From a virus: a DNA stretch of 46,963 bases. The notes beneath the pieces are model-generated. The model did no database searches, was not told the origin of the DNA, and was given only the letters and a program-made list of their open reading frames with translations. Every line of letters starts with the position of its first letter. Position 1 is the first letter of the stretch. The stretch is taken from the IMG/VR virus record IMGVR_UViG_3300006749_000023, positions 1-46,963 of that record. The stretch is one strand, 5' to 3'. Of the stretch, positions 1 to 46,963 are shown one piece after another. The position numbers and the translations under genes are program-made.

Positions 1-3000
1 TCATTAGAAGCATAAAAACCAGTTGCTACATTTGTCATACCTATAAATGTACCAGATGACCAATCCCAAATTAATCTTGCTGTTGCTGTTCCAAAATCAC
101 TAAATAAACTAGGAGTAAATGTAGTATCATCTGTATCTTCTCTAACAAAACTAGCAAAATCACAACCACATTGTTTAGCAATAGGAGGTCCATTACCAGG
201 AGCATCTAAAGGTACACTGTAACTATGATCTTCTATAGTTACATTAAAATTAGGTGTAGTTTCTACGGCTGTAGCTAAAGCTGGTCCAGCCGGATTTGCT
301 GGATTTGTAGGTACTGGATTTAGTACACCAGCTGCAGGTGTTATTGTTATAACATCTTGTCCTGCTCCAATTATTGACCATCTTTCATTATTACTACCCA
401 TGTTAATATTATATGGTATATCTGAACCTCCATTACCATTACCACTAATATTTATAACTTGAAACCTATTATTATATGCTGCCATACTGTTTTCTAGATT
501 CCAATCATCATTAGGATCATCCCAAGCTGCACCACCTACAGCTGAACTTTGTGTAAAACCAGTTTGATTTTGATTTATAGCACCAGAACCAGCAGAAGAT
601 CCATCTTGTTGTGTTGAACCAGCAGCTCCTCCTTCACCAAAATTTGCACCTAATCCTGTACCAATTGTACCTGGTTGAAAAACACCTTGAGGTGCACAAT
701 AACCACCATTTTCTGGACAATCCATATTATAATACCCAGAAGGTAAAGCTTCAGTTCCATTCCATCTAAACCTTAAACTTGTTATTGGTCTTACAAATTG
801 ATCCATACGGAATTTTTCTGAATTCATCCAAAATCTAGGAAATGGTACATTTGCATATTTAGAATAATCAAATGGTATACCATCTCTTCCTTCTTTTAAA
901 AAGTCAAAGAAGAATGGCATAATTGATTTTTCTGTATATCTACATATATATGAATCACCCGCATATACTGTATCAGTACTAAATCTATCTTGTGAAATTA
1001 TTGGAAGAATATTACCATCAGGATCAACATTTTGTTGTGTTCTAAAATAAAAACAATTTTGTGTAGTAAGTTGAATAATACTATCTAACTGACCATATTG
1101 ATTATCCATTAAAGTTTTAAATGACATATAATGTGCAACTGCAGTTGATTCTACTTCCTCTCCTGGATTATACCAACTCATACTATTATTACCATTACCT
1201 GCACATCCATTTGCTCCTGCACCAATTGTAAATTTAGTGTTATCAATAGGCCCTCCATTAATTCCTGGTAAAGAATCTCCCCATGGATTAGCCACTTTAA
1301 ATACAACAGTAGAAGGTCTAAGGTTATTGTATATTACATCTTGACCATCAAATGATTGTATAGCACTTTTAATATATCTTGCTCTATCTACAGATTGTCT
1401 AAATTGTGTACCTAAAAATGGAGTTTCATTTTGATAATATCCATGAGATATATATTTCATTGCATAGTTTTGAAACCCTATAAGATTTAATATTAAATCA
1501 ATAATTTTATCACCACCAACTGCAACATAATTTAAAAATGAAATAATACCTATTGCAATAGACATTAATGAAGGAATAGAAGAAAAATCACTACCCATAT
1601 ATTGAATAGATCTTTTTGGACCAATATGTCCAGCTGCTGCAGCTGTAGACGCAACTTCAACTTGTTGATAAATAGGTGTACCTACTTGACGAACTACTTT
1701 ATCAGCACCAAATATAGCGCCTATATCAACTAAAGTATTAAAACCTACATCTGCTGCAGCTCCAAGCCAAATACTTGCTGATGATGCACCTACATTTGCA
1801 GCAGCAAGTCCTGTACCAGGACCAACAAAAGGTGACATATGTGAACCAGATCCTAAAGCATGTGCACCAAATTCACCAATAGACGTAGATTGCATGGTAT
1901 CAATCTTATAATTTCTTTTACCACGCATTTCTGCTAAAGCATAACCTACACCAACTAATGCTGCTACAGTTGCTGCTCTATTTTTTAATAACTTCATTCT
2001 AGGATGTTCTTCTGATTTTTTAAATCTTCCTAAAACAATTCCACTTACTGTTTTATAAATTTTTACTGTAGTTGGATTTAAATATAATCTAGAGAAATTT
2101 AATTCTGGTGAATGAAAAGTAAATGTCCGTGCATCAACAGTATTAAATTCTAAACCATCAGCTTGATTTGTATTTCCTCTGTGCCAATTTTCTTCTGGTG
2201 CTGTTCCAAATTGTGCATACCAAGGCAATTGGCTAATACTATTACTATCTCTACCAATTAAATAAGGATCTGCTCTTAAATCATTAAAAGGATAATTAGG
2301 CATTAAACCTGTTCCTGAAGCAAAATTATCTGGTGATCCTTGAGCATTACGTATACCATCATTTTGAGTTCTTCTAAACCTAAACATGTGTTTCATAATA
2401 CCTTTAGCAAGTATAGATCTATTACCTGCTCGGCTACCTACTAATATTTCATATCCAATAATGTTAGGTATTACATTACCATCATTATCAACAGGAGGTG
2501 CTATATTATCAAAAGCAGCACCTATAACATGAATGGTTTCACCAGCTCCTGTTAATGTAGTCCCTATACCAGGAACAGTTTCATCAGGAATTTTATGATG
2601 TCTTATAGGTTGACCACAAAGATTACCATATCTAGTTGGATCAGTAGGTGAATAAACTTCTGTAGATTCCCAAAATCCCATTAGACCTCCATCAATAATA
2701 GTTCCACCATCATCTGTATTAGTTCCAAGTAATGAAGCTACAAAAGGATTTCCAGGTTGAGAAGATGCAGTATTACCTGCTCTCCATGTTGGTGAGTTAT
2801 CAAAATTATTACCAGCACCTCCAATAGGTAATTCATCAGCAGCTGTTGGAGCACGTCCAGGTATATGATATGATGCTGATTTTTCTCCTGTATTATATAT
2901 AAATCTTATAAAGAAAGCATATTGCTCATCTCTTAATAGTGTAGGTTTGTTACCACCTTCTCTATAATAATTAGAAGGATATTGTGTAGAAGTCCAGTAT

Positions 3001-4064
3001 GTTTGGATATTATTAGCTAAAGGTTGATAGTTAAAATCAAATTGTTCTGTAGGTTGTGATCTTATTAAATAATCATTAACAACAAACATTCCTTCAGATT
3101 TTTCATATGTAGGAATTCTTCTTTGTAATGTGCTTGATAATACTTTTGGTAATTCAGCATTTATATAATCAATATTTATTGATTTTGTTTCTGTGCTATA
3201 TAAACCTAATACTGTATTAGTAGCTTGACCTTTTATTCTAGATCTAACAACAATTTGTAATTGATCAAATTCAGTATCTAAATTAGAAAGTTCTATTGTA
3301 AGTGATCCTTGTGTATCTTCTCTTGACCAAATTGGTTGTATATTTGAAATACCTAAATAATCTGTAACAGGTTTTTCATTTATACAATATGCTGCATATA
3401 CTTGATAACTACCATTTTCTAATAATCCTCCTTGATCTGCTTTTTCTAATTTAATACATGGTATATCAATTAATGGAGCTAATCTAATTCTTTCACAATC
3501 TAACATTAATGGTTCAGCATTAATATAATTTATACATGTAGATCCAGCTGGTGTATTTGGATCAACTATTTGCACATATGGTATATTATCAATATTTAAT
3601 GTTCTGGATGGATTTAAACCATCATCCCAATATACTTGCCATGTGCAATCAAAATTTTCTTTAGCAGCTCCTATAATTAAATTATCTTTATTAAAATTAA
3701 GACAATCATCATTTACTAATGTAGTGTATTTACATTCACTGTCGTCAAATAAACCTATTTCACTTAATATATCATTAGTTGAGTATATTACCCACTGGTC
3801 TCCATATAAATGAATACCTCCTATAACAGTATAAGGAATCTTTGCACATCTTAAATTTGCTGGTTCATTACCAACTACACCTAAATCACCATCAACAGAA
3901 TTATTTATTAAATTACGTGCATGATACCAACTTTGTTTATCAAAATATCCACTATCAGTATCTTTATTCATACCTTTAATAAAGGCATTAGTATTTACTA
4001 TGTCAGTATTTTGACGTTTAGGAGTTTTTTTCCCACCTGTATTTTTTTGCTGCTTTTTAGCCAT
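1..4064 (-). CDS. P22 gp10-like tail hub/stabilisation protein, C-terminus off the window
   Basis: I read an uninterrupted minus-strand frame from an ATG at 4062-4064 to the left edge: about 1354 residues with no stop. The N-terminus is Lys-rich, then has the pattern FIKGMNKD followed by a Trp-His-Ala-Arg-Asn segment and GDLGVVGNE. This resembles the start of P22 gp10-type tail hub proteins (KGMGKDF) and the very large tail protein of crAss-like phages. The middle has two hydrophobic stretches, near residues 693-707 and 835-860, and the C-terminal part is Gly/Asn-rich. It is the last gene of a tail cluster, beginning 2 bases after the 300-residue gene ends. From family knowledge it would sit at the base of a short tail and bind fibres. 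The family call is moderate; a structural tail role is likely. Confidence 0.7.
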   Translation of the reverse strand, partial: MAKKQQKNTGGKKTPKRQNTDIVNTNAFIKGMNKDTDSGYFDKQSWYHARNLINNSVDGDLGVVGNEPANLRCAKIPYTVIGGIHLYGDQWVIYSTNDILSEIGLFDDSECKYTTLVNDDCLNFNKDNLIIGAAKENFDCTWQVYWDDGLNPSRTLNIDNIPYVQIVDPNTPAGSTCINYINAEPLMLDCERIRLAPLIDIPCIKLEKADQGGLLENGSYQVYAAYCINEKPVTDYLGISNIQPIWSREDTQGSLTIELSNLDTEFDQLQIVVRSRIKGQATNTVLGLYSTETKSINIDYINAELPKVLSSTLQRRIPTYEKSEGMFVVNDYLIRSQPTEQFDFNYQPLANNIQTYWTSTQYPSNYYREGGNKPTLLRDEQYAFFIRFIYNTGEKSASYHIPGRAPTAADELPIGGAGNNFDNSPTWRAGNTASSQPGNPFVASLLGTNTDDGGTIIDGGLMGFWESTEVYSPTDPTRYGNLCGQPIRHHKIPDETVPGIGTTLTGAGETIHVIGAAFDNIAPPVDNDGNVIPNIIGYEILVGSRAGNRSILAKGIMKHMFRFRRTQNDGIRNAQGSPDNFASGTGLMPNYPFNDLRADPYLIGRDSNSISQLPWYAQFGTAPEENWHRGNTNQADGLEFNTVDARTFTFHSPELNFSRLYLNPTTVKIYKTVSGIVLGRFKKSEEHPRMKLLKNRAATVAALVGVGYALAEMRGKRNYKIDTMQSTSIGEFGAHALGSGSHMSPFVGPGTGLAAANVGASSASIWLGAAADVGFNTLVDIGAIFGADKVVRQVGTPIYQQVEVASTAAAAGHIGPKRSIQYMGSDFSSIPSLMSIAIGIISFLNYVAVGGDKIIDLILNLIGFQNYAMKYISHGYYQNETPFLGTQFRQSVDRARYIKSAIQSFDGQDVIYNNLRPSTVVFKVANPWGDSLPGINGGPIDNTKFTIGAGANGCAGNGNNSMSWYNPGEEVESTAVAHYMSFKTLMDNQYGQLDSIIQLTTQNCFYFRTQQNVDPDGNILPIISQDRFSTDTVYAGDSYICRYTEKSIMPFFFDFLKEGRDGIPFDYSKYANVPFPRFWMNSEKFRMDQFVRPITSLRFRWNGTEALPSGYYNMDCPENGGYCAPQGVFQPGTIGTGLGANFGEGGAAGSTQQDGSSAGSGAINQNQTGFTQSSAVGGAAWDDPNDDWNLENSMAAYNNRFQVINISGNGNGGSDIPYNINMGSNNERWSIIGAGQDVITITPAAGVLNPVPTNPANPAGPALATAVETTPNFNVTIEDHSYSVPLDAPGNGPPIAKQCGCDFASFVREDTDDTTFTPSLFSDFGTATARLIWDWSSGTFIGMTNVATGFYASN

Positions 4065-4066
4065 TT

Positions 4067-4969
4067 TTAGTTTCTTCTATTAGTAGCAAAACTTGAAAAC
4101 ATATCATAATATTTATTGTACTGTGCTTTTCTATTAACTTCCCATATTTTTCTATACTCTTCAAAGTTTGGAGTATTAACAAAACCTAAAGCATTATTTC
4201 TAGCAGCACGTAATCTTTGTTCAATCATTGAAGATTGATTAGCAACATTTTCTCCAGCAAACATCATGTTTTCTAATATTCTTGATTTTAATGCATATTC
4301 ATAATATTCATTACAATAAGGATGATCAAGAGTTAAAAGATTACCTCCATCATCTTCTAATGTTGCTTGGTAACTTAAATATACTTTACCTGATTTAAAA
4401 TTAGTAAGTATAAAACCATCTTTAAGTTCTGCAAAATCTACAGCTGTTACACCTAAGTTAGGACACTCAGTAGTACAATATGCACTAGATGTATCAGTAA
4501 TTCTTAAAGGTATAAATGTGCTAAACTCTCTATATGTAGATGGCCCAACTCTTTGAACTATCATATAATCTTTTGATTTATCTTCTGGACAAGGTTGTAC
4601 AATACATACGTTTTTACATGTTTGTCCATCTTCACATGGTGCAGTATATCCAGGTTCTGGAGTATATGTTGCTGGTTGTGTCTCAGTAGTTGTTCCAGAT
4701 GGTTGAGTTGTATTTACTCTATACTTACCGCAAATTGCAGCAAAATTTAATGTTTTAAAATTTGATGGAAGTTGTCCTTTATTATTTTCTATATCAACAA
4801 TACAGTTATCAGTTCTATTAATTCTTAAACCTAAATCATAGTTTACTCTTATAGCAACTTTAATTAATTGTTGTGGTTCTATCATTCCTTCTAGATCATA
4901 CGTTGCAAAGTCTACTTTAACTGATTCTAAAAGTTCATCAAATGTTCTATATTTATGTGATACGCTCAT
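4067..4969 (-). CDS. crAss-like structural (tail/ring) protein, 300 aa
   Basis: The first 80 residues (FDELLESVKVDF, GMIEPQQLIKVA, YDLGLRIN) match a conserved structural protein I recall from crAss-like phages next to the tail hub. Residues about 90-135 form a Thr/Pro/Cys-rich insert (TETQPATYTPEPGYTAPC, then several Cys) that looks like a variable loop. The C-terminus is helical and ends FATNRRN. The ATG overlaps the TAA of the upstream 223-residue gene (TAATG), so the two are probably translationally coupled. I infer that it is part of the ring/collar between capsid and tail. The exact position in the virion cannot be read from the sequence. Confidence 0.7.
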   Translation of the reverse strand: MSVSHKYRTFDELLESVKVDFATYDLEGMIEPQQLIKVAIRVNYDLGLRINRTDNCIVDIENNKGQLPSNFKTLNFAAICGKYRVNTTQPSGTTTETQPATYTPEPGYTAPCEDGQTCKNVCIVQPCPEDKSKDYMIVQRVGPSTYREFSTFIPLRITDTSSAYCTTECPNLGVTAVDFAELKDGFILTNFKSGKVYLSYQATLEDDGGNLLTLDHPYCNEYYEYALKSRILENMMFAGENVANQSSMIEQRLRAARNNALGFVNTPNFEEYRKIWEVNRKAQYNKYYDMFSSFATNRRN

Positions 4970-5640
4970 TATCTATTTGGATTTTTATTATTATTACCAT
5001 CTTCTGATGGAACTTTCATTGTATTAAAAGCAGTATTCAACAATTGATTTTCTATTTCAGAAAACAAAAATTCAGGTATATAAAGATTTTGTAAATATCT
5101 AGGAACACAATCATCATCTGTTTCACATGTCCACTTTGCTATATCTTCTTCAAAAACACCTTCTAATTTTATAGCATCCCATGCAACATTAGGTAAATAC
5201 AAATAACCATCTAAGAACCAAAAGTATTTTGTATTATTATATTTAAAAGTTTTTGTTTTAGACATTGAAGCATAAGTTCCTGGCTGAGTAGCTTGTACTT
5301 CTATACCTCCATCTATTGAACTTACTGTTCTAATTAACGGTCCCCAATAACCTTGCATAAATGTAGGTAATTTTTTTTCAGTTCTTTTTATAGTACATCC
5401 ACTTGCTATTCCAACACATTGAGCTTCTATTTTATCTACTTCAATTAATTTTACATATTTAAGTTGTTGCCAAACACTATTAAACTTCATAAGTTTGTTA
5501 GCATTATCTTGTCTACGCATAAATAGTTGAGCGTACTTTTTTATTAAACTGTATATATATCTATCAGTTGTAAAAGCATCTTGATTTCCTGCTTTTATTT
5601 GCCCACGTATTCTAGATATTGCTTCACCTATTGTTGTCAT
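4969..5640 (-). CDS. crAss-like ring/tail tubular protein, 223 aa
   Basis: It starts MTTIGEAISRIRGQIKA and carries TDRYIYSLIKKYAQLFMRRQD, EVDKIEAQC and a GYWGPLIRTVSSIDG segment. This combination is characteristic, from memory, of a conserved crAss-like structural protein beside the tail hub. Two Cys pairs (CVGIASGC, CETDDDC) could be structural. It lies between the 173-residue gene and the 300-residue gene in a tight co-directional cluster. A role as a head-tail ring or tubular protein is inferred from family and position. Assignment to the crAss-like structural set is fairly secure; which ring it forms is not. Confidence 0.72.
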   Translation of the reverse strand: MTTIGEAISRIRGQIKAGNQDAFTTDRYIYSLIKKYAQLFMRRQDNANKLMKFNSVWQQLKYVKLIEVDKIEAQCVGIASGCTIKRTEKKLPTFMQGYWGPLIRTVSSIDGGIEVQATQPGTYASMSKTKTFKYNNTKYFWFLDGYLYLPNVAWDAIKLEGVFEEDIAKWTCETDDDCVPRYLQNLYIPEFLFSEIENQLLNTAFNTMKVPSEDGNNNKNPNR

Positions 5641-5642
5641 AA

Positions 5643-6164
5643 TTATTTATCTTTTTTATACATATCAGCAACTCTAAACTTATTAGGAACAGAAATATAC
5701 TTTTGCCACTGCTTTGGATATATAGATGCTACAGACCTTTTAAATTGTCTTACAGCATTAAATTGCCATAACTCTCTAGTTTTAAATTTATACTTAGGAG
5801 AGTAGTTAGTGTAAAATATTTTTCCAATGTTTCCATTTGTTTCCCAATTCTTATTTTGTATTACCTTACCATATTGTTTAGATAATGCATAATCTATATT
5901 AACTTTTTTAGTGGGAGGGCAAGAACCAATAAAAAGATAACCTAATGACTCAGGTAGTTCTATACCATTTCTATTATTAATTACACCATCCCAAATTTTA
6001 CCGTTGAATGATTTTATAACTTTATTTAATTTAGCATTACTAACTGAAGAGTACATTGGATATTTTTCTTTAAATTTTTCAAATGTCTCAGAGTTTAATA
6101 AACTTAAAACCTTTTCTCTATATCTAGGTTTACTTAAATCAGGTTTCTTAAAGTTACTAATCAT
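5643..6164 (-). CDS. Conserved crAss-like phage protein, 173 aa
   Basis: Basic protein of 173 residues. The central part reads NGIELPESLGYLFIGSC, then a basic segment, then KNWETNG and KIFYTNYSPKYKF, ending in REL-W and a basic tail. I recall this ELPExLGYxFIG / KNWETN / KIFYTNY pattern from a small conserved protein located with tail genes in crAss-like phages. The ATG at 6162-6164 is preceded by an A/T-rich leader without a Shine-Dalgarno sequence. The stop is 2 bases before the next gene. It could be a late regulatory or minor structural protein; I do not know its function. Confidence 0.6.
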   Translation of the reverse strand: MISNFKKPDLSKPRYREKVLSLLNSETFEKFKEKYPMYSSVSNAKLNKVIKSFNGKIWDGVINNRNGIELPESLGYLFIGSCPPTKKVNIDYALSKQYGKVIQNKNWETNGNIGKIFYTNYSPKYKFKTRELWQFNAVRQFKRSVASIYPKQWQKYISVPNKFRVADMYKKDK

Positions 6165-6210
6165 ATCTACTTACGTATATAATTTACAAAAAAATAGGGA
6201 TAAATAAAAG

Positions 6211-7392
6211 TTATTCAGGAGAATATGTTAACTCACATATTTCTCCTTTGTTAGGACTATGTATAGATAGTACCCCAGATCTTCTAGATCCAACAAATTT
6301 ATTATGATAATGATAATAATCAGTTCTTGATAAACTTGGTAATATTTTTAACATAAAACCTGTATTTTCATGAGCTGTTATGTATTCTATTTTTTTCTTA
6401 TGATGATAATGTCCTGTGTATAAGGTTCTAAATAATGTCTTACCCCATTCTCTTGGATATTCCATAGAGTATAACATTAAAGAATTTTTAGTATTTACAT
6501 CACCATGTTCAAATGCAAAAAAGTTATCTCCATATGTAAATACTTTTCTCTCAAGATAAACTACATCCCATTCAATATTTGCATCATCAAAACATTTAGA
6601 TAGACCATGTGCTAAATGAAAAGAGGAAAGTCTATCATGATTACCTGGTATATATACTACTTGTAAAGTATCACAAAATTGTTTAATATAATTTATACTC
6701 CATTGTATAGCATTAAAAGCCTGCATGTAAGCTTCTGTAGCAGTCATACAGTTATCTAATGGTGTACCACTAGTAGTACTACCACTCCATGTATCCATGT
6801 TTATAAGATCCCCTCCTACTACGTAGTATATTTTTTCTAAATGATGAGCACTTGTAGCTCTTTCAACTAAATCAATAATTGTTTCTTCAAAACATTTATC
6901 AATTGTTTCATTTCCTTCTTTACCAAAATGTATATCTTGTAAAGACAAAACTCCAGCTGTTTTTACTTTACCTGGAGTTTTAATTCTTTTTACTGGCTTA
7001 AATTTTTTAGGCTTAAACTCTTTTAATAATTCAGCTATATTATCAACTTCATTATCTTTTATTTTAGTAACCATTGCAGATACACGCCAATGATCACCCA
7101 TTTGTTTATTCCAATAACTTGAAAGTTTCCATTGAGTAGTATCAATGTTTAACATTTTAATTATTTCTTCAGGTGACTTTGGTTCAGAAGAACTTATTGT
7201 CTCCATTTTTGCTTCACCTTTTTCTAAATTATACTCATATGATGAATTACTGTTTTCTATTAATTCTGTAGATTTAACCCAAGATTTTAATACTTCATAA
7301 TCTTCAACAGTTATTCCTAATTTATCAGCACAATAGTCTGATGTTTTTTTCCATTTAAATGATCCTTTAATTTTGTCTATAAATGATTCCAT
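6211..7392 (-). CDS. Calcineurin-like metallophosphoesterase with N-terminal helical extension
   Basis: All five blocks of the calcineurin-like fold are present: DIH (153-155), GGDLIN (193-198), GNHD (250-253), EHGD (295-298) and GHYHH (327-331). These are the usual metal ligands, so a di-metal phosphodiesterase or phosphatase is expected, possibly acting on DNA as MRE11/SbcD-like enzymes do. Residues 1-140 are an extra region; the first 45 (SDYCADKLGITVEDYEVLKSW) look like a helix-turn-helix. The gene lies just after a strong terminator and a TAnnTTTG motif, so it probably begins its own transcription unit, which runs into the tail genes. The substrate is unknown. Confidence 0.85.
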   Translation of the reverse strand: MESFIDKIKGSFKWKKTSDYCADKLGITVEDYEVLKSWVKSTELIENSNSSYEYNLEKGEAKMETISSSEPKSPEEIIKMLNIDTTQWKLSSYWNKQMGDHWRVSAMVTKIKDNEVDNIAELLKEFKPKKFKPVKRIKTPGKVKTAGVLSLQDIHFGKEGNETIDKCFEETIIDLVERATSAHHLEKIYYVVGGDLINMDTWSGSTTSGTPLDNCMTATEAYMQAFNAIQWSINYIKQFCDTLQVVYIPGNHDRLSSFHLAHGLSKCFDDANIEWDVVYLERKVFTYGDNFFAFEHGDVNTKNSLMLYSMEYPREWGKTLFRTLYTGHYHHKKKIEYITAHENTGFMLKILPSLSRTDYYHYHNKFVGSRRSGVLSIHSPNKGEICELTYSPE

Positions 7393-7412
7393 AAATTATT
7401 AAGTTTTGTTTG

Positions 7413-7420
7413 CAAATATA
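7413..7420 (-). promoter_or_regulatory. Bacteroidota-type promoter -7 motif (TATATTTG)
   Basis: On the minus strand the bases read TATATTTG, a full match to TAnnTTTG, 20 bases upstream of the phosphoesterase ATG and directly after the terminator at 7442-7474. I see no clear TTG at the -33 spacing, so the call rests on the -7 box and on position. Confidence 0.5.
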
Positions 7421-7441
7421 TAAAAATTTCTGTATGTATAT

Positions 7442-7474
7442 AAAAAAAGAGGCCCGGTGTTAACCCCAGGCCTC
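7442..7474 (-). terminator. Intrinsic terminator after the appendage genes
   Basis: The minus strand reads a GAGGCC...GGCCTC stem (6 perfect pairs, extended by CC/GG inside) followed by CTTTTTTT. It lies about 50 bases downstream of the 180-residue Cys-rich gene and ends the transcription unit carrying the adhesin-like and appendage genes. Confidence 0.8.
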
Positions 7475-7525
7475 AGACAATTAAGTTTAGGAAAACCAAT
7501 ATAAAACCCTCACTTTCTTGTTGTA

Positions 7526-8068
7526 TTATATAGGTAATGTTACACCAGTTACTATTACTGATGAACAAGAACCATTAAGAACTCTAAATTGATAAACATT
7601 TTGAGCTGCTAAATTTGTTACAGTATGAGCTGTTACTGAAGTTCCAAGTCCAGTTGCAGCTGTAGTCCATCCTTGAGATGTAGGAAGTTTAAATTGTACA
7701 TCTACTGTTGCGCCATTTGGTACACCTGACCACTCTACCATTATTGTATTACTTGTAATTGTACCTAAAGAAACTAATTGAGGAGCAGTTGCAACACATG
7801 TTGCATTAGTCAAAAATAAAACCATTCTTTGTAAAATTCTATCTAATCTTTCTCCTTTAGCAACTTGTAAAATTGTACTTCCTAATGAAGCTTCAAAGGT
7901 ATCTGCACAATATGATACACATGCTGCACATGTTACTTCATCACAAGATTCAGCACCGTCTTTTCTACAATCAGTATATGTACACGGCATAGTTTGTGAT
8001 GTATCAGCACATCCGCATGCTAAATTACTACAATCAGTAGAAGTATCATTACAATTATTACAAGCCAT
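7526..8068 (-). CDS. Cys-rich appendage protein with fibronectin type III domain, 180 aa
   Basis: The first 54 residues contain 11 cysteines in short CxxC-like spacings (ACNNC, ACGC, CAAC), a pattern I associate with small appendage proteins of crAss-like phages. Residues 60-90 hold the segment KGERLDRILQRM, a probable short helix. Residues about 95-180 form a fibronectin type III domain: APQLVSLGTITSNTIMVEW, then VDVQFKLP, a Trp-Thr strand, and NVYQFRVLNG near the end. It is the last gene before a strong terminator, after the 376- and 1782-residue genes. A tail-fibre or capsid-surface accessory role is inferred. Confidence 0.65.
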   Translation of the reverse strand: MACNNCNDTSTDCSNLACGCADTSQTMPCTYTDCRKDGAESCDEVTCAACVSYCADTFEASLGSTILQVAKGERLDRILQRMVLFLTNATCVATAPQLVSLGTITSNTIMVEWSGVPNGATVDVQFKLPTSQGWTTAATGLGTSVTAHTVTNLAAQNVYQFRVLNGSCSSVIVTGVTLPI

Positions 8069-8089
8069 TTTTTTATTATTTATTAATTA

Positions 8090-9220
8090 TTAACCTCCAC
8101 AATTAGTTGTTATATTATTCCAATGCGGTGATGTTCTACTATATCTTGCTATTGCAGCACCTCCACATAATGCATAATATTGATTATGTGCAAGTTCTGT
8201 ATTTGGTCCTGGATTATATGGATTACTATAAGCTTTAACTGTAGTATCCCATTGTACCCCTGTTGTATTCCAAATATCTAAACAACCTGTATTTGCTGTT
8301 GCAGCTGATAATGCAGTTGCACATGTAGTACCATTTGCATATAAACTATTTATACCATTCATTCTTTGTAATTGAATGTTTGCACAACAATTATCTTGTA
8401 TATCTTTTACTGCTTTTCTTAAATCATCTATTGCTAACCAAGTATTATATTGAGCATCTCCACTTGTTGCTGGACTTGTTTTTATTACACCACTATATCC
8501 TTCAGTACTTCTTGGAGTTGTTAAATCTTTTGGTTGTGTATTAATACCAGTAGAAATATTTGCTGGATCACCAGTTGTATTTCTTAAAGTAATAAATTGA
8601 GAATCCAATGCTTGAACAACTGTTTCTATAGGAGTAAGTACACCTTTTGTAGTAACACCACTAGAATATACTCTTGGATTTGGATCTCCAGTAGGTTGTT
8701 GTTCTAAATTTGATACTCTAGCTGCTAATGTAGTTGTTAATGATTGTTGTGTTGAGGTTACAGTTCCTAAATCACATAGGTGTTGAGATACAGTTGTAAT
8801 CCAATCATTTAAATTACCACCACTAGAAAATCCAGTTAACTCTCTAAAACATGCTGGAGTTGTAACAGCACATTTCATTACCTCTGCACAATCAAAATCT
8901 CCTCCTGTTCCTGGACCTGGACTATTACCTGAATTGATAATAATATTATCAATCATTAATTGAATCAACTCTTCTAAATTTGTAGCAGGTGTTCCTATTA
9001 ATTCTGATTGATTAATATTAGCAATATTAAATGATGATCCGCCACCATTTTCTATTAAAGTTTGAAGTAGTTGAAGTTCAGTACATAATGCTGCAACAAC
9101 ATCACTAATAGTATCTCCTGTACATATATTTCCACATGGAATATCTGGTCCTTGCCAAACTACACAGTTAGATGATATAGGATCACAATTAGTTGGATTA
9201 TTTGAATTCGTTGGTATCAT
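8090..9220 (-). CDS. Tail appendage/fibre-like protein, 376 aa
   Basis: The N-terminus has SSNCVVWQGPDIPCGNICTG followed by DTISDVVAALCTEL. I recall this WQGPDIPC-x-CTGDTISDV pattern from appendage proteins encoded beside tail genes in crAss-like phages, where it probably anchors the protein. The rest is Thr/Asn/Gly-rich with short helical heptads (TLAARVSNLEQ) and an ending rich in Asn, Tyr and Cys (YYALCGGAAIARY). This is typical of trimeric fibre or baseplate-decorating proteins. It sits between the 1782- and 180-residue genes, which share its Cys-rich style. I infer a host-contact role; there is no catalytic motif. Confidence 0.6.
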   Translation of the reverse strand: MIPTNSNNPTNCDPISSNCVVWQGPDIPCGNICTGDTISDVVAALCTELQLLQTLIENGGGSSFNIANINQSELIGTPATNLEELIQLMIDNIIINSGNSPGPGTGGDFDCAEVMKCAVTTPACFRELTGFSSGGNLNDWITTVSQHLCDLGTVTSTQQSLTTTLAARVSNLEQQPTGDPNPRVYSSGVTTKGVLTPIETVVQALDSQFITLRNTTGDPANISTGINTQPKDLTTPRSTEGYSGVIKTSPATSGDAQYNTWLAIDDLRKAVKDIQDNCCANIQLQRMNGINSLYANGTTCATALSAATANTGCLDIWNTTGVQWDTTVKAYSNPYNPGPNTELAHNQYYALCGGAAIARYSRTSPHWNNITTNCGG

Positions 9221-9269
9221 ATCTTTATTCTACATTAATAATATACAAATTATTTTTTATTTTCCCTAT

Positions 9270-12200
9270 TTATAAAGCATCAAATGTAAACACATGTCCA
9301 ATTAAATCACAGGCACCTGTGCCATTACTAACTTCAAGTGTATATGATGTTCCTTGTACTAAAGCATTTATTTGTACTAAACCAGATACATTTGGTAAAG
9401 TTACAACATTTGCACCAGTAGCATTATTATAAAGTCTTACTGTATAAGTTGCTCCACCTGTATGATTTAAATTTGTTACATAAATACTAGATAAAGATCT
9501 TGGCCAAACGTTGGTATTAGGATGTGCATTAGGATTAACTGAAAGATTACCTGCACCCATTTTACTAGTCAGCTCATTCCATTGTCCACTTGCACTAAAT
9601 GAACTTGCTGCAGTAGGATACCATGGAGTACCAGTTGTACGACACTTATCACTTAATGGTTCTAATTGCGTAAACTTTATTCTAGTACATTGAGTAACTA
9701 TATCAAATAGTACTACTTTATAAAATCCTGGATATAATGATATTGGATTTACTTCTGCATTTCCATTATAACCTTCATAATAAACATTAACAGCATATTG
9801 ACCAGAACCACCTATACCTGATGCTAATATCTGCCCATTGTTTACATTAATATTTCCTGCATTCCAACTTCCGCTATTTCCAGTTGGAATTGTAGGATCT
9901 GCATTACTTAATAATGCATCAAATCCACTACAATAAACACATGATCCATTTTCTAAATTTGCATTTGGATTGTAGTTATCAGCAGCTGGATCTGTACAAC
10001 CTGATATACAACATGCTGAGTTACAAGCAGCTTCTGTTGTATATATACCACTATGTGTTTCTATACACTCACAATCTCCACAATTTATTGGTTTTTGTGC
10101 TGAAACTGTAATAGTATCACCATTTCCAGCAGCAGCAAGTGCAATTTCAATATCTTCATAATTTGCATTTACTAAACCTGGATTGTTAACTAAACCTGAT
10201 ACAAAACTTGTTAAATCATTCCATGTATTGTTATTTGTAGTAGTCATTTCAAATAAAGTATTAAAACTACTATCTGATATATCAAATTTAACAATTGCAA
10301 ATTGTATACCTCCTGATAGATTATCTACACAATCAGCTGAGCCAAATGGACCATCAATTTGATAACCCCATGGTTGTCTTAAACTTAAAGGTAAACCATA
10401 AGAATCAGGATTTTTTGTCCAATCTCTTGCTGCAACAGTTAAATAAGGTGTAGCTCCTACTTGTGTATAAGCACCTTGTGCATTATATAAAGTTGAATTT
10501 GGTTGTGCTGCAATATTATATCCAGCCAAAGGAGGACTCATTACATCTATTGTAGGATTACCATAATTTGGTACACATTCCCATAATAATGCTCCACCTG
10601 GATTTCCAATAAATATTGAATAATTTTCTGAACACATGATTATTGTACTTCCTCCAACAGTCTTTATCCATTCTAAAACTATTGTATAATTGTCTGTTGG
10701 TAATCCTGTAATAAGATAACTTGTAGCACCACCAGGAATTAAATTAGTTTGAACAAGATTAGCTTGAGAATCATATACTAAAACATTTAAATTAGTACCT
10801 GTATTTACTGATACAGCAAAATTAACTAATACTGAACCGTTTGATGCATTAGAAGGTGTAGGATCTACATAATCAGTAAAAGTAGCATCATGAATAGGTG
10901 TTGGTACACCTTGAGCATTTAAATCATCACAGTATAAACATGTAGAATCATCAATTTGAACATTAGGATCATAGTTTATTGCGTTTGGATCAGTACAACC
11001 ATATGTTAATTGACTATCACAACAATCTTGAATACAGCTTGCATAATCATTATACTGTCCTGTTTGATCTTCAATACAATCACAATTACCATCATTAGTA
11101 CAATTACATAAAGACATAAAAGCTCTAAATGACCAAGCTCCTGGTTGACTTTGAGCAGTTATTATTTTAGCAGTATTCCAATCAGCGTTTGATAAATCAG
11201 GATATGTAGTACCATTATAACCAGCATTAAATAGAGCATTTTGAACTATTGCCCATGAGTCACCACCAGTTTGTATAGTATATGATTGTGGTTGTATTAC
11301 AGGTTGTGGATCATCAAAATCAACTGAAAGTTTTGTTATATAAGCTTGCGCTTCATTTATTAATGCAAAACAACTACCTCCTGCATTATTATCTATTTTA
11401 AAATAGAATCCATCTACAGGAACTACAGGCCAATAAATATTTGAAGATGTCCATTCTTGAGCTAAATTATCATTTAAATTAGGAGTAAGGCTAATAACAT
11501 TAGGTGATGCTAATGTTTTATTACTACAACTATTTGTTATATTTCCTGGTACACAAACAAATTTAGGTCCTATACTTGTATTACAGCATTCTGTTGGACT
11601 ATTTTGACAATCTTGTATAGTTGGATAAATACCTGTACCATCTGTCATTTCAGTACAAGTACATGTTTGAGTTGTTCCAAGACAAGTACATGGACCAGCA
11701 GCAGATGATGGTAAAATTCTTCTATATTGACATTCAGGATAAAGAAGATTCTGTAATGCAGGTTGACCTGGTCCAGTGTATAATGTACCTTGTGATGCTT
11801 GAAGAATAGTAGCTATATCTTGATATGTTAAACTATTAAATGAAGTTATAAAACTATTTGACCAATCAACATACTGTTGACCTTGAGCAAGTGTATCTTG
11901 AAGATAATTTAAAACATCATCCCAACTTTCTGTAATAAATGTTCTTTGTGTAGTACTATTTGCATCTGGAAGTAAACCAGCAGCTGTCCATGAAAGAGGC
12001 CAATCATCATGAGGACATGATGTACCAGCTATATCACTCATAGTAAAGAATATTCCGCCATTAAATTTTATTATATTACCATTTGCATCAACACATTGTC
12101 CTGGTTGAGGTGCAACACCAGTTAATGAATGCACAATAGAATTTATTGGTAAATGTGTAAATCCATTTGCTGGATCAGTATAAAAGTTTAAAGCTTGAGA

Positions 12201-14618
12201 TGAATTTGAAAATGTACCTATATTTGTATATCCATCACAACTATTAAATCCAGGACTTCCTGTTTGAATACATGAATAATTATATGTACAGGAACCATCA
12301 TCACAAGTAGCAGCAGAATTAAAATTGTTTGCATTTGGATCCATACATCCATCTACACATGCTGTACAACAGCTATCCCAACCTACATCATTTTGATACA
12401 AAGGAGATGATGGTGGATTACAATTACAATCTGCTGTTGCAGTAGGATCATAATTAGTTGCAGAAGAATCAGTACAACCAGAGAATAAACATGAATTATC
12501 ACTATGTGTAGCAGAAGAATTATAATTACAAGCAGTAGCATCCATACAACCATAAATTCTTGATTGTGGTTGATCAATAAAGAAAGATGCAGCTTCTGTA
12601 CATGGATTAGTAGCACTATCTGTAACAAAAACATTATATACACCTCCACATATACCTGTTATATTTTGTGTAGTTGCTGTATATCCACTTGGTCCAGTCC
12701 ATTGGAATGTATATGGTGGCGTTCCTCCTGCTACTATAATATTTATAAAACCATCATTTTGACATACAGGAGGAGTGTCATTATTTTCTGTAGCATCACC
12801 TATACTTCCTGTTGTTATAGTAAAAGATTCACAAAACTTACATGATCCATCATCTACAGTTGCGTTTGGATTATAATTATCTGCATTAGGATCAGTACAA
12901 CCTTTTAATAAATTACCAGAAGATGTTGTTTCAGCTGGTTCTTCACATGCTTGAAAAGGTGTTACATCACATGCAGTAAATTTACATTTATCTGTTATGG
13001 TCATAGAAACCTTTTGAGATTTACATCCACCTGTAGTAGTTAAACATGTACATAAATCTAATATGTGTCTTGTGTTAACTGATGCATTATTTACACACCA
13101 TCTTAAAAATCCATTTTCATTTGTTTCTCCAACAACGCCACCATTTATTGTTATTGGATGACAACTAATAGGATTACCATTTTGGTCTTTTACAACAAAT
13201 AGAAAACATTCTGAGTCATTACAATTTTCTAAATCTACAAATGCATCTAAATCATTTTGAAAAGTTTCAGCTTGAAATACTCCTTCAAATACATTTGTTC
13301 CCCATCCATGTTGATCTAATGCACCATATCCTTGAGCAAAATATGGATTAGATGTTTGAATTGGTGTTAATGGTCCTAATGTATTAAATGGTGCTGTAGT
13401 TAATGTACCATCAGCTGGAGTTTTATCACCTGATGTAATAGCTCCTAATACATGTAATGGTAAAGGATGATGTGCTGGTCCAGGATTAGATGGTGCAGAT
13501 GGATACATATAAAAATCAGATTTTCTATCTGCCATTCCAGCCATCCAAATATTTCTTGTTTGAATGAATTGTGTATGATCTGCTGCCCAACAAGGAGTTA
13601 CAGTTCCTGATCCATCTGTAGCATTATTCCAAGTTGCTGGATCACCTTTACCATGATATGGTTGATGATGAGTGGTTGAAGTAGCTTCATCTAAAAATGT
13701 TACAACTAATAAGTTTTGTTTGCTTGCAATAGGAGGCATACCTATTGAAGTAACACCAGCAAAAACTCCACCACTAGTATCAGTTCCTCCGTTACCTCCT
13801 TGAGCTACAGGTAATACTGATGCTGTTACATCAACACCTGCCGGTCCACCATTATGCATAATTACACCATTACTTTGAGCCCATTTTAATATAGCCCAAA
13901 ATTTATTAGTATTATTTACAGACCATGGAAATACTGAATCTGCAGCACTATTACAATCGTTAGTACCAAAGTTTCTGTTAGGATTTGCATCAACATTTAC
14001 AGGTGTTCCTGTTACAGCACTGTTTGATGCACATGGAACACCATTTACATCTATAGTAGCATTACCACCACAACTTCCTGAATTTTGAAACATACCAGTC
14101 ATTGATGATGTAGCCCAATCAAGCCATCTTTCTCCAAATACTGTTGTATGATAATCTTTTACACTTGCACTTATGCCGCCATTACATGAATCAGGATCTC
14201 CTGGTTGATTTGCTTCAGCTTTTACTACTTCAATCCAATCTTTAGCTGCATTATAAGCAGCTTGTACTTGTGTTAAACCTAATGATGTTGCATCATAATA
14301 AAAATAAACTTCTATATCACCTTGTGCCATACCACAAGCTGCATCAACCCATCCAGGTCTATTAGCATCATCTTTAGCACCAGTTGCTGGAGGATCATAT
14401 TTTGTTACTACAGTTTTTATAGAATCATATTGTGTAACTTTAGAATCTTGAAAATCACAAAGGTATTTATCTTTTATATAAGAAGGAAGATTGGAACCAC
14501 AACAAGTACCTACACCATATCTTTCATATCTATATTTTTTAAATATCTCATCAGCAAATCCACGTTCAGTCTGGATTTTTTGTATAGTAGTATCTTTTTT
14601 ATTACAATTTGATTCCAT
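9270..14618 (-). CDS. Large Cys-rich adhesin-like tail protein with vWA-like, SprB-like and GCTDP repeats
   Basis: 1782 residues. Residues about 100-390 resemble a von Willebrand A domain, with a MIDAS-like DATSLG (109-114) and a LLVVTFLDE strand. Residues about 470-550 look like a carboxypeptidase-regulatory/CNA-B fold (DQNGNPISCHPITING, GETNENG). Residues about 597-680 match a SprB-type repeat (GGTPPYTFQWTGPSGY, GGVYNVFVTD). Six copies of a GC[TM]Dxxxx-N[YF][ND]-type Cys repeat start near residues 572, 690, 713, 756, 1206 and 1539, and three CxC...GxY...CC motifs mark larger modules. I see no signal peptide, as expected for a virion protein. It probably mediates attachment to the host surface. 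Two small Cys-rich appendage genes follow in the same operon. Confidence 0.75.
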   Translation of the reverse strand: MESNCNKKDTTIQKIQTERGFADEIFKKYRYERYGVGTCCGSNLPSYIKDKYLCDFQDSKVTQYDSIKTVVTKYDPPATGAKDDANRPGWVDAACGMAQGDIEVYFYYDATSLGLTQVQAAYNAAKDWIEVVKAEANQPGDPDSCNGGISASVKDYHTTVFGERWLDWATSSMTGMFQNSGSCGGNATIDVNGVPCASNSAVTGTPVNVDANPNRNFGTNDCNSAADSVFPWSVNNTNKFWAILKWAQSNGVIMHNGGPAGVDVTASVLPVAQGGNGGTDTSGGVFAGVTSIGMPPIASKQNLLVVTFLDEATSTTHHQPYHGKGDPATWNNATDGSGTVTPCWAADHTQFIQTRNIWMAGMADRKSDFYMYPSAPSNPGPAHHPLPLHVLGAITSGDKTPADGTLTTAPFNTLGPLTPIQTSNPYFAQGYGALDQHGWGTNVFEGVFQAETFQNDLDAFVDLENCNDSECFLFVVKDQNGNPISCHPITINGGVVGETNENGFLRWCVNNASVNTRHILDLCTCLTTTGGCKSQKVSMTITDKCKFTACDVTPFQACEEPAETTSSGNLLKGCTDPNADNYNPNATVDDGSCKFCESFTITTGSIGDATENNDTPPVCQNDGFINIIVAGGTPPYTFQWTGPSGYTATTQNITGICGGVYNVFVTDSATNPCTEAASFFIDQPQSRIYGCMDATACNYNSSATHSDNSCLFSGCTDSSATNYDPTATADCNCNPPSSPLYQNDVGWDSCCTACVDGCMDPNANNFNSAATCDDGSCTYNYSCIQTGSPGFNSCDGYTNIGTFSNSSQALNFYTDPANGFTHLPINSIVHSLTGVAPQPGQCVDANGNIIKFNGGIFFTMSDIAGTSCPHDDWPLSWTAAGLLPDANSTTQRTFITESWDDVLNYLQDTLAQGQQYVDWSNSFITSFNSLTYQDIATILQASQGTLYTGPGQPALQNLLYPECQYRRILPSSAAGPCTCLGTTQTCTCTEMTDGTGIYPTIQDCQNSPTECCNTSIGPKFVCVPGNITNSCSNKTLASPNVISLTPNLNDNLAQEWTSSNIYWPVVPVDGFYFKIDNNAGGSCFALINEAQAYITKLSVDFDDPQPVIQPQSYTIQTGGDSWAIVQNALFNAGYNGTTYPDLSNADWNTAKIITAQSQPGAWSFRAFMSLCNCTNDGNCDCIEDQTGQYNDYASCIQDCCDSQLTYGCTDPNAINYDPNVQIDDSTCLYCDDLNAQGVPTPIHDATFTDYVDPTPSNASNGSVLVNFAVSVNTGTNLNVLVYDSQANLVQTNLIPGGATSYLITGLPTDNYTIVLEWIKTVGGSTIIMCSENYSIFIGNPGGALLWECVPNYGNPTIDVMSPPLAGYNIAAQPNSTLYNAQGAYTQVGATPYLTVAARDWTKNPDSYGLPLSLRQPWGYQIDGPFGSADCVDNLSGGIQFAIVKFDISDSSFNTLFEMTTTNNNTWNDLTSFVSGLVNNPGLVNANYEDIEIALAAAGNGDTITVSAQKPINCGDCECIETHSGIYTTEAACNSACCISGCTDPAADNYNPNANLENGSCVYCSGFDALLSNADPTIPTGNSGSWNAGNINVNNGQILASGIGGSGQYAVNVYYEGYNGNAEVNPISLYPGFYKVVLFDIVTQCTRIKFTQLEPLSDKCRTTGTPWYPTAASSFSASGQWNELTSKMGAGNLSVNPNAHPNTNVWPRSLSSIYVTNLNHTGGATYTVRLYNNATGANVVTLPNVSGLVQINALVQGTSYTLEVSNGTGACDLIGHVFTFDAL

Positions 14619-14620
14619 CC

Positions 14621-14761
14621 TTATTTTTTAACTAATCCTGCTTCTAATGCTGCTTCATAAGCTTTTTCACAGGTTTTGCAAACAATTTTTCCATCAGATG
14701 CAGTTGTTTGTTGACATCCGCATCCTATTGCTCGTTTACAATGTGTACAATTTGCTGCCAT
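14621..14761 (-). CDS. Small zinc-ribbon protein, 46 aa
   Basis: The minus strand encodes a 46-residue protein beginning MAANCTHCKR and ending in AGLVKK. It has CTHC near the start, a CGC in the middle and CKTC near residue 31, so two Cys pairs can bind zinc. Its stop lies 2 bases before the ATG of the 1782-residue gene, and its ATG is 18 bases after the stop of the 181-residue gene. This tight fit between two real genes supports expression. I recall similar tiny ribbons beside appendage genes in crAss-like phages. The function is unknown; a chaperone or structural zinc protein are both possible. Confidence 0.7.
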   Translation of the reverse strand: MAANCTHCKRAIGCGCQQTTASDGKIVCKTCEKAYEAALEAGLVKK

Positions 14762-14779
14762 ATTTATTTGGTTTATTGG

Positions 14780-15325
14780 TTAACATGTTGGACAAGTTAT
14801 TTTATCTAATTTCTTTTTTGCAAAATTAAATAACTCTAAGCCTGCCTGGGGATTAGCTGCATATTCTACTTTAGCTTTTGCAGCATCTATATATACTTTT
14901 ATATCACTTAATTGATCAAGTAATTTTTTTCTATCATATGATGGCTCACAAGGAGTTATATCAAGTAAACACATTTTATCATAGTATTGATTCATTATGT
15001 TTGTGATTCTTAAATGATTATACTCTACATAAGCTTTGTCATGAGGACTAACTTGATACCTTATAATATATAATCCATCTGGTATAATAACTCTTGTATT
15101 ATTACAGTTTTTTGTTTGTACATTTAATGCACAAGCATTAATTGTTAGATCAAATCCTTCTGTTACTTTAATAAGTGCAGGTCTATTAAATCCTGGAACT
15201 GTAACTAATAATTCAGGACAATCTATTTTTATATTTTTTGCATATGTACTAGTATCTTTAATACTGAGTACTTCAGGATTTGATACAGGTAAAACTTCTA
15301 AGCTTAATATGTGTTTAGCTGCCAT
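14780..15325 (-). CDS. Conserved structural protein, 181 aa
   Basis: It starts MAAKHILSLEVLPVSNPEVL, continues in beta-rich segments (PELLVTVPGFNRP, LTINACALNVQTK, GLYIIRYQVSPHDKAYVEYNHLR) and ends with a helical part (IDAAKAKVEYAANPQAGLELF). I recall this strand-rich front with YQVSPxDKxxVEYNHLR and a C-terminal helix from conserved virion-region proteins of Bacteroidota phages. It is the first gene after the terminator of the 393-residue gene, and a TAnnTTTG motif lies 47 bases upstream, so it probably starts the adhesin operon. I infer a tail or neck component. Confidence 0.65.
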   Translation of the reverse strand: MAAKHILSLEVLPVSNPEVLSIKDTSTYAKNIKIDCPELLVTVPGFNRPALIKVTEGFDLTINACALNVQTKNCNNTRVIIPDGLYIIRYQVSPHDKAYVEYNHLRITNIMNQYYDKMCLLDITPCEPSYDRKKLLDQLSDIKVYIDAAKAKVEYAANPQAGLELFNFAKKKLDKITCPTC

Positions 15326-15371
15326 AATTTTATTTTAGTCTTAAATACAAAGAGTATCTATTAATAATATA

Positions 15372-15379
15372 CAAAATTA
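15372..15379 (-). promoter_or_regulatory. Bacteroidota-type promoter -7 motif (TAATTTTG)
   Basis: The minus strand reads TAATTTTG, matching TAnnTTTG, between the terminator at 15391-15427 and the 181-residue gene. No TTG at the -33 spacing is evident, so the match rests on the -7 box and the terminator-promoter-gene order. Confidence 0.45.
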
Positions 15380-15390
15380 ATTAATAAAAA

Positions 15391-15427
15391 GAAAAAAAAA
15401 AGAGCAGGAATATTTCACCTGCCCTTT
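15391..15427 (-). terminator. Strong intrinsic terminator after the 393-aa virion gene
   Basis: On the minus strand GCAGG pairs with CCTGC around a 9-base loop, and a run of about ten T follows. It lies 26 bases past the stop of the 393-residue gene. Confidence 0.85.
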
Positions 15428-15452
15428 TTAATAAATACTAACTAAATATTAA

Positions 15453-16634
15453 TTATACAGCATACTCAGTGTATGTTACACCACTTGCAGCAGCTATAGA
15501 ACCCATTAAGTGTTCCATTTTTGCAATATTTGGATGAGGATCTGCTCCACTTAAACAAGGAACAAATATTTTATATAAATATTGATCATTATCAAATACT
15601 CCAGTTGGATTGTTAAATCTAGGCACTGTATGTTGTATGTAATAAACTTTGTAGAATGCACTTCTATCAACTAAAGCAGCACCACATTTAAGTAATTCAT
15701 CTCCGTGTTGAATTTCTCTAATTCTAGCAGAATCTTTATTACCTTGATTCCAACCACCATCTTGTCTGTATCTACCATCAAGAATAAGATATTCAATAAC
15801 TTGTTCTCCTGTAGTTTCTTTCTTAACAGCAATTGCAAATGCTTCCTTTTCACCAAAGTTAGAAACAGCTACACCAGATACAGCAGCAGTCATACATGTG
15901 TTTGTACATGCATTACCATCATCATCTACTGGAGATGCAGAAACTCTTAATGGAGCAACTCCATAATGATCTCTTGTATCATAAGAACAGTTGTCAAAGA
16001 AAGTTGCAGTATAGTCAATAACTAACTTTAACTTGTTATTACCAGAACCACCAGCTACAGCTGAAGCAGTCATAAATGGATTTAATAAAGGATCTTTATT
16101 AATTCTATCTACCCATGCAGTTACAACAGTTGCACCAGGAACATCAGTACCACTTGCACAACACTCTCTGTAATCTAAAACAGCATAAGAAAATCTGTTT
16201 AAGAAACGTAATGCTTCATCACCTTTAATATCAAGTCTTAATTGATTTTGATCAGCTGTAGATCCATCACATTTGAAACATCCATCAGGAATTTCAATTT
16301 CAATGTATTCAGCAGCTGTAGTAACACAAGGTGCACTCCAAAGAGCTCTTACATAATTTTTTTTAATAACTTTTGTTTTGATTGACTCAGCATAACCACC
16401 TCTTGCAGGGTTATTACCAAGTGTGTCTGTTTGGTTATAGTTACCAAGAACTAACATAAATTCAGCAGGTATAGCTGCTGCTGATGCAGATGTTGGGAAA
16501 ACTACTGTTTGGTAGGTCCCAGCATTAACTAAACCAAGTTCTGCTGCGCCAAGGGCTGTAGTAGCTTGATCTTTCAGGTCTTCTATACCTGTAGCTAACA
16601 TACCTTTAACGTAAGCATGATTAAAATACGCCAT
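15453..16634 (-). CDS. Probable abundant virion protein, 393 aa
   Basis: I do not recognise a fold with confidence. The protein is beta-rich with many Ala, Thr and Val, has scattered Cys pairs (CFKC, ECCASG), and contains AYFNHAYVKGML at the start and LDGRYRQDGGWNQG in the middle. Codon choice is closer to that of the major capsid gene than to its AT-biased neighbours. The gene has a leader of about 115 bases, the only full AGGAGG ribosome site I noticed, and a strong private terminator. Together these point to a highly made virion protein such as a capsid decoration, head-fibre or tube protein. Its place downstream of the connector gene fits. Confidence 0.6.
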   Translation of the reverse strand: MAYFNHAYVKGMLATGIEDLKDQATTALGAAELGLVNAGTYQTVVFPTSASAAAIPAEFMLVLGNYNQTDTLGNNPARGGYAESIKTKVIKKNYVRALWSAPCVTTAAEYIEIEIPDGCFKCDGSTADQNQLRLDIKGDEALRFLNRFSYAVLDYRECCASGTDVPGATVVTAWVDRINKDPLLNPFMTASAVAGGSGNNKLKLVIDYTATFFDNCSYDTRDHYGVAPLRVSASPVDDDGNACTNTCMTAAVSGVAVSNFGEKEAFAIAVKKETTGEQVIEYLILDGRYRQDGGWNQGNKDSARIREIQHGDELLKCGAALVDRSAFYKVYYIQHTVPRFNNPTGVFDNDQYLYKIFVPCLSGADPHPNIAKMEHLMGSIAAASGVTYTEYAV

Positions 16635-16643
16635 TTTTATAAT

Positions 16644-16666
16644 GCCTCCTACTTTACTCAGAGGGC
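16644..16666 (-). promoter_or_regulatory. Full Shine-Dalgarno in a small hairpin upstream of the 393-aa gene
   Basis: The minus strand carries AGGAGG at 16645-16650, 10 bases before the ATG of the 393-residue gene. GGAGGC can pair with GCCCTC upstream (16661-16666) with one bulge, so the site may be partly masked. Bacteroidota genes rarely use a Shine-Dalgarno, and neighbours here have A-rich leaders instead. Confidence 0.45.
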
Positions 16667-16679
16667 TTTTTTTATAACA

Positions 16680-16722
16680 AAAAGAATGGGTTTGTTAAAT
16701 CCAAGATAAAAGTACCCAAACC
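16680..16722 (-). terminator. Hairpin with short T-run in the leader of the 393-aa gene
   Basis: GGTTTG and CAAACC (16717-16722 and 16689-16694 on the plus strand) form a 6-base inverted repeat with a 22-base loop. On the minus strand it is followed by CTTTTTG. It could attenuate transcription between the 35-residue gene and the 393-residue gene, or be a leader structure. The stem is weak for a terminator. Confidence 0.35.
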
Positions 16723-16752
16723 TAAACTCTTATCCCTTCTATATTAATATAC

Positions 16753-16860
16753 TTAATATTTTTTCTTTTTACTAACTTTTTTCTTCTTTTTTGTGCTACC
16801 GCCTTTTTTATATACTGACTTAGCCATTACTTTTGCTGTTTTAGGTTTCTTTGCTTTCAT
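16753..16860 (-). CDS. Tiny Lys-rich peptide, 35 aa
   Basis: The minus strand encodes 35 residues from MKAKKPKTAK to VSKKKKY, more than 45 percent lysine, with a central VYKKGGSTKK. The ATG is 2 bases after the stop of the 234-residue connector-like gene, which supports translation. The reading frame then ends before a hairpin-containing leader. Such a basic peptide could bind DNA or capsid interior surfaces. The GG-S next to lysines faintly recalls the GG...K motif repeated in the 2737-residue protein. No family is recognised. Confidence 0.55.
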   Translation of the reverse strand: MKAKKPKTAKVMAKSVYKKGGSTKKKKKVSKKKKY

Positions 16861-16862
16861 AA

Positions 16863-17567
16863 TTAATTATTTTTTTCTGCTGATTGTGATCCTCTTATAT
16901 AATTGTTTGCATCATTAATATCACCTGCAACAATTGTACAAGCTTCATCAATAATTAATTCAACTATATCATCTTTAAATTCAGGCTCTACATCTGCTGC
17001 AGAGATTACATTTAAATATGGATCAGAACAACCTGCTATTTGTATATTTCTAGGTTTTCTATAAAAAGTTATTCTAGGATTTACAATATCAAATTCTCTT
17101 TTGTATATCCTTATTGTATTATTTGCTAATGTGCAAAATGTTTCACCCCATTCAAAATCAGGTCTTTTTAAAGGATCACGCATTATTACATCAACATTAG
17201 CTTCTTCAGCTAAATAAACTGTCATTGATCTAGGATCTTTTTTACAGCATTCTGTTGTTGCGTCTGTGTCAACCCTTTTAAATTCTAAATAATTATTTGG
17301 AAAATTAGTTCCTAGAAGATAATCATCTTGTATTGAACCAGTTACAGGTTGCGTAGTAAGAAGGATCTGAAGATCATCAATACGTCTTTTAGATGCTTCA
17401 TCTCCTTCTCTATATGCATTTGTACCATGAAGTTGTTTTCTACACCATTCAATTTGAGCTTTATTAAAAGATTCAACAATTTGCCAACATTCTATATTAT
17501 CATAGTCATTACTTGCAAGCTTGTTAAGCCTTTGTCTAAATTTTATTTGTAGTGTAGTAATATTCAT
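16863..17567 (-). CDS. Head-tail connector/ring protein (crAss-like, P22 gp4-like position), 234 aa
   Basis: The N-terminus reads ITTLQIKFRQRLNKLASNDYDNIECWQIV followed by FNKAQIEWCRKQLHG and SKRRIDDLQILLT, a pattern I recall from a conserved crAss-like structural protein. The C-terminal helix DDIVELIIDEACTIVAGD is typical of connector proteins that assemble as a ring. The gene lies close downstream of the capsid gene and the 337-residue gene, with 3 bases between stop and next ATG. By family and position it would form part of the collar below the portal. The link to P22 gp4 is an inference. Confidence 0.65.
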   Translation of the reverse strand: MNITTLQIKFRQRLNKLASNDYDNIECWQIVESFNKAQIEWCRKQLHGTNAYREGDEASKRRIDDLQILLTTQPVTGSIQDDYLLGTNFPNNYLEFKRVDTDATTECCKKDPRSMTVYLAEEANVDVIMRDPLKRPDFEWGETFCTLANNTIRIYKREFDIVNPRITFYRKPRNIQIAGCSDPYLNVISAADVEPEFKDDIVELIIDEACTIVAGDINDANNYIRGSQSAEKNN

Positions 17568-17570
17568 TTT

Positions 17571-18584
17571 TTATGTAGCTAATACTAATTCAACTTGTTT
17601 TTTAATATCCATTAACATTTCATCATTAACAGGATTCTTTAAAAATTCTACAACTCCAGGTCTAGTAGTAGCTATTTTACTACTTGTCTTTTTATGATGT
17701 ATATAACCATCAGATCTTGTAGTTAAAATATTTAAAGCTAAAGCATCTTTAACCATAGAGTTAATTCTTAAATCTTCCATATCCATTCTAGATGCATCAA
17801 TAAAGTTTTTAGCTGCTAAATTAACATCTGATTCTCTTCCATCTCCATTAATATAAGAATCTGCTTCTTCATATAATATATCTAATGGAGTTGATTCAGT
17901 AAACTGAGAACTATTATAAGTAAACAATTTTATCATATGCATAAGTTTATTTTTATCTTCATCATATAAATCACTTAAAATACCAAGAGCTTTATTTCTA
18001 ATTTTAGCATCTTTAGTTCTTGTTCCTGCAGTTTCTTTTACTTTATCTAAATAAAATTTATATTTACCAATTCTTTTTGCAGTTTCTAAATTTGGAGCAA
18101 CTAAAGAAAATCCACCTGCTTCAATAGCTAAAAGTTTTATTCTATCATATGGATCAACTTTAGGATCAATAAATACAGGATCATTACCTACTTTAATTGT
18201 TATTTTATTCCAAAAAGCTTTGTTATCAGGTCTAACTACTTGAACTTTACTCCAGAATTCTGGATCATTTTCACTAATAACATTAGCTGCTAATTCTTTT
18301 TCTAATTCTACAACGTGCTTTCTTATTTGTTTTACTTTTGCAGCTTTTTCATCTGCTGGTAGTGTTTTTATTTCTGGTGCAAATTCATTAAGACCAGTTA
18401 CATATCTTAGTATTCCATTTCTTTCTAGACATATAATACTTTCACTATGAAAAGCTCCTTCATACAATGTCATATTATATTTTTCTAATCCCATATTTTC
18501 TATATCAGGATTAAAAAATGGTCTAATAGCAATTGTGCTGTCTTTAACAGCGTTAGTTTTTTCTGTAATAGTTACATTTTCCAT
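17571..18584 (-). CDS. Conserved virion-region protein, 337 aa
   Basis: Mostly helical and acidic/basic mixed; no known domain is recognised. Features are AIRPFFNPDIENMGLEKYNM and LYEGAFHSESIICLERNGILRYVTG in the first 70 residues. A charged helix follows (KAAKVKQIRKHVVELEKELA), then a Lys-rich central part with VDPYDRIKLLAIEAGGFSLVAPN. It is encoded directly after the major capsid gene and its partial terminator, and directly before the connector-like gene. That position in crAss-like genomes holds a conserved structural or capsid-associated protein. A role in the head is inferred from context only. Confidence 0.6.
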   Translation of the reverse strand: MENVTITEKTNAVKDSTIAIRPFFNPDIENMGLEKYNMTLYEGAFHSESIICLERNGILRYVTGLNEFAPEIKTLPADEKAAKVKQIRKHVVELEKELAANVISENDPEFWSKVQVVRPDNKAFWNKITIKVGNDPVFIDPKVDPYDRIKLLAIEAGGFSLVAPNLETAKRIGKYKFYLDKVKETAGTRTKDAKIRNKALGILSDLYDEDKNKLMHMIKLFTYNSSQFTESTPLDILYEEADSYINGDGRESDVNLAAKNFIDASRMDMEDLRINSMVKDALALNILTTRSDGYIHHKKTSSKIATTRPGVVEFLKNPVNDEMLMDIKKQVELVLAT

Positions 18585-18628
18585 TTTAATAGTTTTAATC
18601 AGTTTTTAATTTTGGTTTAAAAGAAATA

Positions 18629-18650
18629 GGGAGGAGCACTTGGCTCCCCC
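18629..18650 (-). terminator. Terminator-like hairpin after the major capsid gene
   Basis: GGAGC and GCTCC pair around a 5-base loop, with further G-C pairs outside one mismatch. On the minus strand the stem is followed by CTATTTCTTTT, a weak T-rich tail. It may let part of the transcription through, giving high capsid mRNA and lower downstream mRNA. Confidence 0.6.
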
Positions 18651-18671
18651 TCATTTCATAATATATATTGA

Positions 18672-20297
18672 TTAGAATGATCCTCCAGTTACTGGGTTTC
18701 TCATAACAATCTTTAATACCTTAGTTGGGTCTTTTACCCAAACAGAAGGCATGGTTTGTGTCATCATTACACGATAACCATTGAAGTGTCCTGAAGAAGC
18801 AAATCCTTGAGTTCTTCCCATGTAGTCCATAGTACCATTTTGGTAGAACCACTTAAGAGCATTATCCCAAGAAAGCTTTAATAAGAAGATGTTGTCATTT
18901 CCTTCATCAGTTACATCAAAGATGATGAAGCTGTAAGAAGATAATGGACGACCATCTACTAATGGATTTTCAATGTCATTAGTATTTAAGTTATCAAATG
19001 CTGGATTCAATACAAATTTAACATTAGCTAAGAAAGGAATGATAAAGCTAGTGTATGCATATCCATACCCTAAATCCATACCAGATCCAGTAATAGCACC
19101 AATGTTATCTAAGTTTGTAACAGCACCTAAACCTGCTGAAGTTCCATTAGCTTCAACTCTAATAGCTTCATTTACTAATTGCATACCTCCAATTCCAGTT
19201 TGAACAACTAATTGTCTCTTTGGATCTGGACCATCAAATTCTACTTTACCAGCATAGAAGTTATATAGTTCATTTTTGAACATATCTAAGCTAAATGCAG
19301 ATTTGTTGTATACACGTTTGAAAGAGTTATCTAACTGCTTCCAAAGACCAACAGAAAGTCTGATGTCATCTGGACCGTCTTGTCTAACTCTACCACCATG
19401 ACCCCACATTAAATAACATTCAATGTCATTAGCAATTTTAGTAAGGTGTGCTGCTTCAAGAGACGTTAAGAACGTTCTAGAAAGAGAACCATTATCAAAT
19501 GCTTTTTTAATGTAATCTTTACCCATTGCTCCTGCAATTGACTCAATAGAATCTAAAGAAGGATCTAGGTTTTTGTCAAAGTTTCTCCAAATTTCAGTTA
19601 CAGGTACAGTACCATCAGCATTCATACCACCTTTGATCATAAGATCAGCACGTGATGAAACTGAATAATGTACGTGTGCTTCAGCTCCTCCAACAAAGTT
19701 GTAGAATTCTCTGAATCCTGCTCCTGTTTGAATATCAGAGAATCTTTCTCCGTATTCACCCCTTGCAGAACCTTTTCTGAAGAATTTAGTACCAGCAGCA
19801 AAGTATTTTGTTTCAATACCTGTGCCAGTAGCGTTATTAACTAAAGTACAAGTATAAACCCATCCATCTCCTACAGGGACAATGTCATCTGCAGTAATGT
19901 AAAGTTCAAGACCATTGTACTTATCATAAGTAATGATGTCCCCATGACCAAACTCTCTTTTAGAAAGTCTGATTTTGAAAGGTTCACCATCTTTCCCGTC
20001 TCCATCAGTTAATCCACTTATGCCCATTGACATAGGAAGAGACTGAGAAACAGGTGTTTGCCATTTGTACTCACCTCTAGCATTGTCCACCATAATTGTG
20101 TTCTTACCACCAAACGATGCCATTTGATACAAAGGCATTTCTACCTTTTGCGTCATAGCCCACAGTTCCACTGGACCCATGTCCATTGGCTCTGCATCAC
20201 CAAGCATTTGTGTTAAGTGATATGAATCAATATGAGAACTAGCCTGGTAAGACGTGTCTCTTAGAAAGAGACCATTGTTTAAAACCGGTGTTGCCAT
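18672..20297 (-). CDS. Major capsid protein (HK97 fold, crAss-like)
   Basis: 541 residues, acidic/aromatic, with balanced codon use unlike its AT-biased neighbours, as expected for the most abundant protein. The N-terminal part (SSHIDSYHLTQMLGDAEPMD, then ELWAMTQKVEMPLYQMASFGG) and the long middle (FRKGSARGEYGERFSDIQTG, GREFY-type loops) fit the crAss-like major capsid family as I recall it. The ending VKDPTKVLKIVMRNPVTGGSF is a typical strand-rich tail. It follows the scaffold-like gene after 42 bases and is followed by a terminator-like hairpin. I identify it by these features plus the TerL-portal-scaffold-MCP order. It assembles the capsid shell. Confidence 0.85.
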   Translation of the reverse strand: MATPVLNNGLFLRDTSYQASSHIDSYHLTQMLGDAEPMDMGPVELWAMTQKVEMPLYQMASFGGKNTIMVDNARGEYKWQTPVSQSLPMSMGISGLTDGDGKDGEPFKIRLSKREFGHGDIITYDKYNGLELYITADDIVPVGDGWVYTCTLVNNATGTGIETKYFAAGTKFFRKGSARGEYGERFSDIQTGAGFREFYNFVGGAEAHVHYSVSSRADLMIKGGMNADGTVPVTEIWRNFDKNLDPSLDSIESIAGAMGKDYIKKAFDNGSLSRTFLTSLEAAHLTKIANDIECYLMWGHGGRVRQDGPDDIRLSVGLWKQLDNSFKRVYNKSAFSLDMFKNELYNFYAGKVEFDGPDPKRQLVVQTGIGGMQLVNEAIRVEANGTSAGLGAVTNLDNIGAITGSGMDLGYGYAYTSFIIPFLANVKFVLNPAFDNLNTNDIENPLVDGRPLSSYSFIIFDVTDEGNDNIFLLKLSWDNALKWFYQNGTMDYMGRTQGFASSGHFNGYRVMMTQTMPSVWVKDPTKVLKIVMRNPVTGGSF

Positions 20298-20339
20298 TTT
20301 TTCACTTTTTAAAATTAATAATTATTGTTGTTGTCTATG

Positions 20340-21638
20340 TTAAAATCTTTTAAATATATTAGAACTTCTTGGAAGAGTACGTCTGTTAGAACTTGGCTTT
20401 TCATTTGAAGTTACTCCACCGCTAGAATGTTTTTTAGTTGACTGAGCAGTTTTTAATTTTCTAACTGTTTGTTCAACTGCTTTATTTGTTCCTTTAGACA
20501 TAAGTTGATCTTTATATCCTTTTGGATCAGCTAAAAGCCATAATGCTTCTGTAACTAAATTATAGTTTGGTTCTACAAATTGATACTTTTCTAATAAGTG
20601 ACCTAATAAGTTTGTTTGTGAGCCATTAATAGATGGGTAAGCTGGATTAACTAATCCGTTATATAAAAGAGCTTGAGTCTTTTTATTAACTTTCATATCA
20701 CCTACTTTACCATCTTTAAGTGTATCATACACATTGGCCATATAATTTTCTGATGCTTTTTGTTGTTGAGCTTTCATTTGTTCTTGTTGTTGTAATTTTC
20801 TTGCTACAACTTGCTCTTGCATTTTATCTAATTTTGGTTTAAACTTGCTTGCTTGTTTTTCAAGTTTACCAAGATCTTTCCAAATTTCTATTTCTTCTTG
20901 AATATCTTCTGCACTTCCATATCCTGTAGCTGTTAAATATTCTCTAACAATATGAGCTTGACCATCTTCATTATCTAATGAAAGTTCACGCACTTGTTCT
21001 ACTTGAGCTAATGCACCAAATAATCCTTTAAGATCTGTGCCACCGTCAGCTACATATTTTGCAGCAACTTGTAATTCTTGTGGTAAACTATTAAAAAATT
21101 GTTTTGGTGTTTCTTTTCTAACTTTATTAGCTCTATCATCCATATTAGCTTGGATAAGCTCTTTCCAATCTTTTGCAGTATAATCATCTAAATTTTTATC
21201 ATCATCAAAAGGAATAATTTGTTCATCTTCAATCATTTTTTTGAAGACATCAGTCATATCACTCATTCTCCTTCTACCTGATGTTGTAGATTTTTCATCT
21301 TCTTTTTCAGCTAAATCTAAACCTTCATTAAGTATTTCATCTACCTCATCTTTAGAAACTTTTTCTTCTGTAGTAGTTTCTTTTACTTCAGTCTTAACTT
21401 CTTCTTGTTTAGCTTCAACTTTAATTTCTTCTTTTGTATCTTCTTTTATTTCTTCAGCTTTAGGTTCTTCTTTACCATCTAAAAATGATAAATCAACTTT
21501 TTCTGGTTTTGAAAATACATTAGGTTTTTTTGTTTCTGGAGTAACAACAGAATCTGCTCCTGGAGCACCGTTAAAGATCTCATCCAAGTTTACATCTACT
21601 TCTTTTACTGTTGTCGTTTCTTGCATTTTTTCTGACAT
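20340..21638 (-). CDS. Scaffold-like acidic coiled-coil protein, 432 aa
   Basis: Residues about 50-125 are a low-complexity acidic/basic stretch (KAEEIKEDTKEEIKVEAKQ and similar), followed by predicted helices. Residues about 265-300 are Gln/Lys-rich (ARKLQQQEQMKAQQQKA) and the C-terminus is basic (NRRTLPRSSNIFKRF). An acidic, helical protein with a basic C-terminal tail between portal and major capsid genes is what a scaffolding protein looks like; the basic tail would touch the capsid protein. No protease motif is seen. Function is inferred from composition and gene order. Confidence 0.65.
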   Translation of the reverse strand: MSEKMQETTTVKEVDVNLDEIFNGAPGADSVVTPETKKPNVFSKPEKVDLSFLDGKEEPKAEEIKEDTKEEIKVEAKQEEVKTEVKETTTEEKVSKDEVDEILNEGLDLAEKEDEKSTTSGRRRMSDMTDVFKKMIEDEQIIPFDDDKNLDDYTAKDWKELIQANMDDRANKVRKETPKQFFNSLPQELQVAAKYVADGGTDLKGLFGALAQVEQVRELSLDNEDGQAHIVREYLTATGYGSAEDIQEEIEIWKDLGKLEKQASKFKPKLDKMQEQVVARKLQQQEQMKAQQQKASENYMANVYDTLKDGKVGDMKVNKKTQALLYNGLVNPAYPSINGSQTNLLGHLLEKYQFVEPNYNLVTEALWLLADPKGYKDQLMSKGTNKAVEQTVRKLKTAQSTKKHSSGGVTSNEKPSSNRRTLPRSSNIFKRF

Positions 21639-21759
21639 AATTATATGGTTTTATTATTATTTACTGGTTATTACATATATAATATACAAAAGTTTTATAC
21701 CATAAACCATTTAAATTTAAAAAAAAAGAAAGATTTTTTGTAGTATATAGCTAAGTATA

Positions 21760-24525
21760 CTATTTCTTATCTTTTTTAGATGGTTTGGTAGTTTTTTCTA
21801 CATCATATTTGTTTTTATTTTCACGTGCAATTGCTAAATTCTTTTCAGCTATTTGTCTTTGAGTAGCAAGTTTTTCTCTTTCAATTTGTAATTTAGATTT
21901 TTCAAAAGTATTTTTTGTAGTTGCTTGCTCACGTTTGAAGTTCATTTGTTCTCTATACTCATCTCTTTTACGTATATCTTCCATTGCATCTTGAAAATCA
22001 CTCTGTTGATTTTGATTTATATCTTGCATAGATCCATAACCAGCAGCTCTAATTTCTGCAACAGTAATATCTTTTTGTCTATCTTTATCATCTTGTTGTG
22101 CTTGGAACTGTCTTTGTGCTTCAGCTTCTTGTGCTGCAGCTTGTTGCTGTTGTTCAGCCATTTGTTGCTGTTGTTGCATTTGCTGCTGTTGTTGAGTTTG
22201 TTGTTTAGTCTCAGCATCTTTAAGCACATCTGTAACTTCTGCTATACTTGTTGCTTTAATAACATTACCAAGATCATATATAGATGCACCAGTAGTATTA
22301 TTAGTTAAAGCCATTTGTTTTAATTGATCAAGTATTTGTCTATGATTTGTTTTTGTAGTACAAAATACATTAAAATCTCTAAGTAAAAGTTTAGTACCAT
22401 TAATTTGAAAATTAACTTTTTCTGCCTCAGAAGTAATATAACTTAATCTAACAGAAGGATTAGTACTATGATAATATTGAGATAAATCAGTTCTCATTTG
22501 ATGTACACGTGGCATTAAGTGATCAGAATGCTGTGTAAAATACATTTCTGTTTGAGAATATGATTGATTCATTGCTTGAGTAACACCTGTTGCTGTTTGT
22601 TGTGCAATTGGAGTTCCCATTCTTTGAGGATTAATACCTATTGATTCAAATGCTTGACCTTTAAAATGATTAGCTAATTGAATTCTTGACATCAATCTAT
22701 TTGTTTGTTCTAAGTTTAATGTTTGATAATGATTAAAATTAGTAGCATTTTCTGTATTAGTAATAGAAGTATCTAATGGCATCATACCAAAATCTTTCAT
22801 TGCTACATAAGCTTTTGCTAAATTATTCTTACCCCAATCTTCACCCATTGAGTGTCGTGGTAAAGCATTTTGATCAAACATAATAACAGTACCTAATTCA
22901 TCTACTAGTATATCTGCTATTTGATTATTAACCATATTATAACCTATTTGATATGGTTTCATTAAATCAACAAGTGATGTAGATCTTGTATTTCTATCAG
23001 AAAATACTCTTCCTTCTATTGGTAGTTTACATCCATATAAAGAATTATCACCTTTGAATTGATATTCTATTCTTCCTGGCTTTTGTTTATTAATACCTAA
23101 ATATATTGGAGATTCATCTGATGTATCATTTCTCCATGATGTAGGTCCATTAGGTCCAATTTTAATACCACCCCATACTTCATTAATCCAAAAATAATCA
23201 ATATGCTCACCTTGAATTAAATTTTCTTTTGTTTTTTGTTTAAATAATTTAGTATTATATACAGGTTTATCTGTAACTTTATATGTTTCATCAACTATTT
23301 CTTGCATTAAAGCACCATCTTCTGTAATTCTAGTTAAATGACCAACTTTTCTTTGTGTCTTCCAATAACATGTTGTAACACGCATCATGTTATAATCACC
23401 CCATGTCATTATATCATCACCTTCTGATAATATAGCTTGTACAACATCACCTCCATATTGACTGGCATTCATGTCACTATTACTAACTAATTTTCTATAT
23501 GCTAAACCTGGTCTTTGTGTATTCCATTCATGAGATCTAGTAGCATCATAATAAGAACCATCATTTTGCATACCATTATCTAAATAAATTGCATTAGCAG
23601 CTGGATAAATACGTTCTAATGATGTAAGTTGATCTTCAGTCATTAAATATCCATATACATCAATAACATCAGCTACACTCATCATATCACATTTACCTGC
23701 AAAATTAGAATCAGATATATATCTTGAGTCAGGAGATTTTTGATAAAATGTTAATGCTGGATTCCATAATTCTACATCATAGTCATCTTCCATCATACGG
23801 AAATGCCAAAATTCTCTATCACAAATAAGCATATCTTTAAATGCTCTTTCTTCAAGTTCTTGCATTTTAAATCTTTCTTCATCAACATTTAATTGATGAT
23901 GTGCCCATTCTTCTATTAAACTTCTATAATCTTTAGAAAAGAAATCTTGTATTTCTGGTAATGTTTTTAATTTTTCTGGTGCAATATTTTGTTGAAACTC
24001 TTCTGATTCAGGATTAGCTCCTTGTTGAACCATTTTCATAATTAACTGATTTCTTGCATCAGTTAATAGTGATTCTTCTATTTGTATTCTTTTTTGTTCT
24101 AACATCTCATTATAAGACGTATCATCAACAGCTCTAAACTGAACTTTAGAATATCTTTTTGAAAACTCACCAACAAGAACATTAATTACATTAGGTATTA
24201 TAGGATAAAATTTTAACTCTAATGCTGTTTGATCTTCTTTAGTTAATATATTAATAAGATCTGTATAGTCATTATCATCTTCAATAATATAATCTGTTTT
24301 ATCAATTATACCTTTTGCAAGTTTATAATTTTTTAATATTTTTCTTGCATTATCTCTAAGATAATCAAGACCTCTTTTTTCTAACCAATCTAGATTCCAC
24401 GCAGCCCACTTATCATCTTTTTCTTTAGCAGGTAAAAATTGTAGTGGTTGTGTTAATGATACTGAAGCATGTCTTCCATCTGCTTTAGCACCATTTTTTA
24501 GTTGCATTGCGCTTAATACTTTCAT
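21760..24525 (-). CDS. Portal protein with long Q-rich coiled-coil C-terminus
   Basis: 921 residues, in the size range of crAss-like portals. The first 700 residues carry portal-like features: KDDKWAAWNLDWLEKRGLDY near the start, VINVLVGEFSKRYSKVQFRA, an aromatic wing region, and a segment FESIGINPQRMGTPIAQQTA before the crown. Residues about 760-800 are Gln-rich runs and residues 800-921 a long charged helix (KSKLQIEREKLATQRQIAEK), resembling the barrel seen in P22-type portals. It forms the dodecameric DNA gate at one capsid vertex. It is encoded after TerL with only a 38-residue gene between. Confidence 0.88.
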   Translation of the reverse strand: MKVLSAMQLKNGAKADGRHASVSLTQPLQFLPAKEKDDKWAAWNLDWLEKRGLDYLRDNARKILKNYKLAKGIIDKTDYIIEDDNDYTDLINILTKEDQTALELKFYPIIPNVINVLVGEFSKRYSKVQFRAVDDTSYNEMLEQKRIQIEESLLTDARNQLIMKMVQQGANPESEEFQQNIAPEKLKTLPEIQDFFSKDYRSLIEEWAHHQLNVDEERFKMQELEERAFKDMLICDREFWHFRMMEDDYDVELWNPALTFYQKSPDSRYISDSNFAGKCDMMSVADVIDVYGYLMTEDQLTSLERIYPAANAIYLDNGMQNDGSYYDATRSHEWNTQRPGLAYRKLVSNSDMNASQYGGDVVQAILSEGDDIMTWGDYNMMRVTTCYWKTQRKVGHLTRITEDGALMQEIVDETYKVTDKPVYNTKLFKQKTKENLIQGEHIDYFWINEVWGGIKIGPNGPTSWRNDTSDESPIYLGINKQKPGRIEYQFKGDNSLYGCKLPIEGRVFSDRNTRSTSLVDLMKPYQIGYNMVNNQIADILVDELGTVIMFDQNALPRHSMGEDWGKNNLAKAYVAMKDFGMMPLDTSITNTENATNFNHYQTLNLEQTNRLMSRIQLANHFKGQAFESIGINPQRMGTPIAQQTATGVTQAMNQSYSQTEMYFTQHSDHLMPRVHQMRTDLSQYYHSTNPSVRLSYITSEAEKVNFQINGTKLLLRDFNVFCTTKTNHRQILDQLKQMALTNNTTGASIYDLGNVIKATSIAEVTDVLKDAETKQQTQQQQQMQQQQQMAEQQQQAAAQEAEAQRQFQAQQDDKDRQKDITVAEIRAAGYGSMQDINQNQQSDFQDAMEDIRKRDEYREQMNFKREQATTKNTFEKSKLQIEREKLATQRQIAEKNLAIARENKNKYDVEKTTKPSKKDKK

Positions 24526-24528
24526 AAT

Positions 24529-24645
24529 TTAGTTTTCTTCATTTGAATTATAAACCACATCATCATAATCATATACATAAATATATTGAATATGGGAATA
24601 TGGAGAATCCCAATCTATTGTTGTTGTAGTTACCCAATCATACAT
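24529..24645 (-). CDS. Tiny acidic, Tyr-rich protein between TerL and portal, 38 aa
   Basis: The minus strand encodes 38 residues starting MYDWVTTTTIDWD and ending SNEEN, with a central IQYIYVYDYDDVVY. The ATG overlaps the TerL stop as TAATG, and the stop is 3 bases before the portal ATG, so it is translated as part of a coupled chain. It is acidic and rich in Tyr, Asp and Val. No family is recognised. A small packaging-motor or portal accessory is possible from position. Confidence 0.6.
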   Translation of the reverse strand: MYDWVTTTTIDWDSPYSHIQYIYVYDYDDVVYNSNEEN

Positions 24646-26837
24646 TACTTAATATTTTTAAAAGGATTTCTTCTTTTTTTAAGTATGTTATTATTTTTTT
24701 TCCTTCCTATATTACTAAAAGGTCTCATAGATAATTTATACAAATTTTGTGAATTATCCAAAGATTCTAGTGATTTATCTCTCTCTTTACGTTTAACATA
24801 CCCTCTATTTGCTTGTTGCATCTTTGCAAATGCTACTAATGCAGCAAATGATACAAGTCTATCTACGTTTAATCCTGGATAGTATTGTAACATTTCTGTT
24901 ATTAACATTTTATCTGGTATTCTTTCTACACCAAACTTTACATTTAATACCTCACCATTATCATCAAGTTCTTCATCTATTGATTCTCTTATAAATTCTA
25001 TAGCATATGATATAAGATGACTTTTAAATAAAGTACCTGTATTTTTCCAACCATATTCTTGAAATACATTACTATTAGATCCAAGATCTTTAAGAAATAC
25101 CATTTGTGATTTTGGTACTAAATATTTTTGTTTTCTTTTTGAAATCATATATTGAATAAATAATGATATATTATTTTCTACAATAGTCCATGCATTATAC
25201 CATTCAATAATTCTTTCTAGTTGTTCATGTGTTTTACTTATGTCATCATATCTACCACACCATGTTGCAACTATTTTATCTCCTTCTATAAAAGTTTCTA
25301 ATCCTTCTGGTGTTTCTTTTGTTACTTCTACAGGATTTTTATATACAATAATACTACATAAAGAATCTGATGTAGTTGTTTTACCTTCTGACACAGGGTC
25401 AATAGATGCGTAATAAGTTCCAAAATCTGGATTTTTTATAGGTCTTTCCCACACAGTAAGAACACCACCTTTATCTTCTCTTTTTTTATTTACAGGAAAT
25501 TCAGATATAGGTGCTCTATTTGATTTAATAGGTTTAATTCCTTTCTCATCTCTTTCTAATTCAATAAACTCATAAGAATATTCTTTACGTTCTATTCTTT
25601 GTAACTGTTTAGTAAGAAAACTTTGAGGAAATATAGAAGCTTTTCTATATGCAAATGCTTCTCCAATGTTTGTAGGTTTTTGAGATATACGTAATTGATA
25701 CTGTTCAGGATCTAACTCATCTTTCCATTCTTGTCTTTCTGTTGAAATAGCTTTTAAAGATGCCTCAATTAAAGAGTTGCCATATTTATCTATAAAAGGA
25801 GGCATAGACCATTGTTCTGGTATAAATAACCCAGCAATACCTATGGTACCTTTATCATCAATAAGATCTGTTTTTACACCTAAAATACCATTGGCTTCAG
25901 GTTGCATTATCATTTTCTTTAATGGTTCACATTGATCAAGATCACCCACTGAACCTGCAGCAATAAATTGTCCAGTTGTTATCATACCAGATGTCATAGC
26001 TGGTCTAATATACTCATACGTTTGATCCATCTTTGGTGCAATACCAGCCTCCTCATGAAAGAAGTAAGTACAAGGTCCACCTACACCTGTTGTTGCATTC
26101 TTTTCAAAAGATGCACCTTGTATTTTAGATCTAAGACCTCTTTGAGTTTTTCTGTTATTAACTCTTACTTCAATTTTTTGTTCCCATAAAAGAACTTTAT
26201 CTGGATTGTTTGGTCTATACCATGCAGTATGTTGATTAAGAAATGTTGCATATTCATCTAAAAATTTCCATGAACCTTTATCATTAATATAATCTTTTAA
26301 TGATGCACCTATTTTACATATTGATCCTTCTTCAAACCAATATTGATTAACAATTTTTGCCATATGAAAATAAGAAGAAGCAATCTGACGTTTTTTAAGA
26401 ATAGCTACATGTTTATAATTAATTTCAGCCATAATTTCATATAAAGCCATATGATACTGAGCATCTCTTACTTTAGCAAATCCATATTTTTTTTCTTCTT
26501 TATCAAAAATAGGTAAAAAGTTTAACCACATATAATAGTCACGTGTAATATACCATGTATCATTTTTACTATGATATATTACACCTTCTCTACATTTATT
26601 TTTTTGGTCATTCCAGTATTGTATAAAATCTTTAGATCTAAATGGTTTATCACAATAAAAACCATTTTTATTAAAATTAACTGCTTGTTCATTAAATAAT
26701 AATGCAGTTTTATCAAAATTATATTTACCTGGTTCTTTAAAAATAGAATCAATAAAAGATCTAAAATCCTCTATTGATTCAAATTTTGTTTCAGACCATT
26801 TATTGTCCTTGTATGTAGGTATAACCTTATACATCAA
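24645..26837 (-). CDS. terL: Terminase large subunit
   Basis: 730 residues. The ATPase half has a Walker A-like KKRQIASS (148-155) and a Walker B-like TYFFHEEAG (257-265). The nuclease half has the RNase H-like acidic set: ASID (Asp480), IVENN (Glu554) and VDRL (Asp659). It threads genome DNA into the procapsid and cuts concatemers. A Lys-rich tail ends the protein. The ATG overlaps the end of the GroES-like gene by 11 bases; a second Met one codon later is equally possible. The Walker A lacks the classical GKS/T, as is usual for many terminases of this kind. Confidence 0.93.
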   Translation of the reverse strand: MMYKVIPTYKDNKWSETKFESIEDFRSFIDSIFKEPGKYNFDKTALLFNEQAVNFNKNGFYCDKPFRSKDFIQYWNDQKNKCREGVIYHSKNDTWYITRDYYMWLNFLPIFDKEEKKYGFAKVRDAQYHMALYEIMAEINYKHVAILKKRQIASSYFHMAKIVNQYWFEEGSICKIGASLKDYINDKGSWKFLDEYATFLNQHTAWYRPNNPDKVLLWEQKIEVRVNNRKTQRGLRSKIQGASFEKNATTGVGGPCTYFFHEEAGIAPKMDQTYEYIRPAMTSGMITTGQFIAAGSVGDLDQCEPLKKMIMQPEANGILGVKTDLIDDKGTIGIAGLFIPEQWSMPPFIDKYGNSLIEASLKAISTERQEWKDELDPEQYQLRISQKPTNIGEAFAYRKASIFPQSFLTKQLQRIERKEYSYEFIELERDEKGIKPIKSNRAPISEFPVNKKREDKGGVLTVWERPIKNPDFGTYYASIDPVSEGKTTTSDSLCSIIVYKNPVEVTKETPEGLETFIEGDKIVATWCGRYDDISKTHEQLERIIEWYNAWTIVENNISLFIQYMISKRKQKYLVPKSQMVFLKDLGSNSNVFQEYGWKNTGTLFKSHLISYAIEFIRESIDEELDDNGEVLNVKFGVERIPDKMLITEMLQYYPGLNVDRLVSFAALVAFAKMQQANRGYVKRKERDKSLESLDNSQNLYKLSMRPFSNIGRKKNNNILKKRRNPFKNIK

Positions 26838-27102
26838 CTACTTTAGCAACAATATCTTGCTGATTAAATAATAAACATTCTTTACCTTCTGATTCAATAC
26901 TCATTGGAGTACCAAATTCACTTATTCTAACATTGTCTCCTTCTTTCATTGTTTTTACATCTTCACCAACTGACATTACTGTTCCTGTCATTGGATCTTC
27001 TTGTACTGAATCAGGAATATAAATTCCAGTGTTACCATAAGTTTCTTTTTTTTCATGTAACTTAATTAATACTTTGTTACCTAATGGAATAATTTTTTGC
27101 AT
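26827..27102 (-). CDS. GroES-like co-chaperonin
   Basis: 91 residues with the cpn10 signature order: IIPLGNKVLIKLHEK at the start, a mobile-loop-like ETYGNTGIYIPDSVQEDPM, then GTVMSVGEDVK, KEGDNVRISEFG and a closing strand LLFNQQDIVAKVVDV. Length fits co-chaperonin. It would pair with the host GroEL to fold capsid protein, as T4 gp31 does. It is encoded immediately before TerL and overlaps it by 11 bases. No GroEL gene is present in this window. Confidence 0.9.
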   Translation of the reverse strand: MQKIIPLGNKVLIKLHEKKETYGNTGIYIPDSVQEDPMTGTVMSVGEDVKTMKEGDNVRISEFGTPMSIESEGKECLLFNQQDIVAKVVDV

Positions 27103-27121
27103 TTTTTTTTATTTTTAGTTA

Positions 27122-27661
27122 TTACATTTGATCATAAGCCAAGCCTTGTCCTCCACGTACTTGACTTTTTTGTTCATCTTTCATATCATTATATGCCCCT
27201 TTAAATGATTGTCTTATTTGTTCAAATTTAGCAGCAGTATTTACTAATGATGTTAGGTTACCATCTCTACCGTGTTCAATAGATGTAGTTTCCATATATC
27301 TTGCTAATCTATCAAGCATTGTTTTAATTCCTTTATATGCTCTATATGTTGGTGTTTGATATAAATCTTCACAAAACCTAACAGCATTTCTAATAGATTC
27401 ATCTTCAGAAGATTCTTCTAAACCTATTTCATCTACAATTAATTCTTCTTTTTCATGTTCTGGCATATTAAAAAATGGATTCATATCTGGATCAGGACAA
27501 GTCATATAAAAAATATATAAATAAACTTGCATATAAGTATCTGGATATTTATCCATAATATTTTTTAATGTTTTTAAAGAATAACAATGTTCTGATGGTA
27601 TTACTTTACCGTTTTGTACATCAAATAATTTAGCTAACATAATGGGTTGTCTTTTATCCAC
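27122..27661 (-). CDS. Conserved protein upstream of GroES/TerL, 179 aa
   Basis: Helical and acidic, with HCYSLKTLKNIMDKYPDTY, FNMPEHEKEELIVDEIG, RNAVRFCEDLYQTPTYRAYKG and LDRLARYMETTSIEHGRDGN. The ending is Gly/Gln-rich (VRGGQGLAYDQM). The start overlaps the nuclease gene by 28 bases. I recall a protein of this kind beside TerL in crAss-like phages but know no function. Its position next to TerL makes a small-terminase role conceivable, but no helix-turn-helix is evident. Confidence 0.55.
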   Translation of the reverse strand: MDKRQPIMLAKLFDVQNGKVIPSEHCYSLKTLKNIMDKYPDTYMQVYLYIFYMTCPDPDMNPFFNMPEHEKEELIVDEIGLEESSEDESIRNAVRFCEDLYQTPTYRAYKGIKTMLDRLARYMETTSIEHGRDGNLTSLVNTAAKFEQIRQSFKGAYNDMKDEQKSQVRGGQGLAYDQM

Positions 27662-28467
27662 ATTATTAGACTTCTTACTTCATCTTTTAAATATGGTAGG
27701 TTATACATTTTTATTTCTTTTATAATAGGTTCTCCATTAGAATCATACTTATTTATTGGATAACCATTTTTATCATCTTTTTCTTTTTCAAAAGATACAT
27801 GTTGTATTGTTAATTTACCAGGTTTTAATTTTGGATTATGCTTAAGAATAATATACATATATAAACTTAATTGTATATTATAATGATTTAAATTACAATC
27901 ATCAAGATGAGTTAAAGGTTTAAACATTTTAGATGTTATACCTTCCCAGTTTACAAAACCTTTTTCTTTTATTTCTTTATTTGTTTTATAATCTGTAATG
28001 TTTACTTTTCCGTTAACTATTTCTACTAAATCTGCTTGACCACAAATACATGCAGATTTTAGATAAGCAAAATGTTCTGGATAAACACCAGGTTCTAATT
28101 TTTGATTAGGGGCTATTTTAACACCATTAGAATCAACTATTGGTTTTATAATAGGTATTTCTACACCTTCACGTTCTATAGTCTTAAAATCAAGCATATC
28201 TGATTCTCTCTGATTATGATACCAATTACCTAAATCAATAGCTCTTTGACTTTCTTTTTCCCAAATATTTATAACTTCTTTAGGTTTAAGACCATACCAT
28301 TTTGAACGTTTATTCTTACAAGATTTTTTTGCAACAGCTTCTTTATCAAACTTAGGTTTAAACTTAGCAATAAAAGAAGTAACACTTGTCCAGTTTATTT
28401 TATCTTTTTCTAAATTTTCATCTAAACTTTGATATATATGCCCATCTTCTTTAAAAACTACTGCCAT
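27634..28467 (-). CDS. PD-(D/E)XK nuclease (Cas4/RecB-like)
   Basis: 277 residues. The catalytic core reads GNWYH (80-84), then CICGQADLVEI with Asp146, then VNITDYKTNK with Asp159 and Lys161, the D...DxK signature of PD-(D/E)XK nucleases. The front DGHIYQSLDE-NWTSVTSFI is a common lead-in of phage members. It is probably a DNA nuclease in recombination or genome processing. It lies between the Cys-rich zinc ribbon and the 179-residue gene, ahead of GroES and TerL. A similar nuclease is a standard crAss-like gene. Confidence 0.85.
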   Translation of the reverse strand: MAVVFKEDGHIYQSLDENLEKDKINWTSVTSFIAKFKPKFDKEAVAKKSCKNKRSKWYGLKPKEVINIWEKESQRAIDLGNWYHNQRESDMLDFKTIEREGVEIPIIKPIVDSNGVKIAPNQKLEPGVYPEHFAYLKSACICGQADLVEIVNGKVNITDYKTNKEIKEKGFVNWEGITSKMFKPLTHLDDCNLNHYNIQLSLYMYIILKHNPKLKPGKLTIQHVSFEKEKDDKNGYPINKYDSNGEPIIKEIKMYNLPYLKDEVRSLIMWIKDNPLC

Positions 28468-28469
28468 AA

Positions 28470-28790
28470 TTATTTCTTTTTACTCATTATTTCATTTAAT
28501 GCTTTTTCATCTTGATCTGACATTATAGCATCCCATTTACCACTTGGACATGAAGAAGATAATGCTCTTGTTTTAAAAGCAAGACTACATCCACAATTTG
28601 CACAACAAGGTTGAGTACCTGAAGCAGCACAGTGACTACCTTTTATATCTAGATAATCACATTCTTTACATATGCTATATCTATCTCCTGCAATAATTTC
28701 TACATAGTCTTTTTTCCAAATATTATTTTTAACACCTTCATATACTTGATCTAAATGTTTTATTGCTCCTAATAATTTACCTAGTTTCAT
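28470..28790 (-). CDS. Cys-rich zinc-ribbon protein, 106 aa
   Basis: The middle carries CKECDYLDIKGSHC, then CCANCGCSLAFKTRALSSSC, giving at least two Cys pairs for zinc. A helical N-terminus (LGKLLGAIKHLDQVYEG) precedes and a charged C-terminus follows (DEKALNEIMSKKK). It overlaps the start of the IHF-like gene's end by 14 bases and is followed after 2 bases by the nuclease gene. I recall such a ribbon with IHF and the nuclease in crAss-like genomes. The function is unknown. Confidence 0.68.
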   Translation of the reverse strand: MKLGKLLGAIKHLDQVYEGVKNNIWKKDYVEIIAGDRYSICKECDYLDIKGSHCAASGTQPCCANCGCSLAFKTRALSSSCPSGKWDAIMSDQDEKALNEIMSKKK

Positions 28791-29151
28791 TTTTCCAATT
28801 TTTTTTATTATCTATTTCTATATTTATACGGTCTAATGTTTTTTCCATTTTAATAAGTTTTTCTTTTACTGGTAAATGTTTACCATATCCAGAATATGTA
28901 GTTTTTTCCATATTACCTAACATATCTTTATGTCTTTTTATAGATCTTTCTAATCTATTTTTTCTTATTATAAAAGTACCTAAATTTGGTAAAAGAACTC
29001 TAGTATTATTTAATTCTTCTAGTTCATGTCTTACTTTGTTATAAAAGAATCTAACAAATTCCTCTACCAAATTTTCATGTACTTCACATTCTTTTGCAAT
29101 ATCCTTATAAAATGTTTTATAAGTTTTAGGTTTTATGTTATTCTTCAACAC
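28777..29151 (-). CDS. IHF/HU-like DNA-binding protein
   Basis: 124 residues. Helices at the start (YKDIAKECEVHENLVEEFV, FFYNKVRHEL) lead to LPNLGTFIIRKNRL (54-67), the hallmark loop of the IHF/HU fold. Then comes a Lys-rich extended C-terminus (KLIKMEKTLDRINIEIDNKK) longer than in bacterial HU. It would bend or compact DNA. The 5' end overlaps the 117-residue gene by 14 bases and the 3' end overlaps the zinc ribbon. An IHF subunit in this place is a known crAss-like trait. Confidence 0.85.
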   Translation of the reverse strand: MLKNNIKPKTYKTFYKDIAKECEVHENLVEEFVRFFYNKVRHELEELNNTRVLLPNLGTFIIRKNRLERSIKRHKDMLGNMEKTTYSGYGKHLPVKEKLIKMEKTLDRINIEIDNKKNWKNETR

Positions 29152-29491
29152 TAAGAATTTTAAAATCTAATAAAATAGTACCATCAACTTGCAACTGAAT
29201 ATTTTCTGATAATAGGATTTTTTTATTGTCTTTTTTAATCAAGCCTTTACTTTTTGCTTTTTGAATAGCATTTCTGCATGATTGAGCACTTTTAAAAATT
29301 TGTTTTTCAGATATTACTTTACAAAATTTATTTAATTCTGTAGTTTTAAGTTTTGCTAATTCACATAAACAATCTAAATCAGCTTTACTTATTTGAATAT
29401 CATTTAAAAAACAATAAGTAACTATTTGATATTTTATAATATCATCTTTAGAAACTCTAATCCTTTTATCTACTTTTTTTACGACAGCCAT
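29138..29491 (-). CDS. HTH-like conserved protein, 117 aa
   Basis: Mostly helical, with a Lys-rich N-terminus (VVKKVDKRIRVSKDD) and a region SKADLDCLCELAKLKTTELNKF, ISEKQIFKSAQSCRNAIQKAKSKG that looks like a winged-helix or recognition-helix arrangement. A short strand pair follows (LQVDGTILLDFKIL). It overlaps the lysin candidate by 13 bases and the IHF gene by 14. It may bind DNA and regulate late genes. No family is recognised, and the HTH is judged by eye only. Confidence 0.5.
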   Translation of the reverse strand: MAVVKKVDKRIRVSKDDIIKYQIVTYCFLNDIQISKADLDCLCELAKLKTTELNKFCKVISEKQIFKSAQSCRNAIQKAKSKGLIKKDNKKILLSENIQLQVDGTILLDFKILSVEE

Positions 29492-30102
29492 GTTTTAACA
29501 ATATCATTGCTGTTAAGTAAAGTATAAGTGAAACTGTTACTCCAAGTATCTCTTGCTTTTCTCATGACTTTCATGAAAAATCTCCAATCATCATTGTCTG
29601 CAATAACCTGACAACCAGCAGACCACTTATCTACTTGTGTTGATTTTTTACCAGCATATTTAGTTGCTCTATGAATATTTATACCAAACAAACCTGTATC
29701 TAAGTTTTCTGTATTTAGATTATATACATCATCTCTGTTGTTATCTCTATATACAGTAACAGGTTTACATTGACCTAAAGCTTCATATCTACCTTGGTGT
29801 TTTCTAATTTTATGAGATCCTCTATACTGCCCTTCTTTTAGTATTGCAGTACCTTTTGATTTAACTATAGGAGCATCCATGTAATGTGATCCTGGATCAG
29901 TAGTACAATCAAATTCATAATATTTCCAAACTCCATTTTCTTTATAAGAAATAGTTATTGTATCATCAAATTTATTTGTAACTTTTCCAGCTGTTTCAGC
30001 ATTTCTAATACCTACAATATTTACATTGAAATCTCCGTTTTCAAACCATTTATAACCTTTAGATTCTACAGATCTTTTAATATGTTCTCTACTATACTTC
30101 AT
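29479..30102 (-). CDS. L,D-transpeptidase-like lysin candidate
   Basis: 207 residues. The C-terminal half reads FGINIHRATKYAG then VDKWSAGCQV, with His144 and Cys164 spaced like the catalytic HxxN/SxGC pair of YkuD-type L,D-transpeptidases. A cell-wall peptide hydrolase or transpeptidase would help lyse the host. The N-terminal part (GYKWFENGDFNVNIVGIRN) is a small lead-in. No signal peptide is seen, so release would need a holin or another route. It sits in the packaging/head region among small genes with 11-13-base overlaps. The amidase alternative cannot be excluded. Confidence 0.65.
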   Translation of the reverse strand: MKYSREHIKRSVESKGYKWFENGDFNVNIVGIRNAETAGKVTNKFDDTITISYKENGVWKYYEFDCTTDPGSHYMDAPIVKSKGTAILKEGQYRGSHKIRKHQGRYEALGQCKPVTVYRDNNRDDVYNLNTENLDTGLFGINIHRATKYAGKKSTQVDKWSAGCQVIADNDDWRFFMKVMRKARDTWSNSFTYTLLNSNDIVKTWLS

Positions 30103-30361
30103 CTGCCACCTTTTTTAAAGTTCTTTTTGCAGGTACTTCATCAGGTGTATCATTAGATTCTTCAGTACTAGCTCCCATTGCTTGTGCTAAAAACATTTGT
30201 GCTTGAACTCTTTCAGCTCTAGCTTTTTCTATGTCTCTTAGACATTCTTCATACTCTAATTGTGCTTTTAAATGCACAATGTTTTCTTTGTAGAAGATTG
30301 TTAACTCTTCTCTTTTAGCTGCCATTTGTTCTTCAGACAGCTCAACTTTTTCTTTTGCCAT
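30092..30361 (-). CDS. Coiled-coil protein, 89 aa
   Basis: I start at the ATG at 30359-30361 (MAKEKVELS), which follows an A-rich leader; an earlier in-frame ATG at 30388 gives a basic 9-residue extension. The body is one charged helix (AAKREELTIFYKENIVHLK, EECLRDIEKARAERVQAQ) with an acidic tail (STEESNDTPDEVPAKRT). It is a probable coiled coil of unknown role. The start of the lysin candidate overlaps its end by 11 bases. A TATATTTG box upstream suggests this is the first gene of a transcription unit. Confidence 0.6.
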   Translation of the reverse strand: MAKEKVELSEEQMAAKREELTIFYKENIVHLKAQLEYEECLRDIEKARAERVQAQMFLAQAMGASTEESNDTPDEVPAKRTLKKVADEV

Positions 30362-30390
30362 TTTTTTATTTTTATGGTTAATATACATTA

Positions 30391-30398
30391 CAAATATA
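30391..30398 (-). promoter_or_regulatory. Bacteroidota-type promoter -7 motif (TATATTTG)
   Basis: The minus strand reads TATATTTG, 29 bases upstream of the coiled-coil gene start and in the AT-rich gap after PhoH. A TTTATTG upstream may serve as a loose -33 element but its spacing is not ideal. Confidence 0.45.
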
Positions 30399-30468
30399 CA
30401 AAAAAATAAACAATAAAGGTTTACTTTTATAAATTTTTTTAAAAATTAAATAAAATAAGTTTAATTTA

Positions 30469-31134
30469 TTAGTGATAACCGTTTAAAAGATCAAGTAGTT
30501 CTTCTATTGCATCATGTCTATGTGAATCTTCTAATACAGTTTTAAATACATGTTTTGAATTTACTAGTTTTGACATATCATGATATGCTGAATAGTTCTT
30601 ATCTTTTAAATCTATTTGATATGAATCACCACAAAAAATCATTTTAGAGTCTTTACCTAGTCTTCCAATAGCCATTGCTAATTGACTTCTAGTTAAGTTT
30701 TGGAACTCATCTACTATTACAATAGAGTTATCAAATGTACGGCCTCTAAAATGCGCCAGAGAGCATAATTCTATAGTTTCATCCTTTTCCATTTTATCTA
30801 AAAGTTGAGGTTTGTTATAAACCTTTCTCATATTAGATCTAATTGGTACTAGCCAAGGTTCCATTTTTTCACGTTCAGAACCAGGTAAAAACCCATTATC
30901 TTCAGTAGAAACAGTAGGTCTTGTTATAATTATTTTATTGTATTGTCTTTTAAAAAATTGATCTAAAGCTATTTGTACTGCAAGTAATGTTTTACCGCTA
31001 CCAGCTCTACCTACAATAAAATTATAAGGTGTTTTTAAAATTTCTGCTTTTGCTTTTTTTTGCTCATCAGATAGTGAAATTGAAAATCTGATTGCTCCTT
31101 TTGGAGGAGTCTTTGCTTTATTTGCCGTTGGCAT
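30469..31134 (-). CDS. phoH: PhoH-like ATPase
   Basis: 221 residues. Walker A GRAGSGKT (42-49), the TRP motif, the FLPGSEREKMEPW segment, Walker B IVIVDEFQN (138-146) and the sensor FCGDSYQID (168-175) match PhoH in order. PhoH proteins are RNA-helicase-like ATPases common in phages; the exact phage role is not settled. It is encoded 15 bases after the UVR-motif gene and before the coiled-coil gene's promoter. Confidence 0.93.
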   Translation of the reverse strand: MPTANKAKTPPKGAIRFSISLSDEQKKAKAEILKTPYNFIVGRAGSGKTLLAVQIALDQFFKRQYNKIIITRPTVSTEDNGFLPGSEREKMEPWLVPIRSNMRKVYNKPQLLDKMEKDETIELCSLAHFRGRTFDNSIVIVDEFQNLTRSQLAMAIGRLGKDSKMIFCGDSYQIDLKDKNYSAYHDMSKLVNSKHVFKTVLEDSHRHDAIEELLDLLNGYH

Positions 31135-31149
31135 ATTTAAAGTTTAAAA

Positions 31150-31437
31150 TTATTTATTTGTATTATACTTATCTCTAAGTTTAATACATTTTTCAAAATC
31201 ATCTCTTTCAGCAAAATAATCTATAAGATTTTGTACATCATCCTTAGTAGGAGTATCTGTAATATCATGCATAAATATAAATGATTCTAATTTTTCTACA
31301 TTAACAACATCTTCAAGTTTTTTCCCTCCTATAAGAAGGTAATACGAATTAGTAAATGCATGATATATGAACTTTTCTTCATTTTTTAATTGTTCCATTT
31401 CTGTCATTTTGCTATATTCTTCGTAACTAAAACTCAT
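31150..31437 (-). CDS. Small protein with UVR-like motif, 95 aa
   Basis: The last third reads DDVQNLIDYFAERDDFEKCIKLRDKY, which fits the UVR helix pair (A/F-E-x-x-D-F-E-x-C/A-x-x-LRD) found at the ends of UvrB and UvrC and in small stress proteins. The first part is a helical SYEEYSKMTEMEQLKNEE followed by YYLLIGGKKLEDV. A partner-binding or assembly role is possible. A promoter with both TAnnTTTG and TTG elements sits directly upstream, so this gene begins the PhoH unit. Confidence 0.6.
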   Translation of the reverse strand: MSFSYEEYSKMTEMEQLKNEEKFIYHAFTNSYYLLIGGKKLEDVVNVEKLESFIFMHDITDTPTKDDVQNLIDYFAERDDFEKCIKLRDKYNTNK

Positions 31438-31457
31438 CTTATTAATGTTTTTGGTTG

Positions 31458-31489
31458 CAAAGTTATAAACTTTTTTATATAACTTGCAA
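31458..31489 (-). promoter_or_regulatory. Bacteroidota-type promoter (TTG-21-TAACTTTG)
   Basis: On the minus strand, TTG (31487-31489) is 21 bases upstream of TAACTTTG (31458-31465), about 20 bases before the ATG of the UVR-motif gene. This is the best promoter match in the minus block and implies use of host RNA polymerase with the Bacteroidota primary sigma factor. Confidence 0.65.
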
Positions 31490-31506
31490 GTGATTATAAA
31501 ATTATT

Positions 31507-34500
31507 TTATTGGTTCCTTAATATTGATCTAAATTGTGATTGTGTAGGTCCTTTATAAAATGGATGTGGTTTAAATAATGGTAATTGTCCAATACTTGGT
31601 CCTATAATATTATCATAGGATTTATTAAATTGTGGGTTTATACCTGTAAATGTTCTTAAATTAGGATTATTACCAACAGTATTAAACATTCCTATATTTT
31701 CATTATATTTTAAATTAGGATATTTATTAAGTAATCCACTAGCAGTTGTTGGAACTATATTTCCACTTCCAAATACTTTTGCAGCATTAGGTAATGTTTT
31801 ATAACCTCTTAGTAAACTACTAGGTACTCCAGTTAACTCAAATGTTCCAAATGCAGTATTTGCTAAACCTGAAGTAATATCACCTTCTTGAAAATTACTA
31901 ATTGCATTAGGAAATGTATTTACTGCAGCATTAGTACCCCATCCTACATTAGCTAAATCTCCAAATGTTAAAGATCTGCCTGTAACAGGATTAATAGAAC
32001 TACCTCTAACTGTTGTTGATGGTACACTTCCTCTTGTACCTTTAATTACATTTTTTATTCTGCCTGGTATATTTTTTACTACATTTAAAGGTGTAGACAT
32101 AACTGTATTATAACCTTTAAAAGGTAAAACTGTACTAGCTGCAATTTCTATTGGTGACCATGCATTAATTGGATTATAATTATAATCTTCTACAGCTCTT
32201 TCATATCCACCTGCACCTTGAAAAGCTGGTGCAGTTGAATATAACCACATCATATTAGGTGCTATACCTTTTTTCATCCGTTCTTCATGTTGTTTATATG
32301 CTTCTGTATATTCTGCAGCCCGTTGTCTTTCTCCAATAGTTCTATTATCTTGACTTATAAATGTTTGATTTGAACGATTATTATTTAGTTTTTGTATATC
32401 ATTAAAATTAACTTGATTTGTAACTACTCTTGTATTATCTGGCGGAAGAGTATTAAGATTATTTATATAAGGATTATTTAAATTATTATTATTAAAATCA
32501 ATATTAATATTTTCATAATTATAATCTTTATCAAAATCAAATCCTTCTGGTACATATGGTAAATTTTGATCATAACCTGAAACCATTGAATTAATTCCGT
32601 CTTGAACAGATTTATTATAATTTATATATGCTCTTTCTTTTGATCCTTCTGGAAATTGTTCATTAATATATTTTAATAAGTCTCCTCTATTTTGAAATAT
32701 ATTACTATTTTCTTGAGTTCCATCATATTTTTTTATTTCTTCATCTAAAAATTGCATTACTTCTGTAAATTGAGGAGTAGCTACTTCTTCATATGAATAT
32801 GGATGATATGGTTTACCTTTATATGTAAACTCAAAATTATTTGCATCTTTATTTGTAAGATTAGAACGAAGATATGGATTTTGTGTATTTTGTGCTGCAG
32901 TTAAATTATCTCTAGTTTGACCATAATAATCACCAAAACTCATATTAGCAAATTGTGGAAATAAAAGATTAGCAGATTCTATATCACCATCTTTTAAATA
33001 TCCTTGATACCTATTAAAATCATCCATTTTAACAAAATTCTCATAACCACCGTAAGGTTCATATAATCTTTTTTGTCTTTCTAATGCTAATGCTATTTCA
33101 CCAAAGCTTGGCGTTTCAGAGTTATACATTTGTGCTTTTGGTAATGAACCTCCATACTTAACACTCATTGGATCACCAATATCATCACCTATTTCATAAT
33201 TTTGTGCTACAGTATTATTAATATCTATAATATCTTGATCATTAAAAAACTGAAACATTCTTTCAGTTGGTAAATTAGGATTAGGATTATTTTTAATGTA
33301 TTGTTTATATTGTTCAAGTATTTCAGGAGTTAAAACATCTGTACCATAATTAAATCCTATAGTTTTATACATATCATATCTTAAAGCTTCTAAATCTGCT
33401 TTTCTTTCATATACAGATTTATCATGAGAATTTGCATCATCAGAAACATTCATTTTACTTTGTATATAATTATAATCAGCATCATTTAAATTAAAATCTT
33501 TAATATACTTACTTGAACCCATTTGATGACCAAGCTCATGGGCTAATGTTGCTTCTAATTGTGATTTTAATTCAGCAGGAGTTCCTTCAAAACCCATATC
33601 TATATTTAAACCTTGAATTTGTCTTGGATCTAATACAACATCTCCTTGTCTTGATCCTGATGTATAAGCTCTACTGCCTGTTTCACCTCTCATTAATTTA
33701 TTTCTAAGCTCTCTAAATGCTGGAACATCTAGGTGACCATATTGTGATTGTATTATAGCTTGAAATTGATCATCAGTAAATATATTTGGTTCAGCTTCAT
33801 TTCTTATTTTTCTGCTGTCATAATTTAGATCTGCTTCTGTTCTTTCTTCACCTATTCTTGTATAATAAGGATTTGCAAAAAATACATCTTTATAATTATA
33901 ATCTATACCTGAATCTTTATACTGATCATTTAAAAAAGTTACTTTATCAAGAATTTTTTTAATTAAATTAGGATCATCATCATAAGCCTCATCTCTGTAA
34001 GAATTAGAATCTGCATCATACATTACTTTAGAATTAGCTAAAGCATCTTTTCTCATGTCTATAATTTCATCAACATTCTCATAACCTTGATTAATTAATT
34101 TTTGTTTATATAAATCTCCACTTATAGCATTATCATAAAAATCTTTTTGTAATTGTACATCTTCCTTTTTAATTGGATTCATTATTGATTTATATTGCTC
34201 TTGAAACTGTGCTTCTTGTGCTGGACTTTGAAGTTGAGGCCAATATATATCTCCTTGTTGTAATCTGTTTTTATATTCTTTTTTAGAAATGCCTTTCATT
34301 CCAGGCATATTTTTAATGTATTTGTACTGTTTTACCAAATCTTTATATGTCATATTTGATGTACGTACAAACTCTTGACTATCTTTATCCCATGTGTATC
34401 CTGTCGTTGTTTTACCATCAGTAAAAATCTCTGGTTTTAATTCTCTATACCAACTTGTATTATTTGGATCAGCAGCTAATGTACTAGAAAATGCCCCATC

Positions 34501-37500
34501 ATCTAGAATTTCTGAATATGGAACATCTGTTGTAGTAAGATACCTAGCATCACCTAGCGCAGTTTCATATTCTGGATTTAAAATGTAACTACCATCATCT
34601 TGTTTGGTATACATTTTTTGATATAATCCATGAAGAAATCTTTTTTTATTTTCTTTTTCTAAAGTTTCTTTATTCCACAATAGAGGATGAACCATATCAC
34701 CTTCATTATTTATATATGGATTATTAGCAAAGGTTATTTTTTCATCATCACTTAAAGCATTATAAGCATCTGAATCTTCAAACCCTTGTTCAAACCATTG
34801 TGGGTTATAAACACCTGTTCTAGTTTCTACATTACCATCTTTATTTTTATAATCAAATGTAAACTCTCCTTCTGGCACATTAAGAAATTCTGATGGTATA
34901 TATTTATATGTTTCAGCCAGATTAACTTCTGTACCTGGTTGAGCTTTAAAAAGTTCACCCCCATCTTTAAAACCACCAAATGGATTTGTACCAATCATAG
35001 TATTATCTGCTGGAATTACAGTTTGATTTTGTAATTCTTGAATCATTTTTAAATTAGCTTCTTGTCTTTTTAATTCTTCTTCATTTATATTATTTATCCA
35101 TGGTTGTAAATACATATTTAAATATCCTTCATTTCTAGCTAATGGTGAACCACCTTTTTCATCATTTCTAATATATTCTGCTAATGCTTTATCAATATTA
35201 TTAGTCATAATAGCATCAGCAAATTTTGGATATTTACTTAATTTACCAAGATTATATGTATAATCTGCAAGCATAAATTTAGTTCTAGCAGGTAAATTAT
35301 CATATGCAGTTTCTCCATAATTAGCATCAATAAAAATTTTAGTTTTTCTTAATGCGTTATCTATATCTTCTTTTCTAAATAATTCAGCATCTTCTAATGA
35401 TAATCCTGATTTATATGTATCAAAAATATCTGCTCCTTTTCTACCAAAACCTATTGTAGCTTCTGATTCATATGTACCATTTGAATTTTGATGATAATAT
35501 GGGTAAAACTTACCATCTTCATATACTTTATAATATGTTTTGCCATCAGGTTTTAATACTGCTGAATCTTTATTTTTTACATAATCCCAACTTGTTTCTT
35601 CTTCTTGTATAAAGTTTTCAAATTGTTCATATTCATCTTTAAAAGTAACTTCTGCATTTCCTTTTTGAGCTTTTTTTATAGTAAATGTTTGACCACCTGT
35701 TTTATATTTTATATCATCAGGTGTATCATCTAAAGCATAACCTTCAGTTTGTCCACCATACTCTTTAAATGGATTATAAGATTTACGTTGTAAATCAAAT
35801 ATAGTACCACTATAATTATCTAAATCATATGTATTACCTGTATTTATTAATTGTGGATTTTTTTGTAAGTTGCTATAATAACCTAATGTACCTTTTTGAC
35901 TTTTTGTTAAACCATCCATAGCATTCCATCCTTGTATATTACTTATACTTGTAGCATTTGGTATTACAATTTTATTAAATCCTGAATTTTGTAAAAAGTT
36001 TAATGTTTCATTTTCAAATCTGTAATATGGTTTAGACCCTATTCTAGACATTGGAATTAAACTCTCTAAATTAAGATCAGAATTATCCATAATTCTTCTA
36101 GATGTTGGGTAAAGATTTTCACCAGTTTGAGCTAGTCTTGCTAATTCTTGTTGTTGTATATCTAAAGCATTATATTCATCAGCAAATTCATCTAGTCCAA
36201 ATATTTCATTTTTTCTTTGTTGAATATTATTTATTTTATTATTTATATCATTTAAATTGCTAAAATATTTATCATTTCTTTTTTCAACTTGAGGTTTTAT
36301 TTTTAATAATTCAGAACGATTTTTATTACTTAAAAAATCAAACATAGGATCTTTATTTATATCTGTCTGTAATTCTTTAAGTATAAATAACCCTGGGTTT
36401 TCAGCATCTACAAATCCTCTTACCCATCCCATAGCTAATGGATCTAATATATGTAATCCATCATGATGACTATCTAAATATGGTTTTTTTAATAAATTTG
36501 GCATAGAAACAGAATAATTTGTAGGTGTAATTCTAGTTCCTTTAAATTCTGTAAAGCCTCCTGGTAAGTAACTAAATTGTGAAGGTAAAAGATCTGGGTA
36601 TCTATATAATCCAAAATCTGCTCCATCAGAACTTTCCATACCGGTCCATTTAGATCTAAAACCTTGTGTACCATCTATCATACGAGCATCTAAATTATTT
36701 AATAGAGGTTGAAATGCATGATTTGTTACTGCTAAATCTGAAAAACTTTGTTCTTTTAGTTTAGATAAATCTATTTGGTTATTAGATATAAGGCTAGGAT
36801 TATTTTTTAATGTGTTTTCAATAAACATTGCCTCACCTTTATTAAAATTCTTTAATAAAAATTTATCAAACTGCTTAACAGGTAAAAAAGGTTTTTTAGT
36901 AATCATATTATTAAAACCACTAAAAAAGTTATCTGCCAACCTTGTAACAATTTTACCTTTTTGTGCTTTTGCTAATGCTCCTCCTTCTTTTTTATATAAA
37001 CTTTCAAGTGGATCAAATAAAATTCCTTGCTCATCAAAATATTGACGTTTTTTAAATGGATCTAATAAATTAAATTCTTCTCTTGTTAGATTACGTTCAA
37101 GAAGAGGCATGTTAGGATCTTCTACAAATGCTTTATAATCCCAGTCACTAAGTTCAAACTCACGTCCAAGGTAATCACTTATAAAACTTTTACGTGGCAT
37201 ACTGCCATCTGTTTTTCTTCTATAAGTTTGAATTCTTGGAAATTTCATAAAAGTTCCTTCAAAAGGAGTATTTAGACTAAATTTTTCTGTTAGAAGTGGT
37301 GCTATTTGAGCATTTATATCAAGTACATTCTTTCCACGACCTGGAGTACTTATTCCTGCTATATTTTTTCTTATTGTATTACCTCCAGATGTATTTGCAA
37401 ATCCTTCATCACCTGATAAAATTAATGATGGACTATTGGTACGACCTAATAAAAAATTATGTTGATTAGCCATTTCACCACGTCCTCTAAAAGTAGCTAA

Positions 37501-39720
37501 ATTTGTAATTGGATCAACATTCATTAAACCAGCATTTACAACATAATCAGCTACAGGAGTATTTATATCTATATATTGGTATGAAGGTTCTTGTACATAA
37601 CTTACATTTTCTCCATAAGGTTTAGTCTTAAAGCTAAAATTGTTAAATCTATTTTTAGGATTGCTAGTTAATCTTTGAAATGAAGTAGCACCTTGTAATG
37701 GAACACCGCTAGCATAAAATCCATATTTACCATATGACCTTAGATTTTTTTCAAACTCATTAGTAAAATTATCTCTAAGCTTGGTAGCATGTCTATTATC
37801 CCAATCTATTTCTTGATTTCCAATTACAGGATTCCTTGCATTAAAAATAGGAATTCTAGGATCAGCAAATATCTCATTCATAAAAGAAGAAGGTTTTCCT
37901 TTTGTAAGTAACTCTATATAAAACTTAGGATTTATTTCTTTTAAGTCTACAGCCATGTTAGCTGCATCTATAGCAAAATTTTTATCAACATTAAATTGTG
38001 AATAATTTTTTGCAAGATCAGCAAAATTACCTACAGGTTGAAAATCAGGTTGATTTATATTTGATATTACAGCCTTTTCATAATCTGTAAGATTTCCAAA
38101 ATCAATTCCTTTTAAGTTTAGCTCATTAACTCCTATAAGTTGAGGATTAAAATCAAAAGTTTGATTTATTCCTCTAAGATCTAAATTAGGATTATTAGTT
38201 CTAATTAATTTAAGTAAATCCGGTCTAATTTTTTTAGGTGTATATTTAAGAGCATTTATACCGTATTTTAATAAACCTGCTTTACCCCCTGGTTGAAGTT
38301 TAGGTAAAGATCCCCCGTACTTACCATCATCTGTTAAAGCATCATATGTATCTTTAAGTCCTGAATAAAGAGCTACTAACGAATTACTTTTTTTAAGTCT
38401 ATCTAAATTCTGTTGATTTTTACTATATATAACGCCTTGATTTTGGTTTGAAGCAACAGATTGATTTATTAAATCTTGCCTTTGTTGAGCTGCATAATCA
38501 GCATCTGATATAATTTCTACTGGAGGTGCAGTTTGATTACTATATCCAGAAAATGTATCTGATGCATTTGGTGTAATACCATAATCTATATCACCTCCAT
38601 AATTTTTATTAGCTATTGCACCTGATCCATCATAAGTATCATATCCGTATAGTGCTCCGTAATTAACATCTGGTCTCTCAGATCCAGTACCAAAAAATCT
38701 ATCTATAAATGTATCTCCAAAATTTGTTTGATAACCTGACCATTGATTACCACTAGCAACATTTACTTTCATATTAGTTTCATCAGCTAATCTTTGACCA
38801 GCATCACTTTTTTTGCATACACCCATATAACATGTAATACCAGAAGCATCATCAAAAGTTTCATTAATTACTTCAGCAAATGTATCTGTAAGACCAGGTG
38901 TTTGATCATAACCAAAATGTTTTCTTTCTTGTTCACCATACATTATTGGTCCAACTTTACTTGTACCATGTTGCATTATAATAATATCACCAGTAGGGCT
39001 TAAGTTTTTTATATCTTGAAAATATTTATTTGTTGCATCAACAGGACTTATATATTGTTGTTCTTGTTCTTCTAGTTCTGCTAGTTTTATTTCATTTAAT
39101 ATATAGTTTAAATGATCTTTGCTTTCAAATAATGCGTCATCTAATAATTTAAATTCTCCTTTATTAACGTTATAGAAATGGTCTTGATCCGAATATGTTA
39201 ATGGTGATAATGTTTTCATTAACTCCTCTTCTTCTTTTCCTAATCTTCTTAGTTTATTTTGTAATTCAATAATTTCTTTAGATTCTGGATCATAGTCAGC
39301 TTCATTATAACCCTCTAAACCTTCTTTTCTTTTATATAAATCTAGCTCTAAGTCACCAAATTGTTTTCGTATCTCTTCTCTTTTTTTTCTTGTTTGTTTT
39401 AAATACGAATTTGCTTCATTTTCATCAGCAATAGTTTGATAAGTATCACTAAGAGCTACATTAGGTAATGGTCTTGCAATCCAATTACCAACTCCATATC
39501 TCTCGTTTAACTCAGGAGTCATTCTTTCTAGGTCACTTGAAAAGTAACCTTCTGGATCTCTAGGATCATAATAAATTACTGCTTGATATTGCGGTTTACC
39601 ACCAGGAACACCTCTGCTAGAAGTATAAGCTACATCTGGATTTAACATAAATGTTCCATCTTCTACTTCACCAACATAACCCTTTTGCGCTTTTGCTAAT
39701 TTTTTGAGTTTTCTCGCCAT
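31507..39720 (-). CDS. Giant multidomain virion/cargo protein with peptidase, lysozyme and metalloprotease modules
   Basis: 2737 residues with at least three enzyme-like modules. Residues about 240-330 look like a clan CD cysteine peptidase (MQHGTSKVG near 246, ITCYMGVC near 295, then a LADET-x-MKVNVAS strand). Residues about 1365-1540 resemble a GH24 lysozyme (FENFIQEEE, TIGFGRKG near 1420). Near 2059 is AHELGHQMG, with YERKAD near 2103 as the possible third ligand, a gluzincin-type metalloprotease. Near 1110, FILKELQTD recalls domains of large polyvalent phage proteins. A Gly-Gly...Lys-Ala-Gln motif recurs near residues 9, 466, 909, 1339, 1585 and 2187. The Ala/Gly-rich C-terminus could contact membranes. 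It probably travels in the virion and enters the cell with the DNA. Confidence 0.75.
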   Translation of the reverse strand: MARKLKKLAKAQKGYVGEVEDGTFMLNPDVAYTSSRGVPGGKPQYQAVIYYDPRDPEGYFSSDLERMTPELNERYGVGNWIARPLPNVALSDTYQTIADENEANSYLKQTRKKREEIRKQFGDLELDLYKRKEGLEGYNEADYDPESKEIIELQNKLRRLGKEEEELMKTLSPLTYSDQDHFYNVNKGEFKLLDDALFESKDHLNYILNEIKLAELEEQEQQYISPVDATNKYFQDIKNLSPTGDIIIMQHGTSKVGPIMYGEQERKHFGYDQTPGLTDTFAEVINETFDDASGITCYMGVCKKSDAGQRLADETNMKVNVASGNQWSGYQTNFGDTFIDRFFGTGSERPDVNYGALYGYDTYDGSGAIANKNYGGDIDYGITPNASDTFSGYSNQTAPPVEIISDADYAAQQRQDLINQSVASNQNQGVIYSKNQQNLDRLKKSNSLVALYSGLKDTYDALTDDGKYGGSLPKLQPGGKAGLLKYGINALKYTPKKIRPDLLKLIRTNNPNLDLRGINQTFDFNPQLIGVNELNLKGIDFGNLTDYEKAVISNINQPDFQPVGNFADLAKNYSQFNVDKNFAIDAANMAVDLKEINPKFYIELLTKGKPSSFMNEIFADPRIPIFNARNPVIGNQEIDWDNRHATKLRDNFTNEFEKNLRSYGKYGFYASGVPLQGATSFQRLTSNPKNRFNNFSFKTKPYGENVSYVQEPSYQYIDINTPVADYVVNAGLMNVDPITNLATFRGRGEMANQHNFLLGRTNSPSLILSGDEGFANTSGGNTIRKNIAGISTPGRGKNVLDINAQIAPLLTEKFSLNTPFEGTFMKFPRIQTYRRKTDGSMPRKSFISDYLGREFELSDWDYKAFVEDPNMPLLERNLTREEFNLLDPFKKRQYFDEQGILFDPLESLYKKEGGALAKAQKGKIVTRLADNFFSGFNNMITKKPFLPVKQFDKFLLKNFNKGEAMFIENTLKNNPSLISNNQIDLSKLKEQSFSDLAVTNHAFQPLLNNLDARMIDGTQGFRSKWTGMESSDGADFGLYRYPDLLPSQFSYLPGGFTEFKGTRITPTNYSVSMPNLLKKPYLDSHHDGLHILDPLAMGWVRGFVDAENPGLFILKELQTDINKDPMFDFLSNKNRSELLKIKPQVEKRNDKYFSNLNDINNKINNIQQRKNEIFGLDEFADEYNALDIQQQELARLAQTGENLYPTSRRIMDNSDLNLESLIPMSRIGSKPYYRFENETLNFLQNSGFNKIVIPNATSISNIQGWNAMDGLTKSQKGTLGYYSNLQKNPQLINTGNTYDLDNYSGTIFDLQRKSYNPFKEYGGQTEGYALDDTPDDIKYKTGGQTFTIKKAQKGNAEVTFKDEYEQFENFIQEEETSWDYVKNKDSAVLKPDGKTYYKVYEDGKFYPYYHQNSNGTYESEATIGFGRKGADIFDTYKSGLSLEDAELFRKEDIDNALRKTKIFIDANYGETAYDNLPARTKFMLADYTYNLGKLSKYPKFADAIMTNNIDKALAEYIRNDEKGGSPLARNEGYLNMYLQPWINNINEEELKRQEANLKMIQELQNQTVIPADNTMIGTNPFGGFKDGGELFKAQPGTEVNLAETYKYIPSEFLNVPEGEFTFDYKNKDGNVETRTGVYNPQWFEQGFEDSDAYNALSDDEKITFANNPYINNEGDMVHPLLWNKETLEKENKKRFLHGLYQKMYTKQDDGSYILNPEYETALGDARYLTTTDVPYSEILDDGAFSSTLAADPNNTSWYRELKPEIFTDGKTTTGYTWDKDSQEFVRTSNMTYKDLVKQYKYIKNMPGMKGISKKEYKNRLQQGDIYWPQLQSPAQEAQFQEQYKSIMNPIKKEDVQLQKDFYDNAISGDLYKQKLINQGYENVDEIIDMRKDALANSKVMYDADSNSYRDEAYDDDPNLIKKILDKVTFLNDQYKDSGIDYNYKDVFFANPYYTRIGEERTEADLNYDSRKIRNEAEPNIFTDDQFQAIIQSQYGHLDVPAFRELRNKLMRGETGSRAYTSGSRQGDVVLDPRQIQGLNIDMGFEGTPAELKSQLEATLAHELGHQMGSSKYIKDFNLNDADYNYIQSKMNVSDDANSHDKSVYERKADLEALRYDMYKTIGFNYGTDVLTPEILEQYKQYIKNNPNPNLPTERMFQFFNDQDIIDINNTVAQNYEIGDDIGDPMSVKYGGSLPKAQMYNSETPSFGEIALALERQKRLYEPYGGYENFVKMDDFNRYQGYLKDGDIESANLLFPQFANMSFGDYYGQTRDNLTAAQNTQNPYLRSNLTNKDANNFEFTYKGKPYHPYSYEEVATPQFTEVMQFLDEEIKKYDGTQENSNIFQNRGDLLKYINEQFPEGSKERAYINYNKSVQDGINSMVSGYDQNLPYVPEGFDFDKDYNYENINIDFNNNNLNNPYINNLNTLPPDNTRVVTNQVNFNDIQKLNNNRSNQTFISQDNRTIGERQRAAEYTEAYKQHEERMKKGIAPNMMWLYSTAPAFQGAGGYERAVEDYNYNPINAWSPIEIAASTVLPFKGYNTVMSTPLNVVKNIPGRIKNVIKGTRGSVPSTTVRGSSINPVTGRSLTFGDLANVGWGTNAAVNTFPNAISNFQEGDITSGLANTAFGTFELTGVPSSLLRGYKTLPNAAKVFGSGNIVPTTASGLLNKYPNLKYNENIGMFNTVGNNPNLRTFTGINPQFNKSYDNIIGPSIGQLPLFKPHPFYKGPTQSQFRSILRNQ

Positions 39721-39938
39721 AATAAATATAGTATACTACAATATACAAAAATAAAAAAAATAATCCTAGCAAACCCCCTACACATTATGGCACATCCAGT
39801 AATTACAAAAATTGTGTGCATGGCAATTTAGTTGGGTCCTACACTGCGGCTCCCCTACTTTCTCCTGGACCTTGTGTACCCCCGTTATGAAATGAGGGAG
39901 CAAGGTTGTTACTAATTTCCTAAAAACAAATAGACAAA
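39721..39938. promoter_or_regulatory. Divergent intergenic region between the two gene blocks
   Basis: 218 bases separate the minus-strand and plus-strand blocks. The left end is AT-rich and carries a TATTTTTG box for the minus block (39746-39753) with TTTG 16 bases upstream. The right two thirds are clearly richer in G and C than the surroundings, with C-runs, and hold an ACCTTG...CAAGGT hairpin (39869-39906). No open frame is convincing. It probably contains early promoters or a regulatory RNA; an origin is possible but unsupported. Confidence 0.55.
39746..39773 (-). promoter_or_regulatory. Candidate promoter for the 2737-aa gene (TTTG-16-TATTTTTG)
   Basis: The minus strand reads TTTG at 39770-39773 and TATTTTTG at 39746-39753, 26 bases upstream of the giant gene's ATG. 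The spacer is shorter than in typical Bacteroidota promoters, so this is moderate. Confidence 0.45.
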
Positions 39939-40355
39939 ATGGAAAAAACTATGACAGTTCAGAGAGAACTACACTTCAAATCAGTGGCTAAATCAAAGAA
40001 AGCCGTAATCTTTTGTTCTAACCCAGTCAGCAAAGCAGACGTGGACAGAGTTAATAAACTCCGTGATAACAAGCTTAACGGCAAAGTTAATCAAGGTGAC
40101 ACAACTATGCAGTTTGGTAAACTAAAAGCCAGAGGCTATAGTGCACTACCAAACTTTGGTGTTAACTACTTCGTACCAATGGACGTGAGTAAACACAAAG
40201 CGGCAGACTTGCCTAAGGTTGGTGACACCTTTACACTAGACGTTGTTGTTAAAGAACAAGAGGATGGCACACTAGTGGACGCTAGACCAGTAATTAATGT
40301 TAAGACAGGCAAGCCTGTTACTAACTGTTACTGGGCAAGCTTACCAAAGGCGTAA
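39939..40355 (+). CDS. Unknown small protein with highly-expressed-type codon use, 138 aa
   Basis: Not recognised. The N-terminus is basic (RELHFKSVAKSKKAVIFC), then a Lys/Asn-rich middle (NKLRDNKLNGKVNQGDT) and a beta-rich end (LPKVGDTFTLDVVVKEQ, TNCYWASLPKA) that might be an OB-like fold. Codons often end in C (AAC, GAC, CTA/CTC mixes), unlike the AT-biased neighbours, which usually means strong expression. It is the first gene of the plus block and is followed by its own terminator. An early, abundant nucleic-acid-binding protein would fit, but this is a guess. Confidence 0.7.
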   Translation: MEKTMTVQRELHFKSVAKSKKAVIFCSNPVSKADVDRVNKLRDNKLNGKVNQGDTTMQFGKLKARGYSALPNFGVNYFVPMDVSKHKAADLPKVGDTFTLDVVVKEQEDGTLVDARPVINVKTGKPVTNCYWASLPKA

Positions 40356-40361
40356 GTAAGT

Positions 40362-40392
40362 AGAAAGTTAGCACGTGTGTGCTTTCTTTCTT
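40362..40392 (+). terminator. Intrinsic terminator after the 138-aa gene
   Basis: AGAAA...TTTCT encloses a perfect GCAC-GTGT-GTGC stem, with a GTTA bulge, followed by TTCTT. It is 6 bases after the stop codon. Confidence 0.6.
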
Positions 40393-40558
40393 GTAAAGTA
40401 ATCACTATCATGTATACTTACCTGTCATGACGGTGACATTTGCACATTTGTACACAAAAAAAAGTGTTGTGTGTGCAAAAAACTGTGTGAGACATCTTAT
40501 TTCCCATATTTCTCCACATATTCCCACCAGTGCAATATTATAGCACATAATAAATAAC

Positions 40559-40617
40559 ATAGCTATCATGAGAGTAGTAGTAGCACAAACTGTCTGCTAT
40601 TACTCTTATGATGCTAT
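40559..40617. ncRNA. Long imperfect hairpin (possible small RNA or attenuator)
   Basis: The 5' arm ATAGC-ATCATGAGAGTA-TAGCA and the 3' arm TGCTA-TACTCTTATGATGCTAT pair over about 21 bases with two bulges and a G-T pair, around a CAAACTGTC loop. It lies 90 bases before the likely start of the next gene. The secondary structure is read by eye. Confidence 0.4.
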
Positions 40618-40706
40618 CCTATACTATTTGTCTCTTCTCTCTCTATAGGATGAGCATATGTATAACCGCAGTATTAAAAATTAAAACCTTAACACACAAA
40701 AGTATT

Positions 40707-41132
40707 ATGAGAAAAAAAGCAGAAGATGTAAGAGCACATCACAAGACATTACCTATAGCATTTGGATACTCTATCAAAGATATAGGACAAGAGTATGAAG
40801 AAGAGTATAGCTTACAAGAACATAAGAATGTATTTAACTTTGATGATCTTAAGTGGACATTAGTATATGTTACTCGTGAAGAAGATATGTATCCGTTACA
40901 GCGTATTGCAAGAGCGTATGTTGATTTTGATAATGGATTTTATGTATCTATTATTAATGGTTTATACTCAATAGGAGATGTAGATCAGTATGAAATAGCC
41001 ATCATGGATAAAAATGGTGTTTGTTATGACACAACATTAACTGATGATGTAGTAGGTGGTCTTGATAAACAAGGCGTAGAAAAATGGTTAAGATCTGTAT
41101 CGTTATTAGATTATGATGAAGTCCATGAATAA
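40707..41132 (+). CDS. Unknown protein, 141 aa
   Basis: I start at the ATG at 40707 (MRKKAEDVRAHHK), because the upstream in-frame part lies in the hairpin region and has a non-natural composition. The body is acidic/aromatic: YSIKDIGQEYEEEYSLQEHK, FDDLKWTLVYVTREED, ARAYVDFDNGFYVSIINGL, and YEIAIMDKNGVCYDTTLTDD near the end. I recall CYDTxxTDDVxG from small proteins of Bacteroidota phages. The function is unknown. It overlaps the next small gene's start by 20 bases. Confidence 0.6.
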   Translation: MRKKAEDVRAHHKTLPIAFGYSIKDIGQEYEEEYSLQEHKNVFNFDDLKWTLVYVTREEDMYPLQRIARAYVDFDNGFYVSIINGLYSIGDVDQYEIAIMDKNGVCYDTTLTDDVVGGLDKQGVEKWLRSVSLLDYDEVHE

Positions 41133-41235
41133 GTTTATGCACCTTGTACATAAATTCAGAGCATATATAATACCTGCAATATGTATTATGTATGTTCTGT
41201 TTATTATTGTACTAATGACAATTATATTTTTATGA
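41113..41235 (+). CDS. Single-transmembrane microprotein, 40 aa
   Basis: A 40-residue frame from the ATG at 41113 starts MMKSMNKFMHLVHKF and ends with a strongly hydrophobic stretch of about 20 residues (PAICIMYVLFIIVLMTIIFL). The ATG lies inside the end of the 141-residue gene, and the TGA overlaps the next ATG (ATGA at 41232-41235). This gap-filling fit suggests a real gene; alternative ATGs at 41116 and 41125 are in frame. It could be an inner-membrane effector or holin-like peptide, but nothing specific is seen. Confidence 0.5.
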   Translation: MMKSMNKFMHLVHKFRAYIIPAICIMYVLFIIVLMTIIFL

Positions 41236-41753
41236 AAAGAATAATAAATAATAAGAACTTATATAAAGGTAATGTTACTAACCTGTATGTAGATGATAAT
41301 CAAATTATGTATTTAACTTCTATATATAACTCTTTTATAAGACAAGTATATCATACCAAAAAGTTTTATACAGATATAGAGTATAGTATTGGCAGCAGTT
41401 CATCAGTAAAATGGTTACAAGATAATTTTAAAAATAGTCATTTACCTGCTGATATTGATGTAATTTCTATTAATAATATAAAATTAGATAATGCTGATGC
41501 CTCAGTAAGATTTACTGCATGGGGTTCAATAGATTATATGATTGATATTAAATCAATAAAAGGTGTATCATTTCAAAATAACTGGGAGATGATAAATAAC
41601 ATTAAAACTTATAGATCCAAACTAAAAGGTATAAGAGAATATGTTAAGACTTATTTCCCAGTAATAGCATTTAAAATAACAAGTAATAAGTATGATTCTG
41701 TTTCTAAAGAAAACGGATCAGTAATAATCCCAATTAAAGAATTAAATATATGA
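41232..41753 (+). CDS. Unknown basic protein, 173 aa
   Basis: I start at the ATG at 41232 (MKRIINNKNLYKG), which overlaps the TGA of the microprotein by 4 bases; a longer frame exists upstream but would overlap that gene. The protein is rich in Ile, Asn, Lys and Tyr, with strands (NVTNLYVDDNQIMYLT, VIAFKITSNKYDSV) and a helical end. No family is recognised. Its TGA overlaps the next gene's ATG. It belongs to a run of small plus-strand genes that are probably early. Confidence 0.6.
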   Translation: MKRIINNKNLYKGNVTNLYVDDNQIMYLTSIYNSFIRQVYHTKKFYTDIEYSIGSSSSVKWLQDNFKNSHLPADIDVISINNIKLDNADASVRFTAWGSIDYMIDIKSIKGVSFQNNWEMINNIKTYRSKLKGIREYVKTYFPVIAFKITSNKYDSVSKENGSVIIPIKELNI

Positions 41754-42076
41754 CAGAAGATTTTAAATTTATAGATGATGAGAACGTACCTCCATCTATA
41801 AAACCTATGACTGAGTTACATGATAAGTTAGTTAAAGGTTACATTAGTGATAAAGAGTTACAATTACCTAGGTTAATTAGCTCGTTAGAAAAAAGAATTT
41901 GTAAACAAGTTGAAGCTATGGTGGATATAGAAGGACAAGTTCAATTATCTAATAGTAAACTTATGAGTTGTCTACAACTTCTTAAAAAACTAATCTTTCA
42001 CAAAGACATCAGTGATGAATTAAGTGATGAGATTATAGAGGAAGTTGAGAAAATTCATAAATACATACTTGTTTGA
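41750..42076 (+). CDS. Unknown acidic helical protein, 108 aa
   Basis: It starts MTEDFKFIDDENVPPSIKPM and continues with two helices (LISSLEKRICKQVEAMVDIE, KLMSCLQLLKKLIFHKDISD) and an acidic ending (SDEIIEEVEKIHKYIL). ATGA overlaps join it to the genes on both sides. I see no known domain. A small accessory subunit is conceivable. Confidence 0.58.
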   Translation: MTEDFKFIDDENVPPSIKPMTELHDKLVKGYISDKELQLPRLISSLEKRICKQVEAMVDIEGQVQLSNSKLMSCLQLLKKLIFHKDISDELSDEIIEEVEKIHKYILV

Positions 42077-42567
42077 TGGAAATTAATAATAAATTAATTT
42101 CAGAGTTACTCAGTCAGCATGTTATAAATAAAGATTTATCAGATGATGTTAAATCATTTATTACTAATAGCATGTTGGCCTGGAGTGACGCTCAAATAAA
42201 TACATTTTTACATTTAAGCATTAAGAATCCTAAAGTACAATTATATAATCAATATGATTTTATTTTCTATAAACTTTATAAAGATTGGAGAATAAAAGAA
42301 TTAGGTGATCATGATGTATTATATGATAAAGGCTTATGTTATAAATATAATAATGAGTATTTATATTTGGGTCAGATAGTAGATACATCAACTTATGGTG
42401 ATTATAGTAAGTACGCATGCTCTTTTAAAGTAAAGTGTTTTAAAGTTGATTCAGATTTAAAAATGATTTCAACTGATAATACAATAGATTACTTAGACAT
42501 CATGCCAATATCTACTATAAAGTCTACCAAATTGATAAGTGTAATAGAATCTATAGAAAATAGATAG
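42076..42567 (+). CDS. Unknown protein, 163 aa
   Basis: I start at the ATG at 42076 (MEINNKLISELLSQHV) because it overlaps the previous TGA as TGATG; a TTG one codon earlier is less likely. The protein has a helical front (KDLSDDVKSFITNSMLAWSD) and an aromatic, strand-rich middle (YDKGLCYKYNNEYLYLGQIV, YACSFKVKCFKVD). It ends with a TAG codon followed by a non-coding gap that carries the next promoter. No family is recognised. Confidence 0.58.
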   Translation: MEINNKLISELLSQHVINKDLSDDVKSFITNSMLAWSDAQINTFLHLSIKNPKVQLYNQYDFIFYKLYKDWRIKELGDHDVLYDKGLCYKYNNEYLYLGQIVDTSTYGDYSKYACSFKVKCFKVDSDLKMISTDNTIDYLDIMPISTIKSTKLISVIESIENR

Positions 42568-42611
42568 CTATAATACTACAATATATTTTAAAATTAGTGT
42601 GTCAAACTTAA

Positions 42612-42640
42612 TTGCTATCTAGTTAATATTGATATTTTTG
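42612..42640 (+). promoter_or_regulatory. Bacteroidota-type promoter (TTG-18-TATTTTTG)
   Basis: TTG at 42612-42614 and TATTTTTG at 42633-42640 are separated by 18 bases and lie 20 bases before the ATG at 42661. Nearby, AGATAGC/GCTATCT form an inverted repeat and ATATTTTT/AAAAATAT another, the latter overlapping the -7 box. This is the best plus-strand promoter in the window. Confidence 0.6.
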
Positions 42641-42660
42641 TTAATAAAAATATTAATAAG

Positions 42661-42921
42661 ATGCTATTACAATTAAAGAACGGACACACTATAGAAATAT
42701 CTACAGAAGCATATCTTGATATGACTGATGAAGAATTGAGGGACCTTGAGTGTCTTAGTCCCTCACAATTAATGGAAATAAATAATCCTTGGTATAAACC
42801 ATTCTCCAGTAAAACAACTAAAATAAAGAAAGAGGATCCAGAAGATCCACATGCACTATATAATGTTACTGATGAAGAAAAGTTAGATGATTTTTATGAC
42901 CATGAGAAAGAAGACATATAA
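42661..42921 (+). CDS. Unknown acidic protein, 86 aa
   Basis: The protein is acidic, beginning LLQLKNGHTIEISTEAYLDM and containing DEELRDLECLSPSQLMEINN, then KKEDPEDPHALYNVTDEEKLDDF. It looks like a small regulator or adaptor, but no fold is clear. It has its own promoter and is followed after 40 bases by the acidic-tailed gene. Confidence 0.55.
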   Translation: MLLQLKNGHTIEISTEAYLDMTDEELRDLECLSPSQLMEINNPWYKPFSSKTTKIKKEDPEDPHALYNVTDEEKLDDFYDHEKEDI

Positions 42922-42961
42922 TATTAATTAAGTTCATACTTACAAAAACCAATTAAACAAA

Positions 42962-43609
42962 ATGAATTTTAAAAAAAACCCAGTTGTTATTGTCAAAGAT
43001 GACATGAACAACACTATTAGAGTATCTAAGAATAACGCAGAGTATGCACACATTAGATTACAACAAGAACGCACAATGATAAACAGCAACGGATGGTTAA
43101 ACACAACTGTTGTTAGTACACTAATCCATGGTAAAACTGAAGCATTAATTGCATCAGGTATTAAGAGAATGAAAAAATTACCTGGTAATATAGTTGTACA
43201 AGAATCTTTAGATGGTAAAGATAGAGATCTTAAATATGCTGGTAAGACTGGTATAGTATGCTGTATTGATGGTCAACCAATATACAGAGTAACAAAGTAT
43301 GATGCAACAGGAACTTTAGAAGATAATTTTATTGCACATAATAATGGTGATGCAATCAGACAAGCAAATGCTGAGAATGCTGCTACATTAGAAGACCTAG
43401 CTGCAGCTGCTGTTGTTACAGAAAATGAGGATGAGTCAGAAGAAACAACTGATGATAATCAAGTAGACTTAGAAGACGCTATTGCTGAAGTAGAAGCTGA
43501 AGCATTAGAAACTCCTGCTGATCCAGATGAAGATGAGCATGATGAGTTAACTGTTGAGGATACTGTTGAAGAAGAAGTTGAAGTACAGGAAAATGTATTC
43601 ACATTATAA
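42962..43609 (+). CDS. Acidic-tailed protein, ssDNA-binding candidate, 215 aa
   Basis: Residues 1-130 look like a compact beta-rich domain (VIVKDDMNNTIRVSKNNAEY, TVVSTLIHGKTEAL, IVCCIDGQPIYRVTKYDA). Residues about 145-215 are an acidic tail rich in Glu/Asp ending VQENVFTL. A DNA-binding core plus an acidic tail is the design of single-stranded DNA-binding proteins, whose tail recruits partners; that is an analogy, not a homology call. A terminator follows 36 bases after the stop. It lies among early replication genes. Confidence 0.55.
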   Translation: MNFKKNPVVIVKDDMNNTIRVSKNNAEYAHIRLQQERTMINSNGWLNTTVVSTLIHGKTEALIASGIKRMKKLPGNIVVQESLDGKDRDLKYAGKTGIVCCIDGQPIYRVTKYDATGTLEDNFIAHNNGDAIRQANAENAATLEDLAAAAVVTENEDESEETTDDNQVDLEDAIAEVEAEALETPADPDEDEHDELTVEDTVEEEVEVQENVFTL

Positions 43610-43644
43610 GGACTAGCTAACCTATAATATAGCTACTACAGGTT

Positions 43645-43680
43645 AAGGGTAATCAGAAATGGTTACCCTTTTCCTTTTTT
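43645..43680 (+). terminator. Intrinsic terminator after the acidic-tailed gene
   Basis: AAGGGTAA and TTACCCTT pair perfectly over 8 bases with a 10-base loop, followed by TTCCTTTTTT. Confidence 0.8.
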
Positions 43681-43712
43681 ATATCTAGTATTAATTAATT
43701 AAAATAATAAAA

Positions 43713-44207
43713 ATGGAAATAACAAGAGATCAGTTATCAAAACTGAACAAACAAAGATTAGAAAACAAATTAAAATACCTAGGTATACTTAGTGAATATC
43801 AAACATACAGTAAAGATCTTACACAACAAATAGTATACAGTCAGTTGTCACAAAGACAACACTTTCTTTTTAAAAGGGTGCTTCACGGTTTAAATGTCTA
43901 CACATCAAATGAATTAGAAAAAATGCACTGGGATAAAAAGAGAAGAATAAAAAGAGTATGGAGACGTGCTCAATCAGTAATTAATACTTGGAAACAAGTA
44001 ATATGTAATAAACAAGCTAATGAAGTATTTAAATTATTTCACCACAGTTCATTGGCTAAACATTTTATTAATGAAGATGTCAATAATGTTGACCCAAAAT
44101 TTATTAATAGAATGACACTAAAAGATTTGGATATAACCTATGAAGATTTAGTTATCAAGTTTATGTCTGAAGGTTTGCTACCTAAAAACTATTTATTAGC
44201 TAAGTAA
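43713..44207 (+). CDS. Unknown basic helical protein, 164 aa
   Basis: All-helical and basic: RDQLSKLNKQRLENKLKYLG, SQRQHFLFKRVLHGLNVYTS, DKKRRIKRVWRRAQSVINTW, then EVFKLFHHSSLAKHFINED. The WDKKRRIKRVWRRAQ stretch could bind DNA or RNA. The stop overlaps the next ATG (TAATG). No family is recognised. It is the first gene after the terminator and starts a long run that includes the HNH and helicase genes. Confidence 0.58.
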   Translation: MEITRDQLSKLNKQRLENKLKYLGILSEYQTYSKDLTQQIVYSQLSQRQHFLFKRVLHGLNVYTSNELEKMHWDKKRRIKRVWRRAQSVINTWKQVICNKQANEVFKLFHHSSLAKHFINEDVNNVDPKFINRMTLKDLDITYEDLVIKFMSEGLLPKNYLLAK

Positions 44208-44629
44208 TGCAAGCCAAAAAGAAACTGTGTGTAGGCTGTAAGTCTGAGCAGTACATCTGGAAGAATCAATCAGGTAACCGTTATTGTAAGCCATGTTGGC
44301 ATAGAATAAAAGGTAAAGTAAACTCAATCAAACCTAAACCGGTGTTGAAAAAGAATACAAAACCAATAAAGAAAGTTTCTTCTAAGATGTCTGCTCAACT
44401 TACTATCTACAATAAGTTAAGAAGAACATTCTTAGAGAAGTATCCGCTCTGTCAGGCATCATTACCTGGTTGTAATTTACAATCAACTGATGTACACCAT
44501 ATGAAAGGTCGTGGTAAATATTTAAATGACCCAACTACTTGGTTATCAGTATGTAGAACATGTCATAACTGGATAGAAGAGAATCCTACTGAGTCAGAGC
44601 AATTAGGATTTAGTAATAAAAAATCATAA
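44207..44629 (+). CDS. Zinc-ribbon plus HNH-type nuclease-like protein, 140 aa
   Basis: The N-terminus holds CVGCKSEQYIWKNQSGNRYC-xx-C, a four-Cys ribbon. A Lys-rich linker follows, then LEKYPLCQASLPGC with VHHMKGRG and WLSVCRTCHNWIEEN, giving CxxC-type pairs and the His-His/His pattern of an HNH fold, like NinG-type phage recombination nucleases. It is probably a structure-specific DNA nuclease. The start overlaps the previous stop. It is encoded with a helicase two kilobases downstream, consistent with recombination or replication. Confidence 0.75.
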   Translation: MQAKKKLCVGCKSEQYIWKNQSGNRYCKPCWHRIKGKVNSIKPKPVLKKNTKPIKKVSSKMSAQLTIYNKLRRTFLEKYPLCQASLPGCNLQSTDVHHMKGRGKYLNDPTTWLSVCRTCHNWIEENPTESEQLGFSNKKS

Positions 44630-44634
44630 ATAAA

Positions 44635-44835
44635 ATGAATAAAGTTTTAGAGGTTTGTAAAAACCTGAAACATACTATAGATAGTATGGGAGATAAAGAT
44701 GTAACAACAGGAGATAGTTCATTGCGTGGTAATAATCCATGGGATGGTATTAGACCTGCAAAAAAAATGTTACAAAATAAGTTGAATAAATTAATGAAAA
44801 AAAATAATATAACAGATGAGCAGCTTACAACATGA
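44635..44835 (+). CDS. Unknown small protein, 66 aa
   Basis: A helical front (NKVLEVCKNLKHTIDSMGD) is followed by a Gly/Asn/Pro-rich loop (NNPWDGIRPAKKMLQ) and a Lys-rich helix ending ITDEQLTT. There is no known domain. It starts 5 bases after the HNH gene and its end overlaps the next gene's start by 20 bases. Confidence 0.5.
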   Translation: MNKVLEVCKNLKHTIDSMGDKDVTTGDSSLRGNNPWDGIRPAKKMLQNKLNKLMKKNNITDEQLTT

Positions 44836-45037
44836 AATGGATAGAATATCAGAAGAAGTTATTCTTAGCCATAAAATATTACACCAGTTAACTAGACCAG
44901 AACTAAACCTTAAAGATCATAAACCTTTAAAAGAATATGATACAGAAGAGATGTATAGTTTATTACATAAGTTAACTAAAACAGATTTAATAACAGTAAC
45001 TTTAAAATTTTGGTACAATGGACTTAGGACTAAGTGA
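44816..45037 (+). CDS. Unknown small helical protein, 73 aa
   Basis: Two helices (HEMDRISEEVILSHKILHQL, EMYSLLHKLTKTDLITVTLK) with a short loop. The ATG at 44816 gives a 20-base overlap with the previous gene; an in-frame ATG at 44837, just past the previous stop, is the alternative. The end overlaps the next gene by 20 bases. No family is recognised. Confidence 0.5.
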   Translation: MSSLQHEMDRISEEVILSHKILHQLTRPELNLKDHKPLKEYDTEEMYSLLHKLTKTDLITVTLKFWYNGLRTK

Positions 45038-45248
45038 TGCAGCTAAAGAATTTACAGATATGGTATGGTATAAAGAAGAACTTAACAAAGAAATAGCAGA
45101 AGCTAGAGAGTATGTTAATGTAGATAAGTATACAGGTTTAGACTTTCATCAACTAATGAAGACTGATAAACAACATATCATTGAAGTATTATCACATGCA
45201 ATGGGAGCTTTAAGGTACTTAAAAGAGAAGGAAAATGGGAAGAGATGA
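45018..45248 (+). CDS. Unknown small helical protein, 76 aa
   Basis: Helical and charged, with AKEFTDMVWYKEELNKEIAE and QLMKTDKQHIIEVLSHAMGA. It overlaps the helicase start by 14 bases, so it may act with the helicase, but no known domain is seen. Three small genes in a row (66, 73 and 76 residues) precede the helicase and overlap each other in chain. Confidence 0.52.
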   Translation: MDLGLSDAAKEFTDMVWYKEELNKEIAEAREYVNVDKYTGLDFHQLMKTDKQHIIEVLSHAMGALRYLKEKENGKR

Positions 45249-46338
45249 AGTACAAAGTAAAGCTTTAGATATTGTAAATCAACACCATAGATGTGGCCTG
45301 GCTATATCTATGGGTGTTGGTAAAACACGTATAGCATTGCAACATATGATGGAGAACTTTAATCAATTTAGTTCTTATCTTGTTGTTGCACCAAAGAAAA
45401 CTATTATGGCTGCTTGGAGAGATGAGTGTGATAAAATGAATGCAACACATTTATTGGATCATATTAAGTTTACAACTTATTTGTCATTACATAAGCAGAA
45501 CCCTAATGAGTTTGATATAGTATACTTAGATGAATGTCATAGTCTCTTGTATAGTCATAAGGATTTTCTTGATAGATATGCTGGTAAAATACTTGGACTA
45601 ACCGGTACACCTCCAGTATATGGTGAGAAGGCTATGTTAGTTGATGAATTTTGTCCTATGGTATATAATTTTAAAGTTGATGATGCTACTAGTAGTAATA
45701 TATTAAATGATTATAGAATTATAGTACATATGTTACCTCTTGATAATAGTAGAAACATACCTAAAAAGAAAAGAGATGGTGGTATGTGGTATACATCAGA
45801 AGTAAAAGACTATGAGTATCATACTGGTAATGTTGATGACTCTCCAACTATGAGAGCTAAACAACTTGCATCTATAATGAGAATGAAAGCATTGCAAACT
45901 TATGTGTCTAAAGAAAAATATACAAAACAACTTATGAGTATCATAAAAGATAAATGTATTATTTTTGCAAACACACAGAAGCAAGCAGATAAAATGTGTG
46001 AACATAGTTATCATTCAAAAAATAAAAACAGTGATGACAATTTAAAATTATTTAGTGATGGGACAATTGATAAGCTTTCTTGTGTACTTCAGCTTAGTGA
46101 AGGGGTTTCTATTCCTGGTTTACGTAGTGGTATCATTATGCATGCATATGGTAACGAAAGAAAGTCAGCACAAAGAATAGGTAGACTATTAAGACTTAAT
46201 CCTGATGAGACAGCAATGTGTCATATCTTATGTTATAAGAACACTATTGATGAACAATGGGTTAAGAAAGCATTAGCAGATTTTTCTAAAGATAAGATTA
46301 AATATTTTGAACCAACTAAACAACAATTAAATGGGTAA
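45235..46338 (+). CDS. SF2 DECH-box helicase
   Basis: 367 residues. Motif I is SMGVGKT (25-31), motif II YLDECH (97-102) and motif III LTGTPP (122-127). In the second domain are CIIFANTQKQADKM (241-254) and LSEGVSIPG (288-295) before the QRIGRLLR motif VI (313-320). This is a complete two-domain helicase, like the compact SNF2/DEAD-type helicases of crAss-like phages, and probably works in replication or recombination. The ATG overlaps the 76-residue gene by 14 bases. The final residues overlap the next gene by 8 bases. Confidence 0.9.
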   Translation: MGRDEVQSKALDIVNQHHRCGLAISMGVGKTRIALQHMMENFNQFSSYLVVAPKKTIMAAWRDECDKMNATHLLDHIKFTTYLSLHKQNPNEFDIVYLDECHSLLYSHKDFLDRYAGKILGLTGTPPVYGEKAMLVDEFCPMVYNFKVDDATSSNILNDYRIIVHMLPLDNSRNIPKKKRDGGMWYTSEVKDYEYHTGNVDDSPTMRAKQLASIMRMKALQTYVSKEKYTKQLMSIIKDKCIIFANTQKQADKMCEHSYHSKNKNSDDNLKLFSDGTIDKLSCVLQLSEGVSIPGLRSGIIMHAYGNERKSAQRIGRLLRLNPDETAMCHILCYKNTIDEQWVKKALADFSKDKIKYFEPTKQQLNG

Positions 46339-46567
46339 AATGAAAGAAGTATTCATGCAAATGCGTGAAGAACAATGGATGGGGTGTGAAAAAGAATATC
46401 TTAGACAGTATGCTGAAAAGCTAAGAGATAAAGATATTTATATGAACATGCCTTGTCCTAATTGTTATGATAAAAAACTATTATATAATTCTACTGCTGA
46501 TATAAACTGTGCATCTTGTGCTCAAAAGTTTGTATTAGTGGACGCAAATACATTAAGATATGCCTAA
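46331..46567 (+). CDS. Small zinc-ribbon protein, 78 aa
   Basis: A basic, helical start (KEVFMQMREEQWMGCEKEYL, LRQYAEKLRDKDIY) leads to CPNCYDKKLLYNST and CASCAQKF, a four-Cys zinc ribbon. An in-frame ATG at 46340, just past the helicase stop, is the alternative start. A nucleic-acid-binding partner of the helicase is plausible from neighbourhood; function is not shown. Confidence 0.62.
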   Translation: MGKMKEVFMQMREEQWMGCEKEYLRQYAEKLRDKDIYMNMPCPNCYDKKLLYNSTADINCASCAQKFVLVDANTLRYA

Positions 46568-46832
46568 TTGGACAACACATATAGATGACCTAGAATTTGA
46601 GTGTGTATATGACCCAGGTGAAAAACAAACTTGGGATCATCCTGGCGCAAGCTTGACTGTAGAAATACAAAAAGTATGGACTACACTTGAAGACAAAAAT
46701 GGTAACCCTATTACAGTAAATGTAATGGATATATTAGATCAAGACATTGATTATGAATCAGCAATTGAAACCATCATAGAAGAAATAAAAAATGATGAAC
46801 CAGATCCTGATATGTATAGAGATGACTATTAA
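46560..46832 (+). CDS. Unknown acidic protein, 90 aa
   Basis: The protein starts MPNWTTHIDDLEFECVYDPG and has a strand-rich middle (ASLTVEIQKVWTTLEDKNG) and an acidic ending (IEEIKNDEPDPDMYRDDY). It overlaps the zinc-ribbon gene by 8 bases and the next frame by 11. No family is recognised. Confidence 0.55.
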   Translation: MPNWTTHIDDLEFECVYDPGEKQTWDHPGASLTVEIQKVWTTLEDKNGNPITVNVMDILDQDIDYESAIETIIEEIKNDEPDPDMYRDDY

Positions 46833-46893
46833 GATAATAATAAGTGATCCGGGTGATGAACAACCAGGAACACATATAATAATAAATACATGA
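46822..46893 (+). CDS. Possible tiny ORF, 23 aa
   Basis: An ATG at 46822 within the end of the 90-residue gene opens a 23-residue frame (MTIKIIISDPGDEQPG...), whose TGA overlaps the ATG of the next frame (ATGA at 46890-46893). The overlap pattern is like other microgenes here, but the length is too short to be sure. Confidence 0.3.
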   Translation: MTIKIIISDPGDEQPGTHIIINT

Positions 46894-46963
46894 AAGCATT
46901 ATTTACAAGTATACTTACTAAGAAAGATGGAGAATGGAAACATGCATTATCTATTAAAGAAAA
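46890..46963 (+). CDS. Partial gene cut by the right edge
   Basis: An open frame starts at ATG 46890 (MKALFTSILTKKDGEWKH) and runs to the end of the window after 24 residues. It overlaps the tiny ORF by 4 bases. Too short for any family call. Confidence 0.4.
   Translation, partial: MKALFTSILTKKDGEWKHALSIKE

Follow-up and report, generated by a model that had tools for sequence, protein, structure and literature searches.

MARTX autoprocessing toxins carry arrays of effectors with processed linkers, and the cargo-loading peptides of encapsulins are short and attach their cargo to a shell of HK97 fold; at the locus described here, processing and shell binding would be candidate functions of a motif. 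Polyvalent proteins, encoded by phages and conjugative elements, are large and multidomain, combine lysozyme, metallopeptidase and other domains in changing sets, and probably accompany the DNA when it is packaged or transferred (PMC5512222, in the sections covered). The 2737-aa protein that concerns us may resemble them in those respects, but no Pfam polyvalent domain was detected in it, although ART-PolyVal was found in two of 68 related motif proteins, and the sections of PMC5512222 covered mention no recurring inter-module peptide. For the crAss001 cargo proteins C1 (gp45) and C2 (gp46), storage in the virion and ejection have been inferred; their genes directly precede an RNA polymerase gene, and only parts of one cargo protein and one unassigned fragment were resolved in the structure (PMC10172136, sections covered). 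Most other motif proteins share this genome neighbourhood. In contrast, the gene of the 2737-aa protein lies elsewhere, its product gave no tblastn match, to gp45, gp46 or any other protein, in 50,697 phage records, and the part of crAss001 covered has no strict motif. The capsid-targeting sequences of T4 and SPN3US lie, as short signals, at the N-termini of internal proteins that are ejected, but they have another sequence (AXE in SPN3US) and are removed by a known protease (PMC7411985, sections covered), whereas here KAQxG is conserved and, although one copy is N-terminal (MARKLKKLAKAQKG), most are internal, in front of modules. Modular injected proteins of the polyvalent kind and N-terminal capsid-targeting peptides (T4, SPN3US; PMC7411985, sections covered) are known. 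No description of a strictly conserved peptide repeated ahead of exchangeable modules was found in the literature searched, the scope of which excluded subscription papers and preprints.

The giant gene and its modules

The window, that is, the whole 46,963-nucleotide stretch of DNA analysed, belongs to a phage that is also present as a 114,084-base contig (L070/G001). Its terminase was 24-26% identical over 84-89% to those of crAss-like and related records (best 20 of 134), and its portal 23-33% identical to the portals of named records (best 15 of 61 records). Both proteins are homologous to their Crassvirales counterparts, which places the phage in the Crassvirales or close to them, and by these sequences the window comes from a crAss-like phage. 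Among the portal matches listed, the closest named phages have Cellulophaga and Bacteroides as hosts; the highest identity (32.5%) was to Leptolyngbya phage Lbo-JY46, isolated on a cyanobacterium.

Three side observations were made on these genomes. A 484-aa protein of Lbo-JY46 (L219:1868-3322) begins MKIRIIGLPKAQIG. A 1782-aa tail-region protein of the window (9270-14618, minus strand) contains several Cys-rich repeats, GCTDPxAxNYxPxAxxDDGSC. The 245,646-base record IMGVR_UViG_3300030098_004828 (G038) encodes a portal of this family twice, at 21.6 and 148.8 kb, each copy being 72-73% identical to the window portal; it is two phages joined in assembly or else an unusual genome.

The 2737-aa ORF, P0001, runs on the minus strand from 39720 to 31507 with an ATG start. 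In the contigs of all nine relatives the giant gene lies directly before an ORF of 95-134 aa, followed in 7/9 by a 220-221 aa ORF that we take to be PhoH-like. The module sets of the giant gene vary among these nine relatives, in six of which it is cut at the 5' end; the ORF caller was greedy, and the start codons of some genes (the giants of G030 and G058) are doubtful. The features of the locus, all on the minus strand and with motifs located by a scan of the protein, are given below; L208 is a syntenic relative, and L209 and L026 are further related contigs.

31507..39720, minus: giant modular ORF P0001, 2737 aa, in a slot common to the contigs of nine relatives
39679..39720, minus: motif 1, N-terminal copy and candidate tag MARKLKKLAKAQKG, residues 1-14
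38614..39612, minus: module 1, residues 37-369, peptidase-like; H251-G252 and C297 conserved
38284..38322, minus: motif 2 KYGGSLPKLQPGG, residues 467-479
36991..38283, minus: module 2, residues 480-910; no family match, its relatives being copies of the same phage only
36955..36990, minus: motif 3 KEGGALAKAQKG, residues 911-922; L208 retains the site as KEGGALPKAQSG
35704..36954, minus: module 3, residues 923-1339; no family match, found beyond same-phage copies in L208 only
35659..35703, minus: motif 4 KTGGQTFTIKKAQKG, residues 1340-1354; YQNG form in L208, L209 and L026
35023..35652, minus: module 4, residues 1357-1566, predicted T4-lysozyme-like fold (AF2 model and VIA)
34933..34968, minus: motif 5 KDGGELFKAQPG, residues 1585-1596; left end of the module that L208 lacks
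33160..34932, minus: module 5, residues 1597-2187; HELGH at 2061-2065; exactly absent from L208
33130..33159, minus: motif 6 KYGGSLPKAQ, residues 2188-2197; right end of the module that L208 lacks
31507..33129, minus: module 6, residues 2198-2737, C-terminal; retained in L208 and, more distantly, in L209

All six motif sites proposed in an earlier, sequence-only reading of this DNA were present, the lysine (residues 10, 474, 918, 1350, 1592 and 2195) falling within about eleven residues of the positions given there. Internal copies have the form [K/R/Q]-[Y/x]-G-G-x-L-x-K-A-Q-x-G, with KLQ in the second copy and no final glycine in the sixth (KAQMY). K[AL]Q.G occurs five times in the protein (mean 0.095 and maximum 3 in 20,000 residue shuffles), as does the GG...K[AL]Q form (mean 0.018, maximum 3, in as many shuffles).

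The same reading had named peptidase-like, polyvalent-like, lysozyme-like and metalloprotease parts. Whole-protein searches of Pfam and PHROG returned no family at useful scores, and the polyvalent label found no counterpart, since no such domain was detected with either resource. The chain may combine several enzymatic domains, of which the lysozyme gained structural support and the metalloprotease and peptidase are assigned by sequence only. The metalloprotease label of module 5 comes from HELGHQMG at residue 2061 and a sub-threshold Pfam hit. The peptidase label of module 1 comes from HG and TCYMG-C, conserved in one relative; this module is 52-60% identical to one in L026 that is sited behind an internal motif, while here it follows the N-terminal copy. 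Since structure prediction of module 1 reached a mean pLDDT of 37 and yielded no fold, the cysteine-peptidase idea comes from sequence and from a presumed likeness to clan CD, and just one further contig carries a module of this kind.

Module 4 is predicted to fold like T4 lysozyme. An AF2 model of residues 1320-1620, built on 8 sequences, had a mean pLDDT of 62 over 301 residues, with residues 1357-1566 mostly at 70-90 and one loop under 50. VIA aligned 145 residues of the module with the phage 21 endolysin (3hde; Z 11.2, rmsd 3.2) and gave a Z of 10.8 against T4 lysozyme; the best Foldseek E was 5e-3. In the module 4 alignment a conserved E and TIG are seen, candidates for part of the E-D-T that is catalytic in T4 lysozyme. 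A comparison of modules 1 and 4 with the sequences of solved structures gave nothing useful. The flanks with motifs 4 and 5 lie outside the lysozyme fold, at pLDDT below 50, which is weak evidence of disorder because the alignment is shallow there. Burial of the motif inside a single fold, which would have contradicted the idea of a boundary, was thus not seen in the one module whose fold was obtained. The lysozyme module recurs in seven other contigs, mostly with different company or order.

The motif in related phages

A degenerate DNA pattern for Y-G-G-x-L-x-K-A-Q-x-G, run on the viral collection, retrieved 69 stretches, 64 of which contained KAQ.G in an open frame of at least 400 aa, many with two or more copies. 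The view in the earlier reading that the motif occurs in other phage proteins is supported, with many motif proteins across the scanned contigs. Of 68 distinct records, 47 encode a homologue of the window portal, mostly 58-78% identical, and the others include fragments; the motif thus belongs mainly to one branch of crAss-like phages. A stricter motif pattern gave 0 contigs in bacterial genomes. Strict KAQ.G was not found in crAss001 (base 11,000 on), cr1_1, phi14:2 or FpV21 (first 50 kb) either, and is therefore not a general crAss loading signal in the parts covered.

In 15 environmental crAss-like contigs of about 104-126 kb, 14 of which had been selected through the motif scan while the 15th is the window's own phage, KAQ.G was counted 49 times (6.7 expected from shuffles): 40 times in proteins of at least 500 aa (4.4 expected), 8 times in those under 200 aa (0.9 expected) and once between (1.0 expected). 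None of 19 altered words exceeded 10 occurrences; KAN.G, KAE.G and KSQ.G had 8-9 each, and KYQ.G, with 10, was not clearly enriched alone, but is taken as a sister form of the motif. As 14 of the contigs were selected by the motif, the 15 sites with the scan pattern were removed. Among the remaining 34, L or I stands two residues ahead of the lysine in 27 and GG lies upstream in 13, which sets the core at [L/I]-x-K-A-Q-x-G, with GG ahead of it in some of the internal copies. Seven scan loci (L007, L012, L023, L037, L052, L054 and L060) were omitted from most later counts, since they have a single motif, the same in all, in a single protein and include a 37-kb contig with other gene content; L004, L019 and L039 were omitted too, and the slices L174 and L175 (L007 group) and L182 and L183 (L004's contig) were left out of the N-terminal count and of a count of motif-site pairs in which copies of one locus recur. 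The L007 group, which includes a 36.9-kb contig, has QYGGxLDKAQLG once, the protein being about 690-770 aa long when not truncated, and because it occurs only once, this motif is probably a coincidence. The labels C1-like, muzzle-like, PhoH and RNA polymerase on environmental contigs are tentative, being given mainly by position or size rather than by family search.

The motif also occurs at N-termini. KAQ.G or RAQ.G was N-terminal in six of 2170 ORFs, the 2737-aa ORF included (0.47 expected): besides MARKLKKLAKAQKG, these copies are MAKNLPKAQGG (L209), MKKLLKAQKG (G026), MKKLRRAQKG (L010) and MAKIKKAQNG (G035), the sixth case being a portal protein. Q.GG lay within the first 25 residues of 6/29 proteins with the motif elsewhere, compared with 2/1659 others; these six amount to about two or three independent cases, because four are of one family and two are C1-like. 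An LP[KE][AG]-like N-terminal pattern gave no clean separation (6/26 motif proteins and 9/331 others, 7 of the 9 being C1-like). In the C1-like family the motif borders a region of variable length (tens to about 800 residues), often after a Q/M/P-rich stretch, and 5/14 C1-like homologs have no motif by regular expression yet carry decayed forms at the same place.

As further observations on N-termini and small proteins, the two motif proteins of L057/G035 and L068/G027 have in common an N-terminal element of ~40 aa (LKIAGV.sE.EFY..Y.SE..F) just before the motif, and the first 70 residues of a motif protein found no match among named phages. The left end of G001, L073:4604-7265, encodes small, basic proteins that contain KKGG or KGGSYSK (MAMREYKYKKGG, MPGYKMKPYGKGGSYSK) and may be internal to the virion.

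Most motif proteins are encoded in one region. Of those with at least 380 aa, 23 of 26 (15 contigs) lie 2.7-17.5 kb upstream of the contig's largest gene, on the same strand; this gene, of 2929-5444 aa, is presumably the RNA polymerase, by size and place. The exceptions are the 2737-aa protein, whose gene is 47 kb from the largest gene and so outside the cargo region, its counterpart in G030 (52 kb) and one portal. At E 0.01, Pfam detected LysM (9), SLT (6), YkuD (6), PG_binding_1 (2), ART-PolyVal (2) and amidase (1) in 68 of the 75 motif proteins, two slices of the 2737-aa protein, two L174 ORFs, the portal and two occurrences judged chance being left out; HE.GH words were found in 8 of 73 proteins (73/75 used; 0.05 expected). 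The family of the G001:78920 gene, to which several motif proteins belong, matches phi4:1 gp040 (E 6e-16, residues 12-88 and 561-621), a protein annotated as virion by MS/MS and having four [YF]Q.GG sites. With hhalign, families A, B and C showed no clear match to crAss001 proteins, and family A gave only a weak score against known phages (FpV21, prob 35). We consider it likely that motif proteins of this kind are virion or ejected cargo; the 2737-aa protein would be virion cargo too, judging from the modules and motif that it shares with them.

Gains, losses and swaps at the motif

The proposal that the motif falls at the boundaries of modules is supported by pairs of relatives that differ by one module. 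L208 lacks exactly 603 residues, GG to GG, between motifs 5 and 6, and the crossover falls within the 8-codon motif: up to GG its DNA follows the motif-5 side, at 92-98% identity, and immediately past KAQ it follows the motif-6 side, at 88-90%, the opposite side being 23-43% identical. In a second pair, of an unrelated protein, a 716-aa module present in L030 is missing from L024, the break again lying at the motif, and the two copies that border the module in L030 are identical over 24 bases to each other and to the one copy of L024. In G013, a module beginning at the motif occurs twice in tandem. Across 79 non-redundant motif proteins, homology that reached the site stopped there in 191 of 229 scored comparisons, and control positions within these proteins gave 791 of 3046; intermediate scores (19 motif, 550 control) were set aside, and the comparisons are not independent of one another. 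Together, the precise losses and the homology switches agree with the sequence-only reading in placing the motif at boundaries, here those of independently exchangeable modules, and we regard it as nearly certain that motif sites are module boundaries. Homologs keeping a domain but losing the motif would have counted against that reading, and here the outcome was divided: relatives with the same module keep the site, but some carry a decayed form, or YQNG in place of KAQKG, at that same site.

Roles considered for the motif

Our preferred reading, held tentatively, is that the motif is a recognition tag for virion loading or docking. The 2737-aa protein would be modular cargo that a crAss-like phage packs into its virion and ejects into the host, and its modules would be exchangeable cassettes (T4-like lysozyme, HELGH metallopeptidase-like, cysteine-peptidase-like and others with no match), each beginning with or joined by a short peptide of core [L/I]-x-K-A-Q-x-G, often with GG upstream in internal copies. 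A phage partner may read this peptide as a loading or docking signal, as suggested by the presence of the same peptide at the N-termini of such proteins; it would then resemble a T4 capsid-targeting sequence copied ahead of every module, and cleavage beside it, e.g. after GG, may accompany docking. Because a linker has no job at an N-terminus, the N-terminal copies favour a tag, and a virion-loading or docking tag is more likely than a bare linker. Points against it are the site of the 2737-aa gene outside the cargo region, the strict motif being missing from the parts of other crAss-like phages covered, the C1-like homologs with decayed forms, the portal among the N-terminal cases, and flanks that are only slightly more polar than control on the left and no different on the right.

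Alternatively, the protein could be a polyprotein whose modules are freed by cleavage at or close to K-Y-G-G|x-L-x-K-A-Q-x-G, either in assembly or once it has been injected, as has been proposed for polyvalent proteins. Several copies per chain, one per module, would fit such processing, as would the frequent GG ahead of internal copies and the N-terminal copies without GG (K/R at residues 6-14), which look like cut products; peptidase-like modules exist, and P1 DarA and DdrB are processed, metallopeptidase autoproteolysis having been proposed (PMC5512222, sections covered). However, HE[x][GA]H..[GA] occurs in proteins of at least 380 aa in only 2 of the 15 motif-bearing contigs, so that self-processing by the HELGH module was rejected as a general rule; cysteine-peptidase-like modules are as scarce as noted above, a Pfam scan of ten phage proteins, mostly conserved ones, detected no peptidase, GG accompanies only 13 of the 34 sites outside the scan pattern, and some motif proteins have a single site. 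The N-terminal copies, together with the lack of a common peptidase in this limited search, favour a tag over cutting. We regard release of the modules by cutting as rather doubtful, and a processing site of any kind, with or without a tag function, as the less probable case.

The motif could also be a passive hinge, no more than a soluble linker, with DNA that offers a short repeat for in-frame recombination of modules. The identity of the L030 flanking copies over 24 nt, with one copy kept in L024, and the L208 crossover inside the motif are what such a joint would produce. Nevertheless, conservation is lacking at the DNA level, where 93 sites encode G-G-K-A-Q by 29 different codon strings, and codon identity within proteins (0.65, 26 pairs) is near the 0.60 expected from codon use; a passive joint also leaves unexplained the strict KAQ.G, the N-terminal copies and the copies in proteins of 82-197 aa. 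We consider it unlikely, and a DNA-level signal as sole cause was rejected, since codons vary freely even though one pair shares an identical 24-nt repeat. Finally, it is highly improbable that the motif is an artefact of choosing contigs by it, as was done for 14 of the 15: the 34 sites left after removal still far exceed the 6.7 expected for all sites, the module-loss pairs are independent of frequency, and a chance origin was ruled out by the shuffles and the 15-contig counts.

The bolder form of the tag reading, that of a portable address by which any module placed behind [L/I]-x-K-A-Q-x-G would be loaded and injected, the same stretch acting as the swap joint in one crAss-like branch, is a possibility to which we give limited credence. 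If true, injected effectors would evolve as interchangeable cassettes behind one shared protein signal. For the selection, loading and threading of the megadaltons of protein cargo in crAss-like phages, the motif is a concrete candidate signal, and it offers a route to likely injected effectors in metagenomes. These swappable modules joined by a putative tag suggest an unrecognised signal for loading or releasing the proteins that such phages inject into bacteria.
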